DNA of 49,785 nt from Oscillospiraceae bacterium. GTDB taxonomy: Bacteria; Bacillota; Clostridia; Oscillospirales; Oscillospiraceae. Made by a program: the position numbers and the translations under genes. Location: the NCBI GenBank assembly GCA_902774015.1, contig CACYHB010000024.1:1536-51320 (forward strand), given 5' to 3'. Under the pieces are notes generated by a model, which made no database searches, was not told the origin of the DNA, and saw only the letters and a list, made by a program, of their open reading frames with translations. Positions 1-49,785 of the stretch are shown here, in pieces; positions within the stretch are counted from its first letter, which is position 1; each line of letters starts with the position of its first letter.

Positions 1-97
1 TCAGGCTTTTTCGGGTAATCGCATTTTGATCCCCCGTCAAAATGCGCGGCGGGAGAAGCGCAGTCAAAAAAGTCTGTCAGACTTTTTTGACAAGCTG
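1..97. repeat. 98-bp inverted repeat, copy 1
   Basis: This block is the reverse complement of 3447-3544, with one substitution and one single-base indel between the copies. The two copies face each other across the acyltransferase-nagB-glmM operon. The inner end of each carries a near-perfect 29-bp palindrome. The copy begins at the window edge and may extend beyond it. It could be a dispersed intergenic repeat or the footprint of a small element. Confidence 0.9.
63..91. terminator. Bidirectional terminator-like palindrome
   Basis: The arms read GTCAAAAAAGTCTG and CAGACTTTTTTGAC around a single central base, so either strand folds into a hairpin ending in a T-rich arm. It lies downstream of glmM on the minus strand and is the inner part of the 98-bp repeat. 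The same palindrome recurs in the second copy, at about 3453-3481. Confidence 0.6.
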
Positions 98-98
98 A

Positions 99-124
99 GC
101 AGGCCGCCCTTCCGGGCGGCCTGC
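99..124 (-). terminator. Hairpin after glmM
   Basis: GCAGGCCGCCC and GGGCGGCCTGC form a perfect 11-bp stem with a 4-nt loop, 24 bp past the glmM stop. There is no T run directly after it on the minus strand; the T-rich palindrome at 63-91 follows at once. The two hairpins probably act together to end the operon transcript. Confidence 0.7.
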
Positions 125-147
125 GGATGCTTGGTTCTATACGGCGA

Positions 148-1494
148 TTAAGCCAGATGGCCCTTGGCCTTGATCACGTCGATCACCTGATCCACGTACT
201 TTTCACAGGTTTCGTCGCTCTCGGCCTCCACCATGACGCGGATGACCGGCTCCGTGCCGCTCTCACGCACCAGGATGCGGCCTGTGTCGCCCAGCGCGTC
301 GGCAACCGCCTGCACGGCCGCCTGCACGTCGGGGTCGTTCTGCGCTTCGGGCTTGGACTTGACGCGCACGTTCTTGAGCACCTGGGGATAGAACACCACG
401 GGGGCCGCCAGCTCGCTCATGGGCTTGCGCTTGGCCAGCATGACTTCCATCAGCTTGAGGGAGGTCAGGATGCCGTCGCCGGTGGTCTCGTACTTGAGGA
501 AGATGGTGTGGCCGCTCTGCTCGCCGCCGAGGCGGTTGCCGGTCTGCACCATGTTCTCGTACACGTACTTGTCGCCGACCTTGGTCTTCTCGTACTCGAT
601 CCCCACCTTGTCCAGCGCCTTGTACAGGCCGAAGTTGGACATGACGGTGGTGACGACCTTGTTGTTGAGGAGCTTGCCCCGCTCCTTCATGTACAGGCCG
701 TAGATGTACAGCACGTGGTCGCCGGTGACGACGTTGCCCTTTTCATCCACACAGAGGCAGCGGTCGGCATCGCCGTCGTAGGCAAAGCCCACGTCCAGGC
801 CGTTGTCCACCACGAACTTCTGCAGATGCTCGATGTGGGTGCTGCCGCAGTCGGTGTTGATGTTGTAGCCGTCGGGCTCGGCGTTGATGACGTAGGTCTT
901 GGCGCCCAGCGCGTCGAACACGCCCTTGGCGATGGACCAGGCGGCGCCGTTTGCACAGTCCAGACCCACCTTCACGTCCTTGAAGCTGTACTTCGACATG
1001 GAGATCAGGTGACCCACGTAGCGGTTGCGGCCGGAGACGTAGTCCACCGTTCTGCCGATGGCCTCCCGCTCGGCAACGGGGATCTCCAGCTTGCCGTCGA
1101 TGTAGTCCTCGACCTTCAGAATGGTCTCCTCGTCCATCTTCTCACCGCTGCCGTTCAAGAGCTTGATGCCGTTGTCGTAGTAGGGGTTGTGGGAGGCGGA
1201 GATCATGATGCCGCAGTCAAAGTCGTCCACGCGGGTGATGTAAGCCACGGAGGGCGTGGTGGTGACGTGCATGATATACGCGTCCGCGCCGGAGGCCATC
1301 AGGCCCGTGCACAGGGCGTACTCGAACATGTAGGAGGAGCGGCGGGTGTCCTTGCCGATGACGACCTTGGCTTTCTTGCCCTGATTGACGCCGTAGTACC
1401 AGCCCAGAAAACGGCCGATCTTGATGGCGTGCTCATAGCTGAGGTTTTTGTTCGCTTCGCCGCGGAAGCCGTCGGTCCCGAAGTATTTGCCCAT
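148..1494 (-). CDS. glmM: Phosphoglucosamine mutase
   Basis: A 448-aa alpha-D-phosphohexomutase, expected to interconvert glucosamine-6-phosphate and glucosamine-1-phosphate in the cytoplasm for UDP-GlcNAc and peptidoglycan synthesis. All four family signatures are present in order: the phosphoserine loop SASHNP (Ser101), the metal loop DGDADR, the sugar-binding GEQSG loop, and the phosphate-binding RESGTEP loop near the C terminus. Length matches GlmM. The start is ATG (MGKYFGTDGFRG), two bases after the nagB stop, with an AAGGAG inside the end of nagB, so the genes are translationally close. It is third in an operon with the hexapeptide acyltransferase and nagB, which favours glucosamine over glucose or mannose as substrate. 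A broader phosphoglucomutase activity cannot be excluded from sequence. Confidence 0.92.
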   Translation of the reverse strand: MGKYFGTDGFRGEANKNLSYEHAIKIGRFLGWYYGVNQGKKAKVVIGKDTRRSSYMFEYALCTGLMASGADAYIMHVTTTPSVAYITRVDDFDCGIMISASHNPYYDNGIKLLNGSGEKMDEETILKVEDYIDGKLEIPVAEREAIGRTVDYVSGRNRYVGHLISMSKYSFKDVKVGLDCANGAAWSIAKGVFDALGAKTYVINAEPDGYNINTDCGSTHIEHLQKFVVDNGLDVGFAYDGDADRCLCVDEKGNVVTGDHVLYIYGLYMKERGKLLNNKVVTTVMSNFGLYKALDKVGIEYEKTKVGDKYVYENMVQTGNRLGGEQSGHTIFLKYETTGDGILTSLKLMEVMLAKRKPMSELAAPVVFYPQVLKNVRVKSKPEAQNDPDVQAAVQAVADALGDTGRILVRESGTEPVIRVMVEAESDETCEKYVDQVIDVIKAKGHLA

Positions 1495-1496
1495 GC

Positions 1497-2288
1497 TTAC
1501 AGACGCTCCTTCCGCTCGATGTCGAGGAAGTACTTGTAGGTGTCCACGGTCAGCTCGCCGCAGGCGGCCTCATCGCAGGCGATGATGGCGCCGTTGTGCA
1601 TCTGCAGCGCGGAGCAGGTCCACTTGTGGCTTACGTTGCCCTCCACGGTGGCGGCCAGGGCGCGGGCCTTGTTGTGGCCGGAGATGAGCACCAGGACCTC
1701 CTTGGAGTCGGTCACGGTGCCGATGCCCACGCTCAGCGCCTGGGCGGGGACCTTCTCGGGGTCGTTGCCGAAGAAACGGGAGTTCACGATGCGGGTATCG
1801 GTGGTCAGATCGCGCACACCGGTGCGGGACGAAAGAGAGGTAAAGGGCTCGTTGAAGGCCAGATGGCCGTCCACGCCGATGCCGCCCATGAAGAGGTCGA
1901 TGCCGCCGTAGGAGGCGATCTTCTCCTCGTAGCGGGCGCACTCGCCCTCAGGATCGTCGGTCATGCCGTTGAGGATGTTGATGTTCTCCGGCTTCATATC
2001 CACCAGATGGTCGAAAAGATTGTCGTGCATGAAATACCAGTAGCTCTGGTCATGCTCGTGGGGCAGGCCGAGGTACTCGTCCATGTTGAAGGTGACCACG
2101 TTGGCGAAGCTCAGCTCGCCCGCCCGGTTCATGCGCACCAGCTCCTTATAGACGCCGATGGGGCTGGAGCCGGTGGGGAGGCCGAGCACGAAGGGCCGGT
2201 CTTCCTTGTGGGCCTTGATCTTCGCGGCAATGTAGTCTGCCGCCCATTTGCACATTTTATCGTAATTGTCCTGAATCACAACACGCAT
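1497..2288 (-). CDS. nagB: Glucosamine-6-phosphate deaminase (isomerising)
   Basis: A NagB-family protein of 263 aa, which interconverts glucosamine-6-phosphate with fructose-6-phosphate plus ammonia. Visible motifs are the phosphate loop GLPTGSSPIG, the active-site MDEYLGL and the GHLAFNEP loop with its catalytic histidine. The ATG at 2288 (MRVVIQDN) is chosen because AAGGAG lies about 10 nt upstream; an in-frame extension to 2309 has no such site. It sits between the acyltransferase and glmM, and no nagA is nearby. With a glucosamine-6-phosphate-sensing ribozyme in the leader, a biosynthetic role (amination of fructose-6-phosphate) is a plausible inference. The family is best known for catabolic deamination. 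Confidence 0.92.
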   Translation of the reverse strand: MRVVIQDNYDKMCKWAADYIAAKIKAHKEDRPFVLGLPTGSSPIGVYKELVRMNRAGELSFANVVTFNMDEYLGLPHEHDQSYWYFMHDNLFDHLVDMKPENINILNGMTDDPEGECARYEEKIASYGGIDLFMGGIGVDGHLAFNEPFTSLSSRTGVRDLTTDTRIVNSRFFGNDPEKVPAQALSVGIGTVTDSKEVLVLISGHNKARALAATVEGNVSHKWTCSALQMHNGAIIACDEAACGELTVDTYKYFLDIERKERL

Positions 2289-2363
2289 CGTAACATTTCT
2301 CCTTTTCAAGATAGTATCGCATATGTTTCGTATCGGCTCCCCGATGCGGGGGAGGCCGAGCCG

Positions 2364-3020
2364 TCAGAATTTTTCGACGATCTCGCCGCTGTTCTTGTAG
2401 ATGCAGTTTTCGGGGACCACGCCGCGCACGCAGGAGGTGGGATAGACGTTGCTGTGCCGCCCGACGACGGTGCCGGGGTTGCAGACGCTGTTGCAGCCCA
2501 CTTCCACATAGTCGCCCAGCATGGCGCCGAATTTCTTGATGCCGGTCTCGATCTGCTCGGTGCCGTTGTGCACCACGACCAGCTTTTTGTCGCTCTTGAC
2601 GTTGGATGTGATGGAGCCTGCGCCCATGTGGCTGTAGTAGCCCAGGATAGAGTCGCCCACGTAGTTGTAGTGGGGCGTCTGCACATGGTCAAAGAGGATC
2701 ACGTTCTTCAGCTCCACGGAGTTGCCGACCACGCAGTTGGCGCCGACCAGGGCGGAGCCGCGGATAAAAGCGCAGTGCCGCACTTCTGTCTCGGGTCCGA
2801 TGATGCAGGGCGCGCCCAGATAGGCCGTGGGAAAGACCTTCGCCGTCTTGTGTACCCAGACGTGCTCGGAGACTTCCTCGTAGTCCTCCCCCAGCGTGGG
2901 ACCGAGGCGCAGGATCAGCTCCTTGATGCCCTTCAGCGCCTCCCAGGGATAGGTGAAGCCGCGCAGATAGTCTGCTGCCAGCGTATGGTCGAGATCATAA
3001 AGATCGCTGATGGTATACAT
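2364..3020 (-). CDS. Left-handed beta-helix acyltransferase, GlmU C-domain-like
   Basis: A 218-aa protein with an alpha-helical first ~50 residues followed by imperfect hexapeptide repeats of the left-handed beta-helix type (about residues 55-200: GAPCIIG, GSALVGANCVVG, NSVELKNVIL, NPGTVVG). The closest familiar fold is the acetyltransferase half of GlmU; the nucleotidyltransferase half is absent. The likely reaction is N-acetylation of glucosamine-1-phosphate or a related sugar, fitting nagB and glmM downstream. Such proteins are often loosely annotated as UDP-GlcNAc pyrophosphorylase, for which no domain is seen. The ATG at 3020 follows GGAGG by 12 nt. It is the first gene after the glmS-type ribozyme. 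Function is inferred from fold and context. Confidence 0.8.
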   Translation of the reverse strand: MYTISDLYDLDHTLAADYLRGFTYPWEALKGIKELILRLGPTLGEDYEEVSEHVWVHKTAKVFPTAYLGAPCIIGPETEVRHCAFIRGSALVGANCVVGNSVELKNVILFDHVQTPHYNYVGDSILGYYSHMGAGSITSNVKSDKKLVVVHNGTEQIETGIKKFGAMLGDYVEVGCNSVCNPGTVVGRHSNVYPTSCVRGVVPENCIYKNSGEIVEKF

Positions 3021-3090
3021 TTGTTTCGTCTGCCTCCAGATTCGAAGTCGGACTGCATACGTGTCGGAAAAGCCTCTGTTACAGTGTTGA

Positions 3091-3195
3091 TTCTGCTTTT
3101 TCTCTTTCCCTTTCGGCCCACGCAGAGCCGTGGCAGCATCCGCCGAATCTTTCGATCACTGCCAGCCTCGTCAACCATTGCGGTCCCGGCGCTAA
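3091..3195 (-). ncRNA. glmS-class self-cleaving ribozyme
   Basis: Read on the minus strand, the leader carries the glmS ribozyme core in order: AGCGCC (cleavage expected between the A at 3193 and G at 3192), a short P2 helix (GACC, loop GCAA, GGTT), the invariant TTGACGAGG, then GGCAG pairing with CTGCC around ATCGA and TTCGGCGGATG, and a P3 helix at 3114-3130 (CGGCTC with GGGCCG) followed by AAAG. Every invariant block I know from the Bacillus and Thermoanaerobacter ribozymes is present. The 3' limit and optional P4 are uncertain. It lies between the promoter at 3326-3354 and the acyltransferase start at 3020. Glucosamine-6-phosphate-dependent cleavage would lower expression of the operon. 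Confidence 0.92.
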
Positions 3196-3325
3196 CGGCC
3201 CTCCGCCTCCTCCCGGCGGAATGGCGTTTTCTCAGCCCGATGCGCAGTCCCCGCACCGGATCGGCGATGTCCCTCGAATGACACCGCTTTGAGCGGTGCC
3301 CCGGAAAACAGCACCATTGTCCGGT

Positions 3326-3354
3326 ATTATATCACAGCTCTATGGCATTTTCAA
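3326..3354 (-). promoter_or_regulatory. Sigma-A promoter of the amino-sugar operon
   Basis: On the minus strand TTGAAA (3349-3354) and TATAAT (3326-3331) are separated by exactly 17 bp. Transcription from about 3318 gives a leader near 300 nt that contains the ribozyme. Confidence 0.85.
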
Positions 3355-3416
3355 CAGAACAGCGCATGGTTATTTGTACAACTTTTTTGCCTGCCGCCTG
3401 CAGGCAAAAGGCAAAA

Positions 3417-3445
3417 CGCCCCTGCCGTACAAGACGGCGGGGGCG
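3417..3445. repeat. GC-rich hairpin, copy a
   Basis: CGCCCCTGCCGT and ACGGCGGGGGCG form a 12-bp stem (one wobble) around a 5-nt loop. An almost identical hairpin sits at 3658-3686. This one abuts the second 98-bp repeat and lies upstream of the amino-sugar promoter, so it is not that operon's terminator. Confidence 0.7.
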
Positions 3446-3446
3446 C

Positions 3447-3544
3447 CAGCTTGTCAAAAAAGTCTGACAGACTTTTTTGACTGCGCTTCTCCCGCCGCGC
3501 ATTTTGACCGGGGAATCAAAATGCGATTACCCGAAAAAGCCTGA
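3447..3544. repeat. 98-bp inverted repeat, copy 2
   Basis: This is the inverted partner of 1-97 (about 98% identical), including the 29-bp T-rich palindrome. It lies upstream of the amino-sugar promoter. The remaining intergenic bases, 3545-3657, hold only a CTCGAGG/CCTCGAG hairpin and no convincing gene. Confidence 0.9.
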
Positions 3545-3657
3545 TATTTCAGCCTTTTTCGGACGGCGGGTTATTGTACTCGAGGCGGGCCTTGCCCCCT
3601 CGAGCTCCCCCGCTGCTCTGTTTGTTGTGCTTTCAGCGTAGTTTATTGACAGTCTCA

Positions 3658-3686
3658 CGCCCCTGCCGTACGAGACGGCAGGGGCG
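3658..3686 (-). terminator. Hairpin after the EFR1 ferredoxin gene
   Basis: CGCCCCTGCCGT and ACGGCAGGGGCG form a perfect 12-bp stem with a 5-nt loop, 22 bp beyond the stop of the minus-strand ferredoxin gene. No T run follows, so termination efficiency is uncertain. It is a second copy of the hairpin at 3417-3445. Confidence 0.55.
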
Positions 3687-3708
3687 CATTTTCTTTGGAT
3701 CTACGGCC

Positions 3709-4491
3709 TCAGTCGATGTGGATGATTTTTTTCGACAGATCCGCAGCCTTTACGTTGGGATTCGGGAAGCGCTCACGCTTCTCGGTGATCCTGCCCACGT
3801 TGATGGCGGCCTTCGGGCAGAACTGCACGCAGCTCAGGCAGCCGATGCAGTTGCGGCCGAAGCTAGGCTTTCCGCCCTGGAGCTGGATGTTGTTGCGGGG
3901 ACATACCTTGACGCAGGTGCCGCAGGAGATGCAGGCGTCGCTCGCGGCAAACTTTTTGCTTCGCGCGGCGTGCATTTTGGAAAAGCCCGCGCTCTCGGCG
4001 GCAAAGAGGCTGTTTTTGGGCGGCTTCTTTGCGCTGCGCTCAAAGGCCTTCACAGCGGCGCCGACCTTCTCGGCCGTGCGGTCCAGGCGCTTCTGGGCAT
4101 TTTTCTTGCTGGTAGGCGGCACCGTCAGCGTGTGGGGCATGAGCCAGATGCAGGTGGAGTGGTTGGAAACGGTAGCCCAATAATCCAGATCCACGATCTC
4201 GTCGATCTTATGCAGGCCGCAGCCGATGTAGCCCGCGTACTGCTCCACAGCGAAGGTGTATGCGTTGGGGGCCAGCTTGATGGCCTTGACGTAGCTCTCC
4301 ACATCGCCGGGCAGACCGCCGCCGTAACAGGGGAAAACAAAGCCCACGCGCCTGGCTTCGGTGGCGTCGGTCTTCTCCGGAAAGGCGCGCATCATGACGA
4401 TGTCGGTATCGCCCAGGACCTTGGCGATGCTCATGGCCATGTTCAGACAGTGGCCGGAGCCGGAATAACAATAGATGATGTTTTCGCTCAT
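3709..4491 (-). CDS. EFR1-family flavodoxin/ferredoxin fusion
   Basis: A 260-aa protein with an N-terminal flavodoxin-like half (residues 1-150, phosphate-loop-like SGSGHCLNMA) and a C-terminal bacterial ferredoxin half with two [4Fe-4S] motifs, CISCGTCVKVCP and CIGCLSCVQFCP. It should carry FMN plus two clusters and move electrons in the cytoplasm of an anaerobe; the partner is unknown. The ATG follows AGGAG at 8-9 nt. It is a single-gene unit with its own promoter and hairpin. The family is common in Clostridia, but I know of no assigned physiological role. Confidence 0.88.
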   Translation of the reverse strand: MSENIIYCYSGSGHCLNMAMSIAKVLGDTDIVMMRAFPEKTDATEARRVGFVFPCYGGGLPGDVESYVKAIKLAPNAYTFAVEQYAGYIGCGLHKIDEIVDLDYWATVSNHSTCIWLMPHTLTVPPTSKKNAQKRLDRTAEKVGAAVKAFERSAKKPPKNSLFAAESAGFSKMHAARSKKFAASDACISCGTCVKVCPRNNIQLQGGKPSFGRNCIGCLSCVQFCPKAAINVGRITEKRERFPNPNVKAADLSKKIIHID

Positions 4492-4540
4492 TCTGATCTC
4501 TCCTGTTTCATAGTTGTATATGCAGACTTCAGCTTGTTAT

Positions 4541-4569
4541 ATTATCGCACATCGCCGCTCCGATTGCAA
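4541..4569 (-). promoter_or_regulatory. Promoter of the EFR1 gene
   Basis: On the minus strand TTGCAA (4564-4569) and GATAAT (4541-4546) are separated by 17 bp, about 50 bp upstream of the ferredoxin start. Confidence 0.6.
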
Positions 4570-4610
4570 GGGCGGCCGCGGCAGTTCCTCCTCCCTGCCG
4601 GCCTTCCGGA

Positions 4611-4643
4611 AGAGAAAACGCGGCGGGAAAAACCCGCCGCGTT
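4611..4643 (-). terminator. Terminator of the sucrose/fructan operon
   Basis: AACGCGGCGGG and CCCGCCGCGTT form a perfect 11-bp stem with a 5-nt loop, followed on the minus strand by TTTTCTC. It lies 20 bp after the ATPase stop and is a good intrinsic terminator. Confidence 0.85.
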
Positions 4644-4663
4644 GGATGCAATGGAATCTGTTC

Positions 4664-5821
4664 TCAGAACTCCAGGTTCTTGTCGGTCTCCTTGGAGAAG
4701 ACGTGGGCCACCTTGCCGTCGAAGGTGAAGTGCACGGTGTCGCCGATGTTGAAGTTACCCTTCATGTCGATGGTGGGAACAATGACGATCACGTCCTTGC
4801 CCTCGGCATTCAGGTGCAGGTGCACGCTGGAGCCCATCATTTCGGACACTTCGACCGTGGCCTTGACGCCTTCGTCAGCCACGTCGGTGTGCTCGGGACG
4901 GACGCCCAGGGTAATGGCCTGAGACTGCACGTCGTTCTTCAGCAGGCGCTCTTCCTTGTCCTCGGAGAGCTCGACCTTGATGCCGCCGACTTCCACGAAG
5001 AACTTCTTGCCGTCGCGCACGAGCTGGGCGTCGAAGAAGTTCATGACGGGCATGCCGATAAAGCCGGCCACGAAGAGGTTCGCAGGGTGATTGAACACGT
5101 CCTGAGGAGTGCCGATCTGCTGGATGTAGCCGTCCTTCATGATGACGATGCGGTCGCCCAGGGTCATGGCCTCGGTCTGGTCATGGGTGACGTACATGAA
5201 GGTGGTGTTGTCAGCGCGCATCTCGTTACGGAGCTTGGCGTCCAGGTTGGACAGAGGCTCGTCCATCAGCATGACCTTCGGGTCACGCACGATGGCGCGG
5301 CCGATGGCGACACGCTGGCGCTGGCCGCCGGACAGAGCCTTGGGCTTGCGCTCCAGGTACTGGGTGATGTCCAGGATCTCGGCCGCTTCACGGACCTTCT
5401 TGTCGATGACGTCCTTCGGCTCCTTGCGAAGCTTCAGGGAGAAGGCCATGTTGTCATACACGGTCATGTGGGGGTAAAGGGCGTAGTTCTGGAAAACCAT
5501 GGCGATGTCACGATCCTTGGGGGCCACGTCGTTCATGACCTTGCCGTCGATGATCAGCTCGCCGTCGGAGATCTCTTCGAGACCCGCGACCATGCGCAGG
5601 GTGGTGGATTTGCCGCAGCCGGAGGGGCCGACCAGAACGATGAATTCCTTGTCCTTGATGTCCAGGTTGAAGGCCTGCACAGCCACGACGCCTTCATCGG
5701 TGATCTGGAGGTTTACCTTTTTCTTCTCGGGTTCGTCAGCCTTTTTCTTCTTGGACTTCTTCTGCTCGCCGCTGACAAAGGGGTACACTTTCTTGATGTT
5801 TACCAGTCTGACTTCTGCCAT
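4664..5821 (-). CDS. Sugar ABC transporter ATPase, MsmK/UgpC type, with internal deletion
   Basis: A 385-aa ATPase of the MalK/MsmK/UgpC group, which would energise the LplB/LplC permeases upstream. Walker A GPSGCGKST (65-73), signature LSGGQ (163-167), Walker B VMLMDEP (183-189), H-loop His213 and a C-terminal TOBE-like region are present. Two oddities stand out. Residues 19-36 form a lysine-rich insert between the first strand and the rest of the catalytic domain. Between the D-loop (SNLDAKLRNEMRA) and the switch strand (TTFMYVTHDQ), about eight residues of a helix found in MalK-type proteins are missing in frame. Start: ATG 5821 (MAEVRLVNI) matches the family N terminus; upstream in-frame codons lack a good ribosome site. 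It is the last gene of the operon. Confidence 0.88.
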   Translation of the reverse strand: MAEVRLVNIKKVYPFVSGEQKKSKKKKADEPEKKKVNLQITDEGVVAVQAFNLDIKDKEFIVLVGPSGCGKSTTLRMVAGLEEISDGELIIDGKVMNDVAPKDRDIAMVFQNYALYPHMTVYDNMAFSLKLRKEPKDVIDKKVREAAEILDITQYLERKPKALSGGQRQRVAIGRAIVRDPKVMLMDEPLSNLDAKLRNEMRADNTTFMYVTHDQTEAMTLGDRIVIMKDGYIQQIGTPQDVFNHPANLFVAGFIGMPVMNFFDAQLVRDGKKFFVEVGGIKVELSEDKEERLLKNDVQSQAITLGVRPEHTDVADEGVKATVEVSEMMGSSVHLHLNAEGKDVIVIVPTIDMKGNFNIGDTVHFTFDGKVAHVFSKETDKNLEF

Positions 5822-6003
5822 GTTTTCCGGCTCCGCATATTCCGCCTCCGCGCGAATATGCTCACGGTCAGCCGCGATGGGCCGTACCGCGTTGCGACAG
5901 GTCTCCACACTGCCGCAGCCCGAGCCAGGGGCTTGAACTTTTCCTCCTTTTTTTCACAGCTTGCCGATCATGTTTGTGGAGTGACCGGGGCCGTGGAAAT
6001 TAC

Positions 6004-6972
6004 TCAGTGATTGGCCAGGATCTCCTGGACCTGCTCCCGCTCCGGCATGGAGCGGATGGCGCCCTTTCTGGTGGTCACCAGGTAGGCCGCCGCGTTTGCA
6101 AAGCGCAGCATCTCGGTGAGGTTCTTTTCATTCAGTCCTTCGACGCCGTGATCCAGCACGTAGTTCAGAACACAGGCGCAGAAGGTGTCTCCGGCGCCGG
6201 TGGTCTCAATGGTGCCGCCGAGGCGGAAGGAGGGGACGAAGACCCTTTTGCTGCCGTAAAAGCTGTAGCTGCCGTCGGCCCCCGCGGTCACGTTCAGCAC
6301 GCGGATGTTGGGGTAGTCCTTTTTCAGGACCGCCGCGCCGCGGTCAAAGTCCTTCTCGCCGGTCATGAACTCCAGCTCGTTATCGGCGATCTTCAGAATA
6401 TCGCAGCGGCTGAGGCCCCAGGCGATCTGCTCCTTTGCATCCTCCATGCTGTGCCACAGGGGCGGCCGGAGGTTGGGATCGAAGGAAATGAGCGCGCCGG
6501 CGCTTTTCGCCAGATTCACGGCCTTGCGGGTGGCAAGGCGCACCTCAGGGTGCGTCATGGAGAGCGTACCGAAATGGAAGATCTTCGTGTCCTTCAGCAG
6601 TTCCTGGGGCAGTTCGCTCGCCTGCAGCATCATGTCCGCGCCGGGCTCCCGGTAGAAGGAGAAGTCCCGGTCCCCGTTCGGGAAGGTCTTGACGAAGGCC
6701 AGCGTCGTGTGCACATAGGGATCCTCCAGCAGATAGTCCATGCAGATCCCGGCGCCTTCGGCGGCCTCGCGCAGCTGACGGCCGAACATGTCCCTGCCCA
6801 CCTTGCCGACGAAAGCGGTGCGCTTGCCCAGCTTCTGCAGCATGGCCAGCACGTTACAGGGGGCGCCGCCGGGGTTGGATTCCAGAAGGGGATTGCCCTG
6901 CTCGCTCAGGCCGTTCTCGGTAAAGTCGATCAGCAGCTCGCCGAGCGCAGTCACGTCAAAATGCTTTGCCAT
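6004..6972 (-). CDS. Fructokinase, PfkB family
   Basis: A 322-aa PfkB/ribokinase-fold sugar kinase. The N-terminal GELLIDF and GGAPCN substrate-binding blocks and the ATP/anion-hole motif TGAGDTFCACVL (catalytic Asp) are clear. It should phosphorylate fructose released by the adjacent GH32 enzyme to fructose-6-phosphate. The ATG lies two bases after the GH32 stop, so the pair is co-translated. The overall pattern is that of bacterial ScrK-type fructokinases, though PfkB specificity cannot be proved from sequence. Confidence 0.87.
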   Translation of the reverse strand: MAKHFDVTALGELLIDFTENGLSEQGNPLLESNPGGAPCNVLAMLQKLGKRTAFVGKVGRDMFGRQLREAAEGAGICMDYLLEDPYVHTTLAFVKTFPNGDRDFSFYREPGADMMLQASELPQELLKDTKIFHFGTLSMTHPEVRLATRKAVNLAKSAGALISFDPNLRPPLWHSMEDAKEQIAWGLSRCDILKIADNELEFMTGEKDFDRGAAVLKKDYPNIRVLNVTAGADGSYSFYGSKRVFVPSFRLGGTIETTGAGDTFCACVLNYVLDHGVEGLNEKNLTEMLRFANAAAYLVTTRKGAIRSMPEREQVQEILANH

Positions 6973-6975
6973 GGT

Positions 6976-8460
6976 TTATTTCATCTCCAGATCGTATTTC
7001 TCCACGTCCACCAGCACGGCACCCTCGGAGGAGAAGCTGACGGCGTCCGCGTTCTCGGGCGTATACAGCACGAAGGACGCGGCGGACTCGCCGTCGTTGA
7101 TGAAAAGCTCCAGACTGTACCGATCCAGAATGACGCGCAGCTTGAGCTCCCCGTTGTGCAGATGCACCGGGAACTCGCGGATGTTCACGATGTCGTGGGG
7201 GAAGCCGCTGTGGGTCCGGTCCACCTTAACGGTGCTGATATCGGGTCGGAAACGGATCACGGTAAAATGCTCCCCATCCCTGCACAGATACAGGCGGAAC
7301 CACTTGAAGGAGCTGCTCTCGTTGCCGGGGCGCACCGTGACCGTCATATCCATGCTCCGGCCGCGGATGCCGCGCAGGCTGGTCTCGCCCGTGATGAGCA
7401 CGTTGTAGTAGTCGATCTTCACACCGCGGTACTTCTCCAGCTCCCGCACGGGGTTCTGGTAGAGGCGGCCGTCGCGGATGCTGAGTTCTCTGGGCAGGGT
7501 CATCTGGCCCATGAAGCGCAGCTCTGACGGCTTACAGGAGGAGGTCTCCCAGTTCTGCATCCAGGCGATCATCACGCGGCGCCCATCCTTCGTCAGGAGA
7601 GTCTGCGGCGCATAGAAGTCCAGCCCGAAATCGATGGCCTGCACGCGATCGCGGTGCAGATGGAAGTTTTCGCGGTCAATGGAACCGATCAGGCAGACAT
7701 TGGCGTTGCCGGGGTGGAATTCCAGTCCGATGGCGGCCATCTCCTGGGGGCTCACCAGCAGCACGTCCTTGCCGTCGAGCCGGAACAGGTCCGGGCACTC
7801 CCACATCCGTCCGTACTGGTTGTGGCAGGCGGACAGAACGCTCACATACTCCCAGTTGACGGCGTCCGGGCTGCGGAAGATCAGGACGGTGCCGCTGCCG
7901 TCGGCGCAGCGGTTGCCGATGGCGGCGTAATACAGGTCGCCTTCGCGCCAGATCTTGGGATCGCGGAAATCCTCGGTGCTGCCGCCCTCGGGCAGGAACC
8001 TGGCGTCGATCACGGGGTTGAGGCTGTGCTTTTCATAATCCACGCCGTCGCCGATGGCGATGCACTGGGTCTGGAAGGCCTGGATCTTGCCGTTGCGGAG
8101 ACGGACGTTGCGCACGCCCGTGTACATCAGCAGGTGGCGACCGTCCGGCATTTCCACGGCGCCCCCGGAGAAGCAGCCGTCGCGGTCATACTCGCTGTCG
8201 GGCGCGAGCGCGGCGGGCAGCCGCTCCCATTTGATAAAGTCGCGGGTTTTCACGTGTCCCCAGTGCATGGGACCCCATTTGGTGTCGTAAGGATAATACT
8301 GGAAAAACAGGTGATACTCCCCTTTGTAAGGCGCGAAGCCGTTGGGGTCGTTGATCCAGCCGATGCCGCCGGTCACGTGGAAAGCCGGCTGCTCGGAGAC
8401 GGTGTATTTCAGATATTTCTTTTCAAAGTCGCGGGCTCTCTGCAGCATTTTGCTGGTCAT
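6976..8460 (-). CDS. GH32 sucrose/fructo-oligosaccharide hydrolase
   Basis: A 494-aa glycoside hydrolase family 32 enzyme hydrolysing beta-fructofuranosyl bonds. The nucleophile motif is WINDPNG (Asp38), the transition-state stabiliser is FRDPKIW and the acid/base motif is WECPDLF; a C-terminal beta-sandwich follows. There is no signal peptide, so it acts on imported sugar. ATG 8460 (MTSKML) is chosen because AGGAGG lies 8 nt upstream; the longer in-frame start lacks this. As import is by ABC transporter rather than PTS, free sucrose or short fructans are more likely substrates than sucrose-6-phosphate. Fructokinase follows directly. Confidence 0.92.
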   Translation of the reverse strand: MTSKMLQRARDFEKKYLKYTVSEQPAFHVTGGIGWINDPNGFAPYKGEYHLFFQYYPYDTKWGPMHWGHVKTRDFIKWERLPAALAPDSEYDRDGCFSGGAVEMPDGRHLLMYTGVRNVRLRNGKIQAFQTQCIAIGDGVDYEKHSLNPVIDARFLPEGGSTEDFRDPKIWREGDLYYAAIGNRCADGSGTVLIFRSPDAVNWEYVSVLSACHNQYGRMWECPDLFRLDGKDVLLVSPQEMAAIGLEFHPGNANVCLIGSIDRENFHLHRDRVQAIDFGLDFYAPQTLLTKDGRRVMIAWMQNWETSSCKPSELRFMGQMTLPRELSIRDGRLYQNPVRELEKYRGVKIDYYNVLITGETSLRGIRGRSMDMTVTVRPGNESSSFKWFRLYLCRDGEHFTVIRFRPDISTVKVDRTHSGFPHDIVNIREFPVHLHNGELKLRVILDRYSLELFINDGESAASFVLYTPENADAVSFSSEGAVLVDVEKYDLEMK

Positions 8461-8531
8461 GAACGTTCCTCCTGCCGCTCGCACAGATCGGGAAGCGGCT
8501 TGTTTCTATTTCATTGGGCCGGTTTGTTTTC

Positions 8532-8603
8532 GGCAGAGAGAAGGGTTCTCCGGGGAGAGCCCTTCTCTCTGCCCATTCGCGCCGCCGAAGCGGCGCGAAT
8601 GGG
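8532..8603 (-). promoter_or_regulatory. Tandem intercistronic stem-loops
   Basis: Two perfect hairpins fill the gap between the lipoprotein and GH32 genes. Stem 1 pairs GGCAGAGAGAAGGG with CCCTTCTCTCTGCC (8532-8545/8560-8573). Stem 2 pairs CCCATTCGCGCCGC with GCGGCGCGAATGGG (8572-8585/8590-8603) across a 4-nt loop. Neither is followed by a T run on the minus strand, so they look like mRNA-stabilising or processing structures protecting the upstream lipoprotein message rather than terminators. Confidence 0.65.
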
Positions 8604-8613
8604 GGATTGCAGA

Positions 8614-10332
8614 TTATTTTGCGATAAGAGAAACGTCAGAAGCGGCATCCACGTACTTCTGGAAGATGGCCAGGAGCTGATCCAGCTTGTAAGCCTGCAG
8701 ATCGTTCTGGAGCTGGGTCCAGTCGGCATCGGAGAAGCCGTTCATGATCGCATTGGCACGGGCGGTCTCGATGCACTTGTCGATATCGGCGAGCAGGTTG
8801 GAGATCTCCTTGGTGTCGTCAGAGGACATCAGCACGTTGGGGAACACATACTTGGTGTGCATGTCGGGGGTGTAGATGTCCTTGATCCAGTCGAGACGAT
8901 ACTTGGCATCGTCCGGGCAGGTGACGTAAACGCCGTAGTAGCTGTCGAGAACAGCCAGAGGGCCATCGACCATCTCGGCCTCACGGACCTCAACGGGAGA
9001 GTGGTCGCCCAGGTCGGCGTGCTGGAGCATGGGCTCGCCCTTGTCGTTGGTGCCCATCACGAAGATATCGAAGCCGTCATCTTCGCCGTAGGTGCCCCAG
9101 TTGTTCTGCGGAGACTGGATGGGATCGTACATCTGGTCGAGCCATGCGCAGATGAGGGCGGGGTTCTTGGCGTTGGCGGTGAGAACGGCGCCGCGGCCGC
9201 GGTCAAAGCCGGAGGTGAGGGAGCCGGTGTTGGGGGTAAGGTTCACGGTGTCAGCCTTCAGCATGGGCAGCGGAGCCCAGCCGGCGGTGCCGTTCTGGAT
9301 GTCAGCCATGGTCAGACCGACAATGTTGGCGACGTCCCAGCTGAAGCAGACGCCGTAGCGGCCGGACTTACCCTTGGCAACGTAGGTGGACCATTCCTGA
9401 GTGAAAGCATCGGGGTCAAACAGATTCTCGGTGTAGAGCTTGTGGAGCCATTCCACGCCGGCACGCCAGCCCTCGGTGGTGGCAGCGCAGATGACCTGCT
9501 TGTCATCGGTGATGACGATGTGGCGCCAGTCGTCGGGATCGCCGTAGCCTTCGCCGAAGCCGTTGCAGAGCACACGGCAGTCCTCATTGCCGCCGTTCAC
9601 AATGCAGGCCAGGGGGATGATGTCGCCGTCGATCTTGAACTCCGCCTTCAGAGCGTCGGCATTGTCGCGGAAGGCAAGCAGAACAGCCTCGAACTCGTCG
9701 ACGGTCTTGGGCATCTCAAGGCCAAGGAAGTCAAGCCACGCGGTGTTGATGAAGGGCATGTTGCCGATGGTCTGGATGGCAGTCTTGCCAACGCCCAGCT
9801 GCTCGATCCAGGGCAGGGTCCAGATGTGGCCGTTCTCGTCGGTGCACATGTCCTTGTACTCGGGAGCCTGCTCAAAGACCTTGGTCAGGTTCGGCATCAG
9901 TTCGGGAGTGATGTAGTCTTCCAGCGGGATGATGACGCCCTGCTTGGCATACTTCAGAAGATCGGCATCGCCAAGACCGGCAGGGGAAATGAACTCGGGC
10001 AGGGTCTTGATGTTGGCCATCTCGAGTGCGATCTTGTCGCCCCACTGGTCGCTCTGAATGGCTTTCCAGTTGACGTGGACGTTGGTCTTCTCCTCAAGAC
10101 GCTTGTAGATGGTACGGTTGTTGGGGTCAGATTCGGTGTTGGCGGGGAATCTGGTCAGGCCAGAGATCTCAGCCTTCTCGGCCAGAGGGAAGGTGTAGCC
10201 CTCAGCGGGCACCTCCGCCGGAGCGGCAGCAGTGGAGGCAGCGGGGCCGGAGGAGCCGCCGCAGCCGGCCAGCAGAGCCACGGTCATAACCAGGGCCATG
10301 ACCAGAGCGAGGGATTTGTGCAGTTTGCTCAT
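8614..10332 (-). CDS. Sugar-binding lipoprotein of ABC transporter
   Basis: A 572-aa extracellular solute-binding protein. The N terminus is a lipoprotein signal: basic start, hydrophobic stretch, lipobox LLAGC with Cys24, then a Gly/Ser/Ala-rich linker. The length fits the large oligosaccharide-binding proteins that pair with LplB/LplC permeases. It is anchored outside the membrane and delivers the sugar, by context sucrose or fructo-oligosaccharides, to the permeases encoded upstream. The start has an AAAAGGAG site. Two strong stem-loops follow the gene, in the position where binding-protein messages are often selectively stabilised. Confidence 0.9.
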   Translation of the reverse strand: MSKLHKSLALVMALVMTVALLAGCGGSSGPAASTAAAPAEVPAEGYTFPLAEKAEISGLTRFPANTESDPNNRTIYKRLEEKTNVHVNWKAIQSDQWGDKIALEMANIKTLPEFISPAGLGDADLLKYAKQGVIIPLEDYITPELMPNLTKVFEQAPEYKDMCTDENGHIWTLPWIEQLGVGKTAIQTIGNMPFINTAWLDFLGLEMPKTVDEFEAVLLAFRDNADALKAEFKIDGDIIPLACIVNGGNEDCRVLCNGFGEGYGDPDDWRHIVITDDKQVICAATTEGWRAGVEWLHKLYTENLFDPDAFTQEWSTYVAKGKSGRYGVCFSWDVANIVGLTMADIQNGTAGWAPLPMLKADTVNLTPNTGSLTSGFDRGRGAVLTANAKNPALICAWLDQMYDPIQSPQNNWGTYGEDDGFDIFVMGTNDKGEPMLQHADLGDHSPVEVREAEMVDGPLAVLDSYYGVYVTCPDDAKYRLDWIKDIYTPDMHTKYVFPNVLMSSDDTKEISNLLADIDKCIETARANAIMNGFSDADWTQLQNDLQAYKLDQLLAIFQKYVDAASDVSLIAK

Positions 10333-10412
10333 CTTGTGTTCTCCTTTTTCATTATTATGCTTTATGGGCTTGCGCCCTTTGGCAACAAACAGAGCGGAGT
10401 TTTCCTGGAGCT

Positions 10413-11324
10413 TTAGCCTTTGACGGCGCCGGCCATAATGCCGTTGTCAAAGTACTTCTGGAAGAAGGGGTACATGATCATCAGCGGCAGGGAGGAAATG
10501 ATGATGGTCGCGTACTTCAGAAGCTCAGCCAGCTGGGCGCGGGCGGCGGTGGACTGCATGTCGGACACCATGCCGGGCTGGGGCTGGCTCTGAATCAGGA
10601 TGGCGCGCAGGACCAGCTGCAGGGGCTGCTTGGAGGCGCTGTTCAGGTAGATCATCGCATCGAAGTAGCTGTTCCACATGCCGACGAACTGCCACATGGA
10701 GATGGTGGCGATAATGGGCGTGCAGACAGGCAGCAGGATCTTGAAGAAGTAGACCATTTCGGTGGCGCCGTCGATCTCCGCGGCCTCCTGCAGATCTCTG
10801 GGGATGCCCATGTAGTAAGTGCGGGCGATGATCATGTTCCACACGCTGAAGGCGGGAGGAATGAGGAGGGCCCAGATGGTATCCAGCATGCCCAGGTTTG
10901 CAATCAGCAGGTAGGTCGGGATCAGGCCGCCGCCGAAGAACATGGTGATGACGAAGATGGTGTTGAAGAAGCCCTTGCCCTTGAAGTCAGCGCGAGACAT
11001 GGGGTAGGCCGCCAGCAGGGTCACCACGACGGAGATGATGGTGAAGAGGATGGAGTAAATCAGGGCGTTTTTGAAGCCGACCCAGATCTGCGAGTTGCTC
11101 AGCACGCGCTGATAAGCGGTGGCCGTCCACTTGCTGAAGTCGAAGGACAGGCCGCTGTTCTGCAGCGTGACCGGGTCGACAAAAGAAGCGAGGATAATGT
11201 AGATCACCGGCAGGATGATGGCGACGAGGAACAGGCCCAGGATGGTGTAGGAGATAAGCATCAGGACCTTATCGCCGGCGGGGAGCTTGGCAAATTCGCT
11301 TTTCTTCTTTTTCTTGGTCTGCAT
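10413..11324 (-). CDS. Sugar ABC transporter permease, LplC type
   Basis: A 303-aa binding-protein-dependent permease with six predicted membrane segments. The EAA-type loop, which contacts the ATPase, is visible as DLQEAAEIDGATEMVYFFKILLPV. The C terminus is typical of LplC (FFQKYFDNGIMAGAVKG). ATG 11324 is chosen because AGGGGGTG lies 8 nt upstream; the in-frame GTG at 11333 overlaps that site. The lysine-rich N terminus is cytoplasmic. It pairs with the LplB-type gene 14 bp upstream. Confidence 0.9.
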   Translation of the reverse strand: MQTKKKKKSEFAKLPAGDKVLMLISYTILGLFLVAIILPVIYIILASFVDPVTLQNSGLSFDFSKWTATAYQRVLSNSQIWVGFKNALIYSILFTIISVVVTLLAAYPMSRADFKGKGFFNTIFVITMFFGGGLIPTYLLIANLGMLDTIWALLIPPAFSVWNMIIARTYYMGIPRDLQEAAEIDGATEMVYFFKILLPVCTPIIATISMWQFVGMWNSYFDAMIYLNSASKQPLQLVLRAILIQSQPQPGMVSDMQSTAARAQLAELLKYATIIISSLPLMIMYPFFQKYFDNGIMAGAVKG

Positions 11325-11337
11325 ATTCCGCACCCCC

Positions 11338-12282
11338 TTAAATGCCCTTGCCGTCGTTCATCTTCTTGACGATGGTGTTCATGGAGATGAGCAGCACGAC
11401 GTTGATGACGGTGTTGAACAGGCCGACAGCGGTGGAGAAACCGTAGTCGCCGTCCAGAAGACCTTTCTTGTACACGTAGGTGGAGATGATTTCCGAGGCG
11501 TTCAGGTTCAGGTCGGTCTGCAGGGCGTAGGCCTTTTCAAAACCGACGGACATGATGTTGCCGACAGACATGATGAACTGGATGAGGACGGTGTCCTTGA
11601 TGGCGGGCCATTCCACAGCCTTGATCTGCTGGATGATGTTGGCGCCGTCGATGACAGCCGCTTCCTTCAGTTCCTTGCTGGCATTGGACAGTGCTGCGGT
11701 GTAGATGATGGAGGCCCAGCCTGCGCCCTGCCAGATGCCCGACGCGATGTAAATGGTGCGGAACGCGGAGGGCATGGTCATGAAGTTCGTCTTGGTGCCG
11801 AGCAGCATGTTGATCATGCCGGTGGGGGCCAGCATGATGCGCACGATACCACAAAGCACGATGACAGAGATGAAGTTGGGCATGTACAGCACCAGCTGGA
11901 TCTTCTGCTTGATGCTCTTGGAGAGGATGCGGTTGAGCAGGAAGGCCAGCAGGATAGGAGCCGGGAAGCCCCACAGCAGGCCGAAAACGCTCAGCTTCAG
12001 CGTATTCATCAGATAACGCATGAAGTCCGGGGATGAGAGGAAACGCTTGAAATGAGCGAAACCAACCCATTCGCTGCCGAGAATGCCGCGGATTGGGTTG
12101 TACTCCATAAAGCCGATCAGAATACCGCCCATGGGGATGTAACGGAAAATCACCGTCAGCGCGAACGCAGGCAGCATGAAGATGAGATATAGCTGCCAGT
12201 GCTGGCGGAGATAGACCATCGTGTTGTGCATCTTGCTTCCGCCGGCTTTCTGATCGGAAGCAGTAGCCAAGGCCTTTCTCAT
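11338..12282 (-). CDS. Sugar ABC transporter permease, LplB type
   Basis: A 314-aa permease with about six membrane segments, the first at roughly residues 32-52. The EAA-type loop reads ELKEAAVIDGANIIQQIKAVEWP. The closest families are LplB/YteP partners of large sugar-binding lipoproteins. It is the first gene of the operon. ATG 12282 (MRKALATAS) has a perfect AAGGAGG 6-7 nt upstream; longer in-frame starts would run through the operator region and are rejected. Divergent to the LacI gene. Confidence 0.9.
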   Translation of the reverse strand: MRKALATASDQKAGGSKMHNTMVYLRQHWQLYLIFMLPAFALTVIFRYIPMGGILIGFMEYNPIRGILGSEWVGFAHFKRFLSSPDFMRYLMNTLKLSVFGLLWGFPAPILLAFLLNRILSKSIKQKIQLVLYMPNFISVIVLCGIVRIMLAPTGMINMLLGTKTNFMTMPSAFRTIYIASGIWQGAGWASIIYTAALSNASKELKEAAVIDGANIIQQIKAVEWPAIKDTVLIQFIMSVGNIMSVGFEKAYALQTDLNLNASEIISTYVYKKGLLDGDYGFSTAVGLFNTVINVVLLISMNTIVKKMNDGKGI

Positions 12283-12320
12283 GAAATTCCTCCTTTTCTC
12301 TTTGCTCGCCATTGTGAAAT

Positions 12321-12389
12321 TGTGCATTTGCACACTGAGAGCGCGGATTTTTGCACAACAATCTTAGCATTGCCCCGTTTTGCTGTCAA
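12321..12389 (-). promoter_or_regulatory. Operon promoter with LacI-type operator
   Basis: On the minus strand TTGACA (12384-12389) and TAAGAT (12361-12366) are 17 bp apart, giving a start near 12354. A perfect palindrome, TGTGCA-TT-TGCACA (12321-12334), lies about 20 bp downstream of that start, and a further GTGCAA half site sits at the start itself (about 12351-12356). These positions suit repression by the divergent LacI-family protein. The operator assignment is inference from symmetry and position. Confidence 0.75.
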
Positions 12390-12507
12390 CAGAAATTTAA
12401 CAATTGCCCGTTCATTTGGTGATTTGCGCTAAAACAAAATCGAATATTTCTACAAATTGCACAGCGGCTTTTTTGGGCATTTGCACCATTTGCGTCCGTG
12501 TCCCTGT

Positions 12508-12537
12508 TTGACATCTTCAGGAGGCATATGGTACTAT
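12508..12537 (+). promoter_or_regulatory. Promoter of the LacI-family gene
   Basis: TTGACA (12508-12513) and TACTAT (12532-12537) are separated by 18 bp, just upstream of the regulator. Additional GTGCAA-type half sites on the minus strand near 12456-12462 and 12479-12486 could allow autoregulation. Confidence 0.6.
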
Positions 12538-12568
12538 TGCAAATAAGAAAAACGCGGGGAGAATGGTT

Positions 12569-13618
12569 ATGAAAAAGAAGGTTACGATACAGGACATCGC
12601 AGACGCGCTGGGCATATCCCGCAACACCGTATCCAAAGCCATCAACAATTCCGAGGGTCTCGCCGACGCCACGCGGGAGAAGATCCTGCAGAAAGCCGTG
12701 GAGATGGGCTACAAGCAGTTTTCCTATGTAAACACTTATAAAATCCTCGCCCTCCGCCCTCCTTCTGCGCTGCCGGAGGCGCCGGGCTTTGTGGGCGAGA
12801 TTGCCCTGCTGACCTGTTCGTTCCTCACGCAGTCGCATTTTGCCTCTACGATGCTGGACAAATTCCAGCGGGAGATCTCTCAGCTCGGTTACACCATGAA
12901 CACCCACCGCGTCACGGAAAGCAATCTCCGGGAGCTTTCGCTTCCGCTCACCTTCAGCCGCGAACGGGTCAGTGCGATCATCTGCATCGAGATGTTTGAC
13001 CGTGCGTATGACGAGATGGTCTGCGAGCTGGGCATTCCCGTTCTGTTTGTGGACGGGCCTGTCAAGAGCGACGGCGTTTCCCTGCCGGCGGATCAGCTCT
13101 ATATGGATAATACCACGGAGATCACGCGCTTTGTGAACGACATGCTTGCCGCCGGCCAGCGGCGCATCGGCTTCATCGGCAACTACAAGCACTGCCAGTC
13201 CTTCTACGAGCGCTACGCCGCCTTCCGCTTCGCCATGCTCATGGCCGGAGCCCCGGTGGACGAGAGAGACTGCATCCAGTACAACAGCCCGGATGTCATC
13301 GCCGAAAAGCTCGACGGGCTGGGTTCTCTGCCGGACGTGTTCATCTGCGCCAACGACTTTGTTGCGGGCGATGTGATCCGGGCGCTCTTTTCCATCGGGA
13401 AGAGCGTCCCGGAGGACGTGCGCATCCTCGGCTTCGACGACTCGGCCGAATCGCGGATCAGCCGCCCGCCCCTGAGCACCGTTCACATCCATACGCAGAT
13501 CATGGCCTTCTCCGCCCTGCAGCTGCTCATCAACCGGATTCGCGAGCCGTCGCTGGACTATCGGGTCGTCCATACCGAGACAGCACTGATCTACCGGGAT
13601 TCCACCAAACTAGACTGA
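12569..13618 (+). CDS. LacI-family transcriptional regulator
   Basis: A 349-aa repressor-type protein. Residues 5-31 are the LacI helix-turn-helix (VTIQDIADALGISRNTVSKA) with a hinge after it; the rest is a periplasmic-binding-protein-like sensor domain ending in the dimer region (ILGFDDSAESRISRPPLSTV). It should sense an imported sugar or its phosphate and control the divergent sucrose/fructan operon. ATG 12569 is preferred to ATG 12563 because GGGGAG lies at a normal distance only from the former. YesL and a protein of unknown function follow on the same strand. Confidence 0.9.
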   Translation: MKKKVTIQDIADALGISRNTVSKAINNSEGLADATREKILQKAVEMGYKQFSYVNTYKILALRPPSALPEAPGFVGEIALLTCSFLTQSHFASTMLDKFQREISQLGYTMNTHRVTESNLRELSLPLTFSRERVSAIICIEMFDRAYDEMVCELGIPVLFVDGPVKSDGVSLPADQLYMDNTTEITRFVNDMLAAGQRRIGFIGNYKHCQSFYERYAAFRFAMLMAGAPVDERDCIQYNSPDVIAEKLDGLGSLPDVFICANDFVAGDVIRALFSIGKSVPEDVRILGFDDSAESRISRPPLSTVHIHTQIMAFSALQLLINRIREPSLDYRVVHTETALIYRDSTKLD

Positions 13619-13630
13619 AAGGTACACGGT

Positions 13631-14284
13631 ATGAAATTCTTCTCCTACGAGAGCAAGTTCAGCCAGATCCTTCTGAAGCTCTGCTACGCCTGCTATCTGA
13701 ATCTGCTCTGGTTTCTTTGCTCCCTCCCGATCTTTACCATCGGCGCCTCCACCACGGCCCTGTACTATGCCTGCCTGAAGGTGGTGCGGGATGAGGAGAG
13801 CCACGTGGCCGCCCTGTTTTTCCGCTCCTTCAAGGAAAATTTCAAGCAGGCCACCGTGCTCTGGCTGATCCTTCTGGGCCTCGGGCTCTTCCTCGGGGCG
13901 GACGGCTACATCGTCTACCACCTGCGGCAGAGCAGCCTCGGCCCCGCCGGCGTGCTCTGGACACTGGTGCTGGCCGTGCTCATCGCCGTAGCGATCGTCT
14001 ACGTGATCGTGCTGCTCTACGTGTTCCCGCTGCTGGCGAGCGTGAGCAACACCAATACCGCCATGCTGAAAAACGCCTTCCTCATCGGGACCCACTATCT
14101 CTTTGCCACGATCCTCGTCTTCGCGGTCCATTTCGCCATGTTCTTTGTGGTGGTGGCCTGGTTTACGCCGCTGATCGTCTTCGGCGAAGGGCTCTGTGCG
14201 CTGGTGAGCGCATGGCTTTTGAACAGCATCCTGATTTCCGTCTCCGGCACTCCGGAGGATCGGGAGGAGGAAGCGGCGCCATGA
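13631..14284 (+). CDS. YesL/DUF624 membrane protein
   Basis: A 217-aa integral membrane protein with about five hydrophobic segments. The N-terminal signature (NLLWFLCSLPIFTIGASTTALYYA) is diagnostic of the YesL/DUF624 family, which is regularly found with LplB/LplC-type sugar transport loci in Bacillota. Its biochemical role is unknown to me. It starts 12 bp after the LacI stop and its last codon overlaps the next gene by ATGA. Confidence 0.85.
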   Translation: MKFFSYESKFSQILLKLCYACYLNLLWFLCSLPIFTIGASTTALYYACLKVVRDEESHVAALFFRSFKENFKQATVLWLILLGLGLFLGADGYIVYHLRQSSLGPAGVLWTLVLAVLIAVAIVYVIVLLYVFPLLASVSNTNTAMLKNAFLIGTHYLFATILVFAVHFAMFFVVVAWFTPLIVFGEGLCALVSAWLLNSILISVSGTPEDREEEAAP

Positions 14285-15024
14285 AGCTCTCTCCGCAGGA
14301 AAAAGCCGCCCAAAAGGCGGCTTTTCGCGCGATGCGCCCCGAAAAGAAGCTGGAGCATATCTGGGTCTACTACAAATGGCCCATCCTGCTCACTCTCGCG
14401 GCTCTGTTCATTCTCGGCTCGGCGCTGCACCGGACGCTCACGCAGAAGCAGCCGGTGCTGTATCTGGCCTTTGCCAACGTGGTCGCGGGTGAAGATCTGC
14501 AGGAGGAGCTGACGCTGGGCTTTCTGCGGGACGCGGGCGAGGATCCCACCCGCCGGGAGGTCTTTCTCTACCCCGAACTCTATCTGTCGGACGACGCGGA
14601 AATCATCAACCACGAATACGCCTACGCCTCCCGTATGAAGACGATGGGCGCCATTCAGGCGCAGAAGATGGACGTCGTTCTGATGAACCGGGAGGCCTAT
14701 GACGCCTTTTCACAGCAGGGCTATCTGAGCGATCTGGCGGCGCTGCTGGAGGAGGAGGAGCCGTCCCTGCGGCAGAGGGCGCTCCCCTGCCTCACGGAAA
14801 ACGACGTGATCCTGGAGGACAACACGATCGAATGGCAGCTGGACGAGGCGCAGGAGCACCGCGTCGTCACCGAGAGCGTACACAACGCGCTGGTGCTGGA
14901 CTCCCTGCCGCTGATTGAGGAGGCCGGCATGTCGGATCAGGTTTTCCTGGGCGTGATCGCCAACAGCCCCCGGCTTCCGGAGGCGCTGGCCTACGTGAAT
15001 TATATTCTGACCGCGGGCAGCTGA
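14281..15024 (+). CDS. Membrane-anchored protein of unknown function
   Basis: A 247-aa protein: a charged cytoplasmic head of about 33 residues, one membrane segment (residues 34-52, WPILLTLAALFILGSALH), then an acidic extracellular domain of about 190 residues. The outer part has the feel of a binding-protein fragment (VLMNREAYDAFSQQGYLSDL resembles solute-binding proteins), but I do not recognise a family. The start ATG overlaps the YesL stop as ATGA, and a strong terminator follows, so it belongs to the LacI-YesL transcript and may be an accessory of the sugar transporter. Confidence 0.75.
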   Translation: MKLSPQEKAAQKAAFRAMRPEKKLEHIWVYYKWPILLTLAALFILGSALHRTLTQKQPVLYLAFANVVAGEDLQEELTLGFLRDAGEDPTRREVFLYPELYLSDDAEIINHEYAYASRMKTMGAIQAQKMDVVLMNREAYDAFSQQGYLSDLAALLEEEEPSLRQRALPCLTENDVILEDNTIEWQLDEAQEHRVVTESVHNALVLDSLPLIEEAGMSDQVFLGVIANSPRLPEALAYVNYILTAGS

Positions 15025-15037
15025 CAGGCAAACCGCA

Positions 15038-15075
15038 GCCGCCCGGCTCCGAAGAGCCGGGCGGCTTCTTTTTCT
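15038..15075 (+). terminator. Terminator of the lacI-yesL transcript
   Basis: GCCGCCCGGCTC and GAGCCGGGCGGC form a perfect 12-bp stem with a CGAA loop, followed by TTCTTTTTCTG. It ends the plus-strand unit 13 bp after its last gene and faces the converging GH2 gene. Confidence 0.92.
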
Positions 15076-15105
15076 GTGTGTCTGGAACGCAGCGGGCCGT
15101 CCCGC

Positions 15106-17475
15106 TCAGTCCGCAACGGTGACAAGAGCCTCGCTGCGCAGATCGCCGCAGGAAGCGCTGAGTTTCAGCTGACCTGCCTCTCCCGCGCGGACGATGGCCA
15201 GCGCCTCGCCGTAATAGGTGTCCGTCCGGTTCTCCAGATAGCTGTGCTCATAGAAGGGGCAGGCGGAGCCGCAGGCCTCCAGCGTGCCGCCCTCCACGGA
15301 AAGCTCGATCATGCCGCGCTCGGTGGGCCGGGTGACGCCGTTTTCATCGGTGAAGCGCAGGCGGACAAAGGCCAGATGCCCGGGTCTGACGCTCTTCTCC
15401 TCCGGCTCCGCGCGAAGCTCGGTCTTCGTGCCGGCCGTCGTCAGCCGGTCGCGGCCGATCTCCCGGCCGTTTTTATCATAGGAGACCGCCGTGATCTCCC
15501 CCGCCTCATAGGGGACCCTGAAGATCACGCGGCAGTCCCCGCGGAAGCTCTTCTTCCCCCGGGAGACGCCGTTGACAAAGAGTTCCGCCTCGGCAGCCCG
15601 GGCATAGACCTCCACCACGGCGGTCCTGCCCTCCGCGCCCTGCCAGGACCAGCTTGACATCGCGTTGGTCATCTTCCAGGCCGAGGGGCTGTGCCGCCCC
15701 TCATGGAACGGAGGGCGCACCGCGAGGAAAGGCCCCTGTTCCAGCTCGAAGGCGACCCTGGTATACAGGGCTTCGCCCAGAGGCTTGCCGCTCAGGTCGA
15801 TGCGGCCGCTGCCCGCGGTGATCCAGCCCAGGCCGTTGTCAAAGCGCGGGGCGTAATCCTGATACTCCCAGGAGCCGACGCCCACCTCCCCCAGGTAGTC
15901 GATGCCGGACCAGACAAAGTCGCCGATCAGGCGCGGGCTGACTTTGGCCAGCTCCCAGAATTTGTAGGCGTCGGAGCAGAAGGTCTCGGAGCCGAGGATG
16001 ATGCGGTCGGGGTAGTTTTTCAGGTCTTTTTTGTAGCGCTTCTCGCCGTAGTTATAGCCGGCGATGTCCATGGCGGCGAAGGCGTCGCGGGTCTTCACGT
16101 CGGAGCCGTGGAGGGCGGCGCCGAACTTCATGAAGTCCGCGCCCATGATGCCCGCCAGGTCGTTGAAGAACTTGGAGCCGGTGGCGCTCTCTTTCGTTTT
16201 TTTGCCCTCCGCCTTGGCTTTGGCGTTGCGCTCGGCCTCCTTGGCGGCCTTCTCATCGGAGTACTGGCCAAAGCCGATGGCGTTGAGGAAGTTGAAGAAG
16301 ATGTTGATGCCGCAGGTGACCGGGCGGCTGTCATCCAGCGCGTGCAGATGGTCTGTCATCTGCTGCGTCAGGGCGATGCCCCTGGGCTGGGCGGTCTCCG
16401 CCACCTCGTTGCCGGTGGAGTAGAGCACCACGCAGGGGTGGTTGTAGTCCTTGTCCACCATGTCGGCCAGATCCTGCCGCCACCAGTCGTTGAAGAACTC
16501 CACGTAGTCGTACATGGTCTTGTGGATATACCAGTGGTCTATGTACTCGTCCATCACCAGCATGCCCAGCCGATCGCAGATCTCCAGCGCCGTCTTGGAG
16601 CAGGGGTTGTGGGCCGAGCGCAGGGCGTTATAGCCGTTGCTCTGCAGGATGCGGATGCGGCGCTCCAGCGCATCCGGATCGCAGGCCGCGCCCAGAAAGC
16701 CGTTGTCGTGGTGCACGCAGGCGCCGCGCAGGATCACCCGCTCCCCGTTGATGCACAGGCCGTTTTTGCCCCAGCTGAGCGTCCTCACGCCGAAGCTCTC
16801 CTCGGCCACGTCGTCGGCAAAGGAGACGCGGCAGGTGTAGAGCCTGGGCGTCTCGGGACTCCAGGGCTGTGCGCCGGGCAGCACGATCTTTGCCGTGGGG
16901 CCGTCGGCGGCGGCAAGCACCCGTTCCCCGTCCAGGATCTGGATCCTGACGCTCCCCTCGCCCTCGGTCTTTACCCTGACCTCGATCTCGGCGGGATTTA
17001 CCGACAGCGTACGGATCTTCACGCCGTTCATGGCGATCCGGTTTTTTCCGCTGCTCCAGAGCTTCACAGGGCGGTACAGCCCTGCGCCGGAGTACCAGCG
17101 GGAGTTGGGCTGGTCGGCGTTGCGGGCGATGACAGCCAGCTCATTCTCCCCCTCGCGCAGATGTCCGTCCAGCTCCACATAGAAATTGGTGTAGCCGTAG
17201 GGGCGGAAAGCGAGCTTCTCCCCGTTGACATAGACCTCCGCCTTGCGGTAGACGCCCTCGAACTCCAGCACGTTGTGCTTTTCGGGGTCTGCCGTGAAGC
17301 GCTTTTCATAGAGATAATCCGCACCCTCGAACCAGCTCACGTTGAGTCCGCCCAGCGCGTCGCCGCTGCGCTTCTCGCGCAGCATGGCGTCGTCCGGGAT
17401 GCGAACGGGCATGCCCGGCCCCTCGTCCCCCAGGTGCTTTACCGTCCAGTTTTCATGAAAAGAAACCGCTTTCAT
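15106..17475 (-). CDS. GH2 family beta-galactosidase-type hydrolase
   Basis: A 789-aa glycoside hydrolase of family 2. In order it has a sugar-binding jelly roll (about 40-140), an Ig-like domain (about 150-230), the catalytic barrel (about 240-600) with acid/base Glu357 in TGNEV and nucleophile Glu497 in GSETF, then an Ig-like domain like those in DUF4982-containing enzymes (about 610-700) and a final beta domain. Residues about 405-435 are a lysine/glutamate/alanine-rich insertion in the barrel. There is no signal peptide, so it is cytoplasmic. ATG 17475 (MKAVSF) has AAGGAGGG 5 nt upstream. Galactosidase is the commonest activity in this subgroup; glucuronidase and others are possible. Confidence 0.87.
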   Translation of the reverse strand: MKAVSFHENWTVKHLGDEGPGMPVRIPDDAMLREKRSGDALGGLNVSWFEGADYLYEKRFTADPEKHNVLEFEGVYRKAEVYVNGEKLAFRPYGYTNFYVELDGHLREGENELAVIARNADQPNSRWYSGAGLYRPVKLWSSGKNRIAMNGVKIRTLSVNPAEIEVRVKTEGEGSVRIQILDGERVLAAADGPTAKIVLPGAQPWSPETPRLYTCRVSFADDVAEESFGVRTLSWGKNGLCINGERVILRGACVHHDNGFLGAACDPDALERRIRILQSNGYNALRSAHNPCSKTALEICDRLGMLVMDEYIDHWYIHKTMYDYVEFFNDWWRQDLADMVDKDYNHPCVVLYSTGNEVAETAQPRGIALTQQMTDHLHALDDSRPVTCGINIFFNFLNAIGFGQYSDEKAAKEAERNAKAKAEGKKTKESATGSKFFNDLAGIMGADFMKFGAALHGSDVKTRDAFAAMDIAGYNYGEKRYKKDLKNYPDRIILGSETFCSDAYKFWELAKVSPRLIGDFVWSGIDYLGEVGVGSWEYQDYAPRFDNGLGWITAGSGRIDLSGKPLGEALYTRVAFELEQGPFLAVRPPFHEGRHSPSAWKMTNAMSSWSWQGAEGRTAVVEVYARAAEAELFVNGVSRGKKSFRGDCRVIFRVPYEAGEITAVSYDKNGREIGRDRLTTAGTKTELRAEPEEKSVRPGHLAFVRLRFTDENGVTRPTERGMIELSVEGGTLEACGSACPFYEHSYLENRTDTYYGEALAIVRAGEAGQLKLSASCGDLRSEALVTVAD

Positions 17476-17527
17476 ATCATCCCTCCTTACGTTTCCCTGC
17501 GATAACATCCTATCATTCATAATATTG

Positions 17528-17556
17528 AGTATAACGGATTTTCGAAACCTCGTCAA
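17528..17556 (-). promoter_or_regulatory. Promoter of the GH2 gene
   Basis: On the minus strand TTGACG (17551-17556) and TATACT (17528-17533) are separated by exactly 17 bp, about 50 bp upstream of the GH2 start. Confidence 0.8.
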
Positions 17557-17559
17557 CGC

Positions 17560-17602
17560 AAAACCCGGACAGATCCGCTTTTTGCGGAACTGCCCGGGTT
17601 TT
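17560..17602 (-). terminator. Terminator of the first AEC carrier gene
   Basis: On the minus strand AAAACCCGGGCAG pairs with CTGTCCGGGTTTT, with an inner CCGC/GCGG helix; the distal arm ends in TTTT. It lies 21 bp after the carrier stop and directly upstream of the GH2 promoter. Confidence 0.8.
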
Positions 17603-17622
17603 ACAGCGCTGTGTGTCCCCGC

Positions 17623-18561
17623 TCAAAAAACGCCGAGGGTCTTGAACAGCAGGCTCCAGCAGAAAAAGCTGAGGGAGCAGAGGAGACTCGTCATGACGAC
17701 GATGTTGCCCGCAAGCTCCGCGTCGCCGCCCATCTGCTGGGCCATGGTGAAGGACGCCACCGCCGTGGGCGAAGCAAAGAGCGCCAGCAGCGCCACGAAT
17801 TCCACGCCGGTGAATCCCAGCTTCAGCGCGGCCGTAAGCGCAACGGCGGGAAAGATCACGAGCCTGCCGAGGCAGACGGCCGTCAGCTCCCGGATATGGG
17901 TGCTCACGCCGTCAAAGCGGAAAAAGGCGCCCAGCAGAAAGAGCATCAGGGGGCTTGCGATCCGGGAGAGATCGCGCACGCCGATCTCCAGCATCTGCGG
18001 CAGGCGGACGTCCAGCACCAGAAACAGCAGGCCCAGGAGGCTGCCCACAATGAGGGGGTTTTTCGCAATGTCCTTCAGGAGCTTTCCGATCTGCGGCTTT
18101 TCGCCGTTGTAGACCTCCAGCGTGATCACGGCCAGGACGTTGAACATGGGGACCACGATCGCGCCCAGCACGGCCACCGCGCCCAGATCCACGCCGCCCG
18201 CAAGGCCAGAGGCGATGGGCAGGCCCAGGATCAGGTAGTTTGTGCGGTAGAGGCCCTGGATCGTCACGCCTTTTTTCCGCCGTTCCCTGACGAAGAAATG
18301 GGCGTAGAGCCAGCTGCAGGTGTACATGATCGCAACGCCGATCACCGCGAAGAGCATCAGCCGCGGCCGGACCGCAGAGGACAGGTCGGAGTTGTAGACG
18401 TTATAAAAGCACATCGCCAGCATGAAAACGCGGAAGGCAACAGCGTTGAAGCGCGAGACCTCGCTCTCCCGGATCACGCCAAAGCGCTTGGACAGATAGC
18501 CCACCGCGATGACGAAAAACACAGGGACGATGGCGTTGAGACAGACAAGGATGCTGTTCAT
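17623..18561 (-). CDS. AEC-family transporter
   Basis: A 312-aa integral membrane protein with about ten hydrophobic segments in two similar halves, matching the auxin efflux carrier (AEC) family in length and pattern (N terminus LNAIVPVFFVIAVGYLSKR). The substrate is unknown; family members move small organic acids or amino acids. ATG 18561 is the family-like start; longer in-frame starts have no membrane character. A second, distinct AEC gene lies at 20163, on the other side of mgtE. Confidence 0.87.
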   Translation of the reverse strand: MNSILVCLNAIVPVFFVIAVGYLSKRFGVIRESEVSRFNAVAFRVFMLAMCFYNVYNSDLSSAVRPRLMLFAVIGVAIMYTCSWLYAHFFVRERRKKGVTIQGLYRTNYLILGLPIASGLAGGVDLGAVAVLGAIVVPMFNVLAVITLEVYNGEKPQIGKLLKDIAKNPLIVGSLLGLLFLVLDVRLPQMLEIGVRDLSRIASPLMLFLLGAFFRFDGVSTHIRELTAVCLGRLVIFPAVALTAALKLGFTGVEFVALLALFASPTAVASFTMAQQMGGDAELAGNIVVMTSLLCSLSFFCWSLLFKTLGVF

Positions 18562-18657
18562 GCGCGTACCTCTTCTCCATTTGATCAAGCTACACTCTAT
18601 CACAGGATGGAGCAATTGAAAAGCATCTTTTTCAGCGTCGTCCGGGAGTCCCGGCAC

Positions 18658-18686
18658 TTGTTTTCGCCGGCCGCGCATGATAAAAT
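18658..18686 (+). promoter_or_regulatory. Probable mgtE promoter
   Basis: TTGTTT (18658-18663) and TAAAAT (18681-18686) are separated by 17 bp. The leader to the TTG start is only about 40 nt, too short for a magnesium riboswitch. Confidence 0.5.
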
Positions 18687-18731
18687 AGTGAAGTTATCCC
18701 GGAACCACCCGGAGAGAAGGAGGCGCTTTGC

Positions 18732-20147
18732 TTGGACGAGAGACAGGAGCCGGAAGTGCAGGAGCTGGATTACGACGCTCTGCAGGAGCAGCGGAGCGAT
18801 GAGCTGAGCGAACTGCTGGAGAGCCACGAGATGAAAAAGCTCCAGCTGCGCATGGAGGATCTCAACGAGTTCGACGTGGCGGAATTCCTCTCCGAGCTCA
18901 AGGACAACCGCATGCCCATGGTTTTTCGCCTGCTCTCCAAGGAGAAGGCGGCCGAGGTCTTTTCCAATCTGGAAACGCCGGAGCAGGAGCGCATCATCAA
19001 CTCCATCACCGACTCGGAGCTGACCGGGATCGTGGAAGAGATGTACGTGGACGACGCGGTGGACATGATGGAGGAACTGCCGGCCAACGTGGTCAAACGC
19101 GTCATGCGCACCGCCACGCCGGAGACCCGCGCCATTATCAACCAGTATCTCCACTATCCCGAGAATTCCGCGGGCAGCATCATGACCTCGGAATTTGTGG
19201 ATCTGAAAAAATACATGAGCGTAAAGGAGTCCTTTGCCCGTATCCGCCGCATCGGCGAGGACAAAGAGACCATTTACGTCTGTTTCGTCACGGACGCGGC
19301 CCGCAAGCTGGAGGGCGTGGTGACGGTGAAGGATCTGCTGCTGGCGGACCCTGACACCGAGGTGGGCGAGCTGATGGACCGCAACGTGGTCTTCGCCACC
19401 ACCACGGAGGACCAGGAAAGCGTCTCGGAGAAGATCTCCGACTACGACCTGCTGGCCATCCCGGTCGTGGACAAGGAAGGGCGTCTGGTCGGCATCGTCA
19501 CCGTCGATGACATCATCGACGTCATGGAGCAGGAGACCACCGAGGACATCGAAAAGATGGCCGGTATGATGCCCTCCGACAAGCCCTATTCCCGCACCAG
19601 CATCCTCGAGATGTGGAAAAACCGGGTGCCCTGGCTGCTGTTTCTGATGATCTCCGCCACTTTCACCAGCGTGATCCTGACTCATTTTGAGGACATGCTG
19701 GCCGTACAGGCGGCGCTGGTGGCCTTTATCCCCATGCTGATGGGCACCGGCGGCAACTCCGGCGCCCAGGCCTCCACCGCCGTGATCCGCTCCCTGTCCC
19801 TGGGCGACACGGAGCCGAAGGACGCGCTGGGCGTGGTGTGGAAGGAGCTGCGCGTGGCTCTTCTCTGCGGCCTGACGCTGTGCCTCGTGAACTTCGTGAA
19901 GATGCTGCTGCTCGACGGGATGCTCCTCGGAAACGACGGGGTCACCGTGGCCGTCGCCGCCACCGTCAGCCTCTCGATCCTCTTCATCGTGATGTTTGCC
20001 AAGGTGGTGGGCAGCATGCTCCCCATTCTGGCCGAAAAGCTCGGCGTCGACCCCGCGGTGATGGCAAACCCCCTCATCTCCACCCTGACCGACGCCGTGA
20101 GCCTTCTCATCTATATTTATATCGCAAAGCTGATCCTGCATATATAA
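18732..20147 (+). CDS. mgtE: Magnesium transporter MgtE
   Basis: A 471-aa MgtE: an acidic N-terminal superhelical domain (about 20-130), two CBS domains (about 135-260; the second contains LLAIPVVDKEGRLVGIVTVDD), then five membrane segments from about residue 290. The conserved pore signature PMLMGTGGNSGAQAST is intact. The start codon is TTG, supported by AAGGAGG 8 nt upstream. The CBS/N domains of this family close the channel when cytosolic Mg2+ is sufficient. The gene ends 15 bp before the second AEC carrier. Confidence 0.94.
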   Translation: MDERQEPEVQELDYDALQEQRSDELSELLESHEMKKLQLRMEDLNEFDVAEFLSELKDNRMPMVFRLLSKEKAAEVFSNLETPEQERIINSITDSELTGIVEEMYVDDAVDMMEELPANVVKRVMRTATPETRAIINQYLHYPENSAGSIMTSEFVDLKKYMSVKESFARIRRIGEDKETIYVCFVTDAARKLEGVVTVKDLLLADPDTEVGELMDRNVVFATTTEDQESVSEKISDYDLLAIPVVDKEGRLVGIVTVDDIIDVMEQETTEDIEKMAGMMPSDKPYSRTSILEMWKNRVPWLLFLMISATFTSVILTHFEDMLAVQAALVAFIPMLMGTGGNSGAQASTAVIRSLSLGDTEPKDALGVVWKELRVALLCGLTLCLVNFVKMLLLDGMLLGNDGVTVAVAATVSLSILFIVMFAKVVGSMLPILAEKLGVDPAVMANPLISTLTDAVSLLIYIYIAKLILHI

Positions 20148-20162
20148 CAACAGGTGATATCT

Positions 20163-21083
20163 ATGGTAGAAATGTCCGTTTTACTGGAAAAAATGCTGAT
20201 CTTTCTGGTGCTGATGGTCATCGGCTGGGCCCTGGCGAAAAGGGGCGTGCTGGACCGGAACAGCACCCGCGCCGTCAGCAGCCTGACCATCGACGTCTTC
20301 ATGTGCGCCACCATCATCGGCTCCGCCCTGGGGATGAACAGGGAGCTGGGGCTGGGCGAGCTGGGATGGCTGATGCTGATCGTCTTCATCACGCAGATCC
20401 TCGGCTATGTGGCGGCGGCGGTCGTCGCGCGCATCACCCCGGGCGAGCCGGAGCGCACGCCGGTCTTCGAGCTTCTCATGAGCATGGGCAACAACATGTT
20501 TGTTGCGCTGCCCATCGTGCAGAGCCTCTACGGAGCCACCGCCGCCTTCTATGTGGCGCTCAGCTGTCTGCCCTTTAACCTCCTGCTCTACACCTACGGC
20601 GTCTACCGTTTGAAAAGCGACCGGAGCGGCGGCCTGCGGCTGAAGAGCATTCTCTCCGTGCCGCTGTGCGCAACGCTCGTCTCCCTGCTGATCCTCCTGC
20701 TGCATATCCCGGTCCCCGGTGCGGTCCGCTCCCTGATCTCCGCCATGTCCGGCGCCACGATGCCTCTGAGCATGCTGGTGATCGGCGCCTCCCTCGGCTC
20801 GGTAAGCCTGCTGGACGCCTTCAAAAACGGGCGGCTGTATCTGGCCTCCGCCGTGCGGCTGCTGCTGATCCCGCTGTTGACCTGGGCGCTGCTGCGCCTC
20901 TTCGTGAGCGATCCGGAGCTGCTGATGACCATGGTCGTCATCGCGGCCTGCCCCAGCGCGGTGCTGGTGACCGTGCTGAGCGTCCAGTACGGGCGGGACT
21001 CGGTCTTTTCCGCCGAGGGCACGCTGCAGAACACAGCCCTTTCCCTGCTGACGATCCCGCTGCTGGTGTGGCTGCTGGGGTAA
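20163..21083 (+). CDS. AEC-family transporter (second copy)
   Basis: A 306-aa membrane protein of the AEC/permease family with about ten hydrophobic segments and the characteristic MLIFLVLMVIGWALAKRGVL start. It is clearly divergent from the carrier at 17623, so it is not a recent tandem copy. ATG 20163 is preferred because AGGTGAT lies 5-6 nt upstream; GTG 20154 is an alternative. It is probably co-transcribed with mgtE. Substrate unknown. Confidence 0.86.
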   Translation: MVEMSVLLEKMLIFLVLMVIGWALAKRGVLDRNSTRAVSSLTIDVFMCATIIGSALGMNRELGLGELGWLMLIVFITQILGYVAAAVVARITPGEPERTPVFELLMSMGNNMFVALPIVQSLYGATAAFYVALSCLPFNLLLYTYGVYRLKSDRSGGLRLKSILSVPLCATLVSLLILLLHIPVPGAVRSLISAMSGATMPLSMLVIGASLGSVSLLDAFKNGRLYLASAVRLLLIPLLTWALLRLFVSDPELLMTMVVIAACPSAVLVTVLSVQYGRDSVFSAEGTLQNTALSLLTIPLLVWLLG

Positions 21084-21118
21084 TAAGCTCTGTATTTTGA
21101 GGAGACGGAGGTGCGCGG

Positions 21119-21739
21119 ATGCACATTCCATCCGGGGCAAGCCAGACGGTGGAACTGCTGCGCTTTGAGGAGGCTTTGGCCCTCTCCGGCAGAAGCGGCG
21201 GCTACGACCCCGAAAAATGGCTTTACGTCCCCGATTTTTACACCGAATACCGATACATCCTGGGCACGCGCGGGAAGGATCCTCTGATCTGCATCGGCAT
21301 CAATCCCTCCACGGCGGCGCCCGACGATCTGGACAACACGCTCAAGTCCGTCTCGCGCATTGCCGCGGGAAACGGCTTTGACAGCTGGATCATGTTCAAC
21401 GTCTATGCCCAGCGCGCCACCCGCCCGGACGACATGGACCGGACGGTAAACGAGCGGCTGCACCGGGAGAATATGGCGGCTTTCACATACATCCTCTCCC
21501 GTATCGCGGAAAACGGCGTCTCCCCCGCCCTCTGGGCAGCCTGGGGGACGATCATCGAAAAGCGGGACTATCTTCCGGACTGCGTGCGGGAGATGGTGCG
21601 CATCGGGCAGGCTTACGGCGGGCACTGGCTCTGCGCGGGCAAATGCTCCGGCAAGGGCCACCCCCACCACCCGCTCTACCTGAGAAAAGACGAGAAAACG
21701 CGGGACTTTGACATTGAAGCGTATCTGGAGGCGCTCTGA
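21119..21739 (+). CDS. DUF1643 family protein
   Basis: A 206-aa cytoplasmic protein of the DUF1643 family, recognised by ICIGINPSTAAPDDLDNT followed by SWIMFNVYAQRATRP and a C-terminal SGKGHPHHPLYL. No enzymatic function is known to me. GGAGG lies 7 nt upstream of the ATG. It is followed two bases later by the nitrilase-family gene, suggesting an operon of small housekeeping or detoxification enzymes. Confidence 0.85.
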   Translation: MHIPSGASQTVELLRFEEALALSGRSGGYDPEKWLYVPDFYTEYRYILGTRGKDPLICIGINPSTAAPDDLDNTLKSVSRIAAGNGFDSWIMFNVYAQRATRPDDMDRTVNERLHRENMAAFTYILSRIAENGVSPALWAAWGTIIEKRDYLPDCVREMVRIGQAYGGHWLCAGKCSGKGHPHHPLYLRKDEKTRDFDIEAYLEAL

Positions 21740-21741
21740 TC

Positions 21742-22560
21742 ATGGCAACCACGCTAAAGCTCGCGATGATCCAGCTCCGGACCGAGCGGGAGCTGGAGAA
21801 GACGCTTCAAAAAGCGGAGCGGATGCTCCGCGAGGCCGCCGCAAAGGGCGCGGAGATCGCCGTGCTGCCGGAGATGTTCTGCTGCCCCTACGACGCGGCT
21901 TTCTTCCCCGCTTTCGCCGAGCACGCGGACGAGGTGCGCGCCGTCCTCTCCCAATGGTCGCGGGAAAACCGGCTCCTGCTGGTGGGCGGCTCCCTGCCGG
22001 AGCGGGAGGGGGAAAGGCTCTACAACACCTGCTTTGTCTACGACGAGGCCGGCAGGCAGATCGCACGGCACCGGAAGGTGCATCTCTTCGACGTGGATCT
22101 GCCCGGCATGCGCTTTATGGAGTCGGACAGCTTCGCCCCGGGAGAGGAGATCACCACTTTCGAGACCCGATGGGGCAGGATGGGCGCGGCCATCTGCTTT
22201 GACCTGCGCTTTCCCGAGCTCTTCCGCGCCATGGCCAGACGGGGCGCGCAGATCATTTTCCTTCCCGCCCAGTTCAATCAGAAGACCGGTCCCGCCCACT
22301 GGGAGCTGAGCCTTCGCGCCCGGGCGGTGGACAACGAGCTCTTTGTGGTGGGCGCCTCCGCCGCGAAGGACGCGGGCTTTTCCTACGAGAGCTGGGGCCA
22401 CTCCATGGCGGTCGATCCCTTCGGAGAGGTGCTGGCCTCCTGCGGCGACGAGGAGACGATCCTGTACGCCGACCTGGATCTGGACCGCATTGCCCGGGTG
22501 CGGCGGCAGCTGCCCACTTTCCTGCATCTGCGGGAGGAACTCTACGAGGTGGCGAAATGA
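21742..22560 (+). CDS. Nitrilase-superfamily amidase, omega-amidase-like
   Basis: A 272-aa carbon-nitrogen hydrolase. The catalytic Glu-Lys-Cys triad is visible as VLPEMF, HRKVHLFDVD and GAAICFDLRFPE. The spacing and the HLFDVDLPG loop resemble omega-amidase/Nit2 enzymes, which hydrolyse alpha-keto acid amides such as alpha-ketoglutaramate. Related carbamoylputrescine or N-carbamoyl amidases are alternatives. It overlaps the Nudix gene by ATGA. Confidence 0.87.
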   Translation: MATTLKLAMIQLRTERELEKTLQKAERMLREAAAKGAEIAVLPEMFCCPYDAAFFPAFAEHADEVRAVLSQWSRENRLLLVGGSLPEREGERLYNTCFVYDEAGRQIARHRKVHLFDVDLPGMRFMESDSFAPGEEITTFETRWGRMGAAICFDLRFPELFRAMARRGAQIIFLPAQFNQKTGPAHWELSLRARAVDNELFVVGASAAKDAGFSYESWGHSMAVDPFGEVLASCGDEETILYADLDLDRIARVRRQLPTFLHLREELYEVAK

Positions 22561-23111
22561 GCATTCGGGAAGACATCGAACGCTATGCGCCCTGGAACGA
22601 GCAGGAGGCCCGGGACAGGGCCGTGATCCTGGACTTTCTGGAGCGGAACAGAGACGCCTTTCTGCGCTCCAACCTGCTGGCCCACATGACGGCCTCCGCC
22701 TGGGTGGTGAACGCATCGCACGACCGGGTGCTGATGGTCTATCACCGGCTCTATGACTCCTGGTCCTGGACCGGCGGCCACGCGGACGGGGACGAGGACC
22801 TGCTGCGGGTGGCTCTGCGGGAGGCGAGGGAGGAGACGGGCGCGGAGCATGTGCGTCCCGTTTCGGAGGACATCTATTCTCTTGAAGTCCTGACCGTAGA
22901 CGGGCACGAGAAGCGCGGGGTCTATGTGCCGAGCCACCTGCACCTGAACGTGACCTACCTGCTGGAGGCGGACGAGCACGACACGCTGCACGTCTGCGAG
23001 GCGGAGAACAGCGGCGTGCGCTGGTTTACGCTGGACGGCGCGGCCGAAGCCTCCACCGAACCCTGGTTCGTGGAGAGGATCTATAAAAAGCTCAACGCGA
23101 AGCTGCCGTGA
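22557..23111 (+). CDS. Nudix hydrolase
   Basis: A 184-aa protein with a Nudix box reading GHADGDEDLLRVALREAREE followed by TG (GX5EX7REXXEEXG pattern), preceded by a strand ending SWTGG. It should hydrolyse a nucleoside diphosphate linked to another moiety; the closest type is the ADP-ribose/dNTP clean-up class, but specificity is not predictable. The ATG overlaps the amidase stop. A strong hairpin follows. Confidence 0.86.
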   Translation: MSIREDIERYAPWNEQEARDRAVILDFLERNRDAFLRSNLLAHMTASAWVVNASHDRVLMVYHRLYDSWSWTGGHADGDEDLLRVALREAREETGAEHVRPVSEDIYSLEVLTVDGHEKRGVYVPSHLHLNVTYLLEADEHDTLHVCEAENSGVRWFTLDGAAEASTEPWFVERIYKKLNAKLP

Positions 23112-23122
23112 AAATGGCAGCT

Positions 23123-23155
23123 TTCCGTGTGTCGACAAAGCGCCGACACACGGAA
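23123..23155 (+). terminator. Hairpin after the Nudix gene
   Basis: TTCCGTGTGTCG and CGACACACGGAA form a perfect 12-bp stem with a 9-nt loop, 11 bp past the stop. The sequence after it is only weakly T-rich. It marks the end of the host operon, next to the mobile element. Confidence 0.7.
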
Positions 23156-23262
23156 ACGGCCCATTTTAAAACCTTGAATCGGTTATAAAATCGGCTGATA
23201 TTGAACGTGAAGAGGGGAATCCCATCCCCCGTTTTCTTTAGTTAAGGATACTTTTTTACATT

Positions 23263-24879
23263 TCAATCGATCTTTCCAACAAAACGGAAGATGATTTCGA
23301 TTTCCTGCTGCCGGAAGCCGAAGTCGTCTTCCGTTGCTTCATGGACAATGATCTTCTCGATCAAAGTGTTTAGCAGCTCCGCAGTCAATTCCTTGGGTAC
23401 ACCGATCTGCTTGATCAGCTCGACCCACTTCTGGGCGTCCTCAACCGTCTGCTGTCCTGCAGCCAGCTTCGTTTTGCAGTCCTGGATTTTCTGCTCCTGC
23501 TCTTCCTGCTCCTTCTGATATCTCTGAGAGAGCATGTTGAAGTTGCTTTCCGTGATGCGGCCCGAAGCCCAATCCTCGTACATCTTGGCGAACATATTGT
23601 CCAACTCAGCCTTGCGCTTTTCCGCCTTTTTCAGCTCGGCTGTCTGCTTCTTGACTGCAGCGGCGCGCTCCTGATCTCCGGACTTGAGCAGATCCTCCAG
23701 AAGTTTGTTTTCGTCCTTCTTGGCTCGTTTCGCCCAATGCTGGATTCGCTCCAAAACGTAGGCGTAAAGCACATCGTACCGGAGATAGTGTCTGGTACAC
23801 TCTCCGCCCTTGTAACGATACGCTCTGTGTCTTCCACAGACGTAATAACCGAAAGGATTCTTCGCGTTAGCGTTCCTGGCAAATGTCAACGACCATCCAC
23901 AGTCGGCACATTTGAGCAGACCGGCAAAGATTTGTGTCGTCGCATCCTTCTGCATCCTTCGTCTAGTGGCAATCTGCTCCTGGACCTGGTTGAACACATC
24001 CTTGGAAATGATCGGTTCGTGCGTGTTCTCGACTCGAACCCATTCTTCCTTCGGATTCTGAACGACCTTCTTGTTTTTATAGGATATGGTCGACTGCTTG
24101 TGGTGGATCGTGTTGCCAATGTAGGTCTCGTCGTTTAGAATTGCTCGGATGATCGCAAGAGACCAGGAATATGCTTTGTCCTCCGGGGCGTCTGCAAAGA
24201 CATAATCAAACTTCCCCTGACGCATGAAGTGCCAATAGGCGGGAGTCGGAACCTTTTCGTCATACAGCACCCGGGCGATCTTGGCTGCGCCGCAGCCATG
24301 GGCAGCAAGATCAAAAATCTTCTCGACAACCCAACGGGTTTCCTCGTCGATCACGATCTTGTTTTTCGCGTCGGGGTCCTTTTTGTATCCGAGAGGAGCA
24401 TAGGTAGCCGTTCGTTCCCCGGCTGCGTGCTTTGCTCTCAATGCTGCCTTGACCTTGCGGCTGGTATCCTTGGCAAACCACTCATTGAACAGGTTCTTGA
24501 AGGGAACAAAATCGCTCAGGCCCTTTTCAGTGTCCTCGTTCTCCGTGACGGCGATGTAGCGGATGTGCTTTTCCGGGAACATGAATTCCAGATAATAATC
24601 CATCATCACATGCTCACGGCCAAAGCGGGAAAGGTCTTTTGTGACAATGCAGTTTATCTTCCCGGCCTCCACATCGTCCATCATGCGTTTGAAGTCAGGA
24701 CGCTCGAAATTGGTTCCGCTCCATCCGTCATCGACGTATTCATCGACCACATGGAGATTGTTGTCGCTTGCGAACTGTCGGAGGATCGTTCTTTGCGTTT
24801 CAATGGAAACGCTGTCGCCGTATTTCTCGTCATCACGGCTGAGTCTCATGTAAAGTGCGGTATTGTATGGTTGCTTCAA
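23263..24879 (-). CDS. Large serine recombinase
   Basis: A 538-aa site-specific recombinase that should integrate and excise the element. The N-terminal resolvase domain (about 5-150) has the catalytic serine in YMRLSRDDE (Ser14) and the expected DLSRFGRE. A recombinase domain follows (about 165-270), then a zinc ribbon (CADCGWSLTFARN) with distal cysteines, a charged coiled coil (about 390-470), and a C-terminal tail like DUF4368 proteins. The start is a TTG (24879) with AAGGAGG 8 nt upstream; a second in-frame TTG at 24906 has no such site. Tn4451/TndX-type recombinases are the nearest familiar group. Confidence 0.92.
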   Translation of the reverse strand: MKQPYNTALYMRLSRDDEKYGDSVSIETQRTILRQFASDNNLHVVDEYVDDGWSGTNFERPDFKRMMDDVEAGKINCIVTKDLSRFGREHVMMDYYLEFMFPEKHIRYIAVTENEDTEKGLSDFVPFKNLFNEWFAKDTSRKVKAALRAKHAAGERTATYAPLGYKKDPDAKNKIVIDEETRWVVEKIFDLAAHGCGAAKIARVLYDEKVPTPAYWHFMRQGKFDYVFADAPEDKAYSWSLAIIRAILNDETYIGNTIHHKQSTISYKNKKVVQNPKEEWVRVENTHEPIISKDVFNQVQEQIATRRRMQKDATTQIFAGLLKCADCGWSLTFARNANAKNPFGYYVCGRHRAYRYKGGECTRHYLRYDVLYAYVLERIQHWAKRAKKDENKLLEDLLKSGDQERAAAVKKQTAELKKAEKRKAELDNMFAKMYEDWASGRITESNFNMLSQRYQKEQEEQEQKIQDCKTKLAAGQQTVEDAQKWVELIKQIGVPKELTAELLNTLIEKIIVHEATEDDFGFRQQEIEIIFRFVGKID

Positions 24880-24906
24880 ATAGCAAGCCTCCTTCGTGTG
24901 AAACAA

Positions 24907-24962
24907 CCCACGCTTACAATACTTCCTGATGAAATTATACTATAAGCGTGGGGAAGATTCAA
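24907..24962 (-). promoter_or_regulatory. Recombinase promoter nested in an inverted repeat
   Basis: On the minus strand TTGAAT (24957-24962) and TATAAT (24934-24939) are 17 bp apart. A perfect 10-bp inverted repeat, CCCACGCTTA (24907-24916) and TAAGCGTGGG (24943-24952), brackets the -10 box. One arm lies in the promoter spacer and the other in the transcribed leader, so the symmetry acts at DNA level: an operator or a recombinase binding site. Confidence 0.7.
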
Positions 24963-24987
24963 TTGTGGTATTTTACGATTTAAAGCG

Positions 24988-25260
24988 TTAATCTTCGGCG
25001 TTTTTCTTCGCTTCGCGGATGATGAGATCTTCCAGAAGCTCGCCCATGCTTTTCCCGTCTTCTGCGAAATGCTCCGTGATCTTGATTTTGGTATTTCCGC
25101 AGCAATAGTACTCGACGCCGTTTTCATCCGTTAAATAGAACGCGGTATCCGCAAGCGTCGGCTCCCGATCACCCGGATCGATGAATTCTTCGGGCGTCGG
25201 TTCAGTCGGCTCATAGCAAGTGCACAGATCATATGGATCTTCCTTTTTTCTTTTTGCCAT
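24988..25260 (-). CDS. TnpW-like small mobile-element protein
   Basis: A 90-aa acidic protein. Its C-terminal half (GNTKIKITEHFAEDGKSMGE followed by LLEDLIIREAK) resembles the short TnpW-type proteins that accompany Tn4451-like serine recombinases; the N-terminal 45 residues with CTCYEP are unlike TnpW. The ATG has AAAGGAGAG 6-8 nt upstream. It lies directly upstream of the recombinase on the same strand. Function is not established; the assignment is by pattern only. Confidence 0.6.
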   Translation of the reverse strand: MAKRKKEDPYDLCTCYEPTEPTPEEFIDPGDREPTLADTAFYLTDENGVEYYCCGNTKIKITEHFAEDGKSMGELLEDLIIREAKKNAED

Positions 25261-25332
25261 GTGTTCTCTCCTTTTTTCTTGATGGGACCATCATTAGTCC
25301 AGAACTGTTTTTGTTTTCTGTTAGCGCTTAGA

Positions 25333-25694
25333 AACCCAAAATCGGGGGCAGACGTGAAATCGTATTCTCTCGTCAAAATCGCGTTTTGAAACCTGCATGA
25401 TTCCTGTGTTTCTCATGCCCAAAAAGCTAACAGCCGGGATGGGGCAAGCCAGCAAATGTGGAATAATAGAAAACCGAAATCACGGGTGAAGATGAAATCA
25501 TATTACCCTGTCAAAACAGCGCATTGAAAACCACATGATTGCTGGATTTTTGTTGCTCTATTTTTCCACTCCGAACCATTTGACATTGAAACCTGTCACG
25601 CTCTAAAACCTTATAACCGGGGTGCAGGTCAAATCGCATTCCCCTGTCAGAATCGCGCTCTGCAAATCGCATGATCGCTGCGTTTCTTCATGCC
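25333..25694. repeat. Three diverged ~88-bp direct repeats
   Basis: Units lie at about 25333-25419, 25472-25558 and 25607-25694, with cores starting at 25354, 25492 and 25628 (periods 138 and 136 bp). The shared core reads AAATCRTATT or AAATCGCATT, then CYSTGTCAAAAT-like, then a GCG-rich block and CATGATT/C. In each unit the block around CATGAT can form a small hairpin whose arms differ between copies but still pair. No ORF or CRISPR spacing explains them. They fill most of the gap between the TnpW-like gene and the relaxase. Confidence 0.7.
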
Positions 25695-25712
25695 TTAAGC
25701 GTGACGCCGGGG

Positions 25713-27308
25713 CTATATTTCCTGTTCGTGCGCTTTGCGCCCCTGCTCGATTTCCGGCTCCTGCTGTCGAAGTATTGTTTCAATGTTGGCCTTGACGGTC
25801 TGCAGTTCCTTTTCGCGTTTCTGGCTGTCGCGGTATTCGGTGTATCCAGCGTTTTTGGCAGAAGTCAGGTCTTCAATTTCGTCCTGGATTCGCTTGACGG
25901 TAGGAATGGTTTTGAACCCGTTTTCTTTGAAATAACGCATGGCCGCATCATAGAGCATGAGCGCCGGGCGGTTTTCTTCGTAAAACTTTCCTTGCTTTTT
26001 CTTCGGCAGCTTCTGGTACTCCGCGTGCAAATCCTTTCCGGCATGAGCATTCAAAATCTGTCGCTGTAGTTCCTTCTTTTCTTTCAGGGTTTGCTCAATC
26101 GCTTTTATATCGGCACGGCTGGTCTTGACCTTTTCGTGCGCCTCTGCGAGTGCGGTGTCGAGCGCGTCGAGATCGGTCAGACCGTTTTCCTGCAGATAGA
26201 TCAGCGTCTTGGCCATGGTTTTCAGATTGAAAGTCTTGCCCCAATGGATGTAACCCGCGCCTTTTCCTTCGGCGCATTTCGCCTCCAGATCGATCAGCTT
26301 TTCGATCTCGGGTTTTGCCGCGGGCGTGACAAAAGTGTCCGGCCTCTGACTGACAGACGGAAGGATGCGCGCTGCATTTTGTTCTATGACGGCGAGGATC
26401 GCTTCTTTGGAAAAATCGTCGCCCAGCTTGCGGGACGTGATCGGCTTTGTGCGTTCCGGCGTCAGATAGCTGAATCGACCGCGGCTCTCTTTTACCGCAA
26501 CACCGTACTCCTCCAACAGCGTATCGAAAAACTCATCCAGCGTTTTGGATTTCTTCAGCGCTGCTCGGATCTGCTGACGCAGAATCTGTTTGTCCGTTTC
26601 AAACTTCGTCTGCTTCGGCTCTTCACCGTTTGCGATCCGCTCGGCGTTTTCTTCGTCGAGCTTTTTCTGCCCCTGCTTCTGCGCCCAGTACTCGCGTTCT
26701 GTGATTCTGTTCTTGCTGCCGTTGAGCAGATCAATTTGATACAGACCCTCGCGCTGACACATCTCCATCACTTCCGCACGCAAGTAGCGGAGCGCGGCTG
26801 CGGTGCAGCGGTGCTTCATGCCGGGAAGCGTATCGCAGGCTTTGTCCATGTACGGCATCATGGGAACGCGTTCAATGCGCAGACTGTTGATGACAATGTG
26901 CACATGGATGTTACCGCTTTTGTTGTGACCGTCCGGGTGTGTGCAGACCAAAGCCTGATGGCCTGGGAAATGCTTTTTGCAAAAATCGAGTCCAAGCTCC
27001 TGTGCCCGATCCATCGTCAGTCCGTTTTCTTCCGCATCCCTCGGATCAAAACTGATGATGTAGTGATGGGTCTTCACATCGCCGCGGGAGAGGTTTTTGT
27101 TATAGGCAAGATTGGTTTTCATGCAGGCAATGGCAAAATCTTCGTCACCGCAGAGAACGGAATCGATGCGGTAATCCTCTCGGGGAATGAGATGACCGTC
27201 AGCATCCAGGATCGGCTTGTTGCTGCTCTCGTCGTGCTGAAAGATCAAGTAACGCTCGGCGGCCCCGAGGTCCGAGTTTTTCGAGCTCAAATGTTTGATC
27301 GTTGCCAA
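25713..27308 (-). CDS. Relaxase/mobilization nuclease
   Basis: A 531-aa relaxase that should nick oriT and pilot transfer of the element. Residues 1-170 form the nuclease domain: N-terminal ATIKHLSSKNSD and AAERYLIFQHDE, a conserved HHYIISFDPRD strand, and the metal-binding three-histidine motif in HNKSGNIHVHIVINS. The C-terminal two thirds is charged and partly coiled coil. The likely start is TTG 27308 (MATIKHLSS in related proteins) with AGGAGG 12 nt upstream; this makes it overlap the mobC end by 22 bp. GTG/ATG starts upstream would add residues unlike the family. Confidence 0.88.
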   Translation of the reverse strand: MATIKHLSSKNSDLGAAERYLIFQHDESSNKPILDADGHLIPREDYRIDSVLCGDEDFAIACMKTNLAYNKNLSRGDVKTHHYIISFDPRDAEENGLTMDRAQELGLDFCKKHFPGHQALVCTHPDGHNKSGNIHVHIVINSLRIERVPMMPYMDKACDTLPGMKHRCTAAALRYLRAEVMEMCQREGLYQIDLLNGSKNRITEREYWAQKQGQKKLDEENAERIANGEEPKQTKFETDKQILRQQIRAALKKSKTLDEFFDTLLEEYGVAVKESRGRFSYLTPERTKPITSRKLGDDFSKEAILAVIEQNAARILPSVSQRPDTFVTPAAKPEIEKLIDLEAKCAEGKGAGYIHWGKTFNLKTMAKTLIYLQENGLTDLDALDTALAEAHEKVKTSRADIKAIEQTLKEKKELQRQILNAHAGKDLHAEYQKLPKKKQGKFYEENRPALMLYDAAMRYFKENGFKTIPTVKRIQDEIEDLTSAKNAGYTEYRDSQKREKELQTVKANIETILRQQEPEIEQGRKAHEQEI

Positions 27309-27682
27309 TGGCGCTTGGCGCTTCCCACCTCCTGCAAAATCGTATACTTCCATTCCGCCAGATCACCAAGTGCGCGGCGGATCTCTGTTGTGATACCGGG
27401 ATCAAAAGAATCCGAATTGAGCGCGCGGGCGATTTGATTGAGATTGTTGCCGATGCGTTTTCCCTCGGTAATGAGTTCATCGACTTTTGATAAAAGCTCC
27501 TTGTTCACCGGCGAGAATTTGATCACGGGATTGATGACGAGCTTGTCCAGAGAAGCGCGGATCATCTCCGATTGATTCATCCCGTATACCTGGCACTTGC
27601 GTAAAAAGAATTTGTATTCGTCATCGTCCAAGCGCGTCTTGATCACATGACTGCGCTTGGGCGTATCGTACGGTCCTCGCAT
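27287..27682 (-). CDS. mobC: MobC-like relaxosome accessory protein
   Basis: A 131-aa protein with an N-terminal ribbon-helix-helix-like stretch (SHVIKTRLDDDEYKFFLRKC then GMNQSEMIRASL) and the C-terminal MobC signature GNNLNQIARALNS. MobC proteins bind oriT and help the relaxase nick. ATG 27682 (MRGPYDTPK) has AGGAGGTG 8 nt upstream. The gene overlaps the relaxase gene and lies just downstream of the oriT-like inverted repeats. Confidence 0.85.
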   Translation of the reverse strand: MRGPYDTPKRSHVIKTRLDDDEYKFFLRKCQVYGMNQSEMIRASLDKLVINPVIKFSPVNKELLSKVDELITEGKRIGNNLNQIARALNSDSFDPGITTEIRRALGDLAEWKYTILQEVGSAKRHWQRSNI

Positions 27683-27735
27683 TTTTGATGCACCTCCTGT
27701 GCGAAAAAATGATCGTCTCTTTCGTTCTGCTGGGT

Positions 27736-27796
27736 TTGGGGAAGGCACTCCCCAACAAGTTCTGACCGCGGCAAAAATTCGGCTATCTCGAATTTT
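27736..27796. other. Candidate origin of transfer (oriT)
   Basis: Two inverted repeats lie immediately upstream of mobC: TTGGGGA/TCCCCAA (27736-27742/27749-27755, 6-nt loop) and AAAATTCG/CGAATTTT (27774-27781/27789-27796, 7-nt loop). Position next to mobC-relaxase and the hairpin layout are typical of oriT regions. The nick site is not identified. Confidence 0.5.
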
Positions 27797-27818
27797 GGGC
27801 CACGGGTCGATACTTGCT

Positions 27819-28031
27819 CTAAGTAAGAAACCGATTCCCCCGCGCCACTTTTTTCACGTTTCTTCTTCCGAATCTAACAGAATACCGATGAAAAATGCTG
27901 TCGAAGAAAAACATGCCGACGCAAAAAACATAAAAAACAAAGGCAGGCATCAAGCCAAAGATCACGCGCAACTGTTCATGCTGCGGGTTTCTTTTTTGGA
28001 CTTGATACCTGCCCTTTGCTTCCGTATTCAC
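27819..28031 (-). CDS. Possible small membrane protein (doubtful)
   Basis: A 70-codon frame starting at GTG 28031 encodes a basic peptide with one strong hydrophobic segment (VIFGLMPAFVFYVFCVGMFFF) and a basic tail. It lies in the mobile element between the zinc-ribbon gene and mobC. Against it: no ribosome site is visible, and its first third coincides with an ~81-nt inverted repeat whose structure could be the real feature. It is listed because small membrane proteins are common in such elements. Confidence 0.3.
   Translation of the reverse strand: MNTEAKGRYQVQKRNPQHEQLRVIFGLMPAFVFYVFCVGMFFFDSIFHRYSVRFGRRNVKKVARGNRFLT
27938..28018. repeat. Long imperfect hairpin
   Basis: CAAAGGCAGGCATCAAG ... 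CCAAAG pairs with CTTTTTTGG ... CTTGATACCTGCCCTTTG, giving arms of about 22 bp with only small mismatches and an inner CGCA/TGCG pairing around a ~15-nt loop. It sits between the zinc-ribbon stop and mobC. It could be a transcript-level attenuator or terminator, or part of the transfer origin. The rest of 27683-28067 holds only the oriT-like repeats and the doubtful small frame. Confidence 0.6.
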
Positions 28032-28067
28032 CGACGGGAGGACGGCTCACTATGCCAAGGTATTCAA

Positions 28068-28343
28068 TTAATAGGTCGTCACAAAACTGATATAAGGGAT
28101 GAGTTCCAGAGGAATGACAGGATAACTCTGGTGCCGGATCAGTGCAAACTGCCGTTTGCACTTCGGACAGTTGACGATGAATTCCGCATCATTGATTTCT
28201 TCCAGCGTTTCAATTGGGACCAGGTCTGATTTGTTTTTCGCTTCTGCGCTTGGCGCAAATGCGATGTTCTTTGCCGTGCAGTTTGGATTGGGGCAATCGA
28301 AAGAAGGAAGTCGAAGACGATCTTCTGCGATGGCGTTTTTCAA
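28068..28343 (-). CDS. Small zinc-ribbon protein
   Basis: A 91-aa protein with two CxxxxC/CxxC-type knuckles, CPNPNC (about residues 17-22) and CPKCK (about 59-63), spaced as in a zinc ribbon. No family name is recognised. The start is TTG 28343 with GGAGG 13 nt upstream. It begins 22 bp after the LexA-like gene and is probably co-transcribed with it, so it may be under the same repression. The role in the element is unknown. Confidence 0.6.
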   Translation of the reverse strand: MKNAIAEDRLRLPSFDCPNPNCTAKNIAFAPSAEAKNKSDLVPIETLEEINDAEFIVNCPKCKRQFALIRHQSYPVIPLELIPYISFVTTY

Positions 28344-28365
28344 TTTCTGTTCGTGTCCTCCGTAA

Positions 28366-28974
28366 TCAATGTTTATGATACGAGCCTTTCACGACACCCT
28401 GAATCTGCAAATCGTCCACGATGATATCCGGGTAAGCTTTCGTATCCGGATTGCAGGAATGCAGAATGTACTTTTTGTTTTTCTGATCGAAGCCGAGCTC
28501 CTTCAGATTATTCTTTCCGTCAAAAAGCGCGATCACGAGATCGCCCTCGTTGGCCGTTTGCTGACGCTTTACAAAAACATAATCTCCGGGGAAGATGCCC
28601 GCGCCGATCATGCTTTCGCCTTTTGCGATCAGAGCAAAGTAATCTCCCTTTTCCACCAGCGTTTCAGGCATGCGGATCGTCTCAACGAAGCGCTGCTCTT
28701 CTTCCTGGCCGGGGCCGCAGGCAACAGTTCCCAAAACAGCAATCCCATGAATCGGCGAGACCTCGCTCATTTCTTTCGTGCGCGCGCTACGATATCCGTT
28801 ATAAGTCAGCTCGCCTTTTTCCTGCATGTCCACAAGATAGCGATGAACGGTTGAAAGCGGAATCCCGGTTCCCTCGACGATCTCGCGAACGCTGGGAACT
28901 TTATCGTGTTCATAGAAAAATGCGTTAATGAAATCTGCGATGATCGGTTTCTTCGATTCGTCTTTCCTTCGCAT
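28366..28974 (-). CDS. LexA-like repressor with S24 autoprotease domain
   Basis: A 202-aa protein with a LexA-type winged helix (about 1-60; SVREIVEGTGIPLSTVHRYL) and a C-terminal S24 peptidase domain. Catalytic Ser121 (AKGESMIGAG) and Lys158 (NNLKEL) are present, and the likely cleavage site is in VACGPG (residues 84-89). By analogy with LexA and phage repressors it should self-cleave on DNA damage and derepress the element. ATG 28974 is preceded by a run of ten G bases that serves as an unusual ribosome-binding region. Two palindromic operators overlap its promoter. It could be a second host LexA, but its place beside the mobilization genes favours element control. Confidence 0.87.
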   Translation of the reverse strand: MRRKDESKKPIIADFINAFFYEHDKVPSVREIVEGTGIPLSTVHRYLVDMQEKGELTYNGYRSARTKEMSEVSPIHGIAVLGTVACGPGQEEEQRFVETIRMPETLVEKGDYFALIAKGESMIGAGIFPGDYVFVKRQQTANEGDLVIALFDGKNNLKELGFDQKNKKYILHSCNPDTKAYPDIIVDDLQIQGVVKGSYHKH

Positions 28975-28979
28975 ACGTT

Positions 28980-28989
28980 CCCCCCCCCC
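28980..28989 (-). other. G10 homopolymer at the ribosome-binding site
   Basis: Ten consecutive G bases on the coding (minus) strand end 5 nt before the LexA-like ATG, directly preceded by seven T bases. No other purine-rich Shine-Dalgarno is present, so the tract itself must provide ribosome binding. Such tracts slip during replication. Confidence 0.75.
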
Positions 28990-28998
28990 AAAAAAATA

Positions 28999-29050
28999 GA
29001 ACAGACTGTTTCTGCGATAAGAATATATCACTTGAAACAGTCTGTGTCAA
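28999..29050 (-). promoter_or_regulatory. LexA-like gene promoter with paired operators
   Basis: On the minus strand TTGACA (29045-29050) and TATATT (29022-29027) are separated by exactly 17 bp. Two palindromes, AACAGACTGTT (29000-29010) and ACAGTCTGT (29037-29045), form a 12-bp inverted repeat with each other. One fills the -35/spacer side, the other lies just past the transcription start. This is a classic arrangement for autorepression. The -35 box overlaps the stop of the neighbouring membrane-protein gene. Confidence 0.8.
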
Positions 29051-29814
29051 TGCTTTTTGAAATTATTTGTTTCTTTTGTTCTGAGCGTCCTGATCATTGT
29101 AGGAAGAATGCTCTTCTGTTGAGAAAACAGTCCCCAGTGATTCATTTTTCCCAAAGCGTGCAACCGCTTTGTCGATCTGCAGATCAGCGACATGGACATC
29201 CAAAGAATGATCCCGCGAAACGCCGCGCCGCAGATTGCGAGCATTGTCCTGCGAAACGGGCCGTTTTCTCCGAAGCGGGCGATCAGGGCCGCGGTAAGTG
29301 AGAGCATGGCTGCCATGGCCGCAGTGAGATCCACCGCCTTCACAGCATAACAAACCGGACTCTCATGGCCGCGGGCGCGAAGTATGTTAATCACGGCAAA
29401 GATAACGGCATAGAAAGTATAGGCCGCCATGGCATAGATCAATACGCCCGCGTATTCATTGGACTCGTTGTGCGCGATCATGCGCACAATGATCACGACC
29501 AGTACGAGGTCCATCAACAGCAACAGAACTCCAACCAGTCTGCTCCGGCGATATTCACCGATCAGATCCGTGCCGAGCGGTTTTCTGCGAAAAAAGCTTG
29601 CCAGGGAAAGGCGCAGCCCGGTCAACACCAGAAAATACAGGCCAAAAGCCGCAAGCCAGTCCGAGCGGTAATGGACGCCGGAGACCAGCTTGATAACCGC
29701 ATAGAGAAGGTTCAGCGCCGTTACCGCATTCAGATTCAGTTTCGTGCGATAGATCGGGTCTTCCATGTAGAGGGAGACCCGATCGTTTTTTCGGAGCTTT
29801 TCGAGCGTTTTCAT
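29047..29814 (-). CDS. Six-segment membrane protein of unknown function
   Basis: A 255-aa integral membrane protein with about six hydrophobic segments (roughly 30-50, 55-72, 93-115, 123-145, 160-180, 190-215) and a basic, hydrophilic C terminus. I do not recognise a family. It overlaps the histidine kinase stop by ATGA, so it is the third gene of a response-regulator/kinase operon and may be the system's sensor partner or output. Its C-terminal codons run into the promoter of the mobile element's repressor, which suggests the element inserted at or near its 3' end. Confidence 0.72.
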   Translation of the reverse strand: MKTLEKLRKNDRVSLYMEDPIYRTKLNLNAVTALNLLYAVIKLVSGVHYRSDWLAAFGLYFLVLTGLRLSLASFFRRKPLGTDLIGEYRRSRLVGVLLLLMDLVLVVIIVRMIAHNESNEYAGVLIYAMAAYTFYAVIFAVINILRARGHESPVCYAVKAVDLTAAMAAMLSLTAALIARFGENGPFRRTMLAICGAAFRGIILWMSMSLICRSTKRLHALGKMNHWGLFSQQKSILPTMIRTLRTKETNNFKKH

Positions 29815-30878
29815 GTACTTCTCTTCAGTCGAACCGTAAAGCATGACCCGACGCCGACTTCACTTCTCACATCGATCTCCCCGCCGACAATGTCCATGAC
29901 CCGCTTTGCCAGCGCAAGCCCAAGACCGTTGCCCTGAGTGGCATGGGAGGTATCGCCCTGATAGAACTTCTCAAAAATGTGCTCCGCGGTTTCCGGGCTG
30001 ATGCCGCAGCCAGTATCAGAGATCTCAACAACGGCATGGTCGCCGTCTGTGCGGAGCTTCAGCCCTACGGTGCCGCCTTGCTCGGTGAATTTGATGGCGT
30101 TGGAAAAGAGGTTGTTCCACACAAGATTCAACAGTTCCGGATCACTTTCCACGGAAACACTGTCTTCGATCTCCGTCTCGATCTCCAGATTCTTCTTTTC
30201 CCATGCCTCTTCAAAGCCCAGAAGGCACTCGCAGAGCTGCTCGCCCAGATCAAAGCTTTCCTTTACCGGGTAGATCTGCTGATTTTCCAGCTTGTTGAGC
30301 TTGAGGATGTTGGTAATGAGGTCGGTAAGACGTCGGGCGGCTCCGGTTATTGTGCGGGCGTAGTCCAGCCGAGTCTCCTCCGAAAGCTCCGGCTGCTGCA
30401 GAAGCGTGCTGTAATTCTGGATGACGGCCAGGGGCGTTTTCAGTTCATGGGATACGTTGGAAATGAAATCGGTGCGCAGAGTCTCGATCCCCTTGAGTTC
30501 CCGGATCATGCGGTTGAAGTAGTCGATGATGACGTTGAAGCCGGTCTCAGCCCCCCTGACATGCTCGATCTGCACCGTGAGGTCGCCGTTCATGACCTGT
30601 TCCGCTCCGTCAAGGATGCGTTTGACGGGACGCTCTACAGTATGCTTGCGGCGCAGGATATCTGTGAGGGTACAAAACAGACTGAGCATGAAGACGTTGC
30701 CAAAGGTCACAATGGCGGCCAGCCGTATGTTGTTCAACGTGAACTTCACGCCAGTGTCCCGCTCAAGAAAGTTCATGAAAAGGAACATGGAACTGGTGAG
30801 TACGAAGGCAATCAGCAGGAAAAAGATTCCGAACAGCTGCCAGAAAGCACGGCGCTTCTGCCGCCTGGCATCCATCAT
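29811..30878 (-). CDS. Sensor histidine kinase
   Basis: A 355-aa membrane kinase. Two membrane segments (about 13-35 and 51-72) enclose only about 15 external residues, so it is an intramembrane-sensing type. Then come a HAMP-like linker (about 73-130), a HisKA domain with phosphoacceptor His144 in NVSHELKTPL, and an ATPase domain with N-box NNLFSNAIKF, DTGCGI and GNGLGLALAK. The ATG overlaps the response-regulator stop. With almost no external domain, the signal is probably membrane stress or a membrane partner, for which the co-encoded six-segment protein is a candidate. Confidence 0.92.
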   Translation of the reverse strand: MMDARRQKRRAFWQLFGIFFLLIAFVLTSSMFLFMNFLERDTGVKFTLNNIRLAAIVTFGNVFMLSLFCTLTDILRRKHTVERPVKRILDGAEQVMNGDLTVQIEHVRGAETGFNVIIDYFNRMIRELKGIETLRTDFISNVSHELKTPLAVIQNYSTLLQQPELSEETRLDYARTITGAARRLTDLITNILKLNKLENQQIYPVKESFDLGEQLCECLLGFEEAWEKKNLEIETEIEDSVSVESDPELLNLVWNNLFSNAIKFTEQGGTVGLKLRTDGDHAVVEISDTGCGISPETAEHIFEKFYQGDTSHATQGNGLGLALAKRVMDIVGGEIDVRSEVGVGSCFTVRLKRST

Positions 30879-31549
30879 TTGATCACCGCCTTATAGCCCA
30901 GACCGTGGACAGTTACGATCTCAAAATCGTCGCAGCCCAAAAACTTCTGCCGCAGCTTGGTCATATACACGTCCACGGTGCGCAGGCCTGAGCCGGTATC
31001 ACCATCCCAGAATTCGTCCATGAGCTGGCTGCGGGTAAATGCCTTCCTGGGATAACTGAGCAGCTTGTAGAGCAGATTGAACTCCCGCACAGTCAAGGGT
31101 ACATCCTCACCGTTTACTGTGGCGGTACGCTCGTCTGCATCCAGCACCAGAGAGCCGATTTCCAGCTTGTGAGCGTTGGCGACTCCCGCTCGCCGGAGAA
31201 GTGCCCCTGTACGGAGCAGCAGTTCCTCCAGGTCAACAGGCTTGACCATATAGTCATCGATACCCATTCGAAAGCCCCGCTGCTTGGCGGCAAAATCATC
31301 CCGCGCTGTCATGAACAGGATGGGGGTATTCTTATCCATCTCCCGAATGGTACGGGCAAATTCAAAGCCGTCCACATCCGGCATCATGATATCCGAGATG
31401 ATCATATCAAAGACGTTGCCGCCGTAGAGCGCATCATAGGCCTCATTGGCACCGAGGCAGCCGTAGGCCTCATAGCCGTTCTGATTTAAAAACGAGCAGA
31501 CCGCGCGATTGAGCTCACGGTCGTCCTCTACCACCAATATTTTGAACAC
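30875..31549 (-). CDS. OmpR-family response regulator
   Basis: A 224-aa regulator: receiver domain (1-115) with acidic pair Glu8/Asp9-Asp10, phosphoacceptor Asp53 in ISDIMMPDVDG, conserved Thr (LFMTARDD) and Lys (YMVKPVD), then an OmpR-type winged helix (about 130-224; VPLTVREFNLLYKLLSYP). It is cotranscribed with its kinase. Its own promoter and two nearby promoters carry a shared 14-bp box, so it probably autoregulates and activates the epimerase and peptide/SnoaL units next door. Confidence 0.93.
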   Translation of the reverse strand: MFKILVVEDDRELNRAVCSFLNQNGYEAYGCLGANEAYDALYGGNVFDMIISDIMMPDVDGFEFARTIREMDKNTPILFMTARDDFAAKQRGFRMGIDDYMVKPVDLEELLLRTGALLRRAGVANAHKLEIGSLVLDADERTATVNGEDVPLTVREFNLLYKLLSYPRKAFTRSQLMDEFWDGDTGSGLRTVDVYMTKLRQKFLGCDDFEIVTVHGLGYKAVIK

Positions 31550-31575
31550 AGCTCGATCCCTCCCTATTCTTCATT

Positions 31576-31605
31576 AGTATAACACAGGGCTGCTAAAGTT
31601 TTGTT
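31576..31605 (-). promoter_or_regulatory. Response-regulator promoter with regulon box
   Basis: On the minus strand the box AACAAAACTTTAGC (31592-31605) is followed after 10 bp by TATACT (31576-31581). The same box-to-minus-10 distance occurs at 33991 and 34800. Here only one clear box is present; the upstream second copy is missing. Confidence 0.7.
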
Positions 31606-31626
31606 AGTTTTTTTTGAAAAGAAGAC

Positions 31627-31651
31627 ACGGACCTGTTGCACGCAGGCCCGT
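31627..31651 (-). terminator. Terminator of the epimerase-fusion gene
   Basis: ACGGACCTG and CAGGCCCGT pair with one mismatch around a 7-nt loop, followed on the minus strand by GTCTTCTTTTC. It lies 14 bp after the stop. Confidence 0.65.
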
Positions 31652-31664
31652 ATCTTTTTGATTG

Positions 31665-33929
31665 TTATTTATTCCAGCATTCTACCAGCTTGACGCCGTC
31701 TTCCTCCTCGCGGAAGCGGAAGAACTGCATGATGCTTTTATCCTCCTTCACACCGTTTACAGTGGAGACGGTGCGGTAGTGGATGGCCGCCCAGTTGTCT
31801 CGTACCAGAAGATTATCGAAGTAGAGGCGTTTGGTGTTCTTCTCCTCAAACCACTGCCTGGCGTTTTCCAGATACTGCTCGCGGGTGGCGTCGCCAAAGT
31901 CCGTGTGACAGACGAAATCGTCAGCCAGCGTTCTTTCGGCCCAGGCCTCCCATGCGTCAAAGCCTTTGTTCCAGCAGTCAAAGTCCAGCAGGATCGCCTG
32001 ACGGATCTCACGGCCCAGCGCCGTGCGGACGGAGGTGGGGTGCAGCACCGGGTAGCGAACAGCCAGCACGTCGATCTCGGGGATCTCACGGGAGAGGATC
32101 TCAGCTCTTGCCTGCTCCTGTGCCTCGCGCTCCTGGGGCGTCAGCAGGCGCAGCAGTCCGTCATAATCCTTGCCCTTCGTGCCGGCCCAACCCTCAACCA
32201 CGCGAGTGTCCAGACCGTCGCCGTAATTCTCAAACTGCACAAACTCCATCACGCTGCCATCGGAGCTTTCCCCGGTCTCCCGGTTGATGGTGCGGATATC
32301 GTAGTGGATGGCCGCCCAGTCATCGTTGACGATCATATTGCGAAACTTTCCCATGAGGATGTTGTTGTTTCGGAGGGTAAGGTTCATGGCCGTCTGGTAT
32401 TCCGGCAGGGTCAGGCGCACACCGTGGACATTGTACATGGAGTCGGGCGTGTAGAGGATATCGCCCCAGACCTTCCAGGCGTCAAAGCCCCGGTTCCAGT
32501 TCTCAAAGCCGTTGAGAAGACGGTTCTGGATGGCGGTTTCCATACCGGGCAGGATCGTGGTGGGGTGTTCGACCGGGTATTTCTTGCTGAGCGCTTTGGT
32601 GTTGTCATAGGAGTTGACAATGCCACCTTCCTTTTCGTCAACTGCGGGAGCGGCTTCATAAGCGGCGCCCGCGCGCAGCATGGTCATTTCACGGAAGTTC
32701 TCACTCATGGCATGGATGCTGTCCTCGACCCCATCCGCAACGGCGTTATACCCGGCGACGACGCCGTGCTCGACAGCCTTGTAGCCGACCGCGACGCCGT
32801 GACCGGCGGCTTTGGCTCCTGCGGCAATGCCGTGACCGATGGCGCTTCCGGTATCTGCGAGCTTTTCCCCGAAGCTGCGGGTATCCGGCTCCTTGGGCTC
32901 GGGCAGGGTGACGATGCCCTCAGAGATCATCCAGTCGATCTCCTCGGCGATGCTCTGCGCCATGGAGCGGGGGCTGTAGCCCAGTTCCTTCATGGCCTTG
33001 GAGGAATCAAATTCGTTGTTGCGCACCAGATTGTACACGGCAAAGCTGGTCATGCGCTGGGGCTTGTGGGTGACCATCTCGGCCATGTCGCTCATGCTGC
33101 CGAGGAATTTGCCCATGCCTGCGGGCAGGATTGTCTTGATGGTGGGCAGACCCGTGTGCTCGGCGAGGATGTCAAAGACCTCCTTCATGCCGATCTGATC
33201 GCCGCCGAGAATGTAGCTCTCTCCGCTGCGGCCTTCCTTGCAGGCGCGGACGATGGTCTCGGCCATGTCGCGGTTGTCAGCGCAGTTGAAGGTGCCCTCG
33301 ACGCCAGCGGGCATTTTGCCCTCCACATACTCCTTGATGACGCCGGCCACATTGCCGAAGGTGTAGTCGCCGGGGCCGGAGATGCCGCTGGGCAGGATCA
33401 GGCAGCCGTCGATCTCGCCTGCGTGGATGGCGTCCAGCACCAGCTGGCAGGAGGCCGCCTTGGTCTGGTCGTAGATGCCGATGACCGCGTTGGGGTCGAA
33501 GCTCTCCACCTCACGGATGATCGTGCCCTTGGGCTCCTCAGGGATGGCGCCGGTGGAGCCGATGAAGATCAGGCGGGCGTCGTGGGTCTTGCACTGGTCG
33601 ATGATGTTCTGGGTACCGTCCACGTTGACATGCCAGATCTTGTCCGCCACCAGGTTGCTGACGGAGACCATGGCCGCGCAGTGGATGCAGTAGACTGCGG
33701 TGTCCTCGGGGATATCCGAAAAGAGCGTGTCCAGAGAAGAAACATCGGTCACGTCTCCTTCATAGACGTTGGCACCTTTGGGAAGATGGCGGGCGGCTTC
33801 CTCGCCGCGAAGGACAAAGGAGCGGACAGTCTTGCCGTTTGCGATCAGATTGCGGACGATGGCGCTGCCCAGGTTGCCGGCGGCGCCGGTGACGATGTAA
33901 AGCTCATTACGATTTTTATTGTTATTCAT
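31665..33929 (-). CDS. NAD-dependent epimerase fused to two SnoaL-like domains
   Basis: A 754-aa three-part protein. Residues about 10-335 are an extended short-chain dehydrogenase: nucleotide loop TGAAGNLG, catalytic YDQTK, and an NADB fold of the nucleoside-sugar epimerase/dihydroflavonol-reductase type. Residues about 360-404 are four 11-residue units (AKAAGHGVAVG, YKAVEHGVVAG and relatives) suited to an amphipathic helix. Residues about 450-590 and 620-754 are two related NTF2/SnoaL-like domains sharing FDAW and DDWAAIHY/DNWAAIHY. There is no signal peptide. ATG 33929 has GGAGG 8 nt upstream. The promoter carries tandem response-regulator boxes. Substrate unknown; I know of no characterised protein with this full architecture. 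Confidence 0.8.
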   Translation of the reverse strand: MNNNKNRNELYIVTGAAGNLGSAIVRNLIANGKTVRSFVLRGEEAARHLPKGANVYEGDVTDVSSLDTLFSDIPEDTAVYCIHCAAMVSVSNLVADKIWHVNVDGTQNIIDQCKTHDARLIFIGSTGAIPEEPKGTIIREVESFDPNAVIGIYDQTKAASCQLVLDAIHAGEIDGCLILPSGISGPGDYTFGNVAGVIKEYVEGKMPAGVEGTFNCADNRDMAETIVRACKEGRSGESYILGGDQIGMKEVFDILAEHTGLPTIKTILPAGMGKFLGSMSDMAEMVTHKPQRMTSFAVYNLVRNNEFDSSKAMKELGYSPRSMAQSIAEEIDWMISEGIVTLPEPKEPDTRSFGEKLADTGSAIGHGIAAGAKAAGHGVAVGYKAVEHGVVAGYNAVADGVEDSIHAMSENFREMTMLRAGAAYEAAPAVDEKEGGIVNSYDNTKALSKKYPVEHPTTILPGMETAIQNRLLNGFENWNRGFDAWKVWGDILYTPDSMYNVHGVRLTLPEYQTAMNLTLRNNNILMGKFRNMIVNDDWAAIHYDIRTINRETGESSDGSVMEFVQFENYGDGLDTRVVEGWAGTKGKDYDGLLRLLTPQEREAQEQARAEILSREIPEIDVLAVRYPVLHPTSVRTALGREIRQAILLDFDCWNKGFDAWEAWAERTLADDFVCHTDFGDATREQYLENARQWFEEKNTKRLYFDNLLVRDNWAAIHYRTVSTVNGVKEDKSIMQFFRFREEEDGVKLVECWNK

Positions 33930-33990
33930 TGTATATTCCTCCATGTTTCGTGGATTTGTTTTTTTGTGTTCTCCTGCTTGGGATGGTTAG

Positions 33991-34042
33991 AGAATACAGG
34001 AGGCTTGTTTGCGTTTTATTGGAGAAATGTTTAAGTTTTGTT
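33991..34042 (-). promoter_or_regulatory. Epimerase-fusion promoter with tandem regulator boxes
   Basis: On the minus strand AACAAAACTTAAAC (34029-34042) and AATAAAACGCAAAC (34007-34020) are direct repeats with a 22-bp period, two helical turns. The proximal box lies 10 bp before TATTCT (33991-33996), replacing a -35 element. This is the layout of an OmpR-family activator site. Confidence 0.8.
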
Positions 34043-34073
34043 AAAATGAAAAAACTTTGCAATCCTAAGAAAA

Positions 34074-34108
34074 CAGAAAACGAGCCCGCTAAAGCGGCTC
34101 GTTTTCTG
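34074..34108 (-). terminator. Terminator of the SnoaL-like gene
   Basis: CAGAAAACGAGCC and GGCTCGTTTTCTG form a perfect 13-bp stem. The A-rich and T-rich arms would allow termination in either direction; on the minus strand TTTTCTT follows. Confidence 0.85.
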
Positions 34109-34124
34109 CTGTGCGTTGGCTGCT

Positions 34125-34619
34125 TTATCCGTTCAGACCGGATGCGATCAGCTGAAGGTGAACGACCATGGGCTCATCGTAGCCCTCCACATCTGCGAAA
34201 GTGTTGAACTCAGACACCTTCAGCACGATGGTCTGACCCTTTTTCATCGGGCCCATGTCGGCTTTCGGCGTCATATACATCCTGTAGTTGAAGGCCACGG
34301 TGTCCCCCTCGGCAACAAAGGTCTGGATGGGGCCCATATCCATATCGAAGGCATCACGCTGCCCCTTCATGGAAGCGCGGTAGTCGCGGTAGATCTGAGG
34401 CTCCGCGCCGATGGCGTCGATGATCGCGTTTTCGGCGTAAAGGCTGTCGGCGCACTGGAGCCAGCCTTCATAGTCGGGCTTCCAGTTTGCCCACCAGCGG
34501 TAGATATGCTCGGTGATGGCGTTCTCGAAATCGCTGCGGCCCTTTTCGTTGGTCTTGATCTCTTCCAGAATTTTGCGGTAGCCTTCCTGTCTCTGTTCAT
34601 AATAAACGGTTTTTTCCAT
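34125..34619 (-). CDS. SnoaL/NTF2-like protein
   Basis: A 164-aa single-domain protein with the helix-rich start and curved-sheet pattern of SnoaL-like (NTF2-fold) polypeptides: RWWANWKPDYEGWLQCAD, then YAENAIIDAIG and a long beta region ending MVVHLQLIASGLNG. Such folds include isomerases, cyclases and ligand-binding proteins; no catalytic assignment is possible. The ATG has AAAGGAG 11 nt upstream. It follows a 26-aa peptide gene in the same unit and shares its promoter boxes with the epimerase fusion, which carries two SnoaL-like domains of its own. Confidence 0.75.
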   Translation of the reverse strand: MEKTVYYEQRQEGYRKILEEIKTNEKGRSDFENAITEHIYRWWANWKPDYEGWLQCADSLYAENAIIDAIGAEPQIYRDYRASMKGQRDAFDMDMGPIQTFVAEGDTVAFNYRMYMTPKADMGPMKKGQTIVLKVSEFNTFADVEGYDEPMVVHLQLIASGLNG

Positions 34620-34685
34620 GATACATAATCTCCTTTTCGATTAATTTGATTTTGAATGTTGTTCACAGCGGAAAGAGATGCACGC

Positions 34686-34766
34686 TCATTTCTCCAGAAC
34701 CATGCGCAGGCCAGTAAGGATTCCGGTCATGCCCAGGATTACCATCGAAAGGATTCCGAATGTCAT
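34686..34766 (-). CDS. 26-residue hydrophobic peptide
   Basis: ATG 34766 to TGA 34686 encodes 26 residues: MTFGILSMVILGMTGILTG is almost wholly hydrophobic, followed by a short LRMVLEK tail, enough for one membrane helix with its charged end inside. AGAGGTG lies 8-9 nt upstream of the ATG. It is the first frame after the regulated promoter at 34800-34851, 66 bp before the SnoaL-like gene. It could be a membrane signal or a partner of the kinase or six-segment protein. Expression is not proven. Confidence 0.55.
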   Translation of the reverse strand: MTFGILSMVILGMTGILTGLRMVLEK

Positions 34767-34799
34767 GTCATCTGCACCTCTTTCCTTTGTTGTGGCCAA

Positions 34800-34851
34800 A
34801 GAATACCGGATCCTTGTTTGTGTTTTATTGGAGAAATGTTTATGTTTTGTT
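34800..34851 (-). promoter_or_regulatory. Peptide/SnoaL promoter with tandem regulator boxes
   Basis: AACAAAACATAAAC (34838-34851) and AATAAAACACAAAC (34816-34829) on the minus strand repeat with the same 22-bp period, and the proximal box is again 10 bp from TATTCT (34800-34805). The 8-bp spacer ATTTCTCC is identical to that at 34021-34028. Confidence 0.8.
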
Positions 34852-34873
34852 AAAATGAAAAATCGACATAATT

Positions 34874-34906
34874 GAGGCGCAAGCCGAATCTCTGTGCTTG
34901 CGCCTC
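34874..34906 (-). terminator. Terminator of the hydroxyacid dehydrogenase gene
   Basis: GAGGCGCAAGC and GCTTGCGCCTC form a perfect 11-bp stem with an 11-nt loop; a T5 run appears about 10 bp further on the minus strand. It insulates the dehydrogenase from the regulated peptide/SnoaL promoter. Confidence 0.65.
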
Positions 34907-34941
34907 GTGAGAAAAGAGAGGAGTGAGAGTATAAGTCGCTT

Positions 34942-36048
34942 TTACATCCATTCGGAGGGATCCGTCCAGCCGCGTGCGCCGAGATACTTTTCCAACGGCA
35001 TGGCGGCGATCTGCTCCTTGGTGAGACCCGAATTCATCATCCGCGCCCAGCCGCCCTCCGCCTTCTGGCCGGTGACGGCGTCAGAAGGCCGCATCAGGTT
35101 CATCAAAGGCTCGCCGGCCTCAAAGCGGCGGGCGTTTTCCCGGATGATGGCGATAGTGGCCGCCTGCCGGTCGGGCACCTGGGGTGTGCAGTGCGGCGTG
35201 ATGTACACCGTGGGCATATGCCACAGCGGAGAATCAGGCGAGAGTGGCTGCTCCTCAAACACGTCCAGACCCGCGCCGGAAAGCGTGCCGCCCTTTAAGG
35301 CCTCGATCAGATCTTCCGTGCAGACAAGACCGCCGCGGGCCATGTTCACAAGAAACGCGCCGGGCTTGACCTGCCGGAAGGTCTCTTTGTTCAGCATGTG
35401 ATAAGTCTCGTCGGTCAGTGCGATGGTGAGGATGATAAAGTCTGACTGCCGCAGCAGCGGCTCAATGGTATCGCCGTTTTTGCCGGAGAGCTTTTGGTCG
35501 ATGTAGTCCAGCCCCTGAATGGGCGAACGGTTATAGGCGATGATCTTCATGCCGAAGGCGTGCAGACGCTCGGCCAGAAGGCGGCCGTTGTTGCCCATAC
35601 CGATGATGCCCGCCGTGCGTCCGTAGAGGCCGCGCCAGCTCTCGCTGCCCTCCACGCCCCACCGGCCTTCTTCCTGGGCGGCCAGCAGCTCTTTCGTGTG
35701 ATAGCAGCCCTGAAACATAAAATAGACGGCGTGCTCGGCCAGCACCGGGGCGCTGCGTCCCGCCGCGCCGGTCACGGGGATGCCGCGGGCAAAGACCTCC
35801 GGGCGGGCAGAGCCGTTCAGCCCCGCGTGGTCGCACTGGATCCATTTGAGGCTGTTTTCTCCCAGCAGGCAGGGATCCACGTCGCCCATCACGATGGCCA
35901 CGTCCGCGTCCCTGACTTCTTCGGTCAGCCTCTCTTTATCGTAAAAATCCACATAGACAAATTCAGCATCCGAGAACACCCGGCGCAGGTCGTGCATGTT
36001 CTGCTTATTATACCAGACCGTGGTCACCACTTTGTTGATCTTCGGCAT
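34942..36048 (-). CDS. D-2-hydroxyacid dehydrogenase family protein
   Basis: A 368-aa NAD-dependent dehydrogenase of the D-isomer-specific 2-hydroxyacid family. The NAD loop is GIIGMGNNGRL, and the catalytic Arg (NMARGG), Glu (DVFEEQPL) and His (TPHCTP) are in place. It converts a 2-keto acid to a D-2-hydroxy acid or the reverse; the substrate is unknown. The C terminus is extended by about 45 residues (KAEGGWARMMNSGLTKEQIA onward) beyond the usual catalytic core. The ATG has GGAGG 8 nt upstream. It is a single-gene unit. The gap 36049-36340 before the GH3 gene shows no promoter I would defend. Confidence 0.87.
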   Translation of the reverse strand: MPKINKVVTTVWYNKQNMHDLRRVFSDAEFVYVDFYDKERLTEEVRDADVAIVMGDVDPCLLGENSLKWIQCDHAGLNGSARPEVFARGIPVTGAAGRSAPVLAEHAVYFMFQGCYHTKELLAAQEEGRWGVEGSESWRGLYGRTAGIIGMGNNGRLLAERLHAFGMKIIAYNRSPIQGLDYIDQKLSGKNGDTIEPLLRQSDFIILTIALTDETYHMLNKETFRQVKPGAFLVNMARGGLVCTEDLIEALKGGTLSGAGLDVFEEQPLSPDSPLWHMPTVYITPHCTPQVPDRQAATIAIIRENARRFEAGEPLMNLMRPSDAVTGQKAEGGWARMMNSGLTKEQIAAMPLEKYLGARGWTDPSEWM

Positions 36049-36340
36049 TTACGATTCCTCCCGCGGTATTTTACAGTTCCCATTATGGCAGAGACCCAGC
36101 GGCTTGCCCATACGCAGATTTGCTTTTTTGTTATGAAATTTGCTGACTTCTCAGTTTGATGACGGCGGGACAGGAGGGAAATAAAGAGAAACAGCAGCGG
36201 CAATCAAAACTAAAATAAGAACTGTATGGCAAATTTAGACATATGCAAGAGGACGGCATAGCAGTATAGTGTAAACAAGGATCCCGTATCCTGTCGAACT
36301 ATGTGAGTCAGAAGATGAAACAGAAGGAGAGAATGAGACT

Positions 36341-39300
36341 ATGCAGAAGAAGACAAGCCATGTGTTTCGCGGCGTTGCCAGCATTTTCCTCGCGCTGCTG
36401 ATGCTCTTCAGCATCGCCTTCTCCGTTGCCAACAGCTGGGAGGGCAAGGTCAATGAGCTGCTTGGCACCGAAACGGCCACGATCACGCGAAGCACCGACC
36501 CCGCGGACTATCCGTTTCAGTCCGACTTTTCCTCGGCTTCGGAACTTGTGGAAGCGGAGATCGCCTATGCCACGCGCCTGCAGGCTGAAGGCAGCGTAGC
36601 CCTGAAGGGCATGCCCGCCATCGACGGCGAGCGTGTGACCCTGTTCGGAATGCGCAGCAACAATCTGCAGTACGGCGGCTCCATGGGCGAGCTGATCGAC
36701 CCCAGCAATGTGGTTCCTTTGGCGCAGGCGCTTGAGGACCGCGGCTTTGCCGTGAATCCCGACTATGTCCAGTTCTATAAGGACATGGAAGCCGACTATG
36801 CTCCTGTCAAGGCCTCCGGCGGCAACGTGGTCAGCGACTACGACGGACAGGGCGCCAAGATCGGCGAGGTGCCTGTGAGCGTGTACGACGCGGGCAGGAT
36901 CGGCGACTACAAAGACGCCGCCGTGATCGTTCTCGGCCGTGACGCGGGCGAGAGCTGCTGCTTCTACCCCGGCGCCAACGGGATCCTGGAGCCGGAGGAG
37001 TTCACACAGAGCCCCACCGGCAACGTGTTTTCCCTCACCAACGACGAGCGTGACCTTGTCAACTGGGTGAAGGGGCAGGACTTCGGAAAGATCGTTGTGC
37101 TGATCAACACCGGCACCAGCATGGAGATCGAGGAGCTCAAGCAGGACGATGCCATCGACAGCATCCTCTGGATCGGCAACCCCGGCGCCTATGGCACCTA
37201 TGGGATCGCCGACCTGCTGAAGGGCAACTCGCTTCCCTCCGGCCATCTGCCGGATACCTGGGCGGTCAACTCCGCGCTCTCTCCGGCGGCACAGAACCTG
37301 GGCATCTATGTGTTTGCCAATGCGGATGAGATCGAGACGACCACCACCAACGCCCTGCGCTCCGACTGGTACCTGGTGGAGCTGGAGGGCATCTACACCG
37401 GCTACAAATACTATGAGACCCGTTATTTTGACGCCGTGATGGAGCAGGGCAATGCCGCCAAGGCTGCCAAGGGGCAGTCTGTGAACGGCACGAGCTGGGA
37501 CTATGACGGCGAAGTGAGCTTCCCCTTCGGCTTCGGCCTGGAGGGCTCCAGCTTTACAGAAGAGATCACGGATACGCAGATCGACTGGAGCGGCGAGACG
37601 GAATCCACGGTGACGGTGAAGGTCACCAACATCGGCGACACCGCCGCCAAGCACGCGGTGCAGCTCTATGTGTCCGTTCCCTACACGGAAAAGGACCGGA
37701 ACGAAAAGATCGAAAAGGCGGCCATCCAGCTCGTGGGCTATGCCAAGACCGGCGAGGCCAGGGAGCAGAGCTTTGCGGATGTGGAGCTGCTGCAGCCCGG
37801 CGAGAGCGAGGATGTGGTCATTTCCTTCAACGCGCGGGATCTGTACAGCTATGACCGCGGTTACAGCCATGACGGCGTCTGCGGCGCGTGGCTGCTGGAG
37901 GCCGGAGAATACACCTTCGCCACCGGCAACGGGGCGCATGAGGCGGTCAACGCGGTGCTGCGGGAGATGGGCAAGGATGTGGAGTGCAGCGGCGACGCTG
38001 TTGTGGAGAAGGTCTCCATGGACAGCTACCTCACCGAGTCCAACGGAACCGTCATTCAGAACCGCATGGACATGGCGGACCTGAACAATACCGGCACCAT
38101 GAGCGTGAGCTACCTCAGCCGCAGCGACTGGTTCAACACCTTCCCCAAGAGCGTGACCGGTCTCAAGGCCACCGAGGAGATGATCTTCATGCTCCGCAAC
38201 GCCACCTACAACCAGGAGCTGGAGCAGAGCCTGTACACCGGCCCGGACAGCTTTGTTTATGGCAAGGACAACGGCATCCGCGCCGTTGAGCTGCGGGGCC
38301 TTGCATATGACGATCCCAAGTTTGAGCAGGCCCTGGAGCAGCTGAGCCTGCAGGATTTCATCAACCAGTACATCGCTTACCTTGAAGAGATCGAAGAGCT
38401 GGCCATGCCCATCGAGTCCCGCGCGGACTCGCCCCTGGGTCTGATCGCCACCCTCGGCCAGCGCACCAAGGGCACGATCTACGAGGTTGCGGATGACGAC
38501 GCTGCCTACAAGCGCCACACGGACGTCTATCCCGGCGGCCCGGTGGTGGCCGCCTCCTTCTCCCCCCTGCTGCAGCGGGAAGAAGGAAGAATGGTTGCCA
38601 ACGACGGCCTCTGGGCGGGCTACAATACCTGGTTCGGCCCCGGCATGAACCTGCACCGCACGCCCTATAACGGCCGTAATGTGGGCTATTATTCCGAAGA
38701 CCCCGTGCTCTGCGGCAAGACCGGCGCCTATGTGAACGAAATGCTCAATCAATATGGCATGGTCACCAATGTCAAGCACTTCGCCTTCAACGACCAGGAG
38801 ACCAACCGCGACGGCCTGGCGGTGTTCCTCAACGAGCAGGCTGCCCGTGAAAATGAGCTCCGCGGCTTCCAGATCGGCATCCGCGACGGCGGTATCACCG
38901 GCCTGATGAGCGCCTTCAACCGCATCGGCTGCACCCATGTGGCGGCGTCCAAGGACCTGATGAACGGTATCCTCCGGGGCGAGTGGGGCTGGAATGGCTT
39001 CATGATGACCGACTCTGTCAAATCCTCCTCCTACTTCCTGCCCCGGGAGTGCGCGGTGGCCGGAAACGACCAGATGCTGGGCGGCTCCAACAACGCCAAG
39101 GTCTGGAACCTGAGCGAGGCCGAGGTGGAGAAGGACGTGGTGCTGCAGAATGCCCTGCGCGAGAGCTATCACAGAAAGCTCTTCGTCTATGTCAACAGCG
39201 CGCTGCTCAACGGCATCGACGCGGAAGCCTCCGCCGGCCGGGGACAGGTCTGGTGGAAGACCGCGTTTGAGGCGGCGGTCATTGCAAGCGCGGTTGGCTT

Positions 39301-39355
39301 TGCCGCATTCACCTGCTTGTTTGTTGTCAAAAACCGCAAGGAAAGGAGCATGTAA
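36341..39355 (+). CDS. Membrane-anchored GH3 glycosidase with reversed domain order
   Basis: A 1004-aa family 3 glycoside hydrolase. It begins with a membrane segment (about 10-32), then the GH3 C-terminal sandwich domain (about 60-390), a fibronectin-III-like domain (about 410-520), and only then the GH3 barrel domain (about 640-935) with the likely nucleophile Asp891 in FMMTDS. A second membrane segment (about 970-992) and a basic tail end it. The reversed order occurs in some rumen and gut Clostridia beta-glucosidases. Two anchors would place the enzyme on the outer face of the membrane with both ends inside. It is the first gene of a unit with the repeat protein and the GtrA-like gene. 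Beta-glucosidase-type activity is probable, the natural glycan unknown. Confidence 0.87.
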   Translation: MQKKTSHVFRGVASIFLALLMLFSIAFSVANSWEGKVNELLGTETATITRSTDPADYPFQSDFSSASELVEAEIAYATRLQAEGSVALKGMPAIDGERVTLFGMRSNNLQYGGSMGELIDPSNVVPLAQALEDRGFAVNPDYVQFYKDMEADYAPVKASGGNVVSDYDGQGAKIGEVPVSVYDAGRIGDYKDAAVIVLGRDAGESCCFYPGANGILEPEEFTQSPTGNVFSLTNDERDLVNWVKGQDFGKIVVLINTGTSMEIEELKQDDAIDSILWIGNPGAYGTYGIADLLKGNSLPSGHLPDTWAVNSALSPAAQNLGIYVFANADEIETTTTNALRSDWYLVELEGIYTGYKYYETRYFDAVMEQGNAAKAAKGQSVNGTSWDYDGEVSFPFGFGLEGSSFTEEITDTQIDWSGETESTVTVKVTNIGDTAAKHAVQLYVSVPYTEKDRNEKIEKAAIQLVGYAKTGEAREQSFADVELLQPGESEDVVISFNARDLYSYDRGYSHDGVCGAWLLEAGEYTFATGNGAHEAVNAVLREMGKDVECSGDAVVEKVSMDSYLTESNGTVIQNRMDMADLNNTGTMSVSYLSRSDWFNTFPKSVTGLKATEEMIFMLRNATYNQELEQSLYTGPDSFVYGKDNGIRAVELRGLAYDDPKFEQALEQLSLQDFINQYIAYLEEIEELAMPIESRADSPLGLIATLGQRTKGTIYEVADDDAAYKRHTDVYPGGPVVAASFSPLLQREEGRMVANDGLWAGYNTWFGPGMNLHRTPYNGRNVGYYSEDPVLCGKTGAYVNEMLNQYGMVTNVKHFAFNDQETNRDGLAVFLNEQAARENELRGFQIGIRDGGITGLMSAFNRIGCTHVAASKDLMNGILRGEWGWNGFMMTDSVKSSSYFLPRECAVAGNDQMLGGSNNAKVWNLSEAEVEKDVVLQNALRESYHRKLFVYVNSALLNGIDAEASAGRGQVWWKTAFEAAVIASAVGFAAFTCLFVVKNRKERSM

Positions 39356-39357
39356 TC

Positions 39358-42057
39358 ATGGCCAACGCAAGAAATGCCAAGGGTGCCGGAATGCACCTGA
39401 CCACCGGCCTGATCAGCTGCGCGCTGACGCTGCTCGGCGGTGTGCTGTATTATCTCAGTCACAAAACAAACTATTATATCCTGGGCCAGATGAACTCCGG
39501 CCTGATCCTGGCTCTGATCGGCTGCGCGCTTGTGGTGGAGATTGCCGCGCTGCTGCTGGTCCGTAAATTCCCCAAGGCGCTCTGGACCCAGTTCCTGACC
39601 TTCGGGGTCACCGCGCTGCTTGTGGCCTCCGCCATGCTCATCGTCGGTGACCGTGTGGAAGGCATCGGGAACTGCATCCTCACCGACTATGACTCCGGGC
39701 ACGGCGGAGAAGAGGCCATCTACATGTCACTCATCGGTGCGGCGAGCCTGCTGGCCGCAACGGTTTACAACATCATCGGATCCTTCTCCAGAGATGGCAA
39801 CGCCCCTGCGGGAACCGGCAAAAAGATGGGGCTCATTGTAAGCGCCTGCGCGATCGGCCTTGCCGCCATCGTCGCCGCCGTCATGCTCACCGGTGCGGGC
39901 AGCCCCAAATCCTCCGCCGCCGGCACAGGAGACTTGGTCAGCGGAACCTATACCGTCAGTTTTAACCAGGAAAATGGAAACATCGATTCCATGCCGGATT
40001 ATCAGTTCCTGTCCGCCGATATGGCCTCGCTGCTGAAATACGACTCCCGCTCCTATATCGACATCACCTTGAAGCTGGATGGTAAAGGCGAATACTCTCT
40101 GGTCTCGGACTACTATGTGTTTGAGGCCGGCAAGCGGGCGGAGATCGGTGATCCCAGCGGCCTGGGCCTTGTCTACCGCACTACCTCCGAGGGCAGCTAT
40201 TCCATGAATGAAAACGGCAGCCCTGTCACTTCGACCCCCACTCATGTGCTCTTTGAGCTTGCCACCGACACCTATTCCGAGCAGATGAAGCAGCTCATGA
40301 ACATTGACCTCAACGGAGGCGACGCCGACGGCACCTACGACAGCGCCGAGTACCCCGCCCTGTTCGACTACATCCCGGAAACCACCTGGGCGCTGGGCGA
40401 CGGCGTGATCCTCAGCTATGGCAAGGGCGCTCTCAGCGGCACCTTCACCGTGAGCTTCAATCAGGAGAGCGGGAACATCGAATCCATGCCCAGCTACCAG
40501 TTCCTGTCCGCCGATATGTCTTCGCTGCTGAAATACGACTCCCGCTCCTATATCGACATCAGCCTGACCCTGGACGGCACCGACGCCTATTCCCTGGTCT
40601 CCGACTACTATGTCTTCGAGGCCGGCAAGCGCGCCGAGATCGGCGATCCCAGCGGTCTGGGCCTGGTTTACCGCACCACCGCCGAGGGCAGCTACGTCCA
40701 GAACGAGGACGGCACCGTTACCACCGCGCCTGCCGCCCACGTGTTTTTTGAACTGCACACCGACACCTATTCCGAGCAGATGAAGCAGCTCATGGCGCTG
40801 GATCTGAACGGCAGCGACGCCGACGGCGATTACGATAGCGCCGACGTCCCCTCGCTCCTCGATTTTGTGCCCGAGACCGTTTGGACCCTCTCCGGCTCCG
40901 AGATCGTCAGCTACCTGGATCCCAACGCCGAGGAAGAGGAGGCCGAGGAGGAAGAACCCGCGGCTCCCGCCGGCGAGAGCGTCACCATCACCAGCGACGA
41001 CGGCGCCACCACCATGACCTTCAACCCCGACGGCACTTACCGCTTCTTCTTCGAGTCCTACAGCATCGAGGATCTGGGCACCTATTCCTATGAGGGCGGC
41101 GTGCTGAGCGTCACCAACCCCAACGGCGACATCTTCACCGCCGAGGGCGATCCCATGGCCCTGCACTACGTCTGCGCTGTCTCCGATCAGGTCACGGGCG
41201 ACTTCACCATCCCGGCCAATACCTTCGACTTTGCCGCCGCTCCCTCCGGCGAGAGCGTCACCATCACCAGCGACGACGGCGCCACCACCATGACCTTCAA
41301 CCCCGACGGTACTTACCGCTTCTTCTTCGAGTCCTACAGCATCGAGGATCTGGGCACCTATACCTATGAAGGCGGCGTGCTGAGCGTCACCAATCCCAAC
41401 GGCGACACCTTCACCGCCGAGGGCGATCCCATGGCCCTGCACTATGTCTGCGCTGTCTCCGACCAGGTGACGGGCGACTTCAGCATCGATCCTGCTCTGC
41501 TGGGCGGCGGCGCCCCTGCCGGGGAGGAGCTCGTCTCCGCCACGGTCCCCTCTGTGGACCAGGCCACGACCATGACCTTCTTCTCCGACGGCCGCTATGT
41601 CTTTGAGTTCGGCTCCTACGGCATTGTGGACGAGGGCACTTATGTCTTCGCCGACGGCGTCCTGACCCTCACGGACGCAAACGGCAAGGAAACCAAGGCT
41701 GAGGGCGACCCCATCGAGCTGCACTATGCCTACAGCATGTCCGACCAGCTCACCGGCGACTTCACGGTGCCCGCCGAGCTCTTCGCCTTCGAAAAGGAGG
41801 GGATGACCGTCTATTCCAACGACCTGGGCACCACCATCAGCTTCCTTCCCGACGGAGGCTACCGTTTTGAGTTTGCCTCCTACAGCATTGTGGACGAGGG
41901 CACGTATGTCTTTGCCGAGGGCGTTCTGAAACTGACGGATGCAAACGGCAAGGAAACCAGGGCCGAAGGAGACCCTGTTGCGCTGCACTATGCCTACAGC
42001 GCATCCGATCAGCTCACCGGGGATTACACCATTCCTGCGTCGCTGTTCGCGGCTTAA
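39358..42057 (+). CDS. Membrane protein with two kinds of internal tandem repeats
   Basis: An 899-aa protein, family not recognised. Residues 1-185 hold about five hydrophobic segments. The rest is predicted outside: two ~165-residue repeats (39940-40434 and 40435-40917; both contain YQFLSADM, LLKYDSRSYIDI and SDYYVFEAGKRAEIGDPSG), an acidic linker, and four ~85-92-residue repeats starting near 40972, 41248, 41521 and 41797 (pattern TTMTFNPDGTYRFFFESYSI, LGTY, EGDPMALHY, SDQVTGDF). The short repeats look like beta-rich lipocalin-like sheets, which is inference. It starts three bases after the GH3 stop with AAGGAG upstream. It may bind or present substrate for the GH3 enzyme. Confidence 0.78.
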   Translation: MANARNAKGAGMHLTTGLISCALTLLGGVLYYLSHKTNYYILGQMNSGLILALIGCALVVEIAALLLVRKFPKALWTQFLTFGVTALLVASAMLIVGDRVEGIGNCILTDYDSGHGGEEAIYMSLIGAASLLAATVYNIIGSFSRDGNAPAGTGKKMGLIVSACAIGLAAIVAAVMLTGAGSPKSSAAGTGDLVSGTYTVSFNQENGNIDSMPDYQFLSADMASLLKYDSRSYIDITLKLDGKGEYSLVSDYYVFEAGKRAEIGDPSGLGLVYRTTSEGSYSMNENGSPVTSTPTHVLFELATDTYSEQMKQLMNIDLNGGDADGTYDSAEYPALFDYIPETTWALGDGVILSYGKGALSGTFTVSFNQESGNIESMPSYQFLSADMSSLLKYDSRSYIDISLTLDGTDAYSLVSDYYVFEAGKRAEIGDPSGLGLVYRTTAEGSYVQNEDGTVTTAPAAHVFFELHTDTYSEQMKQLMALDLNGSDADGDYDSADVPSLLDFVPETVWTLSGSEIVSYLDPNAEEEEAEEEEPAAPAGESVTITSDDGATTMTFNPDGTYRFFFESYSIEDLGTYSYEGGVLSVTNPNGDIFTAEGDPMALHYVCAVSDQVTGDFTIPANTFDFAAAPSGESVTITSDDGATTMTFNPDGTYRFFFESYSIEDLGTYTYEGGVLSVTNPNGDTFTAEGDPMALHYVCAVSDQVTGDFSIDPALLGGGAPAGEELVSATVPSVDQATTMTFFSDGRYVFEFGSYGIVDEGTYVFADGVLTLTDANGKETKAEGDPIELHYAYSMSDQLTGDFTVPAELFAFEKEGMTVYSNDLGTTISFLPDGGYRFEFASYSIVDEGTYVFAEGVLKLTDANGKETRAEGDPVALHYAYSASDQLTGDYTIPASLFAA
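40972..42054 (+). repeat. Four tandem coding repeats
   Basis: Copies 1 and 2 (40972-41247 and 41248-41520) are almost identical at the DNA level, with a few mostly silent differences over about 240 bp, indicating a recent duplication or gene conversion. Copies 3 and 4 resemble each other more than copies 1 and 2. The unit count is likely to vary between strains. Confidence 0.85.
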
Positions 42058-42063
42058 GACAAT

Positions 42064-42093
42064 CAGGAGCTGACGGAAAACCGGCAGCTCCTG
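42064..42093 (+). promoter_or_regulatory. Intercistronic hairpin
   Basis: CAGGAGCTG and CAGCTCCTG form a perfect 9-bp stem in the gap between the repeat protein and the GtrA-like gene. No T run follows, so it is more likely an attenuating or stabilising structure than a full terminator. Confidence 0.5.
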
Positions 42094-42134
42094 AGCCTGC
42101 TTGATGAATCGAAAACCAACAGGGGGCAGTGTCC

Positions 42135-42698
42135 ATGAATTTCTGGAAAAACTTTGAAGAGAAAAACCCCAAGCTTGCCAAGTGGGTCCGGGAAGGCGGC
42201 CTGTTTATCATTGTCAGCAATGTGATCACCGTGTTCAAGTACCTGATCCTGCAGTTTCTGCCAAAGCTGTTCAGCGCTCTGCCGGAGACGGACTTCGGCT
42301 GGCCTGCGATCCCCGTGCACTGGGAGATCGCCGGGCGCGCGGTGGACTTTCAGTGGAACGTGCTGGGCTATGACGCGGCCCACGGCGGCATGCGGTACTT
42401 CTTTGCCTATCTGATCGCCATGTTCATCGGCGAGGCGGCAAATTTCCCGCTGCAGAGGAATCTGGTTTTCCGCAGCAAGGGAAACATCTGGTATCAGATG
42501 CTGTGGTACTTTATCGCCTTTGTTATCATCACCTGCATCGTCAACTCCATCAACTGCATCTGGGTGGCGGTTGGCGGCCTGTTCGTAAAGGACTGGGTGT
42601 ACAACATCGTCACGGTGGTCCTCAACGGCGGCGTTTCCATGGTGATATTCTTCTTTGTGAACAAGATCATCTTCCCCGAGGGCGAGGCCAAACAGTAA
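42135..42698 (+). CDS. GtrA-like membrane protein
   Basis: A 187-aa membrane protein with four hydrophobic segments and the GtrA-type features GEAANFPLQRNLVFRSKG in the middle loop and a final segment before FVNKIIFP. GtrA proteins are thought to help move lipid-linked sugars or support surface glycan modification. There is an extra ~35-residue stretch between segments 1 and 2. ATG 42135 has AGGGGG 8-9 nt upstream. Its position after the GH3 and repeat genes suggests a shared surface-glycan role (inference). Confidence 0.72.
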   Translation: MNFWKNFEEKNPKLAKWVREGGLFIIVSNVITVFKYLILQFLPKLFSALPETDFGWPAIPVHWEIAGRAVDFQWNVLGYDAAHGGMRYFFAYLIAMFIGEAANFPLQRNLVFRSKGNIWYQMLWYFIAFVIITCIVNSINCIWVAVGGLFVKDWVYNIVTVVLNGGVSMVIFFFVNKIIFPEGEAKQ

Positions 42699-42760
42699 TC
42701 CGGACCCGTCCAATGGCGGACGCGTGCCTTTCGCGCTCCACCGGCCCAATACAGACTACG

Positions 42761-42825
42761 GAAGCAATATTGCAACAATAATTGCAATATTGCTTCTTGT
42801 GCTATTTCTCTGGGTCTCGTATAAT
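42761..42825 (+). promoter_or_regulatory. MATE promoter with 36-bp TetR-type operator
   Basis: GAAGCAATATTGCAA (42761-42775) and TTGCAATATTGCTTC (42782-42796) form a perfect 15-bp inverted repeat with a 6-bp centre; each arm contains the palindrome GCAATATTGC. It ends at a -35 element TTGTGC (42797-42802), 17 bp from TATAAT (42820-42825). The TetR gene downstream is the obvious regulator. Confidence 0.85.
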
Positions 42826-42853
42826 GGACCCGGAACCTGAAGGGAGGAAGCTT

Positions 42854-44209
42854 ATGGACAGCAGAAACAGCAAATACGAAGACCTGTTCCGGGACAGCAC
42901 GGTCTGGCGCTCGATCTTTTCGCTGGCGCTGCCGAGCCTGCTCACGATCGTGGTCATGATCTTCTACAACATGGCCGACCTCTTTTTCATCGCCCAGCTG
43001 CGGGATACCGCCAAGGTAGCGGCTGTCTCCATCGTCATGCCGGTGTTCAGCATCATCATGGCGCTTGCCACCATGCTCGGAGCGGGCGGCAGCGCGATCC
43101 TGGCCAACGCCATCGGCGCCGGGGACACGGAAAAAGCGAAGAACACCTCCAGCCTCTGCTTCTGGGCGGCTATCGGGATCGGCCTTGCGGTCAGTGTCCT
43201 GCTGCTCAGCTTTCAAACGCCACTGCTCCGGCTGCTCGGTACCAAGCCCGAGATGTGGGAGGACGCGAAACAGTATCAGAATGTGTTGGCGCTCGGTACG
43301 GCCTTCATGCTGCTGCCCTCGTCGATGGGGATGCTGATCCGCTCGGAGGGCGCCGTGAAAGAGGGCCTGATCGGAAACCTGACCGGAACCTTTACCAATA
43401 TCCTGCTCGACCCGCTGTTTATCCTCGTCTTCCGCTGGGGCACCACGGGTGCCGCGATCGCCACGGTGCTGGGCAATGTGGTCGGCACCGCTTACTATCT
43501 TTTCTACTGCCTCCGCCGGGCGGCGGTAATATCACTGGACCCCAAACGGGCTCTGGCCGCGCCGGGCGAGCTGCTGTCGATCGCAGCGCTGGGCCTTCCC
43601 AACGCGGCCAGCACGGTGCTCTCCGGTTTTGCCTCCACCTTCTCTAACAGCCTTCTCTCTCAGCATGGGACGGACGCCATCGCGGCCCGCGCCGCGGCGG
43701 GCAAATCCAGCATGCTAATCTCCATGGTGCAGATGGGGATCTGCATGGGCGTGCAGCCCCTGCTCGCCTATTGCTACGGCGCAAAGAATCTGCCCCGCCT
43801 GCGGGAGACCCTGCGAAAGCTGGCTTTGCTCACCGGCGGCATCGGCCTCGGTGCGGTGGCGTTTTGCTTTGCTTTCCGGAATTTCCTCATCTCTCTCTTT
43901 CTCAAGGAAGCGGAGGTTGCCGCCATGGGCGAACAGTTCATGCTTTACGTTATGGCGGGCGCGCCGTTTCTGGGCGTGGTATATCTCTGTACGAATTTCC
44001 TGCAGAGTACGAGGAAGGCCAAAAGTGCGATCGTGGTCTCTCTGCTGCGGCAGGGGCTGCTGCTGATCCCGCTGCTGTATGGGATGCACGCCCTGTTTGG
44101 CTTCCTCGGCATTGCGGCGGCGCACATGGCGGCGGATATGGGGGCGGCGCTGATCGCGGCCTTGATCTTTGCCCGGGAGTATAAGCGCGTGAAGGAGGAG
44201 CTTTCATGA
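42854..44209 (+). CDS. MATE-family efflux transporter
   Basis: A 451-aa multidrug and toxin extrusion transporter with twelve predicted membrane segments in two homologous halves; the N-terminal signature IFSLALPSLLTIVVMIFYNM and GAGGSAILANAIGAGD are typical. It exports organic cations or drugs using Na+ or H+. ATG 42854 has GGAGG 6 nt upstream. The stop overlaps the TetR start as ATGA, so exporter and regulator are co-translated behind a palindromic operator. Confidence 0.92.
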   Translation: MDSRNSKYEDLFRDSTVWRSIFSLALPSLLTIVVMIFYNMADLFFIAQLRDTAKVAAVSIVMPVFSIIMALATMLGAGGSAILANAIGAGDTEKAKNTSSLCFWAAIGIGLAVSVLLLSFQTPLLRLLGTKPEMWEDAKQYQNVLALGTAFMLLPSSMGMLIRSEGAVKEGLIGNLTGTFTNILLDPLFILVFRWGTTGAAIATVLGNVVGTAYYLFYCLRRAAVISLDPKRALAAPGELLSIAALGLPNAASTVLSGFASTFSNSLLSQHGTDAIAARAAAGKSSMLISMVQMGICMGVQPLLAYCYGAKNLPRLRETLRKLALLTGGIGLGAVAFCFAFRNFLISLFLKEAEVAAMGEQFMLYVMAGAPFLGVVYLCTNFLQSTRKAKSAIVVSLLRQGLLLIPLLYGMHALFGFLGIAAAHMAADMGAALIAALIFAREYKRVKEELS

Positions 44210-44757
44210 ACACGGCCAACAACCAGCTCCATCAGGAGACGGAACGACGGCTGCGGCAGGAGCTGCTTTGCTTCCTCGAGCGGGAGCAGGAGCCCACAGT
44301 GTCTGAACTCTGCGAGGCGGCGCAAATCAATCGCTCAACCTTCTACCGGCACTACCGGGATATTCCCGACCTGATGGAAAAGACGGAAAAGGAGATCCAG
44401 AAAGGACTGTTCCGCACGGTGGGAAGTCAAGGCGATTTCCTGACGCGCCTGGAAAGCTCCAGCGACGCGCTGGAGCCGCTGATCTCCTACATCGGCCAGA
44501 ACCGGTACTTTTACCGGGCTTACCTGAGAAAGAACGGCGACGCAGCGCTGGAAGACGGCTACCAGCTCTTCTGGGAAAAGAAGATCCAGCCCCTCTTCCT
44601 CGCCCATCGGGTGGAGAGTGAAGCGCGGATGCGATACTATTTTGCCTATGCCAAATCGGGCTTCGTTACGATCCTTCGTATGTGGCTGGAGGGCGGCTGC
44701 CGCGAGAGTCCCCGGGAGCTGGCCGGGATCATCCACAAAATGCTGCCTGCAAAGTAA
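44206..44757 (+). CDS. TetR-family regulator
   Basis: A 183-aa protein with the N-terminal TetR helix-turn-helix (about 15-55; PTVSELCEAAQINRSTFYRHY) and an all-helical C-terminal ligand domain. The DNA-binding part looks like the branch that uses a TetR_C domain of the Clostridia type. It is translationally coupled to the MATE gene and most likely represses the shared promoter at 42761-42825 until a MATE substrate binds. Confidence 0.88.
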   Translation: MNTANNQLHQETERRLRQELLCFLEREQEPTVSELCEAAQINRSTFYRHYRDIPDLMEKTEKEIQKGLFRTVGSQGDFLTRLESSSDALEPLISYIGQNRYFYRAYLRKNGDAALEDGYQLFWEKKIQPLFLAHRVESEARMRYYFAYAKSGFVTILRMWLEGGCRESPRELAGIIHKMLPAK

Positions 44758-44822
44758 TCCCAATGTGGAAGAATCCGTAGCACGGTCAATGAAAGTGTAG
44801 CCAGCATGGGGATTATTACGCA

Positions 44823-44936
44823 TGCCATTCGGTTGCCGCGTTAAGCGGCGAGAATGGCGCGTATAAAAATACTATGGAAGCGCAGCTTTCATAGTAAACG
44901 AAACGGCTTTCCCTCTCCGGGAAGGCCGTCTTTTTA
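44823..44936 (+). terminator. Two hairpins ending the MATE-tetR unit
   Basis: A first hairpin pairs GCCATTC with GAATGGC around an inner GCCGC/GCGGC helix (about 44823-44857). A second pairs ACGGCTTTCCC with GGGAAGGCCGT (44903-44929, one wobble) and is followed by CTTTTTAA, a good intrinsic terminator. The rest of 44758-45041 shows no gene. Confidence 0.8.
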
Positions 44937-45041
44937 ATAGGAAAGCAAAAATGAGGACGCATTGACGAATATAGAGATTTACCGTCCGGCCCATGTTCCA
45001 TAGAATAGGATCACGAAATCAGAAGAAAGCAAGGAGATCGC

Positions 45042-46947
45042 ATGGCACATTGGTGGAACGGATATCCCTGGCGGGTGATCCAGCCGAATTTCCGGGAGAT
45101 CGACACAAAGGACTTCAACGAGGAAGCTTTTCTTGCGTCTCTGAAGGATTTTTCCTGCAACGCCGTGATGCTCAACGCGGCGGGCCTGATCGCGAGCTAC
45201 CCCACTCAGCTGCAAGATCATACGCGCAGCGCGTACCTGGACGGCTTCGACCTGAAGCGCCTTGTGGATCGCTGCCATGATCTCCAAGATCCCGCTTTCG
45301 GTCTACGAGCGCCATCCCGACTGGGCCTACCGCAAGCCCGACGGCGAGCCGCTGATCTACAACGGCACCGTACAGACCTGCCTCTCCGGCGGCTATCAGG
45401 GCGGCTATATGGACGAGATCCTCAAGGAGATGTTCACTGCGATCCCCTTTGACGGCATCTACTGCAATATGGGCACCGCCACGGGCGTCATCGTAGACTA
45501 CAGCATGAACCGCCACGGCCCCTGCCAGTGCGAGACCTGCCGCAGCTCTTTCAAGGCCCAATACGGCATGGATGTTCCCGCGGAGCTGACGCGCACGGAC
45601 AAGGCCAGTATGGTCTACTTCCGCTTCATGCAGGAGCTTGCCGGCGCGCAGAAGAAGCGCATTACGGCGCTTTTGCGGGAGATAAACCCCGAGCTCGCCT
45701 ATTGCTCGGTGGACTATGTGCGGCAGGAATCCAACAGCGAGTTCGGCCGCGAGCTGCCCCACTGGCAGTATCAGGCCTCCTCCAACGCCCGGGCCATTCG
45801 CGGCATGGGGCAGGAGGCTGACGTGGCCGACGTAGACTTCATGGGCTTTGCTTACCGCCATGTGGCGGTGAATCCCGCCCTGCAGGAGCTGCGGCTCTGG
45901 CAGACGCTCGCAAACTTTGGCGGGCTGGACTACTACGTGATGGGCAGGCTCTACGACAAAGAAGACAGGAGCGCTAATCCCCGGGTACAGAAGGTGTTCC
46001 GCTACGCCGCAGAACACGAAGACGTTTGTTATGGCGTCAGATCCAAAGCCGATACGCTGCTGGTGCGGGAGGCCTATGTGATCCCCAACGGCGAAGAACG
46101 GGGCTGGATCCGGGTGCTGACCGAGAGCCATATCCTCTTTGACGAGACCCTCTCCGGCGGCCTTGCGAAGATCGACCTGGGCAAATACAAAACGATCATC
46201 CTCCCCGAGAAGCCCCGCCTTGCCCCGCCCGCGCTGGAAAGGCTGATGATCTGGGTGCAGCAGGGCGGCACGCTGCTGGCCAGTGGCGCGCTCCCACAGC
46301 TGACCTGCTTCGGTGTGAAGGACGGCGGTCGGCGCAGCGATCAGGCGCTTGGCGCCATGCTGCGTGTGGACGGCGCCGAGCGGCCCCTCTTCATGGTGGG
46401 CAAGAGCTACTGGGAGCGGGACTATGAGGAAGGCGTCGAGAAGATCGGCAATCTTCTCATGCCCGAGCGCTTCGGCCCGCCGGAGCTGTGCTACCCGACG
46501 GAGGCGCCCACGGATTTCCCGGCAGCCACCAGAATGCCTTGCGGCGAGGGCTTCGGTGTCACGATCCCCTGGTATCCGGCTACGAATTACTATACCGATG
46601 GTTTTGACAACTGGCTTGTTTTTCTGCAATTTGTATTGACAAAGCTCTGCCCATGCCGCCCGGTTTCCGAGAACATGCAGCCCACAGTCGAGGTCACCCA
46701 CGGGCACAAGGATGATTTTGAAGTCGTCCACTATGTCAACGCCAGCGGCCACTTCGGCAACAGCTTCTTTGATCCGGCACTGCTCGCAGACCAGAGCATC
46801 ACGGTCCCCTGGGCGAAGAAAACTGCCGCCTGCGAGAATCTGGACGAGCCCGGCAACGTCCGCTGGGAGCTGAAGGATCGGAAGCTGACCATCACGATTC
46901 CCAAACTGGGCGCACACGCCTGCGTCGTCATCAAGGAGGAGAAATAA
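45042..46947 (+). pseudogene. Frameshifted GHL6-type glycosyl-hydrolase-like gene
   Basis: Two frames together cover one protein. Frame 1 from ATG 45042 (GGAG upstream) encodes the N terminus to about residue 80, ending LKRLVDRCHD. Frame 2 continues from about 45284 with SKIPLSVYERHPDWAYRKPD to 46947. Relatives have roughly a dozen residues (a CHxxGMKxIAR-like strand) between these, so a deletion that also changes frame occurred near 45275-45285. The fold is an alpha-amylase-like barrel of the hypothetical glycosyl hydrolase 6 type, with a middle domain like GH42 beta-galactosidases (residues about 300-480). The reading frame is open for 550 codons after the break, so the lesion is recent or an assembly error. 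It abuts the DUF1116 gene. Confidence 0.8.
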
Positions 46948-48189
46948 ATGACTGTAGCTGAAAAAGTGGCCGCGGCCAACGCCCGGGTCATCGAGATCAT
47001 GACGAAGGGCCGCCCGGTCTGGACAGACGTCAGACCCGCGCTGGAAGCGGTGCCCGGCATGGAGCCGAATCTCATTCTGGTTCCCGGCCCGCCCATCGAG
47101 CCGAAAGATTTGCCCATCCCGCTGAAAACCGCGGGCCTGGCCAAGAATGTGGACGAGGCCTGGGAGATGGTGCTGCGCGGGGAGATCAGGATCGCCCCTT
47201 CCCAGGACTACAACTGCGGCAACGCGGCCTCCAGCGTCATGTCCGCCAGCATGCCGGTGTTTGTGGTTGAAGATAAGACCAACGGCGGCAAGGGCTTCTG
47301 CGTGCCTCATCCCGGCTCCAATCCCCGTGTGCTCCGCTGGGGCATCTACGGCGAGGACGTGGAGGAAAACCTGCGCTTCATCCGCGGCGACTACGCGGCG
47401 GTGCTGGGGGAGGCCGTCAGGAACTCCGGCGGCATCGATCTGATCCGCGTGCTGTCCAAAACGGCAGGCATGGGCGACGAAAACCACAACCGGCAGCCCG
47501 CGGCCTCCATGGCGCTGGCTCTGGAACTGGTGCCCTGGCTGCTGGACGTGGATCATCCGGCCCGGGATAAGGTCATCAAGGAGATCGCGGCCAACGACCG
47601 CTTCTTCCTGCATGTGATGATGGCGGGTGTGGAGGCGATCATGGCCTCCGCCAAGCAGGTGCCCTACTCCACCGTCATGGCGGGCATGGGCGGCAACGGC
47701 ATCGAGTTCGGCATCCAGGTGGCCGGAACCGGCAACAAGTGGTACACCACCAAGGCGCCGCTCATTGCCGGCATCTTTCTCAAGCCCACCACCACGGAGG
47801 CGGATCTCCTGGGCTATCTGGGCGACAGCTGCGTCACCGAGGTCTGGGGCCTCGGCGGCATGAGCGCCATCGCGGGCCCCGCCTATCTGCGTATGACCGG
47901 CGGCACCTTCAAGGACGCCAAGGAGCGCACAGAAAAGGCCCGCCAGGTGTCTCTGGGCGAGCATAGCTTCGCCCCCATCCCCTGGGACGATTACCGCGGC
48001 TTCCCCGTGGGCGTGGATATCCGCAAGGTGGTCGGGCTCAACATCCTGCCCATCAGCCACGGCGGCAGCGCCCTGAAAACCGGCGGTCAGGCCGGCGCGG
48101 GCGCGGCAGAGCTGCCGGTGGAGGTATTTAAAAAAGCCGTCGTCGGCATGGTCGAGGACGTGAAAAGACGGGAGGGCGAAGCGGAATGA
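46948..48189 (+). CDS. DUF1116 protein (YlbE C-terminal-type)
   Basis: A 413-aa DUF1116 protein, equivalent to the large part of E. coli YlbE but lacking the ~60-residue N-terminal module (VINVG...DWRPP). Recognisable blocks are RPVWTDVRPA, ILVPGPPI, MPVFVVEDKTNGG and MGDENHNRQPAA. In E. coli the FdrA/YlbE/YlbF group has been linked to oxamate carbamoyltransferase in allantoin breakdown; whether this homologue shares the substrate is open. ATG 46948 directly follows the upstream stop with AAGGAGGAG at a good distance. It overlaps fdrA by ATGA. Confidence 0.82.
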   Translation: MTVAEKVAAANARVIEIMTKGRPVWTDVRPALEAVPGMEPNLILVPGPPIEPKDLPIPLKTAGLAKNVDEAWEMVLRGEIRIAPSQDYNCGNAASSVMSASMPVFVVEDKTNGGKGFCVPHPGSNPRVLRWGIYGEDVEENLRFIRGDYAAVLGEAVRNSGGIDLIRVLSKTAGMGDENHNRQPAASMALALELVPWLLDVDHPARDKVIKEIAANDRFFLHVMMAGVEAIMASAKQVPYSTVMAGMGGNGIEFGIQVAGTGNKWYTTKAPLIAGIFLKPTTTEADLLGYLGDSCVTEVWGLGGMSAIAGPAYLRMTGGTFKDAKERTEKARQVSLGEHSFAPIPWDDYRGFPVGVDIRKVVGLNILPISHGGSALKTGGQAGAGAAELPVEVFKKAVVGMVEDVKRREGEAE

Positions 48190-49724
48190 TCTTTACGAAA
48201 ATCGAGCGGGATCGGTACATCGACTCTCTGGAGACTCTGTCCGAGACCGCGATCTTAAACGAGCAGCCCGGCATCGAGACCGGCTATGTGGGCATGGCCA
48301 CCCAGGTGTTCAAGGAGGTCATCGAGGAGATCGGCCTAAGTACCCCGGAGATCGCCGCCTGCACCGAGGCGGATTACGTGCTTGTGGCTTCCGCCGAGAG
48401 CGAAGAGGCGTTTGAAAAGGCCGTAGAGACCGTGTGGGCCGAGAGCGCGCCCACGGACGACGCGGAAAAGCCGGAGAGTTATTTGAGCTCCGCTGCCGCC
48501 AAGGAGGCCGAACCGAGAGCCAATCTCTGCCAGATCTCCGTCCCCGGCGAATATGCCCTGGAAGAGGTCAAAAAGGCGCTCAACGCCGGGATGCACTGCT
48601 GTGTGTTCTCCAACAACGTGCCGCTGGAGCAGGAGCGGGAGATGAAGGAGCTGGCCCGGGAGAAGGGACTTCTCTGCATGGGCCCGGACTGCGGCGTGGC
48701 CAACATCAACGGCGCAGCCCTGGTGCTCTCCAGCATCAACAACCGCGGACCCTTCGGCATCGTGGGCGCTTCCGGCACCGGCATCCAGCACGTGGCGGCC
48801 ATCCTCCACGAGGCTGGCAGCGGCGTCAGCCAGACCATCGGCACGGGCGGCAACGACCTGAAGGAGCCAGTGGGCGGCATTACCATGCTCATGGGCATCG
48901 ACGCTCTGGAGGCCGACCCCGAGACCAAGTATATCATCCTCATTTCCCGCAAGCCTGCAGACAGCGTTCTGAACAAGCTCCTCTCCCGCATCCGCCAGAT
49001 GCGCAAGCCTCGGGTGGTGTTCTTCATGGGCTGTGACAGAGAGACCATTGAGGAGACCGGTTCCGTCTGGGCGGGGAATCTGGACGACTGCGCCCTGCGG
49101 GCCCTGGAACTGATCCATAACGATTACTCCCTCGGGAGCCTCAGCGAGCTGAAAGAGATCGCCGGAGAGGCCGTGAAGGGCATGGCGCCCGAGCAGAAAT
49201 ACGTGCGCGGGGCTTACACCGGCGGCACCTATCTGGACGAGGGCATGCGCGCCATGTGGGAGGCCACCGGCGGCCTCTGGTCCAACGCCCCCATGAGCCC
49301 GGAATGGAAGCTGCCGGAAGGAGCGGCCAGCCGGGAACACACCGCCATTGACTACGGCGAGGAGGAATACACTCTGGGCCGTCCGCACCCGGCCATTGAC
49401 GCATCCATCCGCCGCCCGGCGATCCTGAAAGAAGCGGCTGACCCGAGCGTGGCCGTGATCGTGCTGGACTTCATCCTCACCCCGCCGGGACATATGGATC
49501 CCTGCGGCTATGTGGTGCCGGATATCCTCAAGGCGCAGGAGCTGGCAAAGAGCCGGGGCGGCAAGCTGGTGTTCATCGCCTCCGTGCTTGGCACCACCGC
49601 AGACTGGCAGGACATCCGCAAACAGGAGCAAGAACTCCGGGACGCGGGCGTGCTGGTCTGCCGCACCAATTACCGCGCCGCGCTGCTGGCGTCTGAGATC
49701 ATCAAACTCAGGAGGGATGCGTAA
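48186..49724 (+). CDS. fdrA: FdrA family protein (CoA-ligase-like fold)
   Basis: A 512-aa FdrA homologue. It has the CoA-binding/succinyl-CoA-synthetase-like pattern: ISVPGEYALEEVKKALNAGM, SNNVPLEQE, GPDCGVANING and the GIVGASGTGIQHVA loop, then a second Rossmann-like half ending in DFILTPPGHMDPCGYV. It resembles acyl-CoA synthetase alpha/beta subunits without evidence for CoA chemistry. With DUF1116 proteins it probably forms a carbamoyl-transfer complex. It is flanked by the DUF1116 gene (ATGA overlap) and a small FdrA-domain gene (1-bp overlap). Confidence 0.87.
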   Translation: MIFTKIERDRYIDSLETLSETAILNEQPGIETGYVGMATQVFKEVIEEIGLSTPEIAACTEADYVLVASAESEEAFEKAVETVWAESAPTDDAEKPESYLSSAAAKEAEPRANLCQISVPGEYALEEVKKALNAGMHCCVFSNNVPLEQEREMKELAREKGLLCMGPDCGVANINGAALVLSSINNRGPFGIVGASGTGIQHVAAILHEAGSGVSQTIGTGGNDLKEPVGGITMLMGIDALEADPETKYIILISRKPADSVLNKLLSRIRQMRKPRVVFFMGCDRETIEETGSVWAGNLDDCALRALELIHNDYSLGSLSELKEIAGEAVKGMAPEQKYVRGAYTGGTYLDEGMRAMWEATGGLWSNAPMSPEWKLPEGAASREHTAIDYGEEEYTLGRPHPAIDASIRRPAILKEAADPSVAVIVLDFILTPPGHMDPCGYVVPDILKAQELAKSRGGKLVFIASVLGTTADWQDIRKQEQELRDAGVLVCRTNYRAALLASEIIKLRRDA

Positions 49725-49785
49725 TGGCTGATACAAGTAAGATGCTGAGCCTGTTCCGTTCGGAGCTGGTGGTGGTCAACGTGGG
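49724..49785 (+). CDS. FdrA-domain/YlbE N-terminal module, 5' part only
   Basis: ATG 49724 overlaps the fdrA stop and has GGAGG 7 nt upstream. The 20 visible codons (start MADTSKMLSLF, then SELVVVNV) match the beginning of YlbE in E. coli, the part missing from the DUF1116 gene at 46948. It runs off the window. It is probably the separate ~80-aa FdrA-domain protein seen in some Clostridia, or the start of a second full-length DUF1116 gene. Confidence 0.65.
   Translation, partial: MADTSKMLSLFRSELVVVNV

Follow-up and report, generated by a model that had tools for sequence, protein, structure and literature searches.

A glmS ribozyme heads nagB, glmM and acetyltransferase genes in gut clostridia and may govern an ammonia-dependent route to glucosamine-6-phosphate

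The window, a stretch of 49,785 nucleotides from an Oscillospiraceae genome (contig CACYHB010000024.1), carries a glmS ribozyme that does not stand in its usual context, the leader of glmS, but ahead of genes for a left-handed beta-helix acetyltransferase (LbH), for NagB and for GlmM. We consider it probable that NagB works here as an ammonia-dependent synthase of glucosamine-6-phosphate (GlcN6P) that feeds GlmM and LbH, and that the operon forms a branch into UDP-GlcNAc under feedback control by its product. The features of the window and of its genome are as follows.

3354-3326, minus strand: sigma-70-type promoter, TTGAAA-17-TATAAT, 11 of 12 consensus positions, with TG preceding the second hexamer
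3204-3056, minus strand: glmS ribozyme (RF00234), cmscan 64.3 bits, E 1.3e-12, full length (model positions 1-167)
3020-2364, minus strand: LbH, 218-aa left-handed beta-helix (hexapeptide) acetyltransferase, matching the acetyltransferase half of Arch_glmU at 139 bits
2288-1497, minus strand: nagB, 263 aa, glucosamine-6-phosphate deaminase family, TIGR00502 at 373 bits (cut-off 236.9)
1494-148, minus strand: glmM, 448 aa, phosphoglucosamine mutase, TIGR01455 at 542.7 bits (cut-off 447.55)
1-97 and 3447-3544: arms of an inverted repeat of about 97 bases, 97-99% identical, flanking the ribozyme operon downstream and upstream, respectively
Contig C4, locus L050, 9694-12892: glutamine synthetase-glmS pair, the former identified by Pfam, with a reading frame that extends upstream
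Contig C3, 131746-132441 (locus L089): second, more distant NagB-like gene, 142 bits, under the cut-off, with one internal stop in the match

The first-pass annotation had described a complete glmS ribozyme core behind a promoter and ahead of an operon without glmS, and all three statements stand. The RNA exceeds the gathering score of its Rfam family (37 bits) over the full length of the model, the promoter lies upstream of it, and profile matches identify the genes as LbH, nagB and glmM. Promoter-like sites number three in positions 1-4600 of the window, against 1.2 expected from shuffles. The gene order had been given as nagB-glmM-acyltransferase and needs correction: on the minus strand, the promoter is followed by the ribozyme and then by LbH-nagB-glmM. 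Cleavage at the A before GCGCC, which we take to be the cleavage position of glmS ribozymes, would fall at about 3193/3192.

To the Rfam search we added a model of our own (R1), built from 32 NagB-type leaders (set A2) that were left from 37 (set A1) after removal of two near copies (L056, L079), two leaders cut or misplaced in the alignment (L035, L046) and one divergent leader (L045). R1 gives the window's ribozyme 155 bits, although the window's own leader was among the sequences used to build R1, which match by construction. Across the 32 leaders, the core columns are invariant, 17 of the 33 predicted pairs show two-sided changes that keep the pair, and pairing cells amount to 97.3%. The covariation score is 0.419, as opposed to a mean of 0.218 (sd 0.010) in shuffled alignments, none of which scored as high in 500 attempts; controls with slid partners reached 0.075-0.103, a comparison that favours the leader structure over its slid versions because it was derived from the same alignment. 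Judged by its sequence, the window's RNA is thus confirmed as a member of the glmS ribozyme family with covarying helices, and it is predicted to cleave. A regular expression for the ribozyme motif, with up to three substitutions, was rejected because it also matches within coding sequence; the ribozyme counts given here are therefore based on Rfam and R1.

The spacers in the operon are short (75 bases between LbH and nagB, 2 between nagB and glmM), making a single transcript likely. LbH is probably a glucosamine-1-phosphate N-acetyltransferase. Its 139 bits lie below the Arch_glmU cut-off of 292, which applies to the two-domain protein, and its residues 45-199 have their best PDB relatives in 5z09 and 2ggo, a dual sugar-1-phosphate enzyme. 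In NagB, D72, D141, H143 and E148, presumably the catalytic residues, are retained in all 127 distinct sequences with 85% identity or more. The allosteric E. coli type is absent from this set: T, G and R occupy positions 151, 158 and 160 in 127 of 127, and Y254 is found in 120 with a gap in 7, whereas S151, R158, K160 and Y254 are what we take to be the allosteric-site residues of E. coli NagB. Some Gram-positive NagB enzymes are monomeric and have no known effector, according to excerpts of PMC4281351, so that these residues say little in favour of a biosynthetic NagB. As to the surroundings of the operon, the flanking inverted repeat contains the palindrome TCAAAAAAGTCTGACAGACTTTTTTGA and is possibly a small repeat element or a pair of terminators. 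A malK-I RNA (RF03069, 132.9 bits) lies further off, at 5998-5816 on the minus strand, at the start of an open reading frame for an ABC-transporter-like ATPase.

In the proposed mechanism, NagB would form GlcN6P from fructose-6-phosphate and NH3, GlmM would convert GlcN6P to GlcN1P, and LbH would acetylate GlcN1P with acetyl-CoA to GlcNAc1P, pulling the reversible NagB step forward; a uridylyltransferase would complete the path to UDP-GlcNAc. The reversibility of the NagB step, stated in excerpts of PMC4281351, may be the reason why nagB is expressed together with two pulling steps, GlmM and LbH. High GlcN6P, whether from synthesis or salvage, would bind to the leader ribozyme as its cofactor. 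The leader RNA would then cut itself ahead of the first gene, the message would be degraded and all three enzymes would fall. The available part of PMC11477304 describes such a course, cleavage and then decay by RNase, for the glmS ribozyme family. Once the route is shut, NagB would also be unable to drain GlcN6P back.

Comparison of genomes shows that the arrangement is conserved. In a sample of the family, the ribozyme is present in 45 of 300 genomes, in 34 of them before glmS and in 11 before nagB, LbH or glmM. The genus has 39 copies in 38 of 102 genomes, all of which precede nagB, LbH or glmM; the 38 are a lower bound, since the genus search with its strict filters missed at least two ribozymes that R1 or Rfam detected (a NagB leader in G371, and a leader in G376 that is cut by the contig end). 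The first gene behind the ribozyme is NagB in 18, LbH in 15 and GlmM in one of the 34 genus copies inspected on their loci; the remaining five (G310, G341, G342, G354, G390) adjoin NagB by coordinates. NagB of the window's type occurs in 38 of 38 ribozyme genomes and in 19 of the other 64, in a comparison between related genomes that do not count as independent events.

We examined the 80 public loci with the highest NagB similarity among the 564 confirmed matches listed; they thus represent close NagB relatives, not a census. They had no part in the building of R1, and some duplicate genus genomes (L194 lies within genome G371). Most of their records are titled as metagenome-assembled genomes (MAGs) from ruminant guts or as uncultured bacteria, with YRB3002, P7, NK3D112 and NK3B98 as strain-named records. 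In 66 of these 80 best matches of 564, the ribozyme lies upstream on the NagB strand. With neighbours counted if they lie no more than 500 bases away and exceed 60% identity, and with some contigs ending early, the 66 have NagB-LbH-GlmM (35), LbH-NagB-GlmM (12), NagB alone (12), NagB-LbH (3), GlmM-NagB (2), LbH-GlmM-NagB (1) or LbH-NagB (1) behind the ribozyme. Rfam finds no glmS ribozyme in the other 14 of the best 80; in two of these 14 (L202, L251), the sequence starts within 100 bases of the first operon gene or inside it. The conserved linkage in the genus, the family sample and the public loci rules out that the ribozyme came to lie before the nagB operon by chance.

Several loci combine these genes in other ways. 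Three of the best 80 public loci (L203, L206, L207) have glmS immediately before the ribozyme, on its strand, with LbH-NagB-GlmM downstream. In three more (L218, L220, L261), glmS lies directly upstream of nagB, followed by LbH and glmM on one strand (L261 is cut by the contig end); Rfam detects no glmS ribozyme at these three loci, and NagB and GlmS are probably encoded in one operon there. The divergent leader of L045 (genome G036) precedes, at 1984-5024, a distant glmM-LbH-nagB operon with identities of 62.8, 70.3 and 34.8%, so that a NagB of another type occupies the same ribozyme setting; G036 further contains a glmS that follows glutamine synthetase (L273). Separate operons, each with a ribozyme of its own, are found in G371 (nagB; LbH-glmM) and in G315, a genome with 8% contamination (nagB; glmM).

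The ribozyme does not accompany every NagB of the window's type. Such a NagB is present in 57 genus genomes, 19 of which were without ribozyme in the genus search, although one of the 19, G376, has the ribozyme cut by the contig end. R1 detects no ribozyme in L151-L157, seven genus loci whose NagB is 87-94% identical and of which two (L156, L157) have glmM behind nagB. Nor does it detect one in nine genus loci with NagB of 75-82% identity (L158-L166), where glmM and LbH are not linked either; in one of these nine, G264, nagA lies beside nagB on the opposite strand. Some NagB enzymes of the window's type may therefore be catabolic.

The genome of the window (2.78 Mb in 88 contigs, 94.3% complete, 5.9% contaminated) contains a single Rfam glmS ribozyme, that of the operon. 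It has one NagB over the cut-off, besides the weaker second gene listed above, and one NagA over the cut-off. It also contains one glmS over the cut-off, which encodes 607 aa, scores 791 bits and lies on a contig of 296 kb. Neither Rfam nor R1 finds a ribozyme at this glmS, and a glutamine synthetase gene lies directly before it on the same strand, 13 bases away, which suggests nitrogen-linked control of GlmS. Bifunctional GlmU (TIGR01173) has no match over the cut-off in this genome, so that a separate acetyltransferase would be needed. The combination of glmM and a GlmU-like acetyltransferase as partners with the lack of a GlmU over the cut-off supports a biosynthetic regulon. For the last step, six uridylyltransferase candidates from the same genome were scanned, none of which exceeds the GlmU cut-off; one candidate, L080 on contig C10, is a sugar nucleotidyltransferase that stays below all cut-offs.

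The window's organism would thus have two nitrogen routes to GlcN6P, from ammonia by NagB and from glutamine by a ribozyme-free GlmS, and the two could divide the labour according to nitrogen supply. The linkage of glutamine synthetase and glmS points in this direction, yet it follows one glmS lineage: where the glmS locus was inspected, glmS lies behind glutamine synthetase on the same strand in 16 of 26 genomes with the ribozyme and in 3 of 44 others, a difference of which much is explained by shared ancestry, since the glmS genes concerned form one related group.

In some relatives that carry the ribozyme, no match to glmS exceeds the cut-off. G131 (100% complete, 1% contaminated) and G004 (94% complete, 1% contaminated) have no match to glmS or nagA, and G376 (92% complete) has none to glmS. 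The best glmS matches of G357 (94% complete), of the strain record NK3B98 (G399) and of G404 are 19, 24 and 67 bits, all below the cut-off; nagA is over the cut-off in these three genomes and in G376. The ribozyme precedes nagB or LbH-nagB in each of the six. Among the matches listed, 22 of 102 genus genomes are without GlmS, a count that leaves out two genomes with glmS fragments (G359, G329). Of these 22, 11 have a NagB of the window's type, 5 a more distant NagB and 6 neither at E<=1e-30, and the latter six imply that the absence of glmS from MAGs is partly a matter of incompleteness. Of ten tested public genomes, drawn from the best 80 of 564 matches, eight have a glmS over the cut-off. 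In some relatives, NagB appears to be the sole route to GlcN6P.

These comparisons bear on the first-pass annotation, which had cast the operon as a GlmS-independent route with a biosynthetic NagB under feedback control. Control of a biosynthetic NagB by feedback gains support from the linkage in dozens of genomes, the separate ribozymes in two genomes and the relatives without glmS, and glmS is indeed missing from the operon. Strict GlmS independence does not hold in this organism: with an intact glmS elsewhere in the genome, NagB would provide a route beside it. The case that the annotation had named as refuting, an ordinary glmS under ribozyme control at another site, did not turn up, since Rfam detects one ribozyme in the genome.

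The most serious alternative, which we nevertheless judge unlikely, is that NagB is an ordinary deaminase whose production at low GlcN6P happens to coincide with that of GlmM and LbH, and that the organisms without glmS live on GlcNAc or GlcN from the rumen, much as Akkermansia lives on mucin sugars. The Akkermansia precedent (PMC5902328, in excerpts) is the main warning, by analogy, that a NagB without GlmS need not aminate. The presence of nagA over the cut-off in 78 of 102 genus genomes, including the glmS-less G399, G404, G357 and G376, fits this alternative, and with a normal GlmS and NagA in its genome, the window's NagB could still serve GlcNAc catabolism. Moreover, nagB stands alone behind the ribozyme in 12 of the 66 public loci (from the best 80 of 564) and in G174, where one ribozyme was found in the genome, which speaks against a synthase. 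However, it is hard to see what a cell would gain from producing a deaminase while the substrate is short and removing it once the substrate is plentiful. A deaminase also does not explain G131 and G004, with no match to either glmS or nagA, or the ribozymes that head glmM (G315) or LbH-glmM (G371) without nagB.

It is quite improbable that the ribozyme has decayed or been repurposed, such that GlcN6P would not trigger cleavage or cleavage would raise expression. The low Rfam score of some leaders, such as that of G131 (33.6 bits, under the cut-off of 37), could be taken in this sense, but the G131 leader has an extra insert and retains the core stretches, and the invariant core and the covariation beyond both controls argue against decay. 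Least probable of all, and already disfavoured, is that the ribozyme serves only glmM and LbH with nagB as a passenger of the cluster, for although LbH is the first gene in the window and LbH or glmM is first in 14 and 2, respectively, of the 66 public loci (among the best 80 of 564), nagB is first in 50 and alone in 12 of them, and nagB and LbH-glmM each have their own ribozyme in G371.

Synthesis of GlcN6P by NagB would have consequences beyond the window. Ammonia is present in the rumen in the millimolar range, and our data suggest that many rumen clostridia can use free ammonia, via NagB, to make the first amino sugar of their cell wall. A wider model, for which we see the case as evenly balanced, is that NagB replaces GlmS as the entry enzyme for cell-wall amino sugars in a large set of rumen clostridia and channels free ammonia into peptidoglycan precursors. 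The glmS ribozyme would then mark a regulon for GlcN6P synthesis (nagB, glmM and the acetyltransferase gene), with GlmS lost or ribozyme-free and in part placed behind glutamine synthetase as a backup for low ammonia. If this is true, the switch goes with the step that forms GlcN6P rather than with a single gene, and bacteria have a natural ammonia-fixing route into the cell wall. GlmS has been called essential in peptidoglycan-forming bacteria (cited in excerpts of PMC5902328), and the glmS ribozyme has been discussed as an antibacterial target with GlmS as its partner (excerpts of PMC11477304). GlcN6P mimics and GlmS inhibitors would be expected to act differently in these gut bacteria.

LbH differs from its best PDB relatives, the archaeal-type sugar-1-phosphate nucleotidylyltransferase/acetyltransferase of 5z09 and 2ggo (presumably S. 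tokodaii ST0452), in being a separate protein of 218 aa without a nucleotidyltransferase domain. As for the RNA, McCown et al. reportedly stated in 2011 that only two of 463 glmS ribozymes lie outside glmS mRNAs. The known leaders (RF00234), such as those of B. subtilis and C. difficile, share with the window's leader the RNA family over its full length and the position ahead of a GlcN6P-related gene (PMC11477304, in excerpts); they control glmS, whereas the window's leader would control nagB, glmM and a separate acetyltransferase gene. For NagB, the closest functional parallel is the anabolic GlmNagB of Giardia lamblia, which uses fructose-6-phosphate and ammonia to make GlcN6P; this organism is said to be without GlcN6P synthase. 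Giardia is a eukaryote and uses the product for its cyst wall, and the available excerpts of PMC4281351 mention neither a ribozyme nor an operon with glmM. Akkermansia muciniphila is a bacterium with NagB and without GlmS, but its NagB, with Km values of 41 mM for ammonium and 5.5 mM for fructose-6-phosphate, was judged incapable of amination at physiological concentrations, the organism requires GlcNAc or GalNAc, and the excerpts of PMC5902328 mention no ribozyme. The available parts of the literature searched, including PMC3766115, PMC11602151, PMC7967978 and PMC11477304 and with the McCown surveys outside its scope, do not report a coupling of the glmS ribozyme to nagB, glmM and LbH. The RNA, NagB, GlmM and LbH thus each belong to a known family, and what appears to be new is their conserved coupling, which extends to genomes in which no glmS match exceeds the cut-off.
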